From positions 223,550-287,549 of the forward strand of contig CANRCD010000001.1 in the NCBI GenBank assembly GCA_947629005.1: a stretch of DNA of 64,000 bases. The letters run 5' to 3'. The translations under genes were made by a program, and so were the position numbers. This DNA is from an uncultured Clostridia bacterium. Its GTDB lineage: Bacteria; Bacillota; Clostridia; UMGS1883. A model generated the notes under the pieces. The model saw only the letters and a program-made list of their open reading frames with translations, was not told where the DNA came from and ran no database searches. Positions 1 to 64,000 of this stretch are shown piece after piece (positions within the stretch are counted from its first letter, which is position 1; every line of letters starts with the position of its first letter).

Positions 1-309
1 AAGGCCGGTAACATCAGCGCCATCCGCGTTGAGGAGAGTACCATAATCGCTTCTTATTTTGTTATCTGCACCGCCGGCAGCCTAACGCAGCTTAAGGCGC
101 TGGCCGACGAGGCCGACGAAAAAATGAGTGAGCTCGGCGAGCCGCCGCGCAAAATTGAAGGAAAGAACGAAAGCGGCTGGATACTCTGCGACTTCGGCGG
201 CGTTATCCTGCACATTTTCACCGCTCAGAACCGCGAGTTTTACGACCTTGAAAGACTTTGGAGCGAGGCCGAGCGGGTAGATATAAACGAATTTCTTACA
301 AAGGACTGA
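1..309 (+). CDS. rsfS: Ribosomal silencing factor RsfS (5'-truncated)
   Basis: The reading frame is open from base 1 to the TGA at 307-309, so about 102 C-terminal residues are present and the N-terminus lies outside the window. The sequence resembles the RsfS/Iojap family: SYFVICTAGS near the start, then a SGWILCDFGGVILHIF-like core and the RxFYDLERLW tail. RsfS binds ribosomal protein L14 (uL14) and blocks subunit joining when nutrients are scarce. It sits directly before leuS, an order common in Firmicutes, and probably shares its transcript. Only the missing start limits certainty. Confidence 0.93.
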   Translation, partial: KAGNISAIRVEESTIIASYFVICTAGSLTQLKALADEADEKMSELGEPPRKIEGKNESGWILCDFGGVILHIFTAQNREFYDLERLWSEAERVDINEFLTKD

Positions 310-347
310 TAAATTGCCGCCACGGGCGGCGGAACGGAGGACCCATC

Positions 348-2750
348 ATGGACTATAATTTTAAGGAAATAGAGCCTAAATGGCAAAAATACTGGGAGGA
401 GCACAAAACCTTCGAGGCCGTTACGGGAAGCTCTAAGCCTAAGTTTTACGCGCTTGTGGAATTTCCGTATCCCAGCGGGGCGGGTATGCACGTGGGCCAC
501 ATAAGGGCTTATTCCGGCCTTGAAGTGGTGAGTCGCAAACGCCGCCTTGAGGGCTATAATGTGCTGTTTCCGATAGGCTTTGATGCCTACGGCCTACCCA
601 CCGAAAACACCGCTATCAAGACGGGAGTTCACCCTCGCAAGGTGACTGACAACAACATCAAAAAGTTTACCGAGCAGCTTAAGAGGGTAGGTTTTTCTTT
701 TGACTGGTCGAGGGTTGTAGATACAACCGATGAAAATTACTATAAGTGGACTCAGTGGATATTCCTCAAAATGTTTGAAAATGGCCTCGTATTTCGCGAC
801 AAGACGCTTGTCAACTACTGCCCGAGCTGCAAGGTCGTCCTCTCTAACGAGGACTCGCAGGGCGGCAAGTGCGATATATGCCACAGCGACATTGTTCAGC
901 GCACTAAGGAGGTCTGGTACCTGCGAATAACGGAATATGCCGATAAGCTGCTCCAAGGCCTCGAGGAGGTAAACTACCTTCCCAACGTGAAACTCCAGCA
1001 GCAGAACTGGATAGGCAAATCGACCGGTGCGTTCGTAAATTTCACCGTCAAGGAAAACGGCGAGACGCTTCGCATTTATACCACCCGCCCCGACACGCTC
1101 TATGGCGTGACTTTTATGGTAATCGCGCCCGAGCATCCGATGATCGAAAAACACCGCGCCAATATCTCCAACATAGCCGAGCTTGACGCTTACCGCGAGG
1201 AATGTGGCAAAAAGAGCGAGTTTGAGCGCACTCAACTCGTCAAGGACAAAACCGGCGTAAAAATAGACGGCCTCACCGCCGTAAATCCCATAAACGGCAA
1301 GGAAATTCCGATTTATATTTCGGACTACGTAATGATGGGCTACGGCACGGGCGCGATAATGGCCGTGCCCGCCCACGACAGCCGTGACTACGACTTTGCA
1401 AATAAGTTCGGCATAGACATAATAGAGGTAATAAAGGGCGGCGACATATCAAAGGAAGCCTACACCGGCGATGGTGAAATGGTCAATTCCGGCCCGCTCA
1501 ACGGCATAACCAACAAAAAGGACGCCATAGAGAAAGCGCTCGCCATACTTGAGGAAAAAGGCTGCGGCGAGAGAGGCGTACAGTACAAGATGAAGGACTG
1601 GGCCTTTAACCGCCAGCGTTATTGGGGCGAGCCGATACCGATTGTTCACTGCCCGCACTGCGGAATAGTGCCTGTGCCCTACGACGAGCTGCCCCTTCGT
1701 CTGCCGCCGGTCGAAAACTTTGAGCCCGGCGAGGGAGGGGAGAGTCCGCTCGCTAAAATCGACTCGTTTGTGAATTGCAAGTGCCCAAAATGCGGCGCTG
1801 ACGCCAAGCGCGAGACCGACACCATGCCTCAGTGGGCCGGCTCGTCGTGGTACTTCCTGCGCTACTGCGACCCGAATAATTCCGAAGCTCTCGCATCCGA
1901 GGAGTCGCTCAAGTACTGGATGCCTGTAGACTGGTACAACGGCGGAATGGAGCACGTTACCCGACACATGATATATTCCCGCTTCTGGCATAAATTCCTT
2001 TACGATATAGGCGTCGTTCCCTGCCCTGAGCCCTACGCAAAGCGCACCGCACAGGGACTTATCCTTGGCCCCGATGGCGACAAGATGAGCAAGTCAAAGG
2101 GAAATGTAGTCGATCCTAACGACGTTGTGGACGTTTACGGCGCCGACGTGCTGAGGATTTACGTCCTCTTCATGGGCGACTACGAGCAGGCCGCTCCGTG
2201 GAGCGATAACGGTATTAAGGGCTGCAAGCGTTTCCTTGACAGGGTATGGGCGCTTTCGGATAAACTTGTGGACGGCAATGAGTACCGTCCGGAGCTAATG
2301 ACCGCCATGCACAAGACTATCAAAAAGGTCAGCGGCGACATTGAGGCTATGAAATTCAACACCGCAATCGCCGCTATGATGTCGCTTGTGAACGTCATAT
2401 ATGAGGTTGGCAGCGTTAATCATGCCGAGTACAAAACGCTGCTCACGCTGCTTTACCCCTTTGCGCCCCATGCGGCCGAGGAGCTTTACAGCAGTCTTTT
2501 TGGAACTGTGCTCAGTAATCAGAGTTGGCAGGAATTCGATGAAACCAAGACCGTTGACGACGAAATTGAAATAGTTCTTCAGATAAACGGCAAGGTTAAG
2601 GAAAAAATTATGGTTCCCGCCGGCCTTGGCAAGCCCGAGCTTGAGGCTATTGCCCTCGAAAGCGAACGCGTGAAGGCTTTGACCGATGGCAAGACGGTTG
2701 TTAAGGTCATCGCCGTTCCCGATAAGCTTGTGAACCTCGTTGTAAAGTAA
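348..2750 (+). CDS. leuS: Leucyl-tRNA synthetase
   Basis: Class I aminoacyl-tRNA synthetase of 800 residues that charges tRNA-Leu in the cytoplasm. The HIGH signature appears as HVGH near residue 47 and the KMSKS loop as DKMSKSKGN near residue 579; between them lies a large editing (CP1) insertion with a catalytic-type TTRPDT stretch. Cys pairs CPSC and CDIC near residue 160 suggest a zinc module. The ATG at 348 is preceded by GGAACGGAGG; the frame is open further upstream (to 258) but that stretch overlaps rsfS and has no ribosome binding site. thrC follows after 18 bases, so the two are probably cotranscribed. Confidence 0.98.
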   Translation: MDYNFKEIEPKWQKYWEEHKTFEAVTGSSKPKFYALVEFPYPSGAGMHVGHIRAYSGLEVVSRKRRLEGYNVLFPIGFDAYGLPTENTAIKTGVHPRKVTDNNIKKFTEQLKRVGFSFDWSRVVDTTDENYYKWTQWIFLKMFENGLVFRDKTLVNYCPSCKVVLSNEDSQGGKCDICHSDIVQRTKEVWYLRITEYADKLLQGLEEVNYLPNVKLQQQNWIGKSTGAFVNFTVKENGETLRIYTTRPDTLYGVTFMVIAPEHPMIEKHRANISNIAELDAYREECGKKSEFERTQLVKDKTGVKIDGLTAVNPINGKEIPIYISDYVMMGYGTGAIMAVPAHDSRDYDFANKFGIDIIEVIKGGDISKEAYTGDGEMVNSGPLNGITNKKDAIEKALAILEEKGCGERGVQYKMKDWAFNRQRYWGEPIPIVHCPHCGIVPVPYDELPLRLPPVENFEPGEGGESPLAKIDSFVNCKCPKCGADAKRETDTMPQWAGSSWYFLRYCDPNNSEALASEESLKYWMPVDWYNGGMEHVTRHMIYSRFWHKFLYDIGVVPCPEPYAKRTAQGLILGPDGDKMSKSKGNVVDPNDVVDVYGADVLRIYVLFMGDYEQAAPWSDNGIKGCKRFLDRVWALSDKLVDGNEYRPELMTAMHKTIKKVSGDIEAMKFNTAIAAMMSLVNVIYEVGSVNHAEYKTLLTLLYPFAPHAAEELYSSLFGTVLSNQSWQEFDETKTVDDEIEIVLQINGKVKEKIMVPAGLGKPELEAIALESERVKALTDGKTVVKVIAVPDKLVNLVVK

Positions 2751-2768
2751 TTGAAAGGTAATGATAAA

Positions 2769-4265
2769 ATGAAGTATAACAGCACCCGCGACGAAAACGT
2801 AAGCGTAACCTCGGCCGAGGCCATTGTCAAGGGTCTCGGGGCCGACGGCGGCCTCTTTGTTCCCGATTCAATTCCCGCCCTCGCCCTCAGTGACATTGCG
2901 GAAATGGTGTCCATGAGCTATAATGAGCGGGCTAAAAGGCTGCTCGGCCTGTTTCTGACCGACTTCAAGGCTTCGGAAATTGAGGATTGCGTGAATAAAG
3001 CCTATACCAAGGCAAAGTTTGAGACCAACTCCATCGCTCCGGTGTATAAGCTGGACCAGAGCCGTTATATACTTGAGCTCTGGCACGGTCCTACCTGTGC
3101 CTTTAAGGATATTGCGCTCCAGATTTTGCCGCATTTACTTACGACAAGCGCAAAAAAGACCGGTATGGACAAGGAGATAGTCATTCTTGTTGCCACCAGC
3201 GGCGATACGGGCAAGGCCGCCCTTGAGGGCTTCAGAGACGTTGAGGGAACAAAGATAGTCGTGTTCTTCCCCGATAACGGCGTCAGCAGCATACAGCGCC
3301 TTCAGATGTGCACGCAGGAAGGAGATAATGTTTTTGTCAGCGCCGTTAACGGCAACTTTGACGACGCGCAGACGGGCGTTAAAGAGATTTTTACGGACAA
3401 GGCATACGAGGCCGAGCTCTCAGCCCGCGGCAAGGCGCTTTCCAGCGCAAACTCCATTAACTGGGGCCGCCTTGTGCCGCAGATAGTCTACTATTTTTCT
3501 GCCTACTGCGATATGCTCAAGGCCGAAGAAATCACTATGGGCGACGTGGTTAATATATGCGTGCCGACCGGCAACTTCGGCAACATTCTTGCGGCTTATT
3601 TTGCTAAGATGATGGGTTTGCCCGTGGGTAAACTGATTTGTGCGTCCAATGCCAACAATGTGCTGACGGACTTCATAAAAACCGGCACATACGATAAGAA
3701 TCGTCCGTTCTACACGACCATTTCTCCGTCTATGGACATACTCATTTCCTCAAACCTTGAGCGGCTGCTATACCTGCTCTCTGGCGGCAACACCGCAGAG
3801 ATAAAACGCTGCATGAACGAGCTCAAGGAAAACGGAAAATATGCAGTTTCGCCTGAACTGGCAGCCCTCGTGGCCGACAATTTCTATGCCGGCTTTGCCG
3901 ACGATGACAAGTGCCGCGAAACAATTAAGAAAACTGAAGCCGAATTCGGCTATGTAATCGATCCCCATACCGCTGTGGCTGTTTCCGTGCATGAACGCTA
4001 TATGGAGGAGACCGGCGACAGCACTAAGACGATAATTGCCTCCACCGCCAGCCCATTTAAGTTTAACTGCGATGTGCTTGAGGCTATTCTCGGGGCCGAG
4101 GCCGTTGAGGATAAGGACGAATTCGAGCTGCTGCGTCTTTTAGGCGAACGCTTTTCGCTCAGAATACCGAATAGCCTTGCCGGACTTGAGTATAAGGACG
4201 TTCGCTTTGAGACTGTGTGTGATAAAACTATGATGAAGGGCGTAGTAAGCGAGTTTTTGTCTTAA
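2769..4265 (+). CDS. thrC: Threonine synthase
   Basis: PLP-dependent enzyme of 498 residues that converts O-phosphohomoserine to threonine. The N-terminus has the family form MKYNSTRDENVSV, and the PLP lysine lies in CAFKDIALQ near residue 112. SGDTGKAALEGF is the phosphate-binding region of fold-type II PLP enzymes. The length fits the longer (yeast/E. coli-like) class. The ATG at 2769 is chosen because AAAGG at 2754-2758 precedes it; a TTG at 2751 in frame lacks a site. It follows leuS closely and belongs to the same unit. Confidence 0.96.
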   Translation: MKYNSTRDENVSVTSAEAIVKGLGADGGLFVPDSIPALALSDIAEMVSMSYNERAKRLLGLFLTDFKASEIEDCVNKAYTKAKFETNSIAPVYKLDQSRYILELWHGPTCAFKDIALQILPHLLTTSAKKTGMDKEIVILVATSGDTGKAALEGFRDVEGTKIVVFFPDNGVSSIQRLQMCTQEGDNVFVSAVNGNFDDAQTGVKEIFTDKAYEAELSARGKALSSANSINWGRLVPQIVYYFSAYCDMLKAEEITMGDVVNICVPTGNFGNILAAYFAKMMGLPVGKLICASNANNVLTDFIKTGTYDKNRPFYTTISPSMDILISSNLERLLYLLSGGNTAEIKRCMNELKENGKYAVSPELAALVADNFYAGFADDDKCRETIKKTEAEFGYVIDPHTAVAVSVHERYMEETGDSTKTIIASTASPFKFNCDVLEAILGAEAVEDKDEFELLRLLGERFSLRIPNSLAGLEYKDVRFETVCDKTMMKGVVSEFLS

Positions 4266-4288
4266 AAAAGAGCCGCTGAGGGCGGCTC
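4264..4288 (-). terminator. Intrinsic terminator of the DUF1540 gene
   Basis: GAGCCGC (4270-4276) and GCGGCTC (4282-4288) form a 7-bp stem. Read on the minus strand it is followed by six U residues (the A-run 4264-4269), which makes it a proper terminator for the minus-strand gene; on the plus strand no U-run follows, so its effect on thrC is uncertain. Confidence 0.75.
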
Positions 4289-4299
4289 ACTGGCGAGAT

Positions 4300-4512
4300 T
4301 TACTTTTCGCTGTCCGTGGAGGTTTTGTCGCAGCAGCAGTCCTCTTTGTTGCAAAAGGTCTCGCAGTCGGTCTGCTGGCTGGTGGAGCTGTGCTTTGAAC
4401 CTACGTGTATGCCGCTGGCGCTGCATTTGTCATCGGGCGTGTGGAAATCGCAGGCAGCGACTTCGCACTTTACGCCGTCGATAGTTTTGTCTGTTTTGTA
4501 AGCTTTGCTCAT
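4300..4512 (-). CDS. DUF1540 Cys-rich small protein
   Basis: A 70-residue protein with the spacing of DUF1540: CEVAACDFH, then CSASGIHVG, then a Ser/Thr/Gln stretch and DCETF, with further Cys at CNKEDCCCDK. The fold is unstudied but the conserved Cys suggest metal binding or disulfides; no signal peptide or membrane segment is visible. Such genes are widespread in Clostridia and function is unknown. The start has AGAGG upstream. A 169-base inverted-repeat element lies immediately upstream on the same strand (4539-4707), so this may be the gene downstream of a structured leader RNA. Confidence 0.85.
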   Translation of the reverse strand: MSKAYKTDKTIDGVKCEVAACDFHTPDDKCSASGIHVGSKHSSTSQQTDCETFCNKEDCCCDKTSTDSEK

Positions 4513-4538
4513 GGTTGTTACCTCTTTTCAAATTTTTC

Positions 4539-4707
4539 GCATAAGCACAGGGGAATCAAACTCCTGACAGTTTAAAGCGGCGAAATTTCTCACATGCGCG
4601 TTAAAAAATGCTCGGCAGGCGTCAGTATTCCAAGCGGTTCTTTGACGTAGCATACGGGATAATAACCTCCTCACGGCGTACGGGGTTCGATTCCACTGTG
4701 CTTATGC
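4539..4707 (-). ncRNA. Candidate structured RNA closed by a 26-bp stem
   Basis: The ends of this element, 4539-4564 and 4682-4707, are inverted repeats: the outer 12 bases (GCATAAGCACAG) are perfect and most of the next 14 pair. One non-Watson-Crick position is G-U if the minus strand is transcribed but A-C if the plus strand is, which favours a minus-strand RNA leading into the DUF1540 gene 26 bases further on. No convincing ORF occupies the span. A terminal stem enclosing about 117 conserved-looking bases is typical of large clostridial ncRNAs. The raiA motif is one named family to test; I cannot confirm identity. No clear sigma-A promoter is visible on either side. Confidence 0.5.
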
Positions 4708-4753
4708 ACGTGTTTAGTTTCTGTATTTAATAAAAAAATATGTGAGGAAAAAC

Positions 4754-5425
4754 ATGGCAATTTATGCGATGAGCGACTGGCACCTTCCGTTGGGTGTGGA
4801 TAAGCCGATGGACGTTTTCGGCGGGAATTGGGACGGCTATGTTGAAAAAATAGAGCGCAATATGCAGGCGCTTTCCGACGACGATTACATTATTATGAAC
4901 GGCGATTTTTCGTGGGCAATGCGGATGCGTGACAGCCGTCCCGATTTTGAGTTTCTCGCAGCTCTTCCGGGTATAAAACTGATGAGCAAGGGCAACCACG
5001 ATTACTGGTGGGAGAGCAAGGCTAAGTTCAACGCCTTTATGGATGAGCTTGGCATAAAAAACGTACATTTTTTGCAAAACAACGCCTTTGACTGCGGCGA
5101 CTGGACCGTGTGCGCTTCCCGTGGGTGGATTTCCCCCTCGGATAAAGAATTTACCGAAAGCGACATGGTAATATATAAACGTGAGCTAATACGCCTCGAA
5201 ATGGCTCTAAAGGACGGCGAGCAGCTTGGCAAGCCTATAATTGCCGCCCTGCATTATCCGCCGGACGACGGCTTTCTGGACCTTCTCAGCGGCTACCGCG
5301 TGCACACATGCGTTTTCGGTCATCTTCACGGCCAAGCTGCACGGCAGTATCGTCCCAAAGGGACGGGATGTCTGCTTGTTTCTGCTGATTATCTGGATTT
5401 TGTTCCGCTGAAAATAGCCGATTAG
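4754..5425 (+). CDS. Calcineurin-like metallophosphoesterase
   Basis: A cytoplasmic protein of 223 residues with the full dinuclear-metal motif set: SDWH (D8, H10), NGDFSW near residue 48, KGNHDYWW near 79, ALHYPP near 167 and GHLHG near 189. The opening MAIYAMSDWHLPLG matches a clostridial phosphohydrolase family of unknown substrate. The ATG at 4754 follows GAGGAA; an upstream in-frame GTG at 4742 would remove that site. It stands alone between the RNA element and the rpsU promoter, so context gives no substrate. Confidence 0.88.
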   Translation: MAIYAMSDWHLPLGVDKPMDVFGGNWDGYVEKIERNMQALSDDDYIIMNGDFSWAMRMRDSRPDFEFLAALPGIKLMSKGNHDYWWESKAKFNAFMDELGIKNVHFLQNNAFDCGDWTVCASRGWISPSDKEFTESDMVIYKRELIRLEMALKDGEQLGKPIIAALHYPPDDGFLDLLSGYRVHTCVFGHLHGQAARQYRPKGTGCLLVSADYLDFVPLKIAD

Positions 5426-5492
5426 CCGGCGGAGATATGTATCGCTATTTTATAAAATATACAACTGTTAACAAACTTTTTTCAAAAAGCAC

Positions 5493-5520
5493 TTGACATA
5501 TTTTTATTTTATGTTATAAT
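5493..5520 (+). promoter_or_regulatory. Sigma-A promoter of rpsU
   Basis: TTGACA (5493-5498), 16-base spacer and TATAAT (5515-5520): a consensus housekeeping promoter, placed about 58 bases before the rpsU start. Confidence 0.9.
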
Positions 5521-5577
5521 TATTATGTTACTATATGCGGTTACTTTTCCGTTGTAGCTGCGAGGGGAGGGTTAAAG

Positions 5578-5754
5578 ATGTCTGAGGTTAGAGTCAAAGA
5601 GAATGAGTCTTTAGATAGTGCCCTTAGAAGGTTCAAGCGTTCGTGCGCTAAGGCCGGCGTGATCTCCGAGGTTCGCAAAAGAGAGCATTACGAAAAGCCC
5701 AGCGTAAGGCGCAAGAAAAAGTCCGAAGCGGCCCGCAAGCGGAAATTCAAATAA
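5578..5754 (+). CDS. rpsU: 30S ribosomal protein S21
   Basis: A 58-residue basic protein beginning [21 protein letters not shown]-like and ending in a Lys/Arg-rich tail ([15 protein letters not shown]), which is the normal length and form of bacterial bS21. It binds the 30S platform near the 16S rRNA 3' end. A GGGGAGGG site precedes the ATG. It has its own strong promoter and terminator and so is monocistronic here. Confidence 0.97.
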
Positions 5755-5774
5755 ACTAATATTTGAAGCATCGA

Positions 5775-5804
5775 CGCCCACATACAGCCAAATGTATGTG
5801 GGCG
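5775..5804 (+). terminator. Terminator of rpsU
   Basis: Perfect 12-bp stem CGCCCACATACA (5775-5786) with TGTATGTGGGCG (5793-5804), 6-base loop, followed by a weak T-rich stretch. Confidence 0.8.
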
Positions 5805-5829
5805 GTGTTGTATATTATGAGGTGTGTCA

Positions 5830-6291
5830 ATGACGATTAGAAGGATGTATCCAACCGAGTGCGGCAAGCTGGCAAAGCTACTCTATTCCTCGGTGCATAC
5901 GCTCTGTACGAATGATTACACCCCTGACGAGCTGGAGGCGTGGGCGCCGCTCAACATGGATATGAAAAAGTTCCGTCTTTCGCTTATGCGCAGCTTCAAC
6001 TGGGTCATGGTGGAAAGAGGAGAGATCATTGGCTTTGTCTGCGTGGAGGCCGACGGCTATGTGAACCGCCTGTTTACCCACCCTGACTACGTTCGCCGCG
6101 GCGTGGCCACCGCTCTTATGGATAAGGTAGAGGACTGGGCAAGAAAGCGCAATCTTGGCAGGGTGCGCCTTGCCGCCAGCAAAACGGGCCGCCCATTTTA
6201 CCTTGGGCGCGGCTATCGAGTGGCCGGAACCGAAAGAGTTACGCGCCGCGGCGTAGACTTTGAAAATCAGATCATGGAAAAGTATTTGTGA
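5830..6291 (+). CDS. GNAT family N-acetyltransferase
   Basis: A 153-residue acetyltransferase. The acetyl-CoA loop is seen as [15 protein letters not shown] near residues 80-95, preceded by the strands [20 protein letters not shown] and followed by a C-terminal [13 protein letters not shown] segment typical of GNATs. The acceptor is unknown. ATG 5830 is preferred over GTG 5824 because AGG at 5820-5822 is correctly spaced. ung follows after 20 bases. Confidence 0.88.
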
Positions 6292-6311
6292 CGATAGTAC
6301 GGAGGATAGCA

Positions 6312-6986
6312 ATGGTTAAGCTTGGCAACGACTGGGATGAGGTTATTGGCGGCGAGTTCCGCAAGGATTACTACCTTCGCCTGCGCGCCTTTTTGAAGGA
6401 CGAATACTCCCGAGGCGAGGTTTACCCCGATATGTATGATTTGTTTTCGGCCCTTAAGGTCACATCGTACAGGGCCACAAAGGTCGTGATTTTGGGGCAG
6501 GATCCATATCACGAGCCCGGACAGGCGCACGGGATGTCGTTTTCGGTGCGACCGGGCGTTGCCGCGCCGCCATCGCTTATGAATATGTATAAGGAACTGC
6601 GCGATTCGCTTGGATGTTTTATTCCTAATAACGGCTATCTTATGCCATGGGCGCAGCAGGGCGTGCTGCTGCTCAACAGTGTGCTCACCGTGAGAAGGGG
6701 AGAGGCCAATTCTCACCGCGGCATGGGCTGGGAGACCTTTACCGATAAAGTAATAGCCGAGCTCAGCGCCCGCCGCGACCCTGTTGTTTTTCTGCTTTGG
6801 GGCGGCAACGCCCGTAAAAAAGCCGAACTCATAGACCGTGAACGCCACTTTGTTTTTGAAGCTCCGCACCCGAGTCCGCTCTCCGCAAGCCGAGGCTTTT
6901 TCGGCTGCGGGCATTTCCGTAAGGCAAATGAGGCCCTTATAAGCGTGCTTAAATCGCCCATAAACTGGCAAATACCGAATATTTAG
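6312..6986 (+). CDS. ung: Uracil-DNA glycosylase (family 1)
   Basis: A 224-residue enzyme that removes uracil from DNA. The water-activating loop [13 protein letters not shown] lies near residue 63 and the minor-groove HPSPLSA loop near residue 186; the family-1 FLLWGGNA strand lies between. Length is normal. The ATG at 6312 follows GGAGG at 6301-6305; the frame extends to a GTG at 6288 but that overlaps the previous gene. Probably cotranscribed with the GNAT gene. Confidence 0.97.
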
Positions 6987-7046
6987 CATAAAATCGCCCG
7001 CTCCGCAAACAATACTCTTGAAGAAATCAGAAAGAAGGTATTGACT

Positions 7047-7400
7047 GTGGACTATGTAAAAGCGTTTATAGTGGGCGGGCTAATCTGCGTTGTCGGACAG
7101 ATCGTTATCGACAAAACAAAGCTCACTCCCGCAAGGCTGCTCACGGGCTACGTTGTGGGCGGAGTACTGCTTTCGCTTGTGGGGGTGTATAAGCCCTTGG
7201 TGAAATTTGCCGGCGCGGGCGCCAGCGTTCCGCTGCTTGGCTTCGGCCATGCCCTGTTCGAGGGCGTTAAGAAGGGGATAGGCGAGAACGGTTTTCTCGG
7301 CATATTCACCGGCGGACTTTCCGCCACCGCCGGAGGCATTGCCGCCGTGGTGCTGTTCGCGCTGATTGCGTCGCTTGTGGCGAAGCCCAAGATGAAATAA
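7047..7400 (+). CDS. spoVAE: Stage V sporulation protein AE
   Basis: A 117-residue membrane protein with four hydrophobic segments, starting DYVKAFIVGGLICVVGQ and containing the SVPLLGFGHALFEGVKK loop of SpoVAE(b). In Bacillus the SpoVA proteins form the inner-membrane channel that moves Ca-dipicolinate into the forespore and out at germination. GTG 7047 is chosen because GAAGG (7034-7038) lies 8 bases before it; TTG 7041 would be too close. spoVAC and spoVAD, its normal neighbours, are not in this window. It shows that the organism belongs to a sporulating lineage. Confidence 0.92.
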   Translation: MDYVKAFIVGGLICVVGQIVIDKTKLTPARLLTGYVVGGVLLSLVGVYKPLVKFAGAGASVPLLGFGHALFEGVKKGIGENGFLGIFTGGLSATAGGIAAVVLFALIASLVAKPKMK

Positions 7401-7423
7401 AAAGCGGCCCTATGGGCCGCTTT
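7401..7423 (+). terminator. Terminator after spoVAE
   Basis: AAAGCGGCCC / GGGCCGCTTT hairpin with a three-base loop and a run of T. Confidence 0.9.
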
Positions 7424-7450
7424 TTTATCAAAAAATTTTCATTTTACCTG

Positions 7451-7479
7451 TTGTAATTTTTGGCAGTCTGATATATAAT
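7451..7479 (+). promoter_or_regulatory. Probable promoter of cysS
   Basis: TTGTAA (7451-7456), 17-base spacer, TATAAT (7474-7479), 35 bases before the cysS ATG. Confidence 0.65.
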
Positions 7480-7514
7480 AGTAGACAGAGATTTTCGGCA
7501 AAGGAGAATACCCC

Positions 7515-8900
7515 ATGAAGCTATACAACACTCTTACGCGGCAAAAGGAGGAGTTCGTTCCCATAACTCCCGGCGAGGTAAAGATGTATTCCTGCGGGCC
7601 TACTGTCTATAACTTCTTTCACCTTGGGAACGCCCGTCCCTTTATAGTTTTTGACTGCCTGCGCAATTTTTTGGAATATATCGGATATAAAGTGACGTTT
7701 GTGCAGAATTTCACCGATGTCGACGACAAACTCATCAACAAGGCGAGGGAAGAAGGCTGCACCGTTAAGGAGATAGCCGACAAATACATAAAGGAATATT
7801 TTGTTGACGCCGAGGGCCTTGGCGTCAGAAGGGCCACCATCCACCCCCGCGCTACCGAAAATATAGACGCAATTATCGACACCGTCAAGGTATTAATAGA
7901 GAAGGGCCACGCTTACGAGGTGGACGGCGATGTGTACTTTGCGACGAAAAGCTTCAAGGACTACGGTAAACTGAGCCACCAGCCTCTTGACGATCTTGAA
8001 AGCGGCGTGCGCAAGGAGCTTGAGCCTGGCAAGCGCGACCCGATGGATTTTGCTCTTTGGAAGAAGCGCAAGGACGACGAAATAGGCTGGGAGAGTCCTT
8101 GGGGAGTAGGCCGCCCGGGCTGGCACATTGAGTGCAGCGCCATGGTGAATCGCTACCTCGGCAAGACCATCGACATACACAGCGGCGGCTTTGATCTGAT
8201 TTTCCCGCACCACGAAAACGAGATAGCCCAAAGCGAATGTGCCAATGACGCGCCATTTGCGCACTATTGGCTCCACAATGGCTTTATAAACGTAAACAAC
8301 GAAAAAATGTCCAAATCGCTGGGAAACTTCTTCACGATACGCGACATAGCGCAAAAATACGATTACGAGGTCATTCGCTTTTTCATGCTTTCGGCCCACT
8401 ACAGAACGCCGATTAATTTCAGCGACGAGCTTATGGACGCGGCAAAAGCCGGCCTTGAAAGGATGTATAATTGCCTCGGTAATCTGGAGCACTTAGCGAA
8501 AACCGCGCCGGAGGGAGCCCTTGACGAGGGTATATGCGCCGCGATGGACGGCTTTAAGGAGCGCTTTATAGCCGCAATGGAGGATGATCTCAACACCGCC
8601 GACGCCATATCCGTGCTGTTCGAGGCCGTGCGCTTTATCAATTCCGCGAAGGAAATGAGCTCCGCCGACATCGAACGCTGCGCCGATACGCTTAAGGAGC
8701 TTGGCGGAGTGCTCGGCCTGCTGCAAAAGGAGCGCAAAGCCGACATCAGTGCCGAGGTTGAGGCCTTGATAGCCGAACGCGCCGAGGCCCGAAAAAATAA
8801 GGATTGGGCTAAATCCGACGAAATACGCGACCGCCTTAAGGGCATGGGCGTTGTGCTGGAGGATACACGCAGCGGCGTTAAGTGGCATATTGAAGCTTAG
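7515..8900 (+). CDS. cysS: Cysteinyl-tRNA synthetase
   Basis: Class I synthetase of 461 residues that charges tRNA-Cys. It shows the CGPTVYNFFHLGNARP block (zinc Cys and HIGH-type HLGN), the second zinc region GWHIECSAM and HSGGFDLIFPHHENE, and the KMSKSLGNF loop near residue 263. Length and ends fit the family. AAGGAG lies 8 bases before the ATG. It has its own promoter and is followed by a symmetrical hairpin. Confidence 0.98.
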   Translation: MKLYNTLTRQKEEFVPITPGEVKMYSCGPTVYNFFHLGNARPFIVFDCLRNFLEYIGYKVTFVQNFTDVDDKLINKAREEGCTVKEIADKYIKEYFVDAEGLGVRRATIHPRATENIDAIIDTVKVLIEKGHAYEVDGDVYFATKSFKDYGKLSHQPLDDLESGVRKELEPGKRDPMDFALWKKRKDDEIGWESPWGVGRPGWHIECSAMVNRYLGKTIDIHSGGFDLIFPHHENEIAQSECANDAPFAHYWLHNGFINVNNEKMSKSLGNFFTIRDIAQKYDYEVIRFFMLSAHYRTPINFSDELMDAAKAGLERMYNCLGNLEHLAKTAPEGALDEGICAAMDGFKERFIAAMEDDLNTADAISVLFEAVRFINSAKEMSSADIERCADTLKELGGVLGLLQKERKADISAEVEALIAERAEARKNKDWAKSDEIRDRLKGMGVVLEDTRSGVKWHIEA

Positions 8901-8910
8901 GCACAAAAAT

Positions 8911-8936
8911 AACGGCATGGCAAAAGCCATGCCGTT
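8911..8936. terminator. Bidirectional hairpin between cysS and the next minus-strand gene
   Basis: Perfect 11-bp stem AACGGCATGGC / GCCATGCCGTT with an AAAA loop. There is only a poor U-tract, but the placement between convergent genes fits a two-way terminator. Confidence 0.6.
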
Positions 8937-8960
8937 AGGTGCTAAAATAGGGCGGAGGGC

Positions 8961-9329
8961 TCAGATTTTGCCGAGCGGCCCGAGAATATCCATCATTTTA
9001 TGATAGGTATCCATAAGCGCGGCGACCTTTTCCTTGAAGGCAGGCTCCAAATCGTCCGCCTCTGAAAGCGTCTCGATGAAATGCTTCAAGGCGTGTACGT
9101 CGGCGGTGCTGTCGGCGGCGTTGGCGTGAGTTTCCTTGCCTTGATACTCGCCGTGCTCCTTTACGTAGGACTGCTCGGCCTTGTAGATAACGTCGTCAAG
9201 CTTGCCCGCGGCGTGGAGACTTTCAATCTCCTTTTCAACGTCCTCAAGCATGGGGTTGAAGTCCTTGCCGGCCTTGGCGGCCTCGCGGAACTTTTTGAAC
9301 ACGCCCATAACTCCGTCAATAAAACTCAT
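8961..9329 (-). CDS. Uncharacterised helical protein
   Basis: I do not recognise this 122-residue protein. It is acidic and predicted to be almost all alpha-helical (MSFIDGVMGVFKKFREAAKAGKDF, then heptad-like stretches with repeated Glu/Lys/Leu), without signal peptide, membrane segment or Cys motif. The gene is real: it has an AGGAGG site and a good promoter on the minus strand. It is divergent from the xer recombinase gene, with the two promoters about 30 bases apart. Confidence 0.75.
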   Translation of the reverse strand: MSFIDGVMGVFKKFREAAKAGKDFNPMLEDVEKEIESLHAAGKLDDVIYKAEQSYVKEHGEYQGKETHANAADSTADVHALKHFIETLSEADDLEPAFKEKVAALMDTYHKMMDILGPLGKI

Positions 9330-9364
9330 AACATTTTTCCTCCTTTGTTATATTCTATATTTTT

Positions 9365-9393
9365 ATTATATCACGCCTAAGAAGCACATTCAA
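9365..9393 (-). promoter_or_regulatory. Promoter of the helical-protein gene
   Basis: On the minus strand: TTGAAT (9388-9393), 17-base spacer, TATAAT (9365-9370). Confidence 0.8.
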
Positions 9394-9422
9394 GTTTTTT
9401 TGTAGAAAATGGTGAAAATATC

Positions 9423-9451
9423 TTGACATTCGGGGAGATATGCGGTAAAAT
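9423..9451 (+). promoter_or_regulatory. Promoter of the xer-msrA unit
   Basis: TTGACA (9423-9428), 17-base spacer, TAAAAT (9446-9451). Confidence 0.85.
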
Positions 9452-9461
9452 AAATACAGGT

Positions 9462-9491
9462 AATTCAACAAAATAAAAATTTTGTTGAATT
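9462..9491 (+). repeat. 13-bp perfect inverted repeat in the xer leader
   Basis: AATTCAACAAAAT (9462-9474) and ATTTTGTTGAATT (9479-9491) are exact inverted copies with an AAAA spacer, starting 11 bases after the -10 element and so covering or just following the transcription start. It could be an operator for a dimeric repressor or an RNA hairpin in the leader; it lacks the 6-base core of a dif site. Confidence 0.8.
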
Positions 9492-9527
9492 GGGGATAGG
9501 AATTTTTGGAGGGGAGATTACGCGGCT

Positions 9528-10511
9528 ATGCCTAAAAGCGTGTTCAAAGAGGACGACTTGCCGCGCTCGGCAAAAAGCTTTTTGAGCTATATGAGCAACA
9601 TTAAGGGCAAGTCTGACAAAACCGTTCATGAATACTATTACGATTTGCGCACTTTTTTCAGATTCATGAAATGCTCGCGCGGACTTGCGGATTTTGATGA
9701 TTTTAACGAAATAGACTGCTCCGACATTGACGACGCGTTTCTGCGCGGCGTTACCCTTGACGATATGTACGAGTTCCTTACATATACGAACCGCCTGCGT
9801 GACAATAACGCCAATTCACGCGCCAGAAAGGTTTCCTGCCTTAAGAGTTATTTTAATTACCTTTCTACCAAGGCCGGCGTGCTTGAGGTCAATGTCACCA
9901 AGGAGCTCGAATCTCCCAAGCTTCCGGCACGGCTGCCCACTTATCTCACACTTGACGAAAGCAAGCGTCTGCTCGAGGCCGTTGACGGCGAATTTAAGGT
10001 ACGCGATTACTGTATTATCCTACTTTTCCTCAACTGCGGTATGCGTCTTAGCGAGTTAGTGGGCATTAATATTAACGATATTTCGGGCGATAAATTAACA
10101 GTTATTGGTAAAGGAAACAAGCAGCGCATAATATACCTTAATTCGTCCTGCGTTGAGGCAATAAACGAATATTTAAAAATTCGTCCCAAAAACAATCTTA
10201 AGGACAGGAACGCCTTGTTCCTGAGTAAGCAAAAATCCCGCATTTCCAATAACATGGTTTATAAAATGGTACAGAAAAATCTGCTGCGCGCGGGACTTGA
10301 CCCGAGCCGCTATTCGCCGCATAAGCTGCGTCACACGGCGGCTACGCTGATGTACAAGCACGGCAACGTCGATGTTCGCGCACTTCAGGAGATATTAGGC
10401 CACGAGCAGCTTTCCACAACGCAGATATATACCCACGTGGACGAGGAGGAGCTTCGCGGCGCAATTGAGCGCAATCCGCTCGCCGATTTTAAGAAGGGAG
10501 AACAGTTATGA
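9528..10511 (+). CDS. xerC: Tyrosine recombinase (XerC/XerD type)
   Basis: A 327-residue recombinase with an N-terminal SAM-like DNA-binding domain (residues about 15-130) and a C-terminal catalytic domain. The active-site set is complete: Arg in GMRLSEL near 173, Lys in GKGNKQR near 199, HKLRH near 266, His in LGHEQL near 289 and the nucleophile Tyr in TQIYTHV near 301. Size and layout fit chromosome-dimer resolution enzymes rather than phage integrases, and no prophage genes are nearby; whether it is XerC or XerD cannot be told. It overlaps msrA by 4 bases, which couples their translation. Confidence 0.9.
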   Translation: MPKSVFKEDDLPRSAKSFLSYMSNIKGKSDKTVHEYYYDLRTFFRFMKCSRGLADFDDFNEIDCSDIDDAFLRGVTLDDMYEFLTYTNRLRDNNANSRARKVSCLKSYFNYLSTKAGVLEVNVTKELESPKLPARLPTYLTLDESKRLLEAVDGEFKVRDYCIILLFLNCGMRLSELVGININDISGDKLTVIGKGNKQRIIYLNSSCVEAINEYLKIRPKNNLKDRNALFLSKQKSRISNNMVYKMVQKNLLRAGLDPSRYSPHKLRHTAATLMYKHGNVDVRALQEILGHEQLSTTQIYTHVDEEELRGAIERNPLADFKKGEQL

Positions 10512-10999
10512 AAACTATTTATCTTGCAGGGGGCTGCTTTTGGGGCGTCCAGAAGTATATGGATCAGTTTGACGGTATAATTTCAACCGAAGTAGGCTAC
10601 GCGAACGGCAATACCGCCTCCCCCACTTACGAGGACGTTAAAGCCCAGAAAAGCGGCCACGCCGAGACCGTAAAGGTGGACTATGACGAAAGCGTCATTT
10701 CCCTCGAAGACGTCTTAAAAAAATACTATATCGTTATCGACCCCACCTCCCTCAATAAGCAGGGCGGCGACGTCGGCATATCCTACCGCACCGGCATATA
10801 CTATACCGACCCCGCCGACCTCGAGGTAATAAACAAGGTCACGGACGAGGTTCGCGCAAGGAACAAAAAGCCTGTTGTCGTCGAGATTGAGGAGCTTAAA
10901 AACTACTATCCGGCCGAGGATTACCACCAGAAGTATTTGGATAAAAACCCCGGCGGCTACTGCCATATAGGCGCTTGCTTTTTCGGCGCGGGGAAATAA
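10508..10999 (+). CDS. msrA: Peptide-methionine (S)-S-oxide reductase MsrA
   Basis: A 163-residue MsrA that repairs methionine-S-sulfoxide in proteins. The catalytic motif GGCFWG is at residues 8-13 and the protein ends with NPGGYCHIGACFFGAGK, which supplies two possible resolving Cys (near residues 152 and 157). There is no MsrB fusion. The ATG overlaps the recombinase stop (ATGA). A second methionine-sulfoxide enzyme is at 15785-16249. Confidence 0.97.
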   Translation: MKTIYLAGGCFWGVQKYMDQFDGIISTEVGYANGNTASPTYEDVKAQKSGHAETVKVDYDESVISLEDVLKKYYIVIDPTSLNKQGGDVGISYRTGIYYTDPADLEVINKVTDEVRARNKKPVVVEIEELKNYYPAEDYHQKYLDKNPGGYCHIGACFFGAGK

Positions 11000-11055
11000 A
11001 AATTGCAGGCTTCTGTAGCTTGGAGGTACGGGGCCGGCCGAAAAAATCGCGCAGA

Positions 11056-11149
11056 ACGAACGAAAATCAGCTCGCGCAGGCTGCTTTAGCAGCCGAGCAA
11101 GCACTCCCGACGGCGTACATAAGTACGCCGAGTGGTGATTTTCGTTCGT
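11056..11149. repeat. Nested palindromic element (three-way-junction shape)
   Basis: Outer arms ACGAACGAAAATCA (11056-11069) and TGATTTTCGTTCGT (11136-11149) are perfect 14-base inverted repeats. Inside lie two more hairpins: GGCTGC/GCAGCC (11079-11094) and CGGCGTAC/GTACGCCG (11111-11130), the latter extended by CACTC/GAGTG. It lies in the 300-base gap between msrA and the convergent anti-sigma gene. No ORF explains it. It may be a dispersed palindromic repeat or an RNA. Confidence 0.75.
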
Positions 11150-11171
11150 AGTTCGAGGGCTTAAAATAACG

Positions 11172-11197
11172 AAAATCCGCTCATTTGAGCGGATTTT
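11172..11197 (+). terminator. Terminator downstream of msrA
   Basis: AAAATCCGCTC / GAGCGGATTTT hairpin with T-rich end; symmetrical, so it may also serve the convergent minus-strand operon. The remaining bases to 11303 show nothing recognisable. Confidence 0.75.
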
Positions 11198-11303
11198 CTA
11201 CATTAACTTATCGCTTTTTACTAAACACATAATGCTCAAAGCGGCTTTAAATCAATACATTCAGCCCTTGAACGGTCTGCGCTATTTTTTTACGGCCCCT
11301 TTG

Positions 11304-12314
11304 TTATAAAGTAATGGTTACGCCGTGTACTGTAACGCTCACAAGGTCGTCCACGTCATGTATTTCGTCAAAGCGACGGCCTACGGAGGTAATACCACCG
11401 CTTCTCTCGTCTTGAAAGCTTGAAAAGCTGAAGTTGCTTTTTTCGGCCTTGCCGCCCGAAATACTCTGCCTTATCTCGCTGCCGTCGCTGAATGTGTACA
11501 CCGGCTCTACCGCAGACATAACGTCGTCGCCCTCGAATTTCAGCCAAACCGACAGGGGCGAAACCTCGACCTCGGTCAGCGTCGCGCTCCTGCCGTATGC
11601 CTCGGGGAAGTCGATTTTTACGTTGGGGTGAACGATTTTCGTGGAAACGCTGTAATCAAAGGCCCAGTCCATCTTAACCTCGCCTTCCCATACCGGAACG
11701 AACCAACAGTCGGTTTTGTCGTCGTTCCAAGCGTAATACCCAAAGTTTTTAAGCTTGAACGTCAGCTCGCCGCTCTTAAGCTTATCTCTGCCCGAAATTT
11801 CGTCCATAAAGATGGCCTTGTTTTCGTCGTGCGACAGCATATTGCACCCCTCTACAACCGTTCCTAAGGTCGAGCTGTCGCAATCGTAATCGGCGTTAAG
11901 CGAATAATGCTCGAAATTCATTTCGTCCGTTATTTCCGTCCCTTCGGGATATTCGGCCTCGAACAGCACATAAAGGGCGTGGCTGTCGGTCACGGTTTGC
12001 AGTACGTTAAACGTCCAGCCGCCGTCCGACGCGCTGACCTGCGGGAAGCCGGACGCGCCGGTCATTTCCTGTTCCTGCTCGGGCGTTGCGCCGATAAATT
12101 CCAAAAACCTTTCGTTCCACCTAAAGGCCGCGCCGAGGGCCGTCAGCCCAAGCGCGACTATTACCGCCGCGGCGACGACCGCGGCTCCTATGCCTTTCAC
12201 GCTGACCTTCATTTCCGTATTCTCCTCTCTTAAATCCGCCTCGGGAGACGCCGTGTTTTCGCGCATGATTTCTCCGTGCAGCTTCATTCTGTTTTCAAAA
12301 TCATGAAGATTCAT
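11304..12314 (-). CDS. Anti-sigma factor-like membrane protein (DUF4179 type)
   Basis: A 336-residue single-pass protein: a 40-residue cytoplasmic head, a membrane segment around residues 41-65 (IGAAVVAAAVIVALGLTALG), then a large beta-rich extracellular part. This layout and its position, overlapping the stop of an ECF sigma gene by 4 bases, mark it as the cognate regulator. It lacks the HxxxCxxC zinc motif of ZAS anti-sigma factors and resembles DUF4179/RsiV-like partners. The extracellular part probably senses an envelope signal; the signal is unknown. Confidence 0.78.
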   Translation of the reverse strand: MNLHDFENRMKLHGEIMRENTASPEADLREENTEMKVSVKGIGAAVVAAAVIVALGLTALGAAFRWNERFLEFIGATPEQEQEMTGASGFPQVSASDGGWTFNVLQTVTDSHALYVLFEAEYPEGTEITDEMNFEHYSLNADYDCDSSTLGTVVEGCNMLSHDENKAIFMDEISGRDKLKSGELTFKLKNFGYYAWNDDKTDCWFVPVWEGEVKMDWAFDYSVSTKIVHPNVKIDFPEAYGRSATLTEVEVSPLSVWLKFEGDDVMSAVEPVYTFSDGSEIRQSISGGKAEKSNFSFSSFQDERSGGITSVGRRFDEIHDVDDLVSVTVHGVTITL

Positions 12315-12784
12315 TCGTCCGCATCTCCTTCCAACATCTGCTTAAGCTTTTCCAAAGCCCTTTTCGTTCTGAATTTTACGGTAGATACAGGCTGACGCAG
12401 CGAGCGCGCCGCCTCCTCGTATGTGAGACCGCCGTAAAACCGCAGCGTTATGTATTTGGCCTCGCCGCTATCCATTCGGCAAAGGCAGTCCACAATCTCA
12501 ATTTCCTCGTCGGGTATGCGCGAAAACGCCCCAATTTTGTCGGAAAGCTCGGGCGCGGCGCGCCTAGATCTCAGCGCGGCCTTACACTTATTTATGAGTA
12601 TCCGCGTCAGCCATGTTTTGAAATACTCGGGATTTTTTAACCCCGACAGTCCCTTTAGCGCGGCCAGCGCCGCCTCCTGAACCGCGTCCTTCGCGTCCTC
12701 GGCGTTGTGCATATACCCGACCGCAATGAGGAAGAGCGACCTTTCGGCTTCCCTAAAGCCGGCCTCAAAGTCAGATTTTTCCAT
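12311..12784 (-). CDS. ECF RNA polymerase sigma factor (first)
   Basis: A 157-residue sigma-70 family member with region 2 (GYMHNAEDAKDAVQEAALAA-like, residues about 18-45) and region 4 with a helix-turn-helix (LTYEEAARSLRQPVSTVKFR, about 122-142). There is no region 1 or 3, so it is ECF class. RBS AGGAGGT precedes the ATG. The gene upstream on the minus strand is separated by a terminator, and the promoter at 12832-12865 has an ECF-type -10, which suggests autoregulation. Confidence 0.92.
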   Translation of the reverse strand: MEKSDFEAGFREAERSLFLIAVGYMHNAEDAKDAVQEAALAALKGLSGLKNPEYFKTWLTRILINKCKAALRSRRAAPELSDKIGAFSRIPDEEIEIVDCLCRMDSGEAKYITLRFYGGLTYEEAARSLRQPVSTVKFRTKRALEKLKQMLEGDADE

Positions 12785-12831
12785 TGGTCTCCCCTACCTC
12801 CTTTCGGTTTGTTTCGTAAAAGCCTTTACAC

Positions 12832-12865
12832 TTATTAGACGCCTGAAAAAAGAAAAAAGCCAACC
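12832..12865 (-). promoter_or_regulatory. Candidate ECF-type promoter of the first sigma operon
   Basis: On the minus strand: GGTTGGC (12859-12865), T-rich 17-base spacer, CGTCTAATAA (12832-12841). The -10 matches that of the second ECF group in this window, the -35 differs. Confidence 0.6.
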
Positions 12866-12872
12866 TAAAATA

Positions 12873-12898
12873 AAAATTTTGCCCCGCCGAAGCGGGGC
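12873..12898 (-). terminator. Terminator of the arabinofuranosidase gene
   Basis: GCCCCG/CGGGGC stem (12881-12898), followed on the minus strand by AAAATTTTT. Confidence 0.85.
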
Positions 12899-12905
12899 AG
12901 TTCAT

Positions 12906-14405
12906 TTATTTCACAGTTATTTCCATGACGGAGCAGGGCGGAATATCAAAGCGCAGGCTCTCGCCGTCGAGCCTGAAAGCGTCGAAGGGCTTAATTTTGA
13001 CAAGTTCGGGCTCATCGAAGGTATTGTGGTCGTTGGCCCTCGCGCTCGCAAGAATGCGTCCCGTGACGGCCTCTCCACTCTTTCCGACAAACGAACAGTC
13101 AACGGGATAAGTTTCCGTTAGGCTGGCGTTGGATATTGTGACGGTGATAACGCCGTCCTTTTCGGAGGCCGAGGCGCTAAGGTTGGGGCAGGTAATTTCA
13201 GGAGCGAAGGGGTGCTCGCCCATGCGTGCGCGGCCAATTTCCTCGGTTTCGAGCCAGCTATCGAGAAGAACCGCGTCCTGATGGGCCTTATAAAGGTCGA
13301 AAACATGGTACGTGGGCGTAAGGAGCATTTTGTCGCCCTCGGTCAGAATAACGGACTGAATGACGTTCACTATCTGCGCAAGGTTCGCCATGACAACACG
13401 GTCGGCATGGGAGTTAAAAATGTTCAGCGTATAAGCGGCCACAATGGCGTCGCGCATAGTGTTCTGCTGATAAAGGAAGCCGGGGTTCGTGCCGGGCTCA
13501 CAAGTGTACCACGCACCCCACTCATCAATGACAAGGCCTACGCGGTGCATTGGGTCATAGCGGTCCATTATGCCGAGGTGGTTTTTGATGAGAGTATCCA
13601 TGTAAACGGCTTTGGCAATAGTAATGTAGTACTCTTTGTCGTCGAAGTCTATCGAGGGGCCTTTTTCCGCCCAGCCGCGGGGATGAACATAATAGTGAAG
13701 CGAAATGGCGTTCGTATGGCGGCCGGCGGCGCGCATAACGGCCTCGGTCCAGTGGTAATCGTCCACATTGGGGCCGCAGGCAATTTTATACACCCTGTTT
13801 TCGCCGTAGTTACGCACATAGGTCGCAAAGCGGCGGTATAGGTCGGCATAGTATTCGGGACGCATATTGCCGCCGCAGCCCCAGTTTTCATTGCCGACGC
13901 CGAAGTACTTCACCTTCCACGGCTCCTTATGGCCGTTTTCCTCGCGGAGCTTAGCCATTGGCGAAAGGCCGTCGAAGGTCATATACTCCATCCATTCGCT
14001 CATTTCACGCACGCTGCCGCTGCCGACGTTGCCGTTGATATAGGGCTCGCAGCCGAGCTGGCGGCATAGCTCCATAAATTCGTGCGTACCGAAGGAGTTG
14101 TCCTCAACAACGCCGCCCCAATGGGTGTTTATCATTTTTTTGCGGCTTTCCTTGGGGCCTATGCCGTCCTTCCAATGGTATTCATCGGCAAAGCAGCCGC
14201 CGGGCCAGCGAAGCACGGGGATCTTTATGGCCTTAAGCGCCTCCACAACATCGGTACGCATACCGTTCACGTTAGGAATATCGCTGTTTTCACCTACGTA
14301 CAGTCCGCCGTAAATGCAGCGCCCAAGGTGCTCGGAAAAGTGACCGTAGATATTTTTGTTAATGGTAGCTTTTTTGTTATATGTATTTATAAGGAGCTTA
14401 CTCAT
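12906..14405 (-). CDS. abfA: GH51 alpha-L-arabinofuranosidase
   Basis: A 499-residue glycosidase that removes arabinofuranosyl side chains from arabinan, arabinoxylan or their oligomers. Two family markers are visible: GNENWGCGG near residue 168 with the acid/base Glu, and IDEWGAWY near residue 290 with the nucleophile Glu; the start [21 protein letters not shown] is typical GH51. No signal peptide, so it acts on imported oligosaccharides in the cytoplasm. ATG 14405 is chosen for the GAGGTGAT site; five codons upstream lies another in-frame ATG. It has its own promoter and terminator. It fits functionally with the secreted GH43-like protein at 20217. Confidence 0.94.
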
Positions 14406-14422
14406 ATTATCACCTCGCACTA

Positions 14423-14451
14423 ATTATACTATAACGGTTTAAAAAAGTAAA
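14423..14451 (-). promoter_or_regulatory. Promoter of abfA
   Basis: Minus strand: TTTACT (14446-14451), 17-base spacer, TATAAT (14423-14428). Confidence 0.65.
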
Positions 14452-14483
14452 TAGGTTTTTATGATATTTTTTCATAATAAAAA

Positions 14484-14499
14484 GAGGGCTTTCGCCCTC
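14484..14499 (-). terminator. Terminator of the recombinase cluster
   Basis: GAGGGC (14484-14489) and GCCCTC (14494-14499) with a TTTC loop; T-run on the minus strand side. Confidence 0.8.
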
Positions 14500-14505
14500 C
14501 TTTTA

Positions 14506-14910
14506 TTATTTGTCGTTACAGCCGCAGCCGGAATCACCGTCAGAAAAGGCATCCTGCTGAGGCGGGAAGAATTCATCAATGGGGAAGCTGATCTTTTCGA
14601 AAAGATCACAGGGATCGTCGGGAGTCGCCGCGGCAACACATTCCTTTTCGGGAATGCAGAAGTCGTAAGCGGGAATAAGAAGCTGAACATTACGTTCAAG
14701 CTTGATGATAGAGAACAAGCCGAGAGAAACGTAAATCCTGCGCTGTTGGTCGCGGCCGCATATAAAGCGGTCGTCAAACACACGGCGCACGCAGTCGGGA
14801 ATGTTGCCGAGGTCAACGGCGTCATCGTCGTTGTACTTGCAGCAGCCCTCGCCAAGCTCGGATATCTTTGTGCCGAGGCATATAGGGTCAACGACTTCTG
14901 CCGCTGACAC
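14506..14910 (-). CDS. Uncharacterised Cys-containing clostridial protein
   Basis: I do not recognise this product with certainty. It has about 134 residues, begins near VVDPICLGTKISELG, has a beta-rich middle (RIYVSLGLFSIIKLERNVQLLI), a PAYDFCIPEKEC motif and a tail GDSGCGCNDK with closely spaced Cys. Cys-rich small beta proteins of this kind in Clostridia are often spore-coat or exosporium components, but that is inference. GTG 14910, inside the end of the recombinase gene, is the most likely start; a TTG at 14940 is possible. It is the last gene of the cluster. Confidence 0.6.
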   Translation of the reverse strand: MSAAEVVDPICLGTKISELGEGCCKYNDDDAVDLGNIPDCVRRVFDDRFICGRDQQRRIYVSLGLFSIIKLERNVQLLIPAYDFCIPEKECVAAATPDDPCDLFEKISFPIDEFFPPQQDAFSDGDSGCGCNDK

Positions 14911-15736
14911 GGCTTTTAAGGATCTCCCCGGCGAGGGCAAAATCTTCGTCGCTGATTATTCTTAGCTCCGGACGGCTATGACAAAACCACTCCTCCCTCG
15001 GAAGCTCCCTTCTTTTGCCTGTCAGAAAGTCCGCCGTTGTGGTTTTATGATTTATCAGCAGTCCGATATAAATAGGGTTCCGAAGCATACGGCTAATGGT
15101 TTTCTGCGTCCACAGCCCGCCGAGCTTGCCGCTTACGCCATTTTTATTGAAAAAATCCGCTATAGCAGAACAGGAGCAGTTTTCATATATGTAAAGTTCA
15201 AAGGCTTTACATACTACTTTGGCCTCGTGTTCGTTGATTTTGAGTGTAAAGTTATCCACCTTGTCATACCCGTAAACCACTCTCGGCATCCTGCCTCGGC
15301 GGGCGGTTTCGGTTTTGCCGAAAATTATGCGCCTGCTCAGATTTTCACTTTCCTGCTGGGCGAGTGCGGCGTAAATGGTAAGTATGAATTCCGAATCGGT
15401 TGAAACGGCTGAATTGCTCCCAAGAAAGCGCACGTCTACCCCAGCCGATTTAAGCCGCCGTATTCCGCTCAAAAAATCACAGGTATTTCTCGCAAAGCGG
15501 CTTACGTCCTTGACGGCGATAAGGTCGAACTCTCCCCTCTCCCCGTCTCTTATCATTTCAAGAAAGCCCGCGCGGTTTTTCATCTGTTTTCCGCTTATTC
15601 CTTCGTCGCAGTATACCCGAACGAGCTCAAGGCCGTTTTCCTCGGCGTATTTTTTATAGAAGCAGCGCTGGTTCTCTAACGACAGCTTTTGCTCCGCTTT
15701 ATCGGTCGAAACCCTGCAATATGCCGCAAGACGCAA
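14888..15736 (-). CDS. Short serine recombinase (resolvase plus recombinase domain)
   Basis: A 282-residue serine recombinase. The catalytic N-terminal domain opens MRLAAYCRVSTDKAEQ with nucleophile Ser10, followed by YCDEGISGKQMKNRAGF and the VKDVSRFARN motif; the recombinase domain (KVVCKAFELYI to RMLRNPIYIGLLINHK) follows at about 165-235. Large serine integrases usually have 450-550 residues with a zinc ribbon and coiled coil; those are missing here, with the end overlapping the next gene. It starts with TTG 15736 behind GGAGGT. No att sites or phage genes are visible nearby. It may act on a local target such as an excisable element elsewhere. Confidence 0.88.
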   Translation of the reverse strand: MRLAAYCRVSTDKAEQKLSLENQRCFYKKYAEENGLELVRVYCDEGISGKQMKNRAGFLEMIRDGERGEFDLIAVKDVSRFARNTCDFLSGIRRLKSAGVDVRFLGSNSAVSTDSEFILTIYAALAQQESENLSRRIIFGKTETARRGRMPRVVYGYDKVDNFTLKINEHEAKVVCKAFELYIYENCSCSAIADFFNKNGVSGKLGGLWTQKTISRMLRNPIYIGLLINHKTTTADFLTGKRRELPREEWFCHSRPELRIISDEDFALAGEILKSRVSGRSR

Positions 15737-15784
15737 AAGAACGCACCTCCGTTTTAAGGTACGCTCGTTTTGGCTTTGTTATGC

Positions 15785-16249
15785 TTATTTGGCGCACGAG
15801 GCCCAAACCTCGCCTATTATCCTCGCCGCCTTCTCAAGGCCCGCTTTGTCCTCTTCGGTGAAGCGGGCTAGGCTCGGGCTGTCAATGTCAAGCACGCCGA
15901 CCACGGCTCCGCCGACGGTTATCGGAACCACTATTTCGCTCCTGCTGGCGCAGTCGCAGGCTATGTGGCCGGAAAATTCGTGAACGTCCGGCACAAGCTG
16001 AGTTTCGTTTTTTTCCGCCGCCGTACCGCACACACCGCGCCCCAGAGGGATATTTACGCAGGCTGTTTTCCCCTGAAAGGGCCCGAGATAGAGCCTGTCC
16101 CCTTCAAGCAAATAAAAACCGGCCCAATTAATACCGTCGAGGCTCTCATTTATAAGGGCGGAGGCGTTTGAAAGGTTTGTAATAAGCCTGTCATCCGCCG
16201 AAAGCAAAGACGCAAGCTGCCTGTTCATTTTTTCATACATACTGTTCAT
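15785..16249 (-). CDS. msrC: Free methionine-(R)-sulfoxide reductase (GAF domain)
   Basis: A 154-residue single GAF domain with the fRMsr signature: INWAGFYLL, LYLGPFQGKTACVNIPLGRGVCGTAA, then QLVPDVHEFSGHIACDCAS and GVLDIDSP. Conserved Cys in KTACV, GVCG and IACD are the catalytic and resolving residues of the family. It reduces free methionine-R-sulfoxide in the cytoplasm, complementing MsrA. The ATG overlaps the stop of the upstream gene (ATGA) and has GGAG in front, so the two are translationally coupled. Confidence 0.93.
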   Translation of the reverse strand: MNSMYEKMNRQLASLLSADDRLITNLSNASALINESLDGINWAGFYLLEGDRLYLGPFQGKTACVNIPLGRGVCGTAAEKNETQLVPDVHEFSGHIACDCASRSEIVVPITVGGAVVGVLDIDSPSLARFTEEDKAGLEKAARIIGEVWASCAK

Positions 16250-16719
16250 TTTTTTTGCTCCTTTGTGTCACTGACATCAACCACTGCCTTGGGCATATTC
16301 GTTTTTTGCCAAAGCTGGGGGTCAAAGCTGTCTTCCTTATACTTAGAGGAGAATATTTTCGCACTGCCCTCGCTGCCGAAAAGCACTACCTTTTTGTTGA
16401 AGGACGAAAGGCCCTCTACGGTTACGGGGCGGGAAACTCCTGTGTATACTTCAAGGGTTATTCTGAAAAAGTATGTCAGATCGACGGTGTAGTAACCGCG
16501 GTTAAAGCTGAGGGGCTCGACATTCGGGAAAACCCAGATTACCTCAGCCTTGCGGCATTTCACGTCAATCGCCCTATCCACGATTTCCTGACCGGTTTCG
16601 GTAAGGAAAACCCGCAGACATTCAATACACTCCTTGCTGCGGCAGCTGTCGTATATCTGGTCGGTCTGTATGCAGACCTTTTCGTCACAGCCAAAGGAGC
16701 TTGAAATTCTTTCCTCCAT
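16246..16719 (-). CDS. Conserved clostridial protein of unknown function
   Basis: A 157-residue soluble protein resembling a family I associate with Clostridia but cannot name. It contains CIQTDQIYDSCRSKECIECLRV near residues 16-37, a central beta stretch with FNRGYYTVDLTYFFRITLEV and FNKKVVLFGSEGSAKIF. Closely spaced Cys and beta strands make a spore-coat-like structural role plausible, as for 14506-14910, but nothing shows it directly. AGGAGG precedes the ATG and a CATACTAT element lies about 46 bases before it, similar to the -10 of sporulation sigma factors. Confidence 0.75.
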   Translation of the reverse strand: MEERISSSFGCDEKVCIQTDQIYDSCRSKECIECLRVFLTETGQEIVDRAIDVKCRKAEVIWVFPNVEPLSFNRGYYTVDLTYFFRITLEVYTGVSRPVTVEGLSSFNKKVVLFGSEGSAKIFSSKYKEDSFDPQLWQKTNMPKAVVDVSDTKEQKK

Positions 16720-16797
16720 GGAAGCATCCTCCTAAAACTATATATTATGGAACATCCACAGTACATAGTATGAAGGCTGTCGCTTTTTGCTACCGCG

Positions 16798-17514
16798 TCA
16801 AATCAGAAATCCGCCGTCTACACCGATTACCTGACCGGTGATGTAGCGCCCTCCTTCGCCCGCCAAAAACAACAGCGTGCGGGCAACGTCAATAGGTCTG
16901 CCAATGCGGCAAAGTGGAATTTCTTCGGTAAAAGCCCCGATATCCTCCTTGCTCAGATGAGCGTTCATTGGCGTATCTATAAGCCCCGGCGCCACGGCGT
17001 TTACTCTTATGCACGAGGGCCCGAGCTCCTTTGCAAGGGCGCGGCTGAGGCCGATTACTCCGCTTTTTGCCGCGCTGTAGTGCACCTCGCACGAAGCGCC
17101 GCTTACCCCCCATATAGAAGAAATGTTGATTATAACTCCGTCCTTACGGGATATCATCTGCGGTGCAACTGCCCTGCACATCAGGAAGCAGCCCTTAAGG
17201 TTCACGCCAATCATTTCGTCCCAGTCGTCGTCGGTAATATCTGTAAAGAGACTTTGACGGGAAATACCCGCGTTATTTATCAGTACGTCAATCTTGCCGA
17301 AACGCTCCGTTACGGCGCGGACGGCCTCATTCACGCTTTTGGTATCCGATACGTCGCACTGCACGGAAAATACGCTCGGGCCGGCAAGTTCTTTGGCTTT
17401 CTTTGTATTTTTATAATAGGTAAAGGCCGTGTTACAGCCTTCTTCTGAGAACAGCCGAACGGCGCTTTCTCCTATCCCGCCGGTGCCGCCGGTTATAAAA
17501 ACCGTTTTTGTCAT
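16798..17514 (-). CDS. fabG: SDR-family oxidoreductase (FabG-like)
   Basis: A 238-residue short-chain dehydrogenase. The NAD(P) motif TGGTGGIGES is near residues 8-17, NNAG near 85, and the catalytic Ser (NISSIWG), Tyr and Lys (YSAAK) are present. It is most like 3-oxoacyl-ACP reductases, yet no fatty-acid genes are near, so the substrate stays open. ATG 17514 follows a TAGGTG site; the longer frame upstream overlaps the peptidase gene. It lies 8 bases after that gene, in an operon with radA. Confidence 0.87.
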   Translation of the reverse strand: MTKTVFITGGTGGIGESAVRLFSEEGCNTAFTYYKNTKKAKELAGPSVFSVQCDVSDTKSVNEAVRAVTERFGKIDVLINNAGISRQSLFTDITDDDWDEMIGVNLKGCFLMCRAVAPQMISRKDGVIINISSIWGVSGASCEVHYSAAKSGVIGLSRALAKELGPSCIRVNAVAPGLIDTPMNAHLSKEDIGAFTEEIPLCRIGRPIDVARTLLFLAGEGGRYITGQVIGVDGGFLI

Positions 17515-17522
17515 TTTTTCAC

Positions 17523-18680
17523 CTACTTCCCAAGATAGGAAAAGTGCATATAGTCCTGCGGGCTGCTCCACGCGTCTCCGCCCCAAGTAAAGCCGTGACT
17601 GACAAAGGCAGTCCAGCAGTCGCCGAATTTTGTTATGGAGTACGGGTTTTCACCCGGCTCATAAAGCGAACCGACAGTGGAGCCGTCGGGGTATACGCAG
17701 TAGTTTTGTTCAGGGTTTATGTCTATAGCAGTGCCGGTTGCGTGCTCCGAAAGACGGCTCGATGTCGCTGTGGTCCTAAAGGAATAGCAATAGGTGCCGT
17801 ATTTGTCAATAGGAAATTTTTCCGGACCGTTATATATGTCGGCAAACACAGCCCTTGTGGCCTCTGCTATATTTTTATGGACAGTGAGCGTCATTTTCCC
17901 CGGAACCTTTTCTCCGTCTTTAAGCTCCCATATATCCACGGTTATTTCGGTCATTTGCGCATCGGCTTCCTCCTTGGTAGTTATGGGACCGTCGGTAAAG
18001 ACCTCAGCCGGATCGTTATCCTTATATTCGCCGTTATATACGTAATCACCGGTCACGATAATTTTATCCGACATCGCGGGCAGCGCCGCGTCGGGCACAG
18101 CGGCGGCGTAAAGTCTGGCCAGAACGACTGCGGCCTGTTCAACGCTGAGGCGTTCGGCAGGAAGAAAACGGCCCATATAGTCGCCCGTCAAGCAGCCATA
18201 AGCCGAGGCTTGGGCAACATACTCCGCAGCCCATGGCGAAACGCTGCCCATATCGATGAATTCATCGGGCGTATATTCGGGCTCAAGCGCGATATAGCGC
18301 GCCAGATTCACAAACAGCTTGGCGGCCTCCTCACGAGTAACAAGACCGTTCGGGTCAAAAATTCTGTCCCCTCGCCCGCTTATGAGGCCGAGGGCGGCCG
18401 CGGAATTAACCGCGGGAACGTCGGTATCGGCAAAGAACTCGTCCTCCACATCAGGGAAGGGAACGCCTGTCACGGCCTCGCAAAGTTCAGCCTCAAGCAC
18501 ACAAAGCTCGAGCCTGGTTATCGGGGAGGAGTAATCGCCGTGCTCCTCCACGGCCACTCCCGCTTCACGAAGCAGCGCAAAGCTCTGCTCAGCCCATGAG
18601 GCCGGAGCTTCAGCCGCAAGTGCTGATGAAGCGGCAAAAATGAGAATAAGTGATAAAAATGCAGAGGTAATTTTTTTCAT
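17523..18680 (-). CDS. Exported SLH-domain M15 peptidase (D,D-carboxypeptidase-like)
   Basis: A 385-residue exported protein: signal peptide at residues 1-23 ending LAA, SLH-type repeats at about 30-175 (FPDVEDEFFADTDVPAVNSAAA, GDRIFDPNGLVTREEAAKLF), then a C-terminal M15 peptidase domain with SEHATGTAIDINP and GFTWGGDAW plus DYMHFSYLGK, which give the His-Asp-His zinc ligands. It should bind secondary wall polymer through SLH and trim peptidoglycan stem peptides. ATG 18680 is favoured by AAAGGAT; an in-frame ATG at 18689 would overlap radA. It is in an operon with radA and the SDR. Confidence 0.88.
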   Translation of the reverse strand: MKKITSAFLSLILIFAASSALAAEAPASWAEQSFALLREAGVAVEEHGDYSSPITRLELCVLEAELCEAVTGVPFPDVEDEFFADTDVPAVNSAAALGLISGRGDRIFDPNGLVTREEAAKLFVNLARYIALEPEYTPDEFIDMGSVSPWAAEYVAQASAYGCLTGDYMGRFLPAERLSVEQAAVVLARLYAAAVPDAALPAMSDKIIVTGDYVYNGEYKDNDPAEVFTDGPITTKEEADAQMTEITVDIWELKDGEKVPGKMTLTVHKNIAEATRAVFADIYNGPEKFPIDKYGTYCYSFRTTATSSRLSEHATGTAIDINPEQNYCVYPDGSTVGSLYEPGENPYSITKFGDCWTAFVSHGFTWGGDAWSSPQDYMHFSYLGK

Positions 18681-18685
18681 GAAAA

Positions 18686-20059
18686 TCATCCTTTTATATA
18701 CGCTAGCATATCCGTTAGGTTCTTGACTGCCACAAGCTCCAGCCCTACGCGGTCAATACCGCCAAGAGAGTCGAAGGGCAGCATACAGCGCTTGAAGCCC
18801 ATTTTTTCAATTTCGGCGAGCCGACGGGCTGCCTGCGTTACGGTGCGAAGCTCGCCAGTCAGTCCCACCTCGCCGAAAAAGGCCATATCCTTCGGGAGGG
18901 AGGTGTTGGTCGCGCTGCTGGCCACAGCCGCCGCAACGGCAAGGTCGGTGGCGGGCTCGTCCAGCCTGATACCGCCGGTCACGTTTATGTACGAATCCTG
19001 AAGCGCCAAATCAAGATTGGTACGCTTGTCCAGCACCGTTATGATGAGCGAGGCGCGGTTATAATCGAGGCCCGAAGCCATACGCTTGGGGTTGGGATAA
19101 ACGCTTTTTGAAACGAGGGCCTGTATTTCGGCGAGGATGGGCCTTGTGCCTTCCACAGAGCACACGACCGCAGAGCCAGGCACGTCCACAGGACGGCCGG
19201 AAAGCAGCGTATGCGATGGGTTTGGCACATCAATAAGACCTTTGTCGCACATCTCAAAAACGCCTATCTCGTTTGTGGAGCCGAAACGGTTCTTCACAGC
19301 GCGGACTATGCGGTAGCTCTGATGGCGCTCGCCCTCGAAATAAAGCACGCAGTCGACCATGTGCTCAAGTACTCTTGGGCCGGCAATACTGCCCTCCTTA
19401 GTTACGTGGCCCACGATAAAAAATGTTATGCCGAGGTTTTTTGCAGTGCGCATAAAGCTCATTGTACATTCGCGCACCTGAGTTACGCTGCCCGGCGAGG
19501 ACGGAAGGTCGCCGTTATATATGGTTTGAATCGAGTCAATTATAACGGTTTTTGGCTTTACAGCTTCGATAGCTTCATTTATGGCTCCGAGATCGGTCTC
19601 GTTCGCGACAAGGATACCGTCGCACAGAGCGCCAAGCCTGTCAGCCCGCAGCCTGATCTGCCGCTCCGACTCCTCGCCGGAGATATAAAGCACAGTTTCG
19701 GTTTTGGCAAGATACCTGCACACCTGAAGAAGCAGTGTGGATTTGCCTATACCCGGCTCGCCGCCGCAGAGTATGAGCGAGCCGTTAACCGCGCCGCCTC
19801 CAAGCACACGGTCAAGCTCGTCGCTGCCGGTCGAGGCGCGCTCCTCGGTATCGGTGGAAACAGAGGTTATGCTCCGAGGCATGGCAGGGCCTCTGACGCT
19901 CTTTGCAAGGCCGGCCGAAGGAGCGGCCACGGCGGAGCTTGTCCTCTCGATTTTTTCCTCAATATAAGTGTTCCACTGCCCGCAGCCGGGGCATTTACCG
20001 AGCCACTTGGGCGACTCGTTGCCGCACTCTTTGCAGACGAAAACCGTTTTTGACTTCAT
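18686..20059 (-). CDS. radA: DNA repair protein RadA
   Basis: A 457-residue ATPase that promotes branch migration in recombination. N-terminal zinc finger CKECG...CPGCGQW (residues 8-28), Walker A GGEPGIGKST near 100, the RadA-specific KNRFGSTNE motif near 255 and a C-terminal Lon-like domain with a GEVGLTGELR stretch. The start at ATG 20059 gives the usual MKSKTVFVCKECG N-terminus. It is the first gene of a minus-strand unit with the SLH-peptidase and the SDR. Confidence 0.97.
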   Translation of the reverse strand: MKSKTVFVCKECGNESPKWLGKCPGCGQWNTYIEEKIERTSSAVAAPSAGLAKSVRGPAMPRSITSVSTDTEERASTGSDELDRVLGGGAVNGSLILCGGEPGIGKSTLLLQVCRYLAKTETVLYISGEESERQIRLRADRLGALCDGILVANETDLGAINEAIEAVKPKTVIIDSIQTIYNGDLPSSPGSVTQVRECTMSFMRTAKNLGITFFIVGHVTKEGSIAGPRVLEHMVDCVLYFEGERHQSYRIVRAVKNRFGSTNEIGVFEMCDKGLIDVPNPSHTLLSGRPVDVPGSAVVCSVEGTRPILAEIQALVSKSVYPNPKRMASGLDYNRASLIITVLDKRTNLDLALQDSYINVTGGIRLDEPATDLAVAAAVASSATNTSLPKDMAFFGEVGLTGELRTVTQAARRLAEIEKMGFKRCMLPFDSLGGIDRVGLELVAVKNLTDMLAYIKG

Positions 20060-20159
20060 ACGTATCGCTCCAATCGCTTCTATTTTACCATACCGCGCAG
20101 CGATTTTCAAGAGTAATTTTTTTGAGAAAATGTGATATAAATTTAGCTATAAACAGTAA

Positions 20160-20188
20160 TTTACCTTTTTAAGAATTAATGATATAAT
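20160..20188 (+). promoter_or_regulatory. Promoter of the secreted GH43-like gene
   Basis: TTTACC (20160-20165), 17-base spacer, TATAAT (20183-20188), followed by an AAAGGAGGT site before the ATG. Confidence 0.75.
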
Positions 20189-20216
20189 TATTTTAAATAA
20201 AAAGGAGGTACAGAAA

Positions 20217-23200
20217 ATGAAAAAATTTCTTTCATTGGTTGTCGCTTTGGCGATGGTTTTGGCGGCGGTTCCGGCAGTCATGGCCGAAGCGGCAACGGAG
20301 GAGGGCAGCATGGATAATGACCTTTTAGCCTACGTGAGCTTCGACAAATGGCTCGAGCCAGAGGCCGGCGGCGCCGAGGCCCTCGGGACCGCATCGTATC
20401 TTCCCGCGCTGTACGGCAACGGCGCTTATTTCAGCGGAAGCTACGCCAACAGGGTAATGATAACCGACGCGCAGGGGAATAATAATCTGCTTGTCGGCAA
20501 AGACGCGGTTACGATTTCCTTTTTTGAAAACCGCTACGGCGATAAGTGGCCGCTGTTTATTTCGCCAACGACGAACGATCAGGTGTACAGACAGGAAAAA
20601 TATATAGCGCTCTATGATGACGGTAATGAAATTAAGATTGAACGCTATGTCGGCGACAGAGACGATAAAACCAAATCTTCGGTTGCGGGCGTTTCCGGCG
20701 AAAAATATCCTTCCGCCGCCGCGAAGGACGGCTGGCGCCATGTCGCCATTGTCCTTACAGATAAAAAGACCGACCTATACGTCGATGGGGAAATGGTTGC
20801 CACAGCGGAAAGCGGCTCTAAGCTTTCGGACCTTTTTACGTCCGAATCCTATATAAGCATTGGCGGCGGCGACTGGCCGATAAAAAAAGATGATAAAAAG
20901 GTCGCAAATGAAACCTTTGAGGGTCTTATCGACGAGTTCCGCATCTACGGGCGCGAGCTTACAGCAGATGAAATAGCTTTACTCGCCGCCGCTCCGACAT
21001 ATACCGCCGAGCAGATTGCAGCTTCCCTCACTATCCCAGACGAGAACGGCGTGCTGGACAATCTCGACCTTCCCACCGAAAAGGATGGCGCGAAAATAAG
21101 CTGGAAATCGAGCGATACGGCCGTTATCACCGACGAAGCCGTTACGAAGGACGCGTACACCACTCCCGCAGGCGTTGTGAAGCGCGACGGCAGCGACCAC
21201 AGCGTAAAGCTTACCGCCACCGTGTCGCTTGACGGCAAGACTGCTGAAAAGACCTTTGACCTCACGGTAAAGGCCCTCGAGCCAATAAAGGACGAGGACA
21301 TGGCGGCCTACCTTTACGTTTATTTCCGCGGCAATGTAAACGAAAGCCCCGAGCACCTTCAGATACACATGGCCACCAGCGAGGACGGCTACCACTGGAA
21401 AGACCTCAACGGCAACTGGCCCGTGCTTACGTCTACTTTCGGCACGCGTGGTCTGCGCGACCCCTATTTGTTGCGCAGCCGCTACGGCGATAAGTTCTAC
21501 CTTATAGCCACCGACCTCGACACCGAAGCCCCGTGGGATTCCACAATTAATAAATGGGGGCCGTGGAGCCTCGCGGGCAGCAAGCACCTAATGGTTTGGG
21601 AATCGACTGACCTTGTTCACTGGTCTGAGCAAAGGGCCGTTAAGTTTGCCAATACGGACATAGGCTGCGCTTGGGCCCCCGAATCTATATACGACCCCGA
21701 TACAGGTGAGTATCTCGTCTATGCTTCGGGCAAGGACATGGCGCTCAAGGCCAAGGAAGGCAAGGAGCTCGATACGGTTTTCGTGGCCCGTACCCGCGAT
21801 TTCCGCTCCTTCAGCGAGCCAGAGATATTCTTTATACCCTACAATGAAAAAGGCGAACGTGTTGCCGCAATCGACTCCACAATTATTCATGCCGACGACG
21901 GCAAATTCTACCATTTCTTCAAATATAACGGATTGATCCACATGATGGTCAGCGACCACGCTTCCGGCGAGTATAAGAATGTGGATGCCTTTAACAGCAA
22001 GAATATCGGCGGCGAAGGCCCCGCTATATATAAGGTGAACGGCACCGAACAGTACGCCCTGTGCGTCGATAACTACAGCGTATATGTTCCCTATCTCACC
22101 GAGAATATTTCAAGCGGTGAATTTGTCAAGAGTACGGGAGAGGTAGTTATGCCCACCGGCTCCAAGCACGGCGGCATGATACCCATTACCCGCAAGGAAT
22201 ACGAGGCTCTGCTTGCCGAATACGGCCCCGAGTCCGAAAGCGAAAACGGAAGCGGCCCCGACCTGAGCTATAATTTTGAAAACGAAAGCATCGTCAAGGA
22301 CAGGCTCAAGGGCAGCGCCGCTATAACTGAGGAGGAAGGCCACGGCAAGGTGCTCGGCCTTGACGGCAGCAGCGGAACATATTTTGAATTCCCAAAGGGC
22401 ACCTTTGACCGCCGCGATTCTTTTACTCTGATTTTTGACCTTAAGAGCTCAATGGAAGGCAACTTCTTTACCTTCGCTCTCGGCAATTCCGATAACGATC
22501 CGCAAAATCCGATGCACTACCTCTTCTTTAGGGCGAGGAAAAACAATTTGCGTATTGCAGAAACGATTTCCGGCAACGGTTACGTCGGCCCCGGTCAACC
22601 TAGCAAGGGATTTGAAAAGGAAGCCTATACCGACGCCGAGGGTGTAAACGGCAAATGGGCAAGGATAGCCCTTGTTGTGAAGCCCGGCTATCTCGCCATA
22701 TATAAGGACGGCAAAATCGTGGCCGAGTCTGACGGGCTTACCGTCGCGAACGGCAACGGCGGCGTGTTCACAACCTCGCACATCGGCACGGAGGGGCTTG
22801 TGGCCTACCTTGGCAAGTCGCTGTTCGCCGGTGACCCGTATATGACCGGCAGCTTTGATAATGTTGATCTCTATTACCGTTCTCTCAGCGAAGCGGAGAT
22901 ATTCCTTGACGCCAACCCCGACATGAGCGACGACGCTATAATTGACGCGGAAATTGAAGCCATGTCCGTATCGGGCGGCGCGGTAAACGACATTAACCTT
23001 CCCACCGAGGGCCGCTACGGCACGGTTATCAGCTGGGCAAGCTCGAACGAGGCCGTAATATCGGCCGACGGCAAGGTTACACGCCCCGCCACCGAGGAGG
23101 GCGACGCCGAAGTAACCCTTACCGCAACGTACGAGTATAACGGGCAGATAAAGACCGTTGCATATAAGGTAAAGGTCAAGGCTAAATCCGCTCATGAGCA

Positions 23201-24323
23201 GACCTCAACCGCCGATTGGACCGGCAGCGACATAGGCGGCCCCGTCACCGATAAGGCCTACATCGAATTTGACCTTATTCCAAATAAAGATAATATCGAC
23301 GGCTTCATCGGAATAAGCTCCTCCGCGGTTACCCCCGCCGGCTGGGGCGATTACGCAATTGCGGTTCGCCCGAACACCTCCGGAAAATTTGACGCCCACA
23401 ACGGCACGGAATACAAAGAAAGCAACGAAGCGACCTATACCGCCGGCAAGCTGTACCACTTCACCATCGTTGCCGACGTATCAAACAAAAAATATTCGGC
23501 TTGGGTCACGAACGACGACGGCGAAACGGTTCAGATAGCCGATAATTTCAGCTTCCGCTCAAAGGCCGGCAGCGATCTTTCCAATGTTACGGTTCGCGGC
23601 GGCAACGGCATTGCGGCCGGAGAATTTTCCGTCGAGGACTTTAAGCTCACTAACGGCCCGACCGCCGAGGCTTCGCTCGGCTGGGACGGCGAAAATTTTA
23701 CAATTAACTTTACGGCCACTCCTGCCGACGCCATCAAGATTTATTCCGAAGCAGACAAGGGAACCGACCTTGGCAAGCCCCTTTCCGGCGAAGAAACGGG
23801 CATAGCCCTTTCCACCGCCGACACCAACCGTCAGTACAGGGCGGCTGCGGCTCTCGGCGAATTTGTGGGCGACGCTACGGCTCCCGTGAGCATATACAGC
23901 CTTGTGGCACAGGCGGTTGTGGATTATGCCTTTGACGGCGAGATAAACCCTGCGCAGCTTAAAGCAGCGAAAAAAGTTCTTGACAAAGGCGGCGTATATA
24001 TTGTAAAAGACGCCGAAGGGAACAAGGCTCTCACGCCCGAAACCGCTAAGCTGATGGCCATTGTCGATGATACGGTAAAACTCAATGAAAAAGCTGTAAA
24101 CGCCGGCCTTCGCTTTGCAAATGTCAGCTACGCTGTTGGCGATGGTGACATTGCCGAGGCTGCTGTCAGCGAGGACGGAACATATATCACCATAGCGGGT
24201 TTGAACACTATGGATGCAGAGGTTGTCTATCTTGAGGAAATCGAATTTTCCTTTGATGAAGATTCGATTGGCGAAATAATGGATGAAGACGGCGGCGATC
24301 CGGACTTCGTTGAGGAAATTTAA
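20217..24323 (+). CDS. Secreted multidomain GH43-like glycosidase with LamG and Ig-like modules
   Basis: A 1368-residue exported protein. Signal peptide 1-23; LamG/concanavalin-like module about 35-255; atypical bacterial Ig-like module about 260-350 (ISWKSSDTAVI); five-bladed propeller of GH43 type about 355-685 with RDPYLLR near 413, WAPES near 485 and IDSTIIHADDGKFYHF near 551, which carry the Asp/Glu residues expected for catalysis; second LamG module about 690-905; second Ig-like module about 915-995 (ISWASSNEAVI); then beta-rich C-terminal modules. No LPxTG or SLH anchor is seen, so it is probably released or held by its sugar-binding modules. Likely target: arabinan or arabinoxylan, in line with the GH51 gene. 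A 57-residue gene follows. Confidence 0.87.
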   Translation: MKKFLSLVVALAMVLAAVPAVMAEAATEEGSMDNDLLAYVSFDKWLEPEAGGAEALGTASYLPALYGNGAYFSGSYANRVMITDAQGNNNLLVGKDAVTISFFENRYGDKWPLFISPTTNDQVYRQEKYIALYDDGNEIKIERYVGDRDDKTKSSVAGVSGEKYPSAAAKDGWRHVAIVLTDKKTDLYVDGEMVATAESGSKLSDLFTSESYISIGGGDWPIKKDDKKVANETFEGLIDEFRIYGRELTADEIALLAAAPTYTAEQIAASLTIPDENGVLDNLDLPTEKDGAKISWKSSDTAVITDEAVTKDAYTTPAGVVKRDGSDHSVKLTATVSLDGKTAEKTFDLTVKALEPIKDEDMAAYLYVYFRGNVNESPEHLQIHMATSEDGYHWKDLNGNWPVLTSTFGTRGLRDPYLLRSRYGDKFYLIATDLDTEAPWDSTINKWGPWSLAGSKHLMVWESTDLVHWSEQRAVKFANTDIGCAWAPESIYDPDTGEYLVYASGKDMALKAKEGKELDTVFVARTRDFRSFSEPEIFFIPYNEKGERVAAIDSTIIHADDGKFYHFFKYNGLIHMMVSDHASGEYKNVDAFNSKNIGGEGPAIYKVNGTEQYALCVDNYSVYVPYLTENISSGEFVKSTGEVVMPTGSKHGGMIPITRKEYEALLAEYGPESESENGSGPDLSYNFENESIVKDRLKGSAAITEEEGHGKVLGLDGSSGTYFEFPKGTFDRRDSFTLIFDLKSSMEGNFFTFALGNSDNDPQNPMHYLFFRARKNNLRIAETISGNGYVGPGQPSKGFEKEAYTDAEGVNGKWARIALVVKPGYLAIYKDGKIVAESDGLTVANGNGGVFTTSHIGTEGLVAYLGKSLFAGDPYMTGSFDNVDLYYRSLSEAEIFLDANPDMSDDAIIDAEIEAMSVSGGAVNDINLPTEGRYGTVISWASSNEAVISADGKVTRPATEEGDAEVTLTATYEYNGQIKTVAYKVKVKAKSAHEQTSTADWTGSDIGGPVTDKAYIEFDLIPNKDNIDGFIGISSSAVTPAGWGDYAIAVRPNTSGKFDAHNGTEYKESNEATYTAGKLYHFTIVADVSNKKYSAWVTNDDGETVQIADNFSFRSKAGSDLSNVTVRGGNGIAAGEFSVEDFKLTNGPTAEASLGWDGENFTINFTATPADAIKIYSEADKGTDLGKPLSGEETGIALSTADTNRQYRAAAALGEFVGDATAPVSIYSLVAQAVVDYAFDGEINPAQLKAAKKVLDKGGVYIVKDAEGNKALTPETAKLMAIVDDTVKLNEKAVNAGLRFANVSYAVGDGDIAEAAVSEDGTYITIAGLNTMDAEVVYLEEIEFSFDEDSIGEIMDEDGGDPDFVEEI

Positions 24324-24337
24324 GGAGGGTGCGTAAA

Positions 24338-24511
24338 ATGAAAAGAGTGTTTGAAATCCCGAAAATATGTGCGGCTGAGCTCTGTGCCGAGGATGTTATG
24401 ACGGGCTCCGAGCTTGTCAAAGCGAACACAGCCAAGCTCGGCAAGGCCGAGGACCTCACCCCCGTTTCCACCGAATTGTGGAGGGGTACGGATGATAACT
24501 GGATAGATTAA
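24338..24511 (+). CDS. 57-residue peptide of unknown function
   Basis: A short gene with an excellent AAGGAGGGT site 14 bases after the giant GH43 gene. The product starts MKRVFEIPKICAAELCAEDVMTGS and ends with an acidic GTDDNWID tail. It resembles a loose class of clostridial peptides of the form K-x-Y/F-E-x-P ... D-V-[IM]-T-x-S whose role is unknown. It has two Cys (residues 11 and 16), no signal peptide and no modifying enzyme next to it. A terminator follows at once, so it is the last gene of the GH43 unit. Confidence 0.7.
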   Translation: MKRVFEIPKICAAELCAEDVMTGSELVKANTAKLGKAEDLTPVSTELWRGTDDNWID

Positions 24512-24520
24512 AATCTGAAA

Positions 24521-24553
24521 AAAGGCTTTCCGCAAAATCGGAAAGCCTTTTTT
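24521..24553. terminator. Strong terminator between convergent genes
   Basis: AAAGGCTTTCCG / CGGAAAGCCTTT, 12-bp stem, 6-base loop, T-run on both strands. Confidence 0.92.
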
Positions 24554-24563
24554 ATTCCAAAAG

Positions 24564-25418
24564 TTATTTGCCAAGTTCACGGTCGAGCTCACGCCGCCAA
24601 TAAAATAAATACTGCTGGGCAAAACCGCTGTACGGGCCAAAAAGGCGCTCGCCCTCGCTCTTTGCGGTTTTGACGGAGGTAGCGCCGAAGCGCTCTGCCA
24701 TAACCTTATTTATCCACGTATCTGTAGGGAAAAGGTCATATTTACCGAGCGAAAACAATAAAACGCAGTCGCAAACCTTATTCCCCACTCCCTTGACCTC
24801 CATCAGCAGCTTTCGGGCCTCCGACGTCGGCATGGCGCATAGGGCAGCCTCGCTCAGCTCGCCCGAAGCTACAAGCCGCGCGGCGCCGCTTATGTAACGA
24901 TCCCTAAAACCGGCGCCAAGCGCTCGGAAATCAGCAGGTTCAAGAACCGCAAGAGCTTCCGGCTTGGGAAAAGCATAAAAGGTTTCGCCGCCGAAATCAA
25001 AGCCCGTGCCGTAGGCGGAGCATAGCCTTTCCACAACGCGCTTGATATTAGGTATGGAATTGTTCTGCGATATTATGTAGGATATCAGCGTTTCAAAAAA
25101 TTCTTGCCGTAGCAGGCGTATGCCCGAGCCGTACTCCACAGCGGAGCACATCACGTCGTTGACGGATACGGCCTTTTTGATTTTGCCGTAGTCGCGGTCA
25201 AGGTCAAGGTACTCCCGCCAAAAAGCGTCAAAATCCCCGTCGTCACACTCAATGACAATGTTTTCCCCGTCGCGGCTGAGACGTGCGGCCCGCCCGCCGG
25301 CCACACCGGTGTAGCTGCCGTCCTCTCCCTTTTTCCAGCGGAAACACTGGCCGCAGTCAAATGTGTGTTCAAGATCAAAGTCCCGCGCAGGAATAACGGT
25401 TTTTGTAATTCTTCCCAT
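24564..25418 (-). CDS. ogg: 8-oxoguanine DNA glycosylase (OGG1-like)
   Basis: A 284-residue base-excision repair enzyme. N-terminal OGG domain with FDCGQCFRWKK near residue 19, then the HhH-GPD domain with ISQNNSIPNIKRVVERLC and the catalytic part LLMEVKGVGNKVCDCVLLF with its Lys, followed by FPTDTW with the Asp. ATG 25418 lies just after the anti-sigma stop (TAGaATG), behind GGAG; the frame extends upstream but inside that gene. It is the last gene of the clpE-sigma-anti-sigma unit, perhaps linking oxidative DNA damage to the same stress response. Confidence 0.9.
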   Translation of the reverse strand: MGRITKTVIPARDFDLEHTFDCGQCFRWKKGEDGSYTGVAGGRAARLSRDGENIVIECDDGDFDAFWREYLDLDRDYGKIKKAVSVNDVMCSAVEYGSGIRLLRQEFFETLISYIISQNNSIPNIKRVVERLCSAYGTGFDFGGETFYAFPKPEALAVLEPADFRALGAGFRDRYISGAARLVASGELSEAALCAMPTSEARKLLMEVKGVGNKVCDCVLLFSLGKYDLFPTDTWINKVMAERFGATSVKTAKSEGERLFGPYSGFAQQYLFYWRRELDRELGK

Positions 25419-25419
25419 T

Positions 25420-26652
25420 CTATTTCTCCACGATACTACACCGCTCATTGGCGCAAAGCGACTCGATTTCGGCGCGACGCGCCTCATTGCTATTCAAATA
25501 TTCGGCAGTATAGTTTTTCTCAATTTCTTTGATTTCGTAAGGGATTTCGAGAGCTCTCAGCTCGTCCTCGACATCAGAGCGGGTTTTGCCCTCGGTTTCG
25601 ACAGCAAAGGCCGCAGTATAGGCCTTATCGACGGAAAAAATCACTGTTTTGGCAATAAGTTTAACCGAGGCTCCGCCGCCGGATGCTCCCCCGCCGCTGC
25701 CGCCGCCGCGTCCGGAGTTTGAACCGGCCGAGGAAACGGCTGAAACATCGTCGGCCTTATCGTTTTGATCGGTTGAAAATGTCATACCCGGTATAATAAT
25801 GCCGTTGTCGCCCATGGGCTGATTGCCGCTGTAATTAGCCGGCGATACGGCTTCTTCCACAGCCTCCTCCGTATTCTTCGGGACGACCGTAACGGGCTTT
25901 TGCGCGTCGTCTGCGGCTACGGTCTTGGCCTTATCCCCGAAGCTCTCCTCGTTACTTGGCTCGGCTTCGTCCTGCTGTGCGGTGGTCTCCCCTGCTTCGG
26001 CATGTGCCGGCATGGCGTCTTCTTTGAACGGCTGAACCGTCCTTGGCGATTGAGCGGGCTTATCCTCATGCGACGGCTGAAGCTGCTGCGACGGCTCGGC
26101 CTCAGCGGCCTCAGGCTGCTCTGGCGCTATGCTTGGCGCAGTTGGCTCGACGGAATTCGTCTTAGATTCGGGCGTTGTGACCGTGTCGTCATCAGACGTC
26201 GCCACGAGCGCGGCATCGTCAGCATCGGAGATTTCCGCCTCCGACGGCGTATCCTGTAATGGCGTTTTTTCTTCAATAAAAGCGACCTCAGAAGCGTCCT
26301 CGGTGGCGGCCTTATTGTCGTCGGCAAAACGCGATTCAAGAGCGGGGCGCAGCGCGACCGCACCGGCGGCAAGTATTACAGCCGCAGCCGCGGCGGAGCA
26401 ATATTTTATTACACGATTAAAGCCCCTGCTTTTATCGGCGTTTATACGCCTCATAACATTTTGCAGCAAGTCGTCGGGCGCCTCGGCCTCGCCGGCAAAG
26501 CGGAGGGCTTCCACAAGGCGGAGGTTTTCCTCGTATTCCTTCCGGCAGTCAGCACATTCGGAAACATGCCTCAGCGCCTCGGCTGCTTCGTCCGCAGGCA
26601 GTTCCTGAGACACAAGCTCAAAAACAATGCTTTTGAATTTTTCACAATTCAT
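25420..26652 (-). CDS. Zinc-finger anti-sigma factor with long extracellular region
   Basis: A 410-residue single-pass protein. Cytoplasmic zf-HC2 anti-sigma domain at residues 1-65 with HVSECADC and an upstream Cys; membrane segment about 77-98; then about 190 residues rich in Ala, Glu, Pro, Ser and Thr (a probable wall-spanning stalk), a Gly-rich GRGGGSGGGASGGG linker near 313-327 and a C-terminal 80-residue domain. It should hold the adjacent ECF sigma factor inactive. ATG 26652 has AAGGAGGTG in front. An ECF-type promoter (26675-26704) precedes it, inside the end of the sigma gene, so the anti-sigma factor seems to be raised by its own sigma factor. Confidence 0.88.
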   Translation of the reverse strand: MNCEKFKSIVFELVSQELPADEAAEALRHVSECADCRKEYEENLRLVEALRFAGEAEAPDDLLQNVMRRINADKSRGFNRVIKYCSAAAAAVILAAGAVALRPALESRFADDNKAATEDASEVAFIEEKTPLQDTPSEAEISDADDAALVATSDDDTVTTPESKTNSVEPTAPSIAPEQPEAAEAEPSQQLQPSHEDKPAQSPRTVQPFKEDAMPAHAEAGETTAQQDEAEPSNEESFGDKAKTVAADDAQKPVTVVPKNTEEAVEEAVSPANYSGNQPMGDNGIIIPGMTFSTDQNDKADDVSAVSSAGSNSGRGGGSGGGASGGGASVKLIAKTVIFSVDKAYTAAFAVETEGKTRSDVEDELRALEIPYEIKEIEKNYTAEYLNSNEARRAEIESLCANERCSIVEK

Positions 26653-26674
26653 GCCGGCCACCTCCTTTTTCATA

Positions 26675-26704
26675 ATTTAGACGTACAAAGGTTAAAAAAG
26701 TTCC
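26675..26704 (-). promoter_or_regulatory. ECF promoter before the anti-sigma gene
   Basis: Minus strand: GGAAC (26700-26704) followed by T-run, 16-base spacer, CGTCTAAAT (26675-26683). It lies across the last codons of the sigma gene. Near-identical sequences stand before the vWA gene (39137) and the GH18-like gene (51080). Confidence 0.75.
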
Positions 26705-27222
26705 CCGTTTTCCAATAAAATTTTTTTTAGTTTTTCCCTTGCCCGTGAGAGGCGCGAACGAAACGTCCCGAGGTTTAGCTTCAGCGCCGCCGCGGCATCT
26801 TCGTAGCTCAGCCCCTCGATGTCCCTTAAAACAATTACCGTGCGCATATCGTCCGGCAGCCTTGCGAGAGCCTGACGCACCGCCCTTACCTTAGCGTTCT
26901 TATCGGCTATTGACTCGGTGGTTTCCCCCGCGGCGACATCGTAGGCCTCGTCTATATCAACGGTGGGCTTTCGGGAGCGGAGCATATCGAGGCAGGTATT
27001 CACGGCTATTTTCGTCAGCCACGTTTCAACCCGACTTAATCCCTTAAATAAGGCGGCGGTTTTATATGCCTTGAAGAAAGTCTCCTGAGCGGCGTCCTGA
27101 GCGTCATGAGGATTTTTCAGCATATTAAGGCATACCGCGTAGATTTTATTCTGATTTTCACGTATAAGCTGCTCAAAGGCCGTTTTATCGCCCCTTGCAA
27201 GTTTTTGCTCAAAGGTCGCCAC
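26692..27222 (-). CDS. ECF RNA polymerase sigma factor (second, SigW/RpoE-like)
   Basis: A 176-residue sigma factor: region 2 around residues 20-85 (LNMLKNPHDAQDAAQETFFKAYK), linker, and region 4 with a helix-turn-helix (LSYEDAAAALKLNLGTFRSRLSRAREKLKK). The start is a GTG at 27222 behind AAAGGAGG. It stands 34 bases after clpE and before its zinc-finger anti-sigma factor. Its likely targets in this window share the CGGGAAC...CGTCTAAAT promoter. Confidence 0.94.
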   Translation of the reverse strand: MATFEQKLARGDKTAFEQLIRENQNKIYAVCLNMLKNPHDAQDAAQETFFKAYKTAALFKGLSRVETWLTKIAVNTCLDMLRSRKPTVDIDEAYDVAAGETTESIADKNAKVRAVRQALARLPDDMRTVIVLRDIEGLSYEDAAAALKLNLGTFRSRLSRAREKLKKILLENGELF

Positions 27223-27256
27223 TCCGTCGCCTCCTTTCCCTTTTGTAAAACTCTGA

Positions 27257-29530
27257 CTATTCTATCGCTATTTCACCGTCTTTAACGACGGCGCGCAGCT
27301 TTTCCTTTCTTTCGCCGGAAATGATTATATCCGCAAGCTTATCTTGAAGATTGCGGCTTATAGCGCGGCGCAGCGGCCTTGCGCCTAAGCGCTCGTCATA
27401 TCCGCGCTCAAGCAGAAGCTCCTTTGCTTCGGGCGAGACCTCAAGGCCCATGCCTTTTTCGGCCAGCATATCGTTGAGATCAGAGAGCATAAGGTCAAGA
27501 ATCCGCATGAGTTCATCACGGGTGAGGCTTTCAAATACCACAATCTCGTCCACTCTGTTCAAGAATTCCGGCCTGAAATGTCGTTTCAGAGCGTCGGTAA
27601 GCTTGGATTCACTCCGGGCGGACTTTTCCCTAACAAAGCCTATGCCCTCGCTTTTCCAGTCGCTGCCAAGGTTCGAGGTCATAACAAGGACTGTGTTCTC
27701 AAAGCTTACCACTTTACCATGGCTGTCGCTTACGCGGCCGTCATCCATGATTTGGAGCAGCACGTTCAGCACTTCGGGGTGGGCCTTTTCCACCTCGTCA
27801 AACAGCACCACGCTGTATGGCCTGCGGCGCACCTTTTCGGTGAGCTGGCCCGCGTCGTCGTAGCCGATATATCCGGGGGGCGAGCCGATGAGCTTAGCCA
27901 CAGAATGTTTTTCCATAAATTCGCTCATGTCAACGCGAATCAGAGCCTCCTCGCTGTCGAACAGCTCTATGGCAAGCTGCTTTACAAGCTCGGTTTTGCC
28001 CACGCCCGTTGGGCCGGCAAAAATAAAGCTCGCGGGGCGGCGCTTCTTGGAGAGAGCGGCGCGGCTTCTGCGTATGGCGCGGCTGACGGCGCTGACGGCC
28101 TTATCCTGCCCTATAACGCGCCTGTGAAGCCTTTCCTCCAGCGACATAAGACGCTTGGTTTCCTCCTCGGTTATCTTTGTAACAGGTATTTTTGTCCAAC
28201 ATTCCACCACGTAGGCTATGTCTTCGGTAGTGAGATAAACATTTTCGAGCTGTTCCTCAAGGTTGGCCTTTTCAGCCTCAAGTTCGCATTGGCGGGTACG
28301 TATCTCAGCGGCCTTCGCGTAGTCAGCCTCGCCAAGCTCCTTCCCGTCGTAAATGCCGTCAAGCTCGGCTTTGGCCTCGGCAAGGTCCTTGTTCACACTG
28401 TCAAGGGCTGCGAGAGCCGCGTTTTTGAGGTTGCTTCGGCTGCCGGCCTCGTCAATAAGGTCAATGGCCTTGTCGGGCAGGAAGCGGTCGGTTACATATC
28501 TCTCCGAAAGTACGGCCGCCGCGCGGATGACCTCGTCGGTTATTTTGACACGGTGGAAATTTTCGTAGTAATCCTTTATTCCTTTTATGATTTCAACGGT
28601 CTCCTCAACCGAGGGCTCGTCCACGGTTATAGGCTGAAAACGACGTTCCAGAGCGGAATCCGCCTCAATGAATTTACGGTACTCGCCAAGCGTCGTCGCG
28701 CCGATAACCTGAATTTCACCCCTTGCAAGAGCGGGCTTGAGTATATTTCCGGCGTTCATGGCTCCCTCAGCGTTGCCGGCGCCAACAATATTGTGTAGCT
28801 CGTCTATAACCAGTATCACGTTGCCGCGGGCTTTGGCCTCGTTCAAAATACCCTTGAGGCGGGCCTCAAATTGGCCGCGGTACTGTGTTCCGGCCACAAT
28901 GGCCGTAAAATCAAGAAGATAAACGTCCTTATCTTTGAGCTTGGACGGAACCCTTCCCTCGGCAATGCGCACGGCAAAGCCCTCGGCGATGGCCGTTTTT
29001 CCGACGCCGGGCTCGCCAAGGAGCACAGGATTGTTCTTGCCGCGGCGGTTAAGTATCTGAATAAGGCGCTCAATTTCGCGCTCTCGGCCGATAACTCTGT
29101 CCACCTTGCCGGCCTTGGCCTTTTCGGTCAGATTATCCCCGAAGCTGTCAAGGAGCGATTTTTTCCTGTTCTCCTTTTTAGGCTTAGATTTTTCGTCCTT
29201 GTCCTGCTCGGGACTCTGCTGTCGGCCGCTGTTTTTATCGCCGGAAAACAGTCCCATAATATTCTTGAACAGGCCGCCAATTTCCTCGTCGGCTTCAACT
29301 TCCTCGCCGTTTTCTTCGCCGAGAAGCTCATTCATCTGGCCGCCAATCTGTTCGGATATATTTTCAAGCGTCTCCTCGTCAAGGTCCAGCCCGCCGGCCA
29401 TCTGGCGCAGAGGGTTAATCCCGAGCTCGCGTGCGCAGGGCAGGCACAGCCCCTCGCTTACGCGCTTTTCGCCCTCCAGCTTAGAGATAAAAAGCACGGC
29501 TACATTTTTGTTGCATCGTGAACAAAGCAT
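27257..29530 (-). CDS. clpE: ClpE-type AAA+ unfoldase
   Basis: A 757-residue Clp ATPase with two AAA+ modules: Walker A GEPGVGKT near residue 174 and GPTGVGKTE near 505. The N-terminus is not the double Clp-N repeat of ClpC but a four-Cys zinc finger (C3, C6, C28, C31: MLCSRCNK ... LCLPCAREL), the mark of ClpE; an acidic, Gly/Lys-rich linker leads to the first module and a coiled middle region separates the two. It feeds unfolded proteins to ClpP. No mcsAB or ctsR is next to it. A sigma-A-type promoter lies upstream; the ECF genes follow in the same direction. Confidence 0.93.
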
Positions 29531-29582
29531 TTATTCTTCTCCTTTATCAAAAGCGGGTATATTTTCGACAAACATTTTATTA

Positions 29583-29611
29583 AGTATATCACATTTTCCC
29601 TGTAAAGTAAA
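29583..29611 (-). promoter_or_regulatory. Promoter of clpE
   Basis: Minus strand: TTTACT (29606-29611), 17-base spacer, TATACT (29583-29588). I see no clear CtsR heptad repeat. Confidence 0.65.
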
Positions 29612-29649
29612 CACAAAAAAATAAAAAAATATTAATTTTAAAAAAGGTA

Positions 29650-29703
29650 TTGACACATTGCTCAATATATGCTAATATAATCATGTGAGCAGTTGTTCAC
29701 ATG
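29650..29703 (+). promoter_or_regulatory. Promoter and ArsR-family operator of the metal ATPase operon
   Basis: TTGACA (29650-29655) with TAATAT at 29673-29678 (17-base spacer) or TATAAT at 29676-29681. Overlapping the start region is a 22-base palindrome, CATGTGAnCA..TGnTCACATG (29682-29703), the typical 12-2-12 shape of ArsR/SmtB operators. The regulator at 29725 should bind here and release on metal. Confidence 0.82.
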
Positions 29704-29724
29704 ATAATCTGTGGAGGCGATTAT

Positions 29725-30114
29725 ATGAACGAAAACATCAAGCCCCTTGAAATGAGGGACGAATGTCAGATTACTCAAACTCACGATGAAAAGGTGGCTC
29801 GGGCTAAAAGCCTTCTGCCGGAAGATGATAAGCTTTTCGAGCTGAGTGAGTTTTTCAAGCTATTCGGAGACAGCACAAGGATAAAGATACTCGAGGCTAT
29901 CAATGGCAGCGAGCTCTGCGTGTGCGACATATCCGAGGTGGTGGGCGTCAGCAGCTCCGGAGTGAGCCATCAGCTCCGCATACTACGCCAAAACAGGCTT
30001 GTCAAGGCAACAAGGGTTGGCAAGGAGACCTACTACACCCTTGACGATGACCACATTGGCGACATAATAAGGATAGGCTACAACCACATAAACGAAAGGA
30101 GGGGCCTTATATGA
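29725..30114 (+). CDS. cadC: ArsR/SmtB-family metal sensor (CadC-like)
   Basis: A 129-residue winged-helix repressor. The alpha-3 motif ELCVCD near residue 63 and an N-terminal Cys in RDECQIT near residue 13 give the three- to four-thiolate site expected of Cd/Pb/Zn sensors; the DNA-binding part is SSSGVSHQLRILRQNRLV. ATG 29725 has GGAGG 8 bases upstream. It overlaps the ATPase gene by 4 bases and has its own operator just before it, so it is autoregulated. The metal is inferred from the thiolate motif. Confidence 0.92.
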   Translation: MNENIKPLEMRDECQITQTHDEKVARAKSLLPEDDKLFELSEFFKLFGDSTRIKILEAINGSELCVCDISEVVGVSSSGVSHQLRILRQNRLVKATRVGKETYYTLDDDHIGDIIRIGYNHINERRGLI

Positions 30115-31946
30115 ACGTGCGTGAATGCTGCGCGGAAGGGAAGCACGAACACGAACACGGCTGCTGCGGCGAGGAAGGCGAGGAAAAGGAAACGCTGCTT
30201 CTCCCCCGCCTGATCATTGCCCTGATTTTGCTTGGAGCGGCCCTTTATACAAAGCGGCTGCCGCTTTATATAGCAGCTTATGCAGTCTCGGGTGCGGACG
30301 TGGTTATAGCGGCCGTGAAAGGCCTGTTTAAAGGCAAAGTCTTTAATGAAAGCTTCCTTATGACGCTCGCGACCGTCGGCGCGTTTATAATCGGCGATTA
30401 CGCCGAGGGCGTGGCCGTAATGATATTCTACGGCTTTGGCGAGTACATTCAGGACAAAGCCGTGGATAAGAGCAACGATTCGATAAACGAGCTTATCAGC
30501 CTGAGGCCGGACCGAGCACGCCTCGTGGAGGATGACGGTGAAAAAATTGTCGCTCCGGCGGAGGTAAAAGTCGGCGATATTATATCCGTGCTCCCGGGCG
30601 AGCGCGTTCCGCTCGACGGCGTGCTGATTTCAGGCTCCGCTACGGCCGACACCTCAGCCATAACAGGCGAAAGCCTGCCGAGGGATTACAGCGAAGGCGA
30701 GGAGATATGCTCCGGCGTGATTGCGCTCCGCTCGGCGATACAGCTTAGGGTCACAAAAAAGCTGGAGGACTCCTCCACCGAGCGAATTTTCCGCATGGTG
30801 ACCGAGGCGAGGGAGAACAAAAGCAGCGGCGAACGCTTTATCACCCGTTTTGCGGTGGTTTACACTCCGGTAATCGTGTTTGCAGCGCTGATACTTGCCT
30901 TTGTTCCGCCGATTTTTGTGGGACATCTCGCCTCGTGGATACACCGCGGGCTCATATTTCTTGTGGCGTCCTGCCCCTGCGCGTTGGTTCTCAGCGTACC
31001 GCTGACATACTTTGCCGGCATTGGACTTGCCTCGCGCAGCGGTGTGCTGTTCAAGGGCTCTGTGTTTATGGAACGGCTGGCAGGCGTGGATACCGTGGCT
31101 TTTGATAAGACCGGCACTCTCACCCGCGGAGAACTCTCGCTCGTTGATTTTGACGGAGAGGACAGGGAAGAGCTGTTCCGCCTTGCTGCCTGCGCCGAAC
31201 GCGGCTCCGAGCACCCTATTGGCAGGGCGATCTCCCCTCTGTATAGCGGCGAGGCTGAAATCACGGACTTTGAAGAGCTTGTGGGCGGCGTTTCGGCCAC
31301 GGTTGACGGCGTGAAGGTCGTAGCCGGAAATACGGCGCTGACCGGAATCAGAAGCAACTCCCCCAATACGGCGGTACACGTGCTCAAGGACGGGAAGTAC
31401 ATAGGCTCCCTCTATCTCGCCGATACGCTCCGACCCGAAAGCCCCGACGCGGCCTCCGAACTGGCAAAGATGGGCATAAAAACCGCGCTCATTACCGGCG
31501 ACAGCACTCCCGCGGCCGAGGCGGCGGCAAAGGAGTTGGGGATAACCGAGGTGCACTCATCCGTGCTGCCCGACGAAAAGCTTAACATTATAAAAGGCCT
31601 CGCCGGTAAAACAGCTTTTGTCGGCGACGGAATAAACGACAGTCCGGCCCTCAGCGGAGCAGATGTGGGTATCGCCATGGGCGGGATGGGCCGCGAGGCC
31701 GCCATGGAGGCCGCTGATGTGGTTATAATGGATGACAGTCCGGCCAAGGTGCCGCTGGCTGTGAAAATCGCAAGAAAGACGCTTAACACGGCTGTTATTG
31801 TCGTAGCCTTCGCTCTGCTCGTGAAGCTTGCGGTGCTTGTCTTAGGCGCGTGCGGCCTTGCAAATATGTGGCTGGCTGTGTTCGCAGATGTGGGAGTTGC
31901 GCTTATCGCTGTAGTAATTGCGGTGCTTATGTGCAGAAAAGTATGA
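30111..31946 (+). CDS. cadA: P1B-type heavy-metal exporting ATPase (CadA/ZntA-like)
   Basis: A 611-residue P-type ATPase that exports Zn/Cd/Pb. Transmembrane CPC motif (ASCPCAL) near residue 287, phosphorylation site DKTGT near 333, the HP motif SEHP near 365 and the GDGINDSPAL hinge are all present. The N-terminal ferredoxin-like HMA domain is absent; instead a short Cys/His tail, RECCAEG...HEHEHGCCGEE, may bind metal. Translation is coupled to the ArsR regulator (ATGA). The downstream hairpin (31953-32007) may end its transcript before feoB. Confidence 0.94.
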   Translation: MNVRECCAEGKHEHEHGCCGEEGEEKETLLLPRLIIALILLGAALYTKRLPLYIAAYAVSGADVVIAAVKGLFKGKVFNESFLMTLATVGAFIIGDYAEGVAVMIFYGFGEYIQDKAVDKSNDSINELISLRPDRARLVEDDGEKIVAPAEVKVGDIISVLPGERVPLDGVLISGSATADTSAITGESLPRDYSEGEEICSGVIALRSAIQLRVTKKLEDSSTERIFRMVTEARENKSSGERFITRFAVVYTPVIVFAALILAFVPPIFVGHLASWIHRGLIFLVASCPCALVLSVPLTYFAGIGLASRSGVLFKGSVFMERLAGVDTVAFDKTGTLTRGELSLVDFDGEDREELFRLAACAERGSEHPIGRAISPLYSGEAEITDFEELVGGVSATVDGVKVVAGNTALTGIRSNSPNTAVHVLKDGKYIGSLYLADTLRPESPDAASELAKMGIKTALITGDSTPAAEAAAKELGITEVHSSVLPDEKLNIIKGLAGKTAFVGDGINDSPALSGADVGIAMGGMGREAAMEAADVVIMDDSPAKVPLAVKIARKTLNTAVIVVAFALLVKLAVLVLGACGLANMWLAVFADVGVALIAVVIAVLMCRKV

Positions 31947-31952
31947 TTCTTG

Positions 31953-32007
31953 AAATCACTCTTTTTATCCTTGGAGCATACCTTAGGGTAAGGAGAGTGA
32001 TTTTTTT
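31953..32007 (+). promoter_or_regulatory. Terminator-like hairpin that covers the feoB ribosome site
   Basis: AAATCACTCT (31953-31962) pairs with AGAGTGATTT (31994-32003), followed by a seven-T run (32001-32007). The inner arms TCCTT (31968-31972) and AAGGA (31990-31994) also pair, hiding the AAGGAGAG ribosome site of feoB. It can act as a cadA terminator, as an attenuator, or as a translational switch for feoB. Confidence 0.7.
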
Positions 32008-34039
32008 GAGCGTGACTCTTGCTCTTGCGGGGAACCCTAACGTCGGAAAATCCACAGTTTTTAACGCTCTGACCGGCGCGCGCCAGCACACCGGCAATTG
32101 GGCCGGCAAAACCGTCGAACTGGCCGAAGGCAGCTTCTTAAGCGGCGGAGCGGACATAAAGGTGGTGGATCTGCCCGGTACATACAGCCTCCTTGCGGAA
32201 TCGGCCGACGAGCGGGCCGCCCGCGATTATATATGCTTTGGCGGACACGACGGTATCATACTCGTGTGCGACGCCACCTGCCTTGAACGAAACCTTATCC
32301 TTGCCGTACAGACCCTTGAAATAACCGGCAAAGTGGTTATATGCCTGAATATGATGGACGAGGCGGCAAAAAAGGGAGTCTGCGTAGACACAGAAAAGCT
32401 CTCCCTGCTGCTTGGCGTGAAGGTTATTCCCATGGCAGCCCGCAGCGGAAAAGGGATAAGGGAGCTAAAGGCCTCTGCGGGAAAAATCAAAGATAATCCG
32501 CCGCTGAAATTAAGTTTCGGCCCCTCGATTGAGGAGGCGGCAAATATCGTGTCCGAAGCCATTTCCGGCTCCCCGTGCGGCGGCCTTGACCCCCGTTGGG
32601 TGGCTCTGCGTCTGCTGGAAGGCGACACAGGCTTTGCCGGAAGTCTGGCGGAACATTTAAGCTGGAGCGCCGCCGCTATCGAAGCGGCGGAAAGCGCCGC
32701 CGAAGAAGCGCGAGCAAGGCTTAGAGAAAAGGGCATCGCTCCCGAGGATATCCGCGGCCGAGTTATGAGCGGCGTTATAAACCGTGTGGAGGAGCTCACG
32801 GCGGCCTGCGTCAGCAATAAGGGCGTCCAGTCCTCGGACAGGAGGCTTGACAGAATATTTACGGGCAAAGCCTTCGCCGTACCTGTAATGCTCGCGATGG
32901 TGCTTGGCATAATGTGGCTGACAGCCATAGGAGCAAATTACCCTTCCTCGGCGCTCAGCGCCATCTTTGGCCGGCTTGAGGAATATTTGTATACATTTCT
33001 CTCCGACATTCACTGTCCGGAGGGACTTTGCTCGCTGCTTGCCTGCGGCGTTTTCCGCACCCTTGGCTGGGTAATATCAGTTATGCTGCCGCCGATGGCA
33101 ATATTTTTCCCTCTTTTTACTCTGCTTGAGGATTTCGGATACCTCCCGAGGGTAGCTTTCAATTTGGACGCTGTATTCCACCGCTGCGGGGCCTGCGGGA
33201 AACAGGCTCTGACCACATGTATGGGCTTCGGCTGCAATGCCGTCGGCGTGACGGGCTGCCGCATTATAGACTCACCTCGGGATAAACTTCTGGCCATGCT
33301 CACGAATGTTTTTGTACCGTGCAACGGCCGTCTGCCCTCGCTTATTGCAGTTATAACCATGTTCACTGTCCTTGGCGGCGGCTTCCTGCGCGCGCTGCTG
33401 CTGACGGCAACAATTCTTGCTGGAATCGGCCTGACGCTGGCTGTTTGCACCGTACTGAGCCGCACGCTGCTCAAGGGCCTTCCCTCTTCCTTCGCGCTGG
33501 AGCTGCCGCCCTACCGCAGGCCTCAGTTTGGCAAAGTTATTGTGCGCTCCGTTTTTGACAGAACGATATACGTCCTCGGCCGTGCGGCCGCGGTTGCCGC
33601 TCCGGCGGGACTTATAATATGGCTGCTCGCAAATATAGGCGCCGGCGGGGAAACGCTGCTCGTAAAGCTGTCGTCCATGCTCGACCCGCTTGGACGGCTT
33701 ATGGGCCTCGACGGCGTGATCCTCCTCGGCTTCATCCTCGGTTTTCCGGCCAACGAGATCGTCATCCCGCTTATCCTTATGGGCTATACCGGCGGCGGAA
33801 CGCTTGCGGGATACGAAAGCCTTGCGGGGCTGCGAGCAGTGCTTACCTCCAACGGCTGGACGCCTATAACCGCTGTGTGCTTCGTAATTTTCACGCTTTG
33901 CCACTTCCCATGCTCCACCACCTGCATTACGATATACAAGGAAAGCCGCAGCCTGCGCTGGACGCTGTGGGCAATGGCAATTCCCACAGTTGTCGGCGCG
34001 TTGCTCTGCACCGCGGTGAATCTTATTTCTCACATATAA
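32006..34039 (+). CDS. feoB: Ferrous iron transporter FeoB
   Basis: A 677-residue Fe(II) uptake protein. N-terminal G domain: G1 GNPNVGKST near residue 10, G3 DLPGTYS near 56, G4 NMMDE near 115; then the helical linker and a C-terminal membrane part with two Gate repeats containing the CGACGKQ...CMGFGCNAVGVTGCRI region. Start TTG 32006 is chosen for the AAGGAGAG at 31990-31997; the ATG at 31943 overlaps cadA without a site. No feoA is adjacent. Its position behind the cad pair suggests metal-linked expression, though the hairpin may uncouple them. Confidence 0.95.
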   Translation: MSVTLALAGNPNVGKSTVFNALTGARQHTGNWAGKTVELAEGSFLSGGADIKVVDLPGTYSLLAESADERAARDYICFGGHDGIILVCDATCLERNLILAVQTLEITGKVVICLNMMDEAAKKGVCVDTEKLSLLLGVKVIPMAARSGKGIRELKASAGKIKDNPPLKLSFGPSIEEAANIVSEAISGSPCGGLDPRWVALRLLEGDTGFAGSLAEHLSWSAAAIEAAESAAEEARARLREKGIAPEDIRGRVMSGVINRVEELTAACVSNKGVQSSDRRLDRIFTGKAFAVPVMLAMVLGIMWLTAIGANYPSSALSAIFGRLEEYLYTFLSDIHCPEGLCSLLACGVFRTLGWVISVMLPPMAIFFPLFTLLEDFGYLPRVAFNLDAVFHRCGACGKQALTTCMGFGCNAVGVTGCRIIDSPRDKLLAMLTNVFVPCNGRLPSLIAVITMFTVLGGGFLRALLLTATILAGIGLTLAVCTVLSRTLLKGLPSSFALELPPYRRPQFGKVIVRSVFDRTIYVLGRAAAVAAPAGLIIWLLANIGAGGETLLVKLSSMLDPLGRLMGLDGVILLGFILGFPANEIVIPLILMGYTGGGTLAGYESLAGLRAVLTSNGWTPITAVCFVIFTLCHFPCSTTCITIYKESRSLRWTLWAMAIPTVVGALLCTAVNLISHI

Positions 34040-34042
34040 TAC

Positions 34043-34071
34043 TTGAATTTTTCCGCCCACTGTGATATACT
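34043..34071 (+). promoter_or_regulatory. Promoter of hydE
   Basis: TTGAAT (34043-34048), 17-base spacer, TATACT (34066-34071), 20 bases before the hydE start. Confidence 0.7.
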
Positions 34072-34090
34072 GGTAGGCGGAGATGATATA

Positions 34091-35098
34091 ATGGATGTTT
34101 TAGCTCTCACCGATGGCGAGCTCGCCGAAATAATAAACGCCGACAGATATGACGCCGAGCTCCGCGCTCAGGCTGACGCCCTGCGGCGCGAGCATTACGG
34201 TATTGACGTATATATTCGCGGCCTTATTGAATTTACGAACGTATGTAAAAACGACTGCCTGTATTGCGGCATCCGCCGCGGCAACGCATCCGCTGAGAGA
34301 TACAGGCTTGAGTCCGAGGATATACTCGGCTGCTGCGAGACCGGCTACCGTCTCGGCTTCCGCACCTTTGTGCTTCAGGGAGGCGAGGATCCGCACTATA
34401 CGGACGAAATCGTATGCTCCCTCGTTTCAGAGATAAAAAGGCGGTTTTCGGACTGCGCCGTAACGCTTTCAATAGGCGAAAAGGAGCGCGACAGCTACGC
34501 CGCGTATAAGGCCGCCGGCGCCGACAGATATCTTCTGCGCCACGAAACAGCCTCAGACGAGCACTACAAAAGGCTTCACCCTAAAGAAATGAGCCTATCT
34601 CACCGCAAGCAGTGTTTATTCGATTTGAAAGAGCTCGGCTATCAGGTGGGCAGCGGCTTTATGGTCGGCTCCCCATATCAGACGGCGGAAAATCTCGTTG
34701 AGGATATCCGCTTTTTGCAGCAGCTTAAGCCTGACATGATAGGCGTCGGCCCATTTATCCCCCACTCTGAAACGCCGTTCGCCTACTTTGCCGGCGGCGG
34801 ACTCGAGCTCACGCTCCGTATGTTGTCGATCCTGCGCTGCTTTTTCCCGAATGCGCTCATTCCCGCTACTACGGCGCTCGGCACCATTCACCCGCGAGGG
34901 CGAGAAATGGGGCTTCAGTCTGGGGCGAACGTCGTTATGCCAAACCTCTCCCCCGTCAGCAAGCGTAAACTCTATTCCCTTTACGACAATAAAATCTGTA
35001 CAGGCGAGGAGGCTGCCGAATGTCTAAAGTGTCTCGCGGGCCGCGTTGAAAGCGTGGGATATAAAATTGTGGTCTCCCGCGGGGACGTAAAAAAATAA
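34091..35098 (+). CDS. hydE: [FeFe]-hydrogenase maturase HydE (radical SAM)
   Basis: A 335-residue radical SAM enzyme of the BioB/HydE branch. The cluster motif CKNDCLYCGIRR lies near residue 53, followed by YRLESEDIL, VLQGGED and SGFMVGSPYQT stretches characteristic of HydE. It helps make the H-cluster dithiolate bridge together with HydF and HydG, which are not in the window. ATG 34091 follows GGCGGAGAT. Its own promoter and a strong terminator make it monocistronic. It implies hydrogen metabolism in an anaerobe. Confidence 0.9.
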   Translation: MDVLALTDGELAEIINADRYDAELRAQADALRREHYGIDVYIRGLIEFTNVCKNDCLYCGIRRGNASAERYRLESEDILGCCETGYRLGFRTFVLQGGEDPHYTDEIVCSLVSEIKRRFSDCAVTLSIGEKERDSYAAYKAAGADRYLLRHETASDEHYKRLHPKEMSLSHRKQCLFDLKELGYQVGSGFMVGSPYQTAENLVEDIRFLQQLKPDMIGVGPFIPHSETPFAYFAGGGLELTLRMLSILRCFFPNALIPATTALGTIHPRGREMGLQSGANVVMPNLSPVSKRKLYSLYDNKICTGEEAAECLKCLAGRVESVGYKIVVSRGDVKK

Positions 35099-35121
35099 AG
35101 GGCCATCGGCCCTTTATTTTT
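35091..35121. terminator. Terminator between hydE and the ArsC-like gene
   Basis: 14-bp stem AAAAATAAAGGGCC / GGCCCTTTATTTTT with ATC loop; works in both directions. Confidence 0.92.
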
Positions 35122-35468
35122 TATTTAAGCTCCGCCCACTTATCGGCATCAAAACCCACAAGAACAGTTTTTCCAAAGACTGCAATTGGTCTTTTCACAA
35201 GCATACCGTCGCCTGCGAGCAGGCGGAGCTGTTCTTCATCGCTCATATTTGGGAGCTTCTCCTTGAGCTTAAGCGAACGGTAAAGCAGACCGCTTGTGTT
35301 GAAAAGCTTTTTTAACGGTATGCCGGCCTCGTGCCAAGCCTTCAGCTCATCGTATGAGGGGTTCTTTTCCTTTATGTCACGAAGCTCGTATTTTACTCCT
35401 CTACCGTCAAGGAATGCCTGCGCCTTTTTGCACGTTGAGCATTTGGGATAGCATATAAATTGCAACAT
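35121..35468 (-). CDS. ArsC/Spx-family protein (YffB-like)
   Basis: A 115-residue thioredoxin-fold protein with FICYPKCSTCKKAQAFL at the N-terminus: a CxxC site (C10, C13) like Spx or ArsC-family reductases. The RPIAVFGKTVLVGF strand-turn motif near residue 93 is typical of the family. It could be a redox regulator or a reductase; ArsC-specific function is not shown, as no ars genes are near. It follows lysS by 52 bases on the same strand. Confidence 0.85.
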   Translation of the reverse strand: MLQFICYPKCSTCKKAQAFLDGRGVKYELRDIKEKNPSYDELKAWHEAGIPLKKLFNTSGLLYRSLKLKEKLPNMSDEEQLRLLAGDGMLVKRPIAVFGKTVLVGFDADKWAELK

Positions 35469-35519
35469 AGTTAATCACTCCGTAATCATTTGTGGCTGAC
35501 ACTATTTCCGCCACACTTT

Positions 35520-37112
<1,593 letters not shown>

Positions 37113-37159
37113 TTAATTATACAATATTAATCCGAATTTTGCAAGAGCTTTTTGAAAAA

Positions 37160-37185
37160 ATATGGGCCGCACAGGCGGCCCATAT
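37160..37185 (-). terminator. Terminator of the vWA gene
   Basis: TATGGGCCGC / GCGGCCCATA stem with ACAG loop; A/T-rich flanks give a T-run on the minus strand. Confidence 0.88.
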
Positions 37186-37187
37186 TT

Positions 37188-39137
37188 TCAATCGGTATAT
37201 CTCATAATGTCAACAAGGTGCAAGAACTCCGTCCTAAAGCCGAGCTCGTCCTCGCCTATCCCGTGCTTTGCCAGAGCAATAACACTGTCGAAGCTGCTCG
37301 TACCTTTATATTCTGATTCGTTCAACGCCATGCCGAGCTCGGCAACTGCCGCGGCGAACTTAAAATCAACACTGCCCTCGCCCGCCTTGCCCTCTATCGG
37401 GAATGTGATCAGCCGGCTTTCGTTCCCAGCGGGTTCTTTATACCTGACATTGACGCTCATCGGGGCGGAACCGCCGGCCTTTGCCGGAAGTATTTCGTAT
37501 AGCGCGACTACGCATGAACCGCTTTGCAGCTCGCCGGCGTCCTTTTTGTCGTTGGCAAAGTCCTCCGCCTCAAGATTGCGGTTCTCGTAGCCAACAAGCC
37601 TGTATTCGCTGACATATTCGGGATCAAACTTCACTTGAATTTTGACATCCTTGGCAATAGTATACAGCGTTTTCGGCAGCTCGTCAACAAATATACGCTT
37701 AGCCTCTCGGGCGCTATCAATATAGGCATAAGCGCCGTTGCCCTTGTCGGCAAGGGTTTCGAGGCGATTATCCTTGTAGTTTCCCATACCGAAGCCCAAC
37801 ACCGTAAGAAAGATACCCTTGTCGCGCTCCGACTTTATCAACTTTTCAAGCTCACCGGTAGAGGACGGACCCACGTTAAAATCGCCGTCGGTGCATAGAA
37901 TGATACGATTGTTTCCATTAATCAGGCGCTTTTCGGCTTGTTCGTACGCAAGGCTGAGACCCGCCGAACCATTGGTCGCCCCTCCTGCCATAAGGCTGTC
38001 GATGGCGGACTCTATTTTCTCCTTTTCGGAAACAGGCGTGCTCTCAAGCGCGACACCCGTACCTGAGGCGTATGTTACAATGGATACGGTATCGTCCGCG
38101 CAAAGCTCGGAGAGAAGCATTTTCATGGACTTTTTTACAAGCGGCAGCTTGTTAGGACTGAACATTGAGCCCGAAACGTCAAGCAGGAACACGAGGTTCG
38201 ACTTCTCCGGCTCAGACAGCTCCTCGCCCTTTATGCTTATCATTGTGAGAAGATTGTTTTCGTTCCACGGGCATACAGAGGTCTCGGAGGTGACGGAAAA
38301 CGGCATATCACCCTCGGGCGCGGGAAGGTCGTAGTCAAAATAGTTAATAAGCTCCTCAGTCCTTATCGAACCGTTTGGCGGCAGATTACCGCTCAGCACA
38401 TAGCGACGCATATTGCTGTAGGAGGCGGTATCGGTGTCAATCGAAAAGGTTGAAATCGGTGAAAGCGAAACGCTTTTGAATATGTTTTCCTCGGTTGACG
38501 TATATTCCTCGGTATTGAAATAGCCGCCGGAGGAATATCCGTACGAATATTCCTCCGCAATTTGCGGTATTGCCAGGCGGTTTGCCGAGGGCATTAATGC
38601 TCCGCCCCCGCCGCCCGAGGACGAGCCTGTAGTCATAGTATAAACCATGTCGGTTGTTATGGCCTCATCATCGCTCTTCACCGTTTTGGCGTTTTCTATA
38701 AGTCTCTCAGCCTGAGACAACGTAAGCGCATCACCGGAGGTGGCCGTAACGCCGTCGGATATGCCGATTTCGGCAGCGCGGAGTAGGTAATCACGGGGAT
38801 ATTCATACCAGTCGCGGCTTTCCGTCATGCGGAGTACAAGATAAATCGCCTGCTCAAACAAAACAGGCTCGTCAGGCCGTAAGGTGCCGTCGCCGCAGCC
38901 GTTCATTATTTTTGCCGCCGCAAGAGCCGATATATATCCCGCATATTGGCTGTCGGCCGATACGTCGGCAAAGCTTTTTGCGTCGGCGGAGGCTTTAAAA
39001 TCAAAGGCTTCGCACAACATTTTTGCAAAGGCCCCGCGCGTCAATTCCGCACCCATGGGATCATCCGCGAGAGCAGAGCCGCGGGCCATGAGGAGAAGCA
39101 ATGCAGCCATAATAACAGCGAAATGCTTTTTCAACAT
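37188..39137 (-). CDS. Exported vWA-domain protein with SLH-like N-terminus (YfbK-like)
   Basis: A 649-residue exported protein. Signal peptide 1-24; one or two SLH-like repeats about 28-135; a Gly/Ser-rich linker (SSSGGGGGALM) near 175; a YfbK-type N-terminal region about 215-300; the vWA domain about 310-480 with the MIDAS triad DVSGSM, GGATNG and CTDGDFN; a C-terminal DUF3520-like part to 649. It probably binds a ligand or partner protein at the cell surface. It has an AAGGAGG site and a promoter (39157-39187) of the ECF type found also at 26675-26704 and 51011-51040, so it is likely induced by envelope stress. Confidence 0.88.
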   Translation of the reverse strand: MLKKHFAVIMAALLLLMARGSALADDPMGAELTRGAFAKMLCEAFDFKASADAKSFADVSADSQYAGYISALAAAKIMNGCGDGTLRPDEPVLFEQAIYLVLRMTESRDWYEYPRDYLLRAAEIGISDGVTATSGDALTLSQAERLIENAKTVKSDDEAITTDMVYTMTTGSSSGGGGGALMPSANRLAIPQIAEEYSYGYSSGGYFNTEEYTSTEENIFKSVSLSPISTFSIDTDTASYSNMRRYVLSGNLPPNGSIRTEELINYFDYDLPAPEGDMPFSVTSETSVCPWNENNLLTMISIKGEELSEPEKSNLVFLLDVSGSMFSPNKLPLVKKSMKMLLSELCADDTVSIVTYASGTGVALESTPVSEKEKIESAIDSLMAGGATNGSAGLSLAYEQAEKRLINGNNRIILCTDGDFNVGPSSTGELEKLIKSERDKGIFLTVLGFGMGNYKDNRLETLADKGNGAYAYIDSAREAKRIFVDELPKTLYTIAKDVKIQVKFDPEYVSEYRLVGYENRNLEAEDFANDKKDAGELQSGSCVVALYEILPAKAGGSAPMSVNVRYKEPAGNESRLITFPIEGKAGEGSVDFKFAAAVAELGMALNESEYKGTSSFDSVIALAKHGIGEDELGFRTEFLHLVDIMRYTD

Positions 39138-39156
39138 AATAATTCCTCCTTTTATT

Positions 39157-39187
39157 ATTTAGACGGACAATCTGGCAAAAAAGTTCC
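39157..39187 (-). promoter_or_regulatory. ECF promoter of the vWA gene
   Basis: Minus strand: GGAAC (39183-39187) plus T-run, 17-base spacer, CGTCTAAAT (39157-39165). Matches 26675-26704 except for one extra spacer base. Confidence 0.72.
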
Positions 39188-39200
39188 CGTTTTTTCCAAA

Positions 39201-39227
39201 AAAATTGCGGCCATAGGCCGCAATTTT
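39201..39227 (-). terminator. Terminator of the flavodiiron gene
   Basis: 12-bp stem AAAATTGCGGCC / GGCCGCAATTTT with ATA loop, ending one base before the stop codon. Confidence 0.85.
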
Positions 39228-41021
39228 TTACTTAATTGGCTCAAAGTCGGCAGCGCCGTGCTTGCATAGGGGGCAAACAAAGTCATCGGGGAGTTCGTCG
39301 CCCTCGTATACGTAACCGCATACCTTGCAAACCCAGCCCTTTTTTCCCTCGGTTTCGGGCTTTGGCTTAACATTAGACTGGTAGTAGGCGTAGGTCATGC
39401 TCTCTTTATCGTTAATCACACGAGCCTCGGTTACGCTGCATATAAACATACCGTGGCTGCCCATATCAACGTAGCTGTCAACCTTTAGCGAGATAAAGGC
39501 GTTGATGTATTTGTCGAGAAACGCAAGGCCGTTGTCGCTGCGGCAGTTCACTCCATCATAGAATTTATCCGCGTCACGGCCGCTGTGAAAGCCGAAGCGC
39601 TGGAACAAGCTGAAGGGCGCGTCTGTGCTGAGGCAGTTCACGTTCATTATGCCGGTGCGCTTGACGATATCGTGTGAATAGTTGGCCTTGCTGATACTAA
39701 CGGCAAGACGGTCGGGCCCGTTCGACACCTGCGACACGGTATTCACAATGAGGCCGTTGTCTTTCTCTCCATCCTTGCAGGTCACAACATAGAGACCGTA
39801 GCCGATTCTGAACAGAGCGGTCATATCGTTTTTATTTGCCATTTCCTCGCTGCGGGCAATGTAGTCCATACAGAGTTCGTCGGCAAGGGCGTCGAGCTGC
39901 TCAATATTTTCACGCTTAACGGCGGATTTGATTGTAATCGCGGTCTCGGCAAATGAAATATCCTTGCTATTAGCAAACATACCCTTTATGACCTTTGCCG
40001 CCATCGGAGCCCACGAGCCGTTTTCAATAATTGCAACCGTACGCTTCTGATATGCGCGCTCGGTCAGATGCTCAATAAAATCACGCATATAAGGGAAAAT
40101 ACCCGCATTATAGGTTGTCGTGGCAAGTACAAGCTTGCCGTAGCGGAAGGCGTCCTCCACGGCCTCGGCCATATCGTCGCGGGCAAGATCATGAATTGAA
40201 ACCTTGGGACAACCTCGCTTTTTCAGCTTTTCGGCCATAAGCTCAACGGCTTTCTTCGTGTTGCCGTAAACAGAGGTGTAGGCAATCACTATGCCGTCGC
40301 TTTCTATCTCGTAAGACGACCATGTATTGTAAAGGCCGATGTAATGGCCGAGATTTTCCTTGAGCACAGGGCCGTGCAGCGGGCAGATTATTCGAATATC
40401 GAGCCCCGAGGCTTTTTTAAGCAGAGCCTGCACCTGCGGACCGTACTTGCCGACGATGCCAAAATAGTATCGCCTGGCTTCACAGTCCCATTCTTCGTCC
40501 ACGTCCAACGCGCCAAATTTGCCAAAGCCGTCGGCGGAGAACAGCGCTTTTTCATAACTGTCGTATGTCACCATTACCTCCGGCCAGTGAACCATAGGCG
40601 CAAAAACGAAGGTCAGCTCATGCTTCCCAAGCGAGAGTGTTCCGCCGTCGGCCACAATAACCTTGCGGGCCTCGATGTCAAAATCCTCAAAGAAGTTGGC
40701 TATCATATTAAAGGTCTTGGCGTTGCCCACGATTTTCGCCTCGGGATAAACCTCGGCAAAGGCGCGAATGTTGGCCGAATGATCGGGCTCCATGTGCTGA
40801 ACTATGAGATAGTCGGGCTTGCGTCCGGCCAAAACATTTTCAATACTGCCCAACCACTGTTTGCCGAAATTCTGATCAACTGTGTCCATAACGGCAATTT
40901 TATCATCTATGATAACGTATGAGTTGTATGCCATGCCGTTTGGCACATCATACTGGCCTTCAAAAAGGTCAACTCGGTGATCGTTCACTCCCACATAGAG
41001 AATTTCATTTGTAATTTTCAT
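39228..41021 (-). CDS. Flavodiiron protein fused to flavin-reductase and rubredoxin domains
   Basis: A 597-residue four-module enzyme: metallo-beta-lactamase-like diiron domain (1-245; HMEPDH near 79 and further His/Asp/Glu ligands), flavodoxin domain (about 255-395; SVYGNTKK), a flavin-reductase-like domain (about 400-535) and a C-terminal rubredoxin (CKVCGYVYEG ... CPLCKHG). It reduces O2 to water, or NO to N2O, with electrons passing through rubredoxin and FMN; the added domains may let one chain take electrons from NAD(P)H. This is a protection enzyme of strict anaerobes. It stands alone between terminators. Confidence 0.92.
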   Translation of the reverse strand: MKITNEILYVGVNDHRVDLFEGQYDVPNGMAYNSYVIIDDKIAVMDTVDQNFGKQWLGSIENVLAGRKPDYLIVQHMEPDHSANIRAFAEVYPEAKIVGNAKTFNMIANFFEDFDIEARKVIVADGGTLSLGKHELTFVFAPMVHWPEVMVTYDSYEKALFSADGFGKFGALDVDEEWDCEARRYYFGIVGKYGPQVQALLKKASGLDIRIICPLHGPVLKENLGHYIGLYNTWSSYEIESDGIVIAYTSVYGNTKKAVELMAEKLKKRGCPKVSIHDLARDDMAEAVEDAFRYGKLVLATTTYNAGIFPYMRDFIEHLTERAYQKRTVAIIENGSWAPMAAKVIKGMFANSKDISFAETAITIKSAVKRENIEQLDALADELCMDYIARSEEMANKNDMTALFRIGYGLYVVTCKDGEKDNGLIVNTVSQVSNGPDRLAVSISKANYSHDIVKRTGIMNVNCLSTDAPFSLFQRFGFHSGRDADKFYDGVNCRSDNGLAFLDKYINAFISLKVDSYVDMGSHGMFICSVTEARVINDKESMTYAYYQSNVKPKPETEGKKGWVCKVCGYVYEGDELPDDFVCPLCKHGAADFEPIK

Positions 41022-41095
41022 GAGCTCTCATCCTTTCCGGAAAATTCTTCATATTTAATCATACTACAAATTGGGGCGTTTTTCAAGTGTGCTGC

Positions 41096-41812
41096 CTAAA
41101 TTTTTTTAGCAATTTCACGAACGGCCTCTCCTGCGGCAATAAGGCCAGCCACGGCGGGCACGAAGGCCGTGCTCCCCGGGATAGAGCGCCTGCCCGAAGC
41201 GGCTTCCTCTCCATAATCTCCATCGGGCGCGAGAGGCGGTTCGGTGGAGTATACAACCTTAAGCTCAGTTATCCCGCGCCTTCTCAGCTCATGGCGCATC
41301 ACCTTTGCCAACGGACAGACAGACGTTTCGTATATGTCCGCAACGGTTAGGCGCGCGGCGTCAAGCTTGTTTCCCGTGCCCATGCAGCTTATAACGGGCA
41401 CGCCCGCTGCTTTGGCCCGCGAGATTATTTCAAGCTTGGCCGTGACCGTATCAACAGCGTCAATAATGTATGAATATACCGAAAAATCATACTTTGCGGA
41501 GTTCTCCGGCATAAAAAAACAGTTGTGAGTAATTATCACGGCTTCCGGATTAATATCTGCGGCGCGCTCCTTTATAACGTCCACCTTCGGCTTCCCGACA
41601 GTACTTTGCATGGCGATTATCTGGCGGTTGATATTAGTCAGGCTTACGGCGTCATTATCAAAAACGTCAATCGCTCCGACGCCGCTGCGAATAAGGGCCT
41701 CCACAGCATAACCTCCGACGCCGCCGACTCCGAATACCGCTACTCTGGCAGCCTCTAACCTTGCCATTCCGTCGCCGCCCAGAAGCAGCCTTGTCCTTGA
41801 AAACTGATCCAT
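41096..41812 (-). CDS. tcdA: tRNA threonylcarbamoyladenosine dehydratase
   Basis: A 238-residue ThiF/E1-like ATP-dependent enzyme that cyclises t6A37 to ct6A in ANN-decoding tRNAs. The nucleotide-binding motif GVGGVGGYAVEAL is near residue 27, with DNDAVSLTNINRQI and the family stretch YIIDAVDTVTAKLEII following. No Cys-rich SufE partner (CsdE) is nearby. ATG 41812 follows GGGAGG; the frame extends upstream without a site. An initiator tRNA gene is divergently placed upstream. Confidence 0.93.
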   Translation of the reverse strand: MDQFSRTRLLLGGDGMARLEAARVAVFGVGGVGGYAVEALIRSGVGAIDVFDNDAVSLTNINRQIIAMQSTVGKPKVDVIKERAADINPEAVIITHNCFFMPENSAKYDFSVYSYIIDAVDTVTAKLEIISRAKAAGVPVISCMGTGNKLDAARLTVADIYETSVCPLAKVMRHELRRRGITELKVVYSTEPPLAPDGDYGEEAASGRRSIPGSTAFVPAVAGLIAAGEAVREIAKKI

Positions 41813-41933
41813 TCCGCGCCTCCCGCAATTTATGGGAATATTATAGCAGATTTGTTTGCCGTTGTCAAGCGCGGCCCCTGTCAAGGAACTTAAAAAGGCC
41901 GAATATGCCGAAAATAAAATTTTTCAAAAACTA

Positions 41934-41962
41934 TTGACATTACATCCCGATTGTGTTATAAT
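41934..41962 (+). promoter_or_regulatory. Promoter of tRNA-fMet
   Basis: TTGACA (41934-41939), 17-base spacer, TATAAT (41957-41962), 31 bases before the tRNA. Confidence 0.92.
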
Positions 41963-41993
41963 ACCATTGTTCGGAGATTTCCGTTATCAATAT

Positions 41994-42071
<78 letters not shown>

Positions 42072-42075
42072 ATGC

Positions 42076-42106
42076 GAGTGTTCTTACAGGATTTGTGAGA
42101 ACACTC
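42076..42106 (+). terminator. Terminator of tRNA-fMet
   Basis: GAGTGTTCT / AGAACACTC stem extended by ACA/TGT, followed by ATTTTATTTT. Confidence 0.92.
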
Positions 42107-42119
42107 ATTTTATTTTGCT

Positions 42120-42282
42120 TTAAACGGCATACTTAACGTCTACCCCCTGTCTGGTGTGCAGCGAAACATTTGTTATAGGAAGTTTCTCAAGATTTGGCAC
42201 CGTGATTGGCCCGATACAGTTATAGTGGATTTTTATTTTCTGTATTCGTTCTCCGTTCACCTGCTCCGCCTGATAGACTGGA
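42120..42282 (-). pseudogene. C-terminal remnant of a serine recombinase
   Basis: The minus-strand frame ending at 42120 encodes AEQVNGERIQKIKIHYNCIG followed by VSLHTRQGVDVKYAV. The pattern of a basic tail with I-K-I-H-Y-N is that of the C-terminal end of large serine recombinases found in clostridial integrative elements. Only about 50 residues remain, cut off by the IS-like element. This, right beside a tRNA gene, suggests the scar of an integrated element. Assignment is by pattern only. Confidence 0.45.
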
Positions 42283-43260
42283 TGTATACTAAAAAAGTGG
42301 ACAAAAAATAGGAAGTGGTATAATAATAGACACGAAAGGAGAAGTAATATGTCTACAAATAAAAAATATACACCAGAATTCAAAAAAACTATTGTCAATC
42401 TGTTATCATTTAGGGAAAAACTGTTCCCAAATCAACACCGAATACGGCATATCAACCAGTGCTCTATCTCGTATGACGGCATGATACAGTCTCTTGCTGA
42501 CAAATTTCATCGTCCCCATCATCACCTAACCAACACACTCACGAAGAACTTAACCCTATATCCGGCATGAGTAATGAGTAAAAAGATTAAGAATACCGGT
42601 CTGATGGTATTCTAAGTGAAATTACGTCAACGCGGATATACCCTCTCCATTACCAGACTCTATCGAATCCTGTTAAAGACAGGTCAAACTACCGTAAAGT
42701 TGCCCAAGCCGAAGTACGTTCCCAAGCCTTACGAACAGGTGATGTTTCCATGGCAGAGAGCGCAGATAAACGTTAAATGCATTCCCACCTCCTACTTGGT
42801 GTAGGAAGTCAAGGATGAAAAATAATATCTCAGCTTACAGCCATTGATGAGTATTCTCGTTACAGATATTTTTAGGAGTTCAATGGCCTCAGTTCCCACT
42901 CGGCTTCCAAGTTTGTAAAACATTTGTTAAAAAAATTTGCTTTCAAAACGTTGTGCGTTCACACAAAAAATGGCAGCGAGTCTACAAACCGTTTTTCAGG
43001 CAGCGACAAAATGACCATGTTTCAAAATACGCTGAAATCTCTTGGAATAGAGCATAAGCTCATTAAGACGTTTACTCCTATACATAACGGAAAGGTTAAG
43101 CGTTCGCACAGAAAATAAAACGAATACTTTTAAGCGTCACATAAGTTTTATTCTTTTGATGACTTTTTTAACTATATATAATAGTTTTCCCACACGGCCG
43201 CTCCGTTGGTATTCTTCACAAGACTATATTTCCCTCTTATGTACATTTTTTGGATTAACG
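42283..43260 (+). mobile_element. Decayed IS3-type insertion element
   Basis: AT-rich block unlike its neighbours. The left end TGTATACTAAAAAAGTGGACA (42283-42303) matches the right end near 43240-43260 imperfectly as an inverted repeat (about 13 of 21). Behind a TATAAT and AAAGGAG come broken pieces of an IS3-like transposase: an OrfA start (42349), an integrase-core middle (42616-42804), the stretch around SLGIEHKLIKTFTPIHNGKV (42924-43118) and a tail (43156-). The element is shorter than usual, so internal DNA is lost. Its right end abuts the znuB stop codon. Confidence 0.8.
42349..43238 (+). pseudogene. Broken IS3-family transposase
   Basis: The frame is broken by several stops and shifts between 42349 and 43238. 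Two catalytic positions of the DDE core are lost: TDNGSE of active relatives is here TKNGSE, and NGKVERSHR is NGKVKRSHR, so second Asp and Glu have both become Lys. The first Asp context (AIDEYSRY) remains near 42841. The gene cannot make an active enzyme. Confidence 0.8.
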
Positions 43261-44058
43261 CCTGCGGCCCAAAAAGCAGAACAATCCGAAAACTGCGAGA
43301 TCCACAACGACAACGCTCGCGCCGACCGGCGTCTCAAAGGCATAGGACGCGACCATGCCAAAAAGAAAGCAGCAAAGGCTAAGACCGGCCGCGCAAAGCG
43401 CCACCGATTTGAAACGGCGGCACACACGCATGGCGGATAACGCCGGAAATATGACGAGGCTGGAAATTAAAAGCGCTCCCATTATTCTCATGCCAAGGAC
43501 TATCGTCACGGCGGTGAGCAGGGCTATCACGGTGTTGTAAAGACCGGCGCGGACGCCCGTCGCGCGGGAAAAGCTCTCGTCAAAGGTGACGGCGAAAATT
43601 TTGTTATAGAACAACGCGAAAACCACAATTACTATTACGCTGAGCACAACGCTCAGTGCAACGTCGCTATCGGTCATGGCGAGAACGCTGCCGAACATAA
43701 AGTTGCATACGTCGGTATTTAGGCCGGTCGTCAGGCTCGTTACAATCACACCGACGGCCAGCGCCGACGAGGATATCACAGCAATGGCCGCGTCGCCGCG
43801 GATACGGCTGCTTTCGCTGAGACGAAGCAGCAGAAAGGCCGCCGCCAGCACCACCGGCACCGAAAGAGCAAGCGGGGCGACGTTAAGAGCCGCGGCCACG
43901 CTCATAGCGCCGAACGACACATGTGAAAGGCCGTCGCCAATCATTGAATAGCGCTTAAGCACTAGGCTTACGCCGAGCAGAGAGGCGCAAAGGCTGACAA
44001 GCGAACCCACGACTACGGCGCGGGTAATGAACGAATAGGAAAACATTTCAAGCAGCAT
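43255..44058 (-). CDS. znuB: Zinc ABC transporter permease
   Basis: A 267-residue ABC-3 family membrane protein with about 8-9 hydrophobic segments (VVGSLVSLCASLLGVSLVLKR at the start) and the family motif GDGLSHVSFGAM near residue 41. It forms the zinc channel with ZnuC. The stop codon is inside the decayed right end of the insertion element, so the last residues or the original terminator may have been altered. It overlaps the ATPase gene by one base. Confidence 0.93.
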   Translation of the reverse strand: MLLEMFSYSFITRAVVVGSLVSLCASLLGVSLVLKRYSMIGDGLSHVSFGAMSVAAALNVAPLALSVPVVLAAAFLLLRLSESSRIRGDAAIAVISSSALAVGVIVTSLTTGLNTDVCNFMFGSVLAMTDSDVALSVVLSVIVIVVFALFYNKIFAVTFDESFSRATGVRAGLYNTVIALLTAVTIVLGMRIMGALLISSLVIFPALSAMRVCRRFKSVALCAAGLSLCCFLFGMVASYAFETPVGASVVVVDLAVFGLFCFLGRRR

Positions 44059-44765
44059 TATTCGTCCCCTCCCAGAAATTTTTTGCCCAGCTTTGTTTTG
44101 ACATAATCCGCCGTTTCGCCGAAAAACATTGACTCCATCCCGCCGAGGTGCAGCACCCTATTCGAGTTTTCAAGCGCGCCGGCGGTGTCGTGACTGACCA
44201 TAACGACGGTAACGCCGTCGTCACTGTTCAGGCTCTCTATTATGCGGTAAAACTCCGCTGTGGACGGCGGGTCGAGAGCTGTGGTGGGCTCGTCGAGCAG
44301 AATCATTCTGTCGGCGCTGCAAAGGGCGCGGGCCAAAAGCACGCGCTGCTGCTGTCCGCCGGAAAGATTTCTGTAGCACTCGTTTTTTATTTCGGTTATC
44401 CCAAGCCTCTCCATTGCCGAGGCTGCTCTTCGCTTCTCGGCTCTGCCGTAAAACGGCTTTAGCCCCATCGCTCCCTGACAGCCCGACAGCACCACCTCGA
44501 ACACTCCGGCAGGAAAATCGCGCTGCACCTCAGTTTTCTGCGGCATATATCCAATCTCGCGGCGGCTGAAGCCCTGAGCGAAGTGTATATGGCCGCTGTA
44601 GGCGCTCTTAAGGCCGAGGATGGCCTTAACAAGCGAGCTTTTGCCACTGCCGTTTTCGCCGAGTATGCAGAGGTAGTCCCCCTCGGAAATATCAAAATTC
44701 AGACCGCTGACGACCGGCTTTCCGTCATAGCCTATTGTAAGGTCACGTATCTCGATAAGGTTCAC
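44058..44765 (-). CDS. znuC: Zinc ABC transporter ATP-binding protein
   Basis: A 235-residue ABC ATPase: Walker A GENGSGKSS near residue 36, Q-loop GYMPQKTEV, signature LSGGQQQR near 135, Walker B and LDEPTTALD near 155, switch His in MVSHD. It drives zinc import with ZnuA and ZnuB. ATG overlaps the znuA stop by 4 bases. Confidence 0.95.
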   Translation of the reverse strand: MNLIEIRDLTIGYDGKPVVSGLNFDISEGDYLCILGENGSGKSSLVKAILGLKSAYSGHIHFAQGFSRREIGYMPQKTEVQRDFPAGVFEVVLSGCQGAMGLKPFYGRAEKRRAASAMERLGITEIKNECYRNLSGGQQQRVLLARALCSADRMILLDEPTTALDPPSTAEFYRIIESLNSDDGVTVVMVSHDTAGALENSNRVLHLGGMESMFFGETADYVKTKLGKKFLGGDE

Positions 44766-45673
44766 AGTAATGCCTCCCTCAGGTTTTCCGCGTTCTTTTT
44801 CATAAGCTCCACATACGTCGCTCCGGCCTCAAGCTCCTCACCCGTGAGATTGTGGCAGGAATGCAGCAGCAGCGGCTCAGCGCCGGTTTCATCGGCAATC
44901 AGACGGGCCACCGAATTGTTGGAAAGCTCCTCATAAAACACAGCCTTAACGCCCTTTTCACGCATTTCGTCTATCATGGCGCACACTGTCCTCACCGAAG
45001 GCTCGGTATCGGACGAGCAGGAATCGTAGGCCGAAACACAGTTAAGACCATACTCCTCGAGAAAATAGTTCATGCTGAACCGCCCGCCGTGATATATAGT
45101 CTTATCCCGCGCGGAAGCGGCAATCTCGCGGAAGTCCGCGTCAAGGGCAAGGAGCTCGTCCTTTAAAGCCCGAGCGTTTTCACGGTAAAAACCGGCGTTT
45201 TCGCCGTCTCGCTCCACAAAAGCCGCGAGGATATTGTCAACTATAGTGAGGCACATCACAGGGTCGGTCCATATATGCGGATCGGTATCGTGACCGTGGC
45301 CATCGTCATGGTCGCGGTCATGGCTGAGCTCAAGCCCATCGGAGGCATTAACTACAGCGGGACCGCTTATTCCCTCAAGCACGCCGCTTACCCATGGCTC
45401 CATGTAGGGAGAGGTATAGACAAAGACATCACATTCGTTTATACTTATCACATCGCCGGTCGAGGGCTCGTAGCTGTGGCTCTCCCTGCCCGGAGTGAGC
45501 AGTAACTCCACCTCCGCCCTGCCCCCCGCTATGGCCCGCGCAAAGTCGTATGTGGGGAAAAGCGTTGTAACGACGTAGAAACCGTCGTGCCTCTCCCGCC
45601 TTGGCGAGCAACCGGCAAGAGCGGCCGATAAAGTTAAAGCAATAGTAAGCGCAAACGCCCCCAGTCTTTTCAT
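44762..45673 (-). CDS. znuA: Zinc-binding lipoprotein ZnuA/AdcA-like
   Basis: A 303-residue cluster-9 substrate-binding protein: signal peptide with lipobox LAGC (Cys near residue 22), zinc ligands in ESHSYEP, DPHIWTDP and HGGRFSMNY, and a short acidic His-rich loop (HDRDHDDGHGHDTDPH) near 118-133 that marks zinc rather than manganese members. Membrane-anchored, it delivers zinc to ZnuBC. It overlaps zur by 4 bases. Confidence 0.94.
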   Translation of the reverse strand: MKRLGAFALTIALTLSAALAGCSPRRERHDGFYVVTTLFPTYDFARAIAGGRAEVELLLTPGRESHSYEPSTGDVISINECDVFVYTSPYMEPWVSGVLEGISGPAVVNASDGLELSHDRDHDDGHGHDTDPHIWTDPVMCLTIVDNILAAFVERDGENAGFYRENARALKDELLALDADFREIAASARDKTIYHGGRFSMNYFLEEYGLNCVSAYDSCSSDTEPSVRTVCAMIDEMREKGVKAVFYEELSNNSVARLIADETGAEPLLLHSCHNLTGEELEAGATYVELMKKNAENLREALL

Positions 45674-46080
45674 TCTTCACCGCCCCCTTCGCGGCAGCGG
45701 CGGCAGAGGCCGTACATCACTGTACGGGAGTTGTCAACCTCGAAGCCGTGGTGTTCCAGAATGTGCGGGGCGAGAGCGTTCAGATAGGAGCAGTCCACAT
45801 GAAGCAGCTCGCCGCAGCGCAGGCATTTGAGGTGAAAATGCTCACGGCAGTCTTCGCTTTCACCCACATACTGGTAGCAGGCTCCGCCGTCAAGCGCAAA
45901 TTTGCGCACAAGGCCGCTCTCCACCATACGCTCAAGCTGGCGGTAAACCGTGGCAATGCCTATCTTTGCTCCCTCGGCTCTCAGATGCAGCACAATGTCC
46001 CCTGCCGTGATATGCGGCAAGGGACAGCTTTTCAAGTATGAAATTATCAGCTCACGCTGCTTGGTTCTGTAATCAGCCAT
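45670..46080 (-). CDS. zur: Fur-family zinc regulator (Zur)
   Basis: A 136-residue Fur-family repressor. Winged helix with IGIATVYRQLERMVESGLV; zinc site Cys pairs CLRCG and CRRC plus a His-rich HFHLKC stretch. The genome context, first gene of a znuACB operon, points to Zur rather than Fur or PerR. ATG 46080 has GAGG in front; the TTG at 46092 is less likely. A 21-base Fur-family box lies 16 bases upstream, so it regulates itself. Confidence 0.9.
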   Translation of the reverse strand: MADYRTKQRELIISYLKSCPLPHITAGDIVLHLRAEGAKIGIATVYRQLERMVESGLVRKFALDGGACYQYVGESEDCREHFHLKCLRCGELLHVDCSYLNALAPHILEHHGFEVDNSRTVMYGLCRRCREGGGEE

Positions 46081-46096
46081 AACGCGCCTCAAAGAA

Positions 46097-46147
46097 TGAA
46101 ATTGATTCTCATTTTCATACTATAACACGTTTTGGATAATTAGTCAA
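46097..46147 (-). promoter_or_regulatory. Zur promoter and Fur-family box
   Basis: Minus strand: TTGACT (46142-46147), 17-base spacer, TATAGT (46119-46124), then the palindrome TGAAAnTGA...TCAnTTTCA (46097-46117). The -35 element lies in the last codons and stop of the DUF445 gene. Confidence 0.85.
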
Positions 46148-49100
46148 TACCCTTTTTGCGTTTTTTCAGGACAAATTTCGCGGCGAAATGCACAGCCGTG
46201 ACGGCGGCGCTCACGTATGAGTTGACGCCGTAGACAAAGCCGATTGCCCCCCAGCGCTTGATAGAGCTGAAGAAAGGGCGGGCGAAGGCAAAAAGCTCCT
46301 CAATTTCGCGCCCGCTAAGGGAGTTGACGCTCTCTTCGGCCACCTTGGCGATGTTCAGGTCAGACAAAAGCGGGCCAAGGCCGCCGGCCAAAGCGTCCAC
46401 CGCGGAAGAAACCGCCTGCCGCGCCGCGCTGTCAATGAATTCGTCGGACAGAACAGCCGCCGTGCCGGTCACAGCGCGCGCCGCCATATCGCGAACGGTT
46501 CCCGACGGAACCGCTTCAACGACAGCGGTCAGTCTGCGGCAAAGCTCGTCCTCGGGTATGATGTCGGAAACGGTAAAATCAAGTCCGCAGCGTAGGTTTT
46601 CGGTGAGCCGACATCTGAAATCCGGCGCGGAAAAGCCGCGTGCCAACATCTCCACCGTCTCAGAGGCGGCGGAAGCGAGGAGCTCCGCCAGCCCATCCGG
46701 CGGCGGAGCGCTCTCCAAAGCGGAACGCACAGAGCCGAGAAAGGCCGAAAGCGCGCCGCCCATCCTTTCGTCGGCCTCGGCAAAGCTGCGTATATGCAGC
46801 AGCTCCATGTACTCTCCCAGCGGCCTCGCGGCAATCTCACGGTAGAATTCGCGGTAAACATAGCCAAGAGCGGGACGCACCGTGTCAGCCCGCCGTCCGC
46901 CGGTGAGCAGGTCGTTAAGAGCATAACCCAGCTTGACCCCGCCGCGCAGACGGAGCTCGGCGAGGCGCACGGGATATACGTATGTGACGAGGAGCTTGTC
47001 CGTCAGGGCCTCTATCGCCTCACGGCGGCGTTCCATAAAGCCGTCAAGCTCGTTTTCGAGGGCATAGTCGAGTATGCCGCCGACGATCCCTTTTACGTCG
47101 ATAAGCAGAGAAGCAAGCGGGTGCTTTCTTGTAATGGCCGAGGTTATGGCCTCAACCAGGGTCTCGCGATTTTTAACGGCGGTTTTTGCCAGCCATTCGC
47201 AAAGTCTGCGCGTTATAGGCCCGATTTGTCCCGAAACCGCCCTCTGCACGATACCGCCGAAGGCGTCGCCGATGGTCGCGTCCTCGCCGGCAGAGTCAAG
47301 AAAGGCCCCGAGCTTCGCGGCCAAAATACCGGCGGTCTCAGCACGGCAAAGAGTCTCGGCGGTGGAGGCCGCAAGCCTGTCACAGAGCGATGCCGCCGTC
47401 TCGGCCGGCAGAAGGTCGGGCAGGCGCCGCTTTGCAAGGGCCGCCCAAAGAGCCTCAGGGTCGGCAGCTATGGCTCTTAATGCGCTTTTAAGCCATGCGT
47501 CGTTATTTTTTATATAATTCTCAGCAAAATCCGCCGCGGGCCGCGAATTTTCGCCTAACGCACGAAGCGCTCTGTCCGCAAGAGCGCTGACGGAGCTCAT
47601 ATTTTTCGCCGCTATGGCGCGTGCCGCTCCCTCGGGACAGCCGCGAAAGGCGTTTTCTGCCCGTTCGCCCCAGTCCGCCGCGTGTTCGCGGACAAAATCG
47701 CGCATGGAAGAGCGGTTTTCGCTCACCCAATCCACTGCGGCGCTTTTTATTTCATCAGCCGAGGCCTCGTAATGCTTGCGCAGCAACTCGGGGTTAAGCA
47801 GCTCGCGCTCGGCCATTTCGGCGGTCTTTTTTGCTATAATCCCTTTGTTCGCCGGAAGAAAGCCCTGCATGAACAGCCGCCGCTCGTAGGGACGGAACAG
47901 ACCGTGAAGGGCAAGAATGTTTGTAACTACGCCAATCAGCGCGAACACAGGCGCTCCGGCCCAAACCGGCACGCTGAAAAACAGCTCTCCCGCGCCGAGA
48001 GCCGCGCCTACGGCCGCGCCGAGCCCCGCGCCAAGCCAGCACAGCGGGCGCAGATTTTCGCCCATAAAGCTCTCGACCATGGAGCAGAGGGCGTCCATGT
48101 CCATACCGTTAATTTTTTCGCCTATTATCTCGCGCACGCGAAGCAAGCGAGACAAATTCTCGGTCAGCGCCTTATCGCGCAGCCAGCGGGCGAAGCGTTT
48201 GACGGGCTTTCCTCTCGTTAGGGCAAGGGCCGCGCGATCCGCTCTTCTTTCACCAAGGAGCGAGGCGGCCGAGCTTAGCAGTTTCTCGGTTTTATCCTTA
48301 TCAGAAATTAGCTCTTTGAGGTTTTTATCAGGTCTTATCAGCTTCCATATATTCGCCGCCAACGGCCTCGCCGGACGGCGCAGCCATTGACCTATCGCCT
48401 CGGCTATGGCCGAGGCCAGCGGGGCCGCCGAGGCGCTGACGTCCCCTCCCCCACTTGCCGCAAAATGGGAAAGCGCCCGTGCCGCGGGGGTGAGGTCGGG
48501 TATCTCAAGGGCGATAAACCGCTGCCAGAGGCCGTCGGGAAGCGAGGCGCTGCGGCTCCTAATAAACGACGTCAACGCTGCGGGCCCGTTCCTCAGCAGA
48601 CCGTGACTTACGGCAGAGGCAGTTATCTCGGCCAGAGTTTTTTCACGCAGGAAAGCGTCCGCGGCGGAGGCAAGGTTTTCGCCAATTTCATCAGGGCTCA
48701 GACGGTTTTCAATATAATCGCGGACGGCCTTCATAACCGCACCCCTGCCCGAGGCCTTGTCGATGATTATCTCCCGCACAAAGCCAATCTTAGTCAGCGC
48801 TCCGCCGAGACCGGCGTTAAAGGCGTGCTCGGCGCCCCGCTCGATTATGCCGCTGATGTCCTCGTCGCAGCCCTCGATAAAGGCGGCGATTTCGGGCAGG
48901 ACCGCCGCCGAAAGGCGGACGCACACATCCCTGAGGCCATCGGCAAAGTCCTCCGGTAAGAGCTCGGCGGGATGTATATCGGCCTTGAGCAGCCAGTTCA
49001 CAAGCTCGCTGAAAAGTCCCTCGACAAACCGTTCAAAGCCCGCCGAGGCTGTAAATGAGTTCAGAAGTCGGGCGAGTTCGGCCTTTACGCGTTCGTCGTC

Positions 49101-49733
49101 TCCGCTGATAAAATCGGATATTTTGCGTCCCCTGAGCTTTTTCGCCGCGGCCAAGGCCCCGTCCGCCGTGAGCGCGGAAACGTACGCCGCGGCTTCGGCT
49201 CCGTGAGAGCGAAGGAATTCCTCCAGCGCGGTCTTAAGGACGCCGAGCGCGCCCGTCGGTAACAAATCGGAAATGATGACCTTGTCCCCGTCAGGGAAAA
49301 GCGCGGCGGCAAGCCTTTCAAAAAACTCGTCCGCCTCGTCGGACTTTACGAGGCCTTCAAGCCTCAAACCGCCGTCCCCGACGCAGCCCGCGGCGGAGGC
49401 AAGTATCTCCGCGAGCAGGGCGCAGAGGGCGCGGGAATCCTCTGTAAATCCGTCAACCTCGTTAAATTTAACCTTCAGCCCGCCAAGGGCGTCGAGGGCG
49501 ATATCCTCAAGGTGGGCGGCGGTACGCTCCGAAGTAAGGGCGTCCGAAAGAGCCTCTCCGCGCAGCAGCTTGTCATCAACCATGTCGGCAAGGCTTTCGG
49601 CGAGCGAGGCCCGCTGTTTCGACACAACGGACTTCACCGGCCCAAAATCCATAAATATATGCTTAATGGCGTACTCGTTGGTTATGTATCCAGCAAGCGC
49701 GCCCCATATACACTGCATAAGCGGACGGAGCAT
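46140..49733 (-). CDS. Giant protein with two DUF445 units
   Basis: A 1197-residue membrane protein. It starts with a hydrophobic segment holding the family motif GALAGYITNEYAIKHIF (residues 11-27), then about 500 helical residues; near 561-640 a second unit begins with membrane segments and the matching motif IGVVTNILALHGLFRPY, and a last membrane segment lies near 1160-1190. Typical DUF445 proteins are 350-450 residues, so this is a tandem duplication or fusion. Helices between may form a long coiled structure. Function is unknown in the family. CGGAGG precedes the ATG. Confidence 0.85.
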   Translation of the reverse strand: MLRPLMQCIWGALAGYITNEYAIKHIFMDFGPVKSVVSKQRASLAESLADMVDDKLLRGEALSDALTSERTAAHLEDIALDALGGLKVKFNEVDGFTEDSRALCALLAEILASAAGCVGDGGLRLEGLVKSDEADEFFERLAAALFPDGDKVIISDLLPTGALGVLKTALEEFLRSHGAEAAAYVSALTADGALAAAKKLRGRKISDFISGDDERVKAELARLLNSFTASAGFERFVEGLFSELVNWLLKADIHPAELLPEDFADGLRDVCVRLSAAVLPEIAAFIEGCDEDISGIIERGAEHAFNAGLGGALTKIGFVREIIIDKASGRGAVMKAVRDYIENRLSPDEIGENLASAADAFLREKTLAEITASAVSHGLLRNGPAALTSFIRSRSASLPDGLWQRFIALEIPDLTPAARALSHFAASGGGDVSASAAPLASAIAEAIGQWLRRPARPLAANIWKLIRPDKNLKELISDKDKTEKLLSSAASLLGERRADRAALALTRGKPVKRFARWLRDKALTENLSRLLRVREIIGEKINGMDMDALCSMVESFMGENLRPLCWLGAGLGAAVGAALGAGELFFSVPVWAGAPVFALIGVVTNILALHGLFRPYERRLFMQGFLPANKGIIAKKTAEMAERELLNPELLRKHYEASADEIKSAAVDWVSENRSSMRDFVREHAADWGERAENAFRGCPEGAARAIAAKNMSSVSALADRALRALGENSRPAADFAENYIKNNDAWLKSALRAIAADPEALWAALAKRRLPDLLPAETAASLCDRLAASTAETLCRAETAGILAAKLGAFLDSAGEDATIGDAFGGIVQRAVSGQIGPITRRLCEWLAKTAVKNRETLVEAITSAITRKHPLASLLIDVKGIVGGILDYALENELDGFMERRREAIEALTDKLLVTYVYPVRLAELRLRGGVKLGYALNDLLTGGRRADTVRPALGYVYREFYREIAARPLGEYMELLHIRSFAEADERMGGALSAFLGSVRSALESAPPPDGLAELLASAASETVEMLARGFSAPDFRCRLTENLRCGLDFTVSDIIPEDELCRRLTAVVEAVPSGTVRDMAARAVTGTAAVLSDEFIDSAARQAVSSAVDALAGGLGPLLSDLNIAKVAEESVNSLSGREIEELFAFARPFFSSIKRWGAIGFVYGVNSYVSAAVTAVHFAAKFVLKKRKKGID

Positions 49734-49809
49734 TATTCCACCTCCGAAAAATTATTGTCAATTTATTGTACCTTTTTTTAGAATAAATGTCAAGATATTA
49801 AAATTAGTC

Positions 49810-49838
49810 TTGCTTTTTTTCCGCACGGCTGATATAAT
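49810..49838 (+). promoter_or_regulatory. Promoter of the GH105 gene
   Basis: TTGCTT (49810-49815), 17-base spacer, TATAAT (49833-49838). Confidence 0.75.
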
Positions 49839-49865
49839 GATAAAAAACCCGAAAGGAAGCTTGCT

Positions 49866-50993
49866 ATGCTGAGCTATGAAGAGATAATCGAAAATATACG
49901 CCGTGCCAACGGCTATTGGCAAAAAACCGTCGGCCCCGCCGAGGAAACCAACGGCGTACCCGTCCCCTTCTGGGACACGGCGGCCTACCACACCGGCAAC
50001 ATGGAGGCATATTTTACGCTTAAGGACGAAGCCTATCTCGCCTATTCCAAGGCGTGGGCCGAGCACAATAACTGGTCAGGCCACCCCACCGATGCCCCGC
50101 CCGAGGAGTGGACCTTCGCCTACAGCCAAGACCCCGCGTCAAAGGCCGCGCTGTTCGGCGACTGGCAGACCTGCTTTCAAACCTATCTCGACCTTTACCG
50201 CATTGACCCCTCGCCCGAAAAGATAGCCCGCGTGAAGTACGTTATCGACTATCAGCTCTCGACCGAGGAAAACGGCTACTGGTGGTGGGCCGACGCGCTT
50301 TACATGGTAATGCCCGTATACATAAAGATGTATGAAATTTTCGGCGACAAAAAGTATCTCGACGCTTTATACCGCTTTTTCAAATTTGCAAAGGAACTGA
50401 TGTACGACGGCGAGGACGGTATGCCGAAGCCCGTCGGCGGCGGATACGCGCATTTGTTTTACCGCGACGGAAGCTACGTCGGAAGCGAGATAAACGGCGC
50501 GAAGAACTTCTGGGCGCGAGGCGACGGCTGGGTTTTCGCCGCCCTCGCCAAGGTTTTGGCAAAGCTGCCCGAGGATTACGAGCATTACGAATACTTTAAG
50601 CGTACCTACCTCGAAATGGCGCCCGCGATTATCGCCTGCCAGAAGGTTGACGGCGAGGGTCGCGGCTTTTGGACGCAGTCCATGCTCGCGAACTACCCTT
50701 TGAGCGCCGAAAACCCCGAGGGCTACGAAACCAGCGGCACAGGCTTTTTTGCCTACGGCCTGTTCTGGGGCATAAACAACGGCTTTTTGAGCGAGGCGGA
50801 GTATCTGCCGGCGGCGGAGCGCGCGTTAAGGTACCTTTCCGAGGCCGCCCTTCAGGCGGACGGCAAGGTCGGCTACGTTCAGCCCATAGGCTCAAACGCC
50901 GCCGAGGCCGCGTCGAGGGAGCGAACCGTGAATTTCGGCGTAGGGGCGTTTCTTCTCGCGATGTGCGAGGCGTCACGCTTTGCGAAAGAATAA
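49866..50993 (+). CDS. GH105 unsaturated rhamnogalacturonyl hydrolase-like
   Basis: A 375-residue (alpha/alpha)6-barrel glycosidase, YteR-like. WWWADALYMVMP near residue 138 contains the catalytic Asp of GH105/GH88, and NFWARGDGWVFAALA near 214 matches the family's W-A-R-G-x-G-W signature. It hydrolyses unsaturated disaccharides left by pectate or rhamnogalacturonan lyases. No signal peptide, so cytoplasmic. Start after GAAAGGAAG. It fits the pectin/arabinan theme of the GH51 and GH43-like genes. Confidence 0.87.
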   Translation: MLSYEEIIENIRRANGYWQKTVGPAEETNGVPVPFWDTAAYHTGNMEAYFTLKDEAYLAYSKAWAEHNNWSGHPTDAPPEEWTFAYSQDPASKAALFGDWQTCFQTYLDLYRIDPSPEKIARVKYVIDYQLSTEENGYWWWADALYMVMPVYIKMYEIFGDKKYLDALYRFFKFAKELMYDGEDGMPKPVGGGYAHLFYRDGSYVGSEINGAKNFWARGDGWVFAALAKVLAKLPEDYEHYEYFKRTYLEMAPAIIACQKVDGEGRGFWTQSMLANYPLSAENPEGYETSGTGFFAYGLFWGINNGFLSEAEYLPAAERALRYLSEAALQADGKVGYVQPIGSNAAEAASRERTVNFGVGAFLLAMCEASRFAKE

Positions 50994-51001
50994 AAAATGA
51001 T

Positions 51002-51030
51002 AAAAAAGCGGGAACTTTTTCCGCTTTTTT
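51002..51030 (+). terminator. GH105 terminator, overlapping an ECF -35
   Basis: AAAAAAGCGG (51002-51011) / CCGCTTTTTT (51021-51030) with a 9-base loop. The GGAAC of the next promoter begins at the last stem base and continues into the loop. Confidence 0.75.
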
Positions 51031-51040
51031 TCGTCTAAAT
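51011..51040 (+). promoter_or_regulatory. ECF promoter of the GH18-like gene
   Basis: GGAAC (51011-51015) plus T-run, 16-base spacer, CGTCTAAAT (51032-51040). Matches 26675-26704 and 39157-39187. Confidence 0.7.
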
Positions 51041-51079
51041 TTCAAAAGACCGAACGCAAGGTCGATGGGAGGAATTGAT

Positions 51080-53377
51080 ATGAAAAAATTTATCGCGGCC
51101 CTATTTGCCCTGCTGGCGCTTTCGGCGGCGGCCTTAGCGGCGGAGCCTGTCGCCGCGGAAAAATACGGCGGCAAGCTGACGCTCAACACCATTGAGCAGG
51201 ACGGCAGCGAATACTATGTTTACCGCAACATTGTCTATATCCCGCTCGACGATTACCACCGCGCCGTTTTGGGCGTGGACGTTTCGGCGGACGGGCTTAA
51301 GGTGACGAGCAGGCCGAGCGGCGGCGAATTTATCCGCGCGGGTGAAAAGGCGCAAATCGGCGAGCTTACCGAGGAAACGCGCCCTGTCGCCCTCAACGGC
51401 CTGCCCGCCTCGCCGGACTATCCGTTCCTGCGCTCGGGCGAGGTTTTGCTGCTGCCGCTCACGTGGGACAACGCCTCGGCCATCGGCTGGACGCTTCCGC
51501 AGGGAGTCAACGGAATTAAGGTTTTCGCGGACAGCCGCTTTGAAATTTACACTAACAAAGCCCCCGAAAACACTTGGCCCAACTCGGACGATGATTTTAT
51601 CGTTGTGAAGGAACTTCGGGCCGCGAAGGTGCGCGAATATAACAACCGATTTTTCAGCGGAAGGCGGCTCTATATCTACAGCGGAGAAGAATACGAGGAT
51701 ATTATGAGCAAAAACTACACAGATGTAGGACTTAGAGTCCCGTTTGGCAGCTTTCAGCCCGAAAACCTTGAAATAAACGGCAACGAGCTCACCGTCACGG
51801 CCTACACATATTTGACAGACAATAAAATGTCCTACCTGCCCGACCACGCCGCAGGCAGCGACGAAGGTCGGTATTCCGAGGTTTACGAGGCGCGCTTTGA
51901 CATCGACGCCATGACCCTGACCGACACCCGCCTGCTCAAAAAGCGGTGGTTCAACGAGCTTTACGGCTCCTTCGAGGAGGATGACGGCAGCATAAAATGG
52001 GATTTACTTACGGACAGCGAAGCGATGTTCGGCACGAAAAGCTATTTCCAATATGACGGCGGGCGCGTGATTTTGAACGGCTCGATGATGCGCAGCTACT
52101 CCGCGATGATATACAAGGTCACCAAATACCGCCCCGACGGCGGAATTGAATCCTCGGGCGCGAGCCGCGACAACTACTGGATATGCGCCGAGGATCTGGA
52201 AAATTACGGCTACGACATGGCGGTGGACTATGAGAACCGCGCCACGTACTTCACGAGGAATCCCGATAAGCCTATAAACCCGATGAGCCTTGACGGAACC
52301 AACGAGCATATTGCAGTCGTACCCTCGGATTGGAAGATATACATCGACGGCAGAGAGCCCAAGCAGTATTTCAATATCGGCGGCTATACGATGATAAAGG
52401 CGGGCGAGCTGGGAGAATGGGAAGACGGCAGCCTTGACGACGGCTATCACGTCTGCTTTGTGACGACCCCCGACATGGAAAAGGTCAGCCCCAAGGTAGT
52501 GGGCTATTACAGCGCGGACGTTTTCGACGAGCCGGTGGAAAACCTGCGCACCGAATATCTGACCGACGTTATGTACGCCTTTATCCTCCCCGAGGCGGAC
52601 GGCTCGCTGACCGTGCCGAGGCCCGAAACACTTAAGGCCGTCGTCAAAAAGGCCCATGCCGACGGGGTGCGCGTCCACGCCTCGATAGGCGGCTGGGGTA
52701 CGGCGGAGCGGCTGAACGTGACGTACTTCGAGCAAATAGCGAAAAGCCCCGAGCTGACGCGAAAATTCATCGAAAACTGCGTGCTGCTCGCGCGGACTTA
52801 CAACCTTGACGGCGTGGAGATAGACTGGGAACACCCGAACGCCTCCACCGCCGACCTTTATGAGGATTTCATGCTGAAGGTCTGCGCCGACACGCGCCTG
52901 CCGAGCGTCAGCGCGTCGCTGTGCGGCTGCGGAACGGACGGCACGCCGGTATCGGCCTCGGCGGCGGTGTCGGACAAGGTGATTGACTCGCTCGACTTCA
53001 TCAACGTGATGTGCTACGACACAAACGACGCCGACCACAGCCCCTACGCCTTCTCAGAAAGCTCGCTCAGGTACTGGCTGGGCCGGGGAGCGCCAAGGGA
53101 GAAGCTCATTCTCGGAATACCGCTTTACGCGAGGCCCAGCTTTTGGCAGTACCGCCAGCTGCGCGAGGCCGGCTTCGACGTGGAACACAGCGACTTCGCT
53201 CAAACGCCCTACTCCGTATCGTATTATAACAGCCTCGACACGATAAAGCGAAAAATCAACCTCGCCAAGGACATAGGCGGCGGAGTTATGTTCTTCGACA
53301 TACACGAGGACACGGCGGACGAAACCAGCGCCGCAAGGGCCGCTTGGGAGATACTCTGCCCGATAAAAACCGAATAG
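51080..53377 (+). CDS. Exported GH18-like glycosidase
   Basis: A 765-residue exported protein: signal peptide 1-21; a roughly 450-residue N-terminal region with beta-rich stretches (copper-amine-oxidase-N-like opening LTLNTIEQDGSEYYVYRNIVYIPLDDYH) of unknown role; a GH18 barrel about 475-765 with the catalytic motif LDGVEIDWEHP near 579, SIGGWG near 539, and the MCYDTND and FFDIHEDT strands. The acid Glu is present. It may cut chitin-like or peptidoglycan-type GlcNAc chains; the setting suggests envelope remodelling under the ECF sigma factor. ATG 51080 follows GGGAGG; the longer upstream frame overlaps the GH105 gene and has no site. Confidence 0.85.
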   Translation: MKKFIAALFALLALSAAALAAEPVAAEKYGGKLTLNTIEQDGSEYYVYRNIVYIPLDDYHRAVLGVDVSADGLKVTSRPSGGEFIRAGEKAQIGELTEETRPVALNGLPASPDYPFLRSGEVLLLPLTWDNASAIGWTLPQGVNGIKVFADSRFEIYTNKAPENTWPNSDDDFIVVKELRAAKVREYNNRFFSGRRLYIYSGEEYEDIMSKNYTDVGLRVPFGSFQPENLEINGNELTVTAYTYLTDNKMSYLPDHAAGSDEGRYSEVYEARFDIDAMTLTDTRLLKKRWFNELYGSFEEDDGSIKWDLLTDSEAMFGTKSYFQYDGGRVILNGSMMRSYSAMIYKVTKYRPDGGIESSGASRDNYWICAEDLENYGYDMAVDYENRATYFTRNPDKPINPMSLDGTNEHIAVVPSDWKIYIDGREPKQYFNIGGYTMIKAGELGEWEDGSLDDGYHVCFVTTPDMEKVSPKVVGYYSADVFDEPVENLRTEYLTDVMYAFILPEADGSLTVPRPETLKAVVKKAHADGVRVHASIGGWGTAERLNVTYFEQIAKSPELTRKFIENCVLLARTYNLDGVEIDWEHPNASTADLYEDFMLKVCADTRLPSVSASLCGCGTDGTPVSASAAVSDKVIDSLDFINVMCYDTNDADHSPYAFSESSLRYWLGRGAPREKLILGIPLYARPSFWQYRQLREAGFDVEHSDFAQTPYSVSYYNSLDTIKRKINLAKDIGGGVMFFDIHEDTADETSAARAAWEILCPIKTE

Positions 53378-53383
53378 CGTGAC

Positions 53384-53405
53384 CGGGCCGCCGCTAAGCG
53401 GCCCG
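53384..53405 (+). terminator. Terminator of the GH18-like gene
   Basis: CGGGCCGC (53384-53391) / GCGGCCCG (53398-53405), then ATTTT. Confidence 0.85.
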
Positions 53406-53454
53406 ATTTTCGTATACGAGCAAAAAGTTATGTAATATTTTTTTGGAAAAGCAC

Positions 53455-53483
53455 TTGACAGCCTTGGGATTTTATGTTATATT
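53455..53483 (+). promoter_or_regulatory. Promoter of rpoBC
   Basis: TTGACA (53455-53460), 17-base spacer, TATATT (53478-53483). About 220 bases of leader follow, with a GCAC-ATGC / GCAT-GTGC hairpin at 53492-53524. No gene is visible in 53484-53712. Confidence 0.9.
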
Positions 53484-53712
53484 AATATACTGCACCATGC
53501 TGAAATTATGATGGCATAGTGTGCGTAAAAGCAGTGACAAATGCAACAGTTATCGACATTTTGCGCCCGTTCACATTCTATGGGCCGGCGCGGCAAGCGG
53601 GAAAAATTCTGTCCCCTGCGCTTATCCGAGTGCATTCTACACAGGAGAGGCGGGTTGAGATCGACCGTTGCTCGTCTGAACGGAAATCAAATTAATTGAT
53701 GAGGTGATTTTA

Positions 53713-56700
53713 TTGAAGCCGACCAAGACCAAATTGGAACAAGCCAAGAGAATCAAACCTGTCAGGCTGGGCAAAAACGAGAGAATGACCTTCGCCAAAA
53801 TCGACGAAGTGCTGGAAATGCCCAACCTGATCGACCTTCAGAAGAGCTCCTATGACTGGTTCATTAAGGAGGGCCTCAGGGAGGTTTTCCGCGACGTATC
53901 GCCTATAACAGACTACGCCGGAAACCTTATCCTTGAGTTCACGGACTACAGGCTGGACGATCAGCCCAAATACAGCATCGAGGAAAGCAAGGAGCGCGAC
54001 GCAAACTATGCCGCCCCTCTGCGCGTTAAGGTGCGCCTTATCAATCAGGAAACGGGCGAAATCAAGGAGCAGGAAATTTTCATGGGCGATTTTCCGCTCA
54101 TGACCGAGCAGGGCACCTTCATTATTAATGGCGCGGAGCGCGTTATCGTTACCCAGCTCGTCCGCTCCCCCGGCATTTACTATGAGCAGAAGTTCGACAA
54201 GGACGGCAAAAAGCTCATCAGCGCCACCGTTATCCCCAATCGCGGCGCGTGGCTCGAATACGAGACCGACAGCAACGACATTTTCTATGTCCGTATCGAC
54301 CGCAACCGCAAAATTCCCGTCACCGTGCTTATCAAGGCTTTGGGCCTTGAAAGCGACCAGGCTATAATTGACCTTTTCGGCGAGGATGAGAAAATACTCG
54401 CCACCCTTACGAAAGACGCCTCCACCGACAACAGGGAAAAGGCTCTTTTCGAGATATACGCGAAGCTCCGCCCCGGCGAGCCCCCCACATTCGACAGCGC
54501 GAGCTCGCTCTTAAACAGCCTCTTCTTCGACGCCAAGCGTTACGACCTTGCGAAGGTGGGCCGCTACAAATACAACAAAAAATTGGCCGTAGGCGCGCGC
54601 ATAGCGGGCCATATTTCCGTTGAAACCGTGGCCGATCCCCGAAGCGGTGAAATTATCGTTGAGGCCGGTTCAAAGATAACCCGCGATATAGCCGAAAAAA
54701 TTGAGGCCGCAGGCATAAACCGCGTTGTGATAAACACCGGCGAAAAGGACGTAGTCGTTTTCGGCAACAACATGGTAGACCCCGAAAAGTACGCCGGTAT
54801 CAGCCTTTACGAGGTCACGCACGAGAAGGTGCGCAAGGTCGTGCTTGACAAGCTTCTTGAAGAGGCCGGCGGCGATATTGACGAAATCCTCCGCCTTGCC
54901 GACAGCCGCCTTGACGAGTTGGTGCCCAAGCACATCGTTGAGGACGACATTTTTGCCTCTATCAATTACTGCGCCAATCTGGCCCACGGCGTCGGCACCG
55001 ACGACGATATTGACCACCTCGGCAACCGCCGCCTGCGCAGCGTGGGCGAGCTGCTTCAGAACCAGTTCCGCATAGGCATATCCCGCATGGACCGCGGCGT
55101 CCGCGAGAGAATGAGTATTCAGGAGCTGGACATCGTTACCCCTCAGTCCCTTATAAATATCCGCCCCGTTGTGGCGGCGATAAAGGAGTTCTTCGGCTCC
55201 TCGCAGCTTTCTCAGTTCATGGATCAGAACAACCCTCTGGCCGAGCTTACCCACAAGAGAAGGCTCTCCGCGCTTGGTCCCGGCGGCCTTTCCCGAGAAA
55301 GGGCGGGTTTCCAGGTGCGCGACGTTCACTATACCCACTATGGCAGAATGTGCCCCATCGAATCCCCCGAAGGACCCAACATCGGTCTTATCAGCTCGCT
55401 TTCAACTTACGCGCGGATAAACGAATACGGCTTCATTGAGGCCCCCTACCGCAAGGTTATCAAGGGCAAGGGTATAATTACTGATGAAATCGACTATATG
55501 ACAGCGGACGTTGAGGACAACTATATTGTGGCTCAGGCGAACGAGCCCCTTGAGGAGACTCCCGACGGAATGCACTTCGCCAACGCCAAGGTTTCGGCCC
55601 GCTGCCGCAGCGAAATACTTGAGGTTCCAGCTGAGAACATCGACTACATGGACGTTTCGCCCAAGCAGGTCGTTTCCGTGGCCACGGCTATGATACCCTT
55701 CCTCGAGAACGACGACGCCAACCGTGCCCTGATGGGTTCGAATATGCAGCGTCAGGCCGTTCCGCTGCTCCAGCCGCAGTCGCCCATCATCGGCACGGGT
55801 ATGGAGTATAAGGCGGCCAAGGACTCGGGCGTTGTTGTGCTCGCCAAGCGCGACGGCGTTGTCGAAAAGGTAAGCGCCGACGAGATTGTCATTAAGACGA
55901 AAAAGGGCGAGCGCGACAGCTATAAACTGCTCAAATTCATGCGCTCCAATCAAGGCACCTGCATTAACCAGCGTCCCATTGTGAACGCCGGCGAGGTTAT
56001 CAAAAAAGATGAGATAATCGCCGACGGCCCATCCACCGATAACGGCGAGATAGCTCTCGGCCGCAACGTGCTCATCGGCTTCATGACATGGGAGGGCTAC
56101 AACTACGAGGATGCCGTCCTGCTAAACGAAAATCTTGTGCGCGACGACGTTTTCACCTCCGTTCACATTGAAAAGTACGAATCCGAATCCCGCGACACCA
56201 AGCTTGGCGCGGAGGAAATAACCCGCGATATTCCCAACGTGGGCGACGACGCCCTCAAAAACCTTGACGAGCGCGGCATAATCCGTATCGGCGCCGAGGT
56301 TCACCCCGGCGATATCCTTGTGGGCAAGGTAACGCCCAAGGGCGAGACCGACCTCACCCCCGAGGAAAGGCTGCTGCGCGCCATATTCGGCGAAAAGGCC
56401 CGCGAGGTGCGCGACACCTCGCTGCACGTGCCCCACGGCGAGGCCGGCATTATTGTTGACGTTAAGGTGTTCACAAGGGAGAACAACGACGAGCTGCCCC
56501 CGGGAGTGAACGAGCTTGTGCGCGTTTACATCGCTCAGAAGCGCAAGATAAGCGTCGGCGACAAGATGGCCGGCCGCCACGGCAACAAGGGCGTTGTGTC
56601 CCGTGTGCTTCCCGTGGAGGATATGCCCTTCCTGCCCGACGGACGACCGCTCGATTTGGTGCTCAATCCCTTGGGTGTACCCAGCCGTATGAACATCGGT

Positions 56701-57522
56701 CAGGTGCTTGAGGTGCACCTCGGTATGGCCGCCAGCAAGCTTGGCTTTAAGGTCGCCACCCCCGTATTCGACGGCGCAAACGAGCGCGACATCGTTGAGC
56801 TGCTCGACGAGGCGGGCCTCAACCGCGACGGCAAGACCATCCTTTACGACGGACGCACCGGCGAGCCCTTTGATAACCCCGTAACCGTCGGCTATATGTA
56901 CTTCCTCAAGCTGCACCACCTTGTTGACGATAAAATTCACGCCAGAAGCACCGGCCCGTACTCGCTGGTTACCCAGCAGCCGTTGGGCGGCAAGGCTCAG
57001 TTCGGCGGACAGCGCTTCGGCGAGATGGAGGTTTGGGCCCTCGAGGCTTACGGCGCGGCCTATCTCCTTCAGGAGATACTGACCGTCAAGTCTGATGATA
57101 TTGTCGGCCGCGTAAAGACCTACGAGGCAATTGTCAAGGGCGAAAACGTGCCCGCCCCCGGCATACCCGAATCCTTCAAGGTTCTGGCCAAGGAGCTTCA
57201 GGCCCTCGCTCTGGACGTCAATGTGCTCGACAAGGACGGCAATCCCATCGAGCTTACGATTGACGACGACGACGAGCCCAATATCGAGGCCTACCATGAG
57301 GAATTTAAGCAAGTAAACGACGGCCTTAACGGTTTCCGCGAGCTGGACGCCGCTGAGGAATTAATGCGCGAGCTGCTTGAAAACAAGGAGGAAGGCGTGC
57401 TTTCCGTTGACCTTGACGACGAGGAAGGCCCCGACGACGAGGAGCTCTTTGCCATGGAGGACGCGGAGCTCGATATGGACGGCGAGGACGACCTTGACGA
57501 CCTCGACGACGAAGAAATATAA
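53713..57522 (+). CDS. rpoB: RNA polymerase beta subunit
   Basis: A 1269-residue beta subunit. The fork-loop/rifampicin region [20 protein letters not shown] near residue 498 carries the sensitive-type residues (Asp, His, Ser present); other conserved blocks include [17 protein letters not shown] and [11 protein letters not shown]. The C-terminus is acidic ([23 protein letters not shown]). Start TTG 53713 is supported by GAGGTG at 53701-53706. Unusually, rplL and rplJ are not upstream; the operon begins with its own promoter. Confidence 0.98.
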
Positions 57523-57537
57523 GGGAGGAGTTGTGTT

Positions 57538-61356
<3,819 letters not shown>

Positions 61357-61367
61357 TTTTAATTATG

Positions 61368-61394
61368 AGGGGCCGAACCCGAAGGACGGCCCCT
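61368..61394 (+). terminator. Terminator of rpoBC
   Basis: AGGGGCCG (61368-61375) / CGGCCCCT (61387-61394), loop of 11, then TTGTTT. Confidence 0.85.
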
Positions 61395-61442
61395 TGTTTC
61401 CTTTGAATTATCGTGCTATCTCTTTTGAAAGGGGTAAATATT

Positions 61443-63383
61443 TTGAATATAGAGCACCACTCCCGTAAAATCGCCTACCGCAACCCCAAGGGCGCCGTTT
61501 GCTGCGGCACCACAATAATGCTGCGGGTAGCGGTGGAGAGCTATACCATACCCGAGGCCGTGGAATGTATTATCGGCGGCGAAACGGTGCGGATGTACTA
61601 TATCATGGAGATAAACCACAACCGCATTTTCGAGTGCAAAGTCAAAATGCCTGCCGAAGAAGGTCTTGTGTGGTATGCCTTCCACGTCCGTGCCGACGGC
61701 GCCGACGCTTGGTGCGGCAACAATCCGGAGTTTCTCGGGGGTATAGGCCGTACCTACAGCGAACGGCCCGACAAATTCTTTCAGATAACCGTTTATGATA
61801 AGGACTATAAGACGCCGGACTGGATGAAAAATGCCGTCGTTTATCAAATTTTTCCCGACCGCTTTTACCGCGCCGGCGAAACGCCGTTTCATGGTATCCG
61901 CCGTGAATGGGGCGAAATGCCCTACTACAAGGCGTCCCAGTTCGGCGGCGAGTACACCAGCGACGACTTTTTTGGCGGCAACTTTCAGGGGCTGCGCGAA
62001 AAGCTTCCATACCTTAAAGAGTTCGGCATAACCGCCGTATATCTGAACCCTATCTTTAAATCACCGTCGAACCACCGCTACAATACGGGCGATTATGAGA
62101 CCGTAGACCCCCTTCTGGGTACTAACGAGGAGTTTGAGGACTTGGCAGAGCTGTTTATGAAAAACGGCATCCGCCTTATTCTGGATGGAGTTTTCAGCCA
62201 TACGGGCGATGACAGCCGCTATTTTAACAGATACGGCAGCTACAATAGCGTCGGCGCTTATCAAAGCGAGAACAGCCCCTATTACGACTGGTACAACTTC
62301 TCGGACTGGCCCGACAAGTACGAATCCTGGTGGGGTTTTAAGAGCCTTCCCAATGTCCACGAGATGACAAAGAGCTACCTTGATTACATTGTGCGCGGAA
62401 AGAACGCCATTGTCAAACGCTGGCTAAAAAAAGGCGCCTCCGGCTGGAGGCTGGACGTGGCCGACGAACTGCCTGACGAGTTTATTAAGGAACTCAGAAA
62501 GGCCGTCAAATCCTGCGACAAAAACGCCGTGCTCATCGGCGAGGTTTGGGAGGACGCCAGCCACAAGATAAGCTACGGCAAGCAGAGGGAATATTTCTGG
62601 GGCAAAAGTCTTGATTCCGTCATGAACTACGTCAGCCGCGACGCGATTTTAGGTTATGTCATGTCTGGCGACGCTCCGCTGTTTCTTAGACGTCTCAGCT
62701 CCCTATACGAAAACTACCCGCACGAGGCGCTATATTCCTGCCTTAATCTCTTATCCACCCACGATGTGCCACGCGCTCTGACTATTCTCAGCGGAGCGCC
62801 CTCGGTTGACGCAATGACCCGCGAGCAGCAGGCCTATTACGTTATCCCGCCGGCGGAGCTGGCCGTCGCGGAACTCCGGCTGCGCATGGCCGTGGCCATA
62901 CAGATGACGATTCCCGGCGCGCCCTGCGTATACTACGGCGACGAGGCCGGAATGAGCGGCTACACCGACCCCTTTAACCGCGCCTGCTACCCATGGGGCA
63001 ACGAGGATAAGGATATGCTCGCCTTTTTCAAGCGGCTCATCGCCCTGCGCGAAAAATACCAATGCCTTCGTACAGGCGGATTCCTCGGTGTGTTCTCATA
63101 CGAGGACATGGCCATTTATATGCGCTGCATTAGCGGCGGCAGAGATGTTTTCGGCAAAAAGGCCGAAGACGGCCTTATACTTGTGGCCGTGAACCCACTC
63201 GAAAGCGGCTCCGACTCGATCACTCTCGCGATGGACCGCTACGGCGTCACCGGCGCGGCCAACGCGCTGACCGGCGAGCCCATCCCCTGCTCCGACGGTA
63301 TACTGGAGCTTAAAATTAAGCCTATGAGCTTTGTTATCGCCGAGCTAAAGCGGAGCGACAACTCGCCCATTTTACTTGACTGA
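61443..63383 (+). CDS. GH13 alpha-glucosidase (neopullulanase/cyclomaltodextrinase type)
   Basis: A 646-residue GH13 enzyme: an N-terminal beta domain (about 1-120) as in neopullulanase-type members, then the catalytic barrel with DGVFSHTGDDS (region I), GWRLDVADEL (nucleophile Asp), IGEVWEDA (acid Glu) and LSTHDVPRA (stabiliser). A C-terminal beta domain ends the protein. No signal peptide, so cytoplasmic hydrolysis of maltodextrins or cyclodextrins. TTG 61443 is the start, 8 bases after AAAGGGG; the frame begins at GTG 61413 without a site. It lies downstream of the rpoBC terminator and before rlmD. Confidence 0.9.
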   Translation: MNIEHHSRKIAYRNPKGAVCCGTTIMLRVAVESYTIPEAVECIIGGETVRMYYIMEINHNRIFECKVKMPAEEGLVWYAFHVRADGADAWCGNNPEFLGGIGRTYSERPDKFFQITVYDKDYKTPDWMKNAVVYQIFPDRFYRAGETPFHGIRREWGEMPYYKASQFGGEYTSDDFFGGNFQGLREKLPYLKEFGITAVYLNPIFKSPSNHRYNTGDYETVDPLLGTNEEFEDLAELFMKNGIRLILDGVFSHTGDDSRYFNRYGSYNSVGAYQSENSPYYDWYNFSDWPDKYESWWGFKSLPNVHEMTKSYLDYIVRGKNAIVKRWLKKGASGWRLDVADELPDEFIKELRKAVKSCDKNAVLIGEVWEDASHKISYGKQREYFWGKSLDSVMNYVSRDAILGYVMSGDAPLFLRRLSSLYENYPHEALYSCLNLLSTHDVPRALTILSGAPSVDAMTREQQAYYVIPPAELAVAELRLRMAVAIQMTIPGAPCVYYGDEAGMSGYTDPFNRACYPWGNEDKDMLAFFKRLIALREKYQCLRTGGFLGVFSYEDMAIYMRCISGGRDVFGKKAEDGLILVAVNPLESGSDSITLAMDRYGVTGAANALTGEPIPCSDGILELKIKPMSFVIAELKRSDNSPILLD

Positions 63384-63393
63384 GGATGTTCGC

Positions 63394-64000
63394 ATGAAAA
63401 ACGACCGCCTTATTCTCGATACGGTTGACATCGGCAGCGACGGCGAGGGCATTATGAAGCGCGCCGACGGCTTCACCTACTTTGTTGCCGGAGCGGTTCC
63501 CGGAGACAAAGCTGAAATTCTTGTACTGAAGGAAAACAAAAGCTTCGGTTACGGCAAACTGCTGCGCATTGTAGAGCCTTCTCCCCGACGCGTGGAGCCC
63601 GCTTGTCCGGTTTTCGGCAAGTGCGGCGGCTGCACTATGCTCTGCTGCAATTATTCACTTCAGCTTGAGCTGAAGGAGCGCAAGGTTCGCGACTGCCTGA
63701 CGCGGCTCGGCTGTATTGAGGCTCCGAACGTCGCCCCCTGCGTGCCAAGCGAGCCCGCCCTCGGCTGCCGTAACAAGGCTCAGTATCCCGTGGCCGAATC
63801 CGGCGGCAGCCTCGCTGCCGGATTTTATGCGCCGCACAGCCACAGAGTCGTCCCTACTCGCGGCTGTCCGTTGCAAAAGAGCGAAATAACGGCCCTTGTA
63901 AACGCCGCTGTTGACGCAGCCGCAAGCCTCGGGATAGAAGCCTACGACGAGAAAGCAGGGCGCGGCTGCCTGCGCCACATTTATGTGCGCTCCGGCGAAA
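63394..64000 (+). CDS. rlmD: RlmD/TrmA-type RNA uracil-C5 methyltransferase (3'-truncated)
   Basis: The first 202 residues of a SAM-dependent tRNA/rRNA m5U methyltransferase run to the window edge. An N-terminal TRAM domain (VDIGSDGEGIMKRADGFTYFV, VPGDKAEI) is followed by the 4Fe-4S type Cys set CPVFGKCGGCTM and then the start of the catalytic region with GCRNKAQYPV. The methylase core lies outside. Target (23S U1939 or U747, or tRNA U54) cannot be told from this part. It starts 10 bases after the GH13 gene. Confidence 0.9.
   Translation, partial: MKNDRLILDTVDIGSDGEGIMKRADGFTYFVAGAVPGDKAEILVLKENKSFGYGKLLRIVEPSPRRVEPACPVFGKCGGCTMLCCNYSLQLELKERKVRDCLTRLGCIEAPNVAPCVPSEPALGCRNKAQYPVAESGGSLAAGFYAPHSHRVVPTRGCPLQKSEITALVNAAVDAAASLGIEAYDEKAGRGCLRHIYVRSGE

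What the first reader, a model, noticed from the sequence alone, without database searches (positions are those of the whole stretch)
11056..11149. Nested palindrome with three stems between convergent operons
A 14-bp perfect outer stem encloses two further hairpins (11079-11094 and 11111-11130), giving a cloverleaf-like or three-way-junction fold. The arrangement is too regular for a terminator, and a separate terminator follows at 11172. It may be a dispersed palindromic repeat (REP/MITE-like) or a small RNA.
Basis: seen in the sequence. Interest (0 to 1): 0.55.

Follow-up and report, generated by a model that had tools for sequence, protein, structure and literature searches.

The report
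Mobile folded repeat at gene ends
The palindrome is the middle of a roughly 300-base folded DNA element scattered through the genomes of many gut Clostridia, usually just behind the ends of genes; it behaves like a tiny mobile element that keeps its folded shape while its sequence changes, but what moves it is unknown.

Summary
The nested palindrome is real (14-bp stem, two hairpins; z = -8.1), but it is only the centre of a ~300-bp element (about 10990-11299). The window's genome has 24 BLAST matches, about 23 places, and all 7 other genomes of its genus carry copies. Copies lie at different sites: of 83 sampled copies only one pair shares both flanking genes. Pairing is kept through double changes: 15 of 22 pairs, no shuffle of 500 as high. 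Ends abut gene 3' ends: 47 of 61 right ends lie -11 to +25 nt from a convergent ORF's stop. Rfam, phages, plasmids and IMG/VR gave no match. Best reading: a non-autonomous, MITE/BOX-like modular repeat, moved in trans by an unidentified enzyme and tolerated at gene ends. Target duplications were not detected, and no tested recombinase family accounts for its movement. A new variant of a known kind.

The parts
10990..11299 (+). whole element as best delimited (about 310 bp); left limit uncertain and overlaps the last codons of the MsrA gene
   Evidence: alignment of 14 own-genome copies and of 73 copies from seven genomes of the genus; right limit sharp, left limit variable
10990..11029 (+). 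left outer segment; degenerate here (consensus GGGGCTGTAAAAAAACTCGCTCTGTAATCTGGAGGCAC); in other lineages this place holds a terminator-like hairpin
   Evidence: in this copy assigned by eye from the alignment
11030..11055 (+). 5' arm of outer stem P0 (GGGGCCGGCCGAAAAAATCGCGCAGA)
11056..11069 (+). 5' arm of P1, the 14-bp stem of the finding
   Evidence: pair counts
11079..11094 (+). hairpin H1, the most variable arm (replaced, enlarged or missing in other copies)
11106..11135 (+). hairpin H2 (tip 11111-11130), the most sequence-conserved part (CCCGA-GGCGTAC-nnnn-GTACGCC-GAGnGG)
   Evidence: 98.6% of cells paired, 3 of 7 pairs invariant in 52 sequences
11136..11149 (+). 3' arm of P1
11151..11161 (+). 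5' arm of P2 (GTTCGAGGGCT)
   Evidence: one terminator-like site, minus strand; shuffles mean 0.7; double changes in 6 of 12 pairs
11263..11273 (+). 3' arm of P2 (AGCCCTTGAAC)
11276..11299 (+). 3' arm of P0 and right terminal inverted repeat (TCTGCGCTATTTTTTTACGGCCCC)
10508..10999 (+). upstream gene, peptide methionine sulfoxide reductase (MsrA)
11304..12314 (-). convergent ORF, 336 aa, no Pfam match at E 1e-4; its stop lies 4 bases from the element

Best explanation
This is one copy of a non-autonomous mobile intergenic element of about 300 bp. SHOWN: it is dispersed in many copies; sampled copies are mostly at non-orthologous sites; it is predicted to fold as outer stem P0 enclosing two arms, P1 (with H1 and H2) and P2 (with T); pairing is kept while sequence changes; copies abut gene 3' ends; arms can be lost or exchanged. 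INFERRED: the ends (P0 arms with TTTTTTTACRGCCCC-type termini) are what an unidentified enzyme recognises in trans; copies persist behind stop codons because there they break no gene and can double as transcription terminators; the fold is kept by selection in the active source copies, while individual copies then decay.
For: Copies: 24 own-genome BLAST matches, 14 covariance-model matches; 18 of 60 genomes searched by BLAST, including all 7 other genomes of the genus; 45 of 291 genomes, 27 of 180 genera of the class. Movement: of 83 sampled copies 1 pair shares both flanking genes; 84 BLAST match rows in G078, several 94-100% identical to the query over 200+ bp. Structure: 15 of 22 pairs with double changes, 119 double-changed cells vs 40.2 shuffled, 0/500 reach it, sliding partners destroys it. 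Gene ends: convergent ORFs end at the right boundary in 56 of 61 copies (170-nt window) against 20 of 61, 17 of 59 and 5 of 39 at 100-300 bp offsets; 50 of 61 vs 24 of 61, 16 of 61 and 12 of 60 on the left. Modularity: P1-less copies L348, L349 and copies with foreign sequence in place of P1 (L350, L351, L359, L360) in G078. Decay: non-majority G-U 67 vs A-C 60 cells in stems, i.e. no strand preference among scattered changes.
Against: No target-site duplication signal, even though the right end is well defined; one copy (L109) shows a possible 8-bp repeat by eye. No autonomous relative with matching ends was seen. Y1_Tnp (20 of 45 element-positive vs 121 of 246 negative genomes), RVT_1 (16 of 45 vs 102 of 246), IS110 (0 of 8 over cut-off) and Mutator transposases (4 of 8) do not track it. 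Non-orthology was judged on about 13 copies per genome, not on complete sets. Shared wobble pairs and the more stable + strand (42 of 52; shuffled control 33 of 52) hint at a strand-specific role that a plain DNA transposon would not need.
Confidence: 0.7

Rival explanations
1. A structured RNA whose + strand transcript has a job (for example binding a host protein through H2), and whose spread is secondary.
For: Compensatory changes across families; H2 sequence nearly fixed while P1 changes freely; wobble pairs common in P0 (U-G 50 of 72) and P1 (G-U 55 of 72 in the genus; 34 of 52 class-wide) with A-C there in at most 1; + strand more stable in 42 of 52; an H2-like hairpin recurs in a Bifidobacterium (L168).
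Against: No strand preference among scattered changes (67 vs 60); left gene + in 53 and - in 29, right gene - in 47 and + in 35 of 83 rows, so no clear orientation to one neighbour; P1-less copies exist at two sites; no sigma-70-like promoter in this copy.
Confidence: 0.2
2. A DNA palindrome kept tidy by template switching (quasi-palindrome correction), so that the compensatory changes reflect replication and not selection.
For: Perfect long stems, loop orientation inverted between some left hairpins in G078 (L301 vs L302), equal G-U and A-C among scattered changes.
Against: The H2 sequence and some unpaired positions are conserved without pairing need; correction alone does not conserve the three-arm layout over the 13 families with matches.
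Confidence: 0.25
3. A transcription terminator or 3' end signal of host genes that has been copied around by recombination only, not a mobile element.
For: Tight position behind stop codons on both sides; terminator-like hairpin T and terminator-like left hairpins in G078 and G023.
Against: The 300-bp three-arm structure far exceeds a terminator; many near-identical copies in G078; nested insertions and tandem head-to-tail copies.
Confidence: 0.12
4. A REP/REPIN-type repeat moved by a Y1 (RAYT) transposase.
For: Palindromic, intergenic, high copy number.
Against: Unit of ~300 bp instead of 20-40 bp; no Y1_Tnp match at E 1e-10 listed for the own genome G000 or for G078, the genome with the youngest copies seen; 20 of 45 element-bearing genomes have one against 121 of 246 others.
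Confidence: 0.03

Closest known systems
BOX elements of Streptococcus pneumoniae (PMC3049150: abstract and passages seen)
   Same: Modular, MITE-like, 67-637 bp, terminal inverted repeats, predicted RNA fold, found clustered and inserted into one another, a middle module that can be absent
   Different: BOX is reported with target-site duplications; no signal for them here. Different arms, and this family spans many families of one class instead of streptococci
bcr1 repeat of the Bacillus cereus group (original paper not held; seen only as entries in PMC2267715, and in a search listing)
   Same: Dispersed repeat with a conserved predicted secondary structure, described in a cited title as having mobile element characteristics
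   Different: About 150-170 bp and group-specific according to that table and title; this one is ~300 bp, three-armed and much wider
SPRITE of S. pneumoniae (PMC3049150, passages)
   Same: AAAA/TTTT-flanked terminator-like dispersed repeat; TSD could not be established there either
   Different: A single 18-bp duplex, no three-arm fold
Classical prokaryotic MITEs (review PMC10969869, passages seen)
   Same: Non-coding, terminal inverted repeats, intergenic, stable fold if transcribed
   Different: No TSD signal and no parent insertion sequence found
Palindromic candidate structured RNAs in human microbiomes (PMC8040213, passages seen)
   Same: Computed structured, palindromic intergenic families in gut bacteria, many predicted as terminators
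   Different: The passages name only Bacteroidetes examples; the supplementary tables could not be opened, so the same family may be listed there without a name

Membership tests
MITE | short, non-coding, dispersed in many intergenic copies | tested here: met
   intergenic position; interior ORFs were not tested systematically
MITE | terminal inverted repeats | tested here: met
   GGGGCYGTAAAAAAA / TTTTTTTACRGCCCC and P0 arms; left outer copy degenerate in many copies
MITE | target-site duplication | tested here: not met
   no offset or length from 2 to 9 stands out over permuted flanks in 32 copies; old copies and the uncertain left limit reduce power
MITE | ends match an autonomous insertion sequence | tested here: inconclusive
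   right-end pattern search of the own genome gave 14 sites; of the 7 loci inspected none was an insertion sequence with both ends; G078 matches showed none; genomes are drafts
BOX-type modular repeat | exchangeable or optional inner modules | tested here: met
   P1-less and P1-replaced copies in G078; compact 154-bp tandem form L166; nested domains in L022, L027, L028, L031
BOX-type modular repeat | sequence relationship to boxA/boxB/boxC | not tested
   no BOX sequence was fetched or aligned
REP/REPIN | 20-40 bp palindrome with GTAG or CGTC tag (definition from abstract of PMC3733652, listing) | tested here: not met
   unit ~300 bp; a GTAG occurs in P1's flank here but is not kept (L160, L228 lack it)
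REP/REPIN | RAYT (Y1_Tnp) in the genome | tested here: not met
   none in G000 at E 1e-10, and G078 not among the matches
Rfam families | covariance-model match above the gathering score | tested here: not met
   only tRNAs elsewhere in the loci, and sub-threshold Leu_leader (25.5 and 23.2 bits, threshold 50) and STnc350 (18.4, threshold 60)
Intrinsic terminator | GC hairpin followed by a T run | tested here: inconclusive
   one on the minus strand (11198-11171); expected by chance 0.7; termination itself not testable here
Small RNA gene | own promoter and transcript | not testable with these tools
   no expression data; no sigma-70-like promoter found in 10980-11330

The most novel reading that the evidence does not exclude
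A class-wide RNA family that is itself a mobile element: the + strand is transcribed from source copies, folds into the P0-P1-P2 shape, and its nearly invariant H2 hairpin is held by a conserved host or transposase protein that guides insertion behind gene ends or terminators, a bacterial counterpart of a SINE or of RNA-guided transposition.
Probability: 0.12. Interest if true: 0.85.

Novelty: new variant of a known kind. Interest (0 to 1): 0.5.

Why it matters
Small folded mobile repeats are known from a few well-studied genera. A family spread over many families of gut Clostridia, with compensatory evolution, a near-invariant hairpin, exchangeable arms and a strong preference for gene 3' ends would be a good case for asking what moves such elements and whether RNA structure takes part. 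Many copies stand at contig ends, so it breaks assemblies, and it has no match in Rfam 15, so annotation of these genomes is likely to miss it.

Tried and rejected
Rejected: single-copy chance palindrome; known RNA family; phage, plasmid or IMG/VR origin (no match; the IMG/VR test was one 26-base pattern only); REP/RAYT; reverse-transcriptase-driven spread (no RVT_1 match at E 1e-10 listed for the own genome or G078); IS110 bridge-RNA type; Mutator (none in G078).

Led nowhere: TSD search; search for long versions with a gene inside; text search for the H2 letters in the paper library (two unrelated papers); paper searches for a described family. The nested second and third repeats were not identified. 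The strand comparison stayed weak. The idea that left hairpins are pre-existing host terminators behind which the element inserts was considered and not adopted: in the window's genus the left segment travels with the unit.

Rows dropped before counts: 10 of 83 copies (nested, truncated or cut at a contig end) before the 73-copy alignment; one search used 52 of the 98 non-redundant stretches (reverse-complement duplicates, chance hits and near repeats left out by hand, and L168 of Bifidobacterium left out); one search used the 61 copies of the window's genus with both boundaries recognised out of 83 loci; one search has 74 rows including one duplicate row (L014) and two loci read on both strands (L299, L300), so one search is the one to trust. 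One search scored at most 14 places per genome, so copy numbers are lower bounds.

Full report
What is there. It lies between the MsrA gene (10508-10999, Pfam PMSR) and a convergent ORF (11304-12314) without a Pfam match.

Extent. A BLAST of 11030-11165 against the window's own genome gave 24 matches; two of them are the two halves of one copy (L028), so about 23 places. Alignment showed that similarity runs well beyond the palindrome. In many copies of the genus a further left segment (GGGGCTGTAAAAAAACTCGCTCTGTAATCTGG..) precedes P0. In this window that segment is degenerate and overlaps the end of the MsrA gene.

It is a family, and it is not fixed in place. All 7 other genomes of the genus gave 13 or more matches (the search scored about 13 per genome) and 18 of 60 genomes gave some. 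Of 83 copies with flanks from seven genomes, one pair (L118 in G007, L121 in G006) shares both neighbouring genes; 14 further pairs share a gene family on one side only. Copies per genome were sampled, so missed orthologues are possible. Genome G078 of another family gave 84 match rows, several 94-100% identical to the query over 200 bases or more; many end at contig ends, as expected of a recent repeat.

Structure is conserved by compensation. Within the genus several pairs changed on both sides, e.g. C-G 40 and U-A 33 in T, and G-C 53 and U-A 19 in the inner part of P1. Across 52 diverse copies, 15 of the 22 pairs of P1 and H2 have double changes and 93.1% of cells pair; 119 cells are double-changed against 40.2 in shuffles, 0 of 500 shuffles reach any of the five measures, and sliding the partners by one to three columns removes the signal. 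H2 keeps its sequence while P1 changes freely and H1 is replaced outright.

Distribution. A scan of named genomes stopped at its limit with 118 stretches; most of the 80 titles shown are MAGs of Clostridia or Oscillospiraceae, many named after animal guts. The clear exception is Bifidobacterium leontopitheci (L168), where an H2-like hairpin sits in a different palindrome. There was no match in phage or plasmid records, nor for one 26-base pattern in IMG/VR, and no Rfam match above threshold that falls on the element.

Where it sits. In 61 copies of the genus with both ends recognised, a convergent ORF of at least 80 codons ends in a 170-nt window at the right end in 56, and a sense ORF ends at the left end in 50. 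The same test moved 100, 200 or 300 bases away gives 20 of 61, 17 of 59 and 5 of 39 on the right, and 24 of 61, 16 of 61 and 12 of 60 on the left. In 47 of 61 the convergent stop lies -11 to +25 nt from the right end; those at -10 appear to use the TAA contained in the terminal repeat. These are ORF calls without a gene finder. The rough orientation tally was convergent 27, tandem 46 (26 and 20), divergent 8, one side undetermined 2, of 83.

Modularity. G078 has copies lacking P1 at two sites (L348, L349), copies where P1 is replaced or interrupted by another sequence (L350, L351, L359, L360) and copies interrupted in H2 (L352, L363). L166 is a 154-bp tandem form without T. In the own genome some copies contain other repeats (L022, L027, L028, L031). 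So P1 may not be needed for spreading, although the two P1-less copies could be independent deletions at the short repeat ATAG.

What moves it. No target duplication signal was found in 32 copies with good ends. Y1 transposases occur in 141 of 291 genomes and reverse transcriptases in 118 of 291. Crossing these lists by hand gives 20 of 45 and 16 of 45 element-bearing genomes, against 121 and 102 of 246 others, so no association. Neither is listed for the own genome or G078. In 8 element-bearing genomes IS110 passes its cut-off in none and Mutator in 4, not in G078. No gene-bearing version was seen. The enzyme is unknown.

RNA or DNA. For RNA: compensation, conserved wobble pairs in P0 and P1, and a + strand that folds more stably in 42 of 52 copies (33 of 52 for shuffled letters). 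Against: among non-majority cells in stems G-U and A-C are nearly equal (67 and 60), as expected if individual copies drift without selection on either strand. Together this fits a fold maintained in source copies, with ordinary copies decaying. Template switching in palindromes remains possible.

Comparison. The nearest described kinds are BOX and SPRITE repeats (PMC3049150, passages), bcr1 (only via PMC2267715 and listings) and MITEs in general (PMC10969869, passages). The layout works like BOX. Full MITE membership is not claimed, because target duplications were tested and not seen and no parent element was found. I found no description of this family in the searches; the tables of PMC8040213 could not be opened.

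Noticed in passing
L027, L028 and G000:C2:50736-50935; partial matches at G000:C12:13-464: A second dispersed sequence (about 200 bp) nested in element copies; a related unit of about 178 bp stands three times in tandem at the end of contig C12.
   Followed up: partly
L031, L028, L022 and other places in the own genome: A third dispersed palindromic repeat (120-bp query, 20 matches in the own genome), also nested in copies of the element.
   Followed up: partly
L182 and L183 (Oscillospiraceae MAG HAN083): Two different copies are both interrupted in hairpin T by the same sequence (TATGCACCCCAAAAGTTAGAC..), which resembles an IS3-type end from memory; an insertion sequence may target this hairpin.
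   Followed up: no
L168 (Bifidobacterium leontopitheci): Tandem palindromes carry the H2-like hairpin CCCGAAGGCGTAC..GTACGCCGAGTGGTGA in an actinobacterium, without the rest of the element.
   Followed up: no
L301 and L302 (G078): The loop of the left hairpin is inverted between copies (AAATTTATT versus AATAAATTT), as if the hairpin had been flipped.
   Followed up: no
window 12311-12784 (-) with 11304-12314 (-): A sigma-70-like factor gene (Pfam Sigma70_r2, r4_2) directly upstream of the 336-aa ORF without a Pfam match; an anti-sigma partner is a guess.
   Followed up: no
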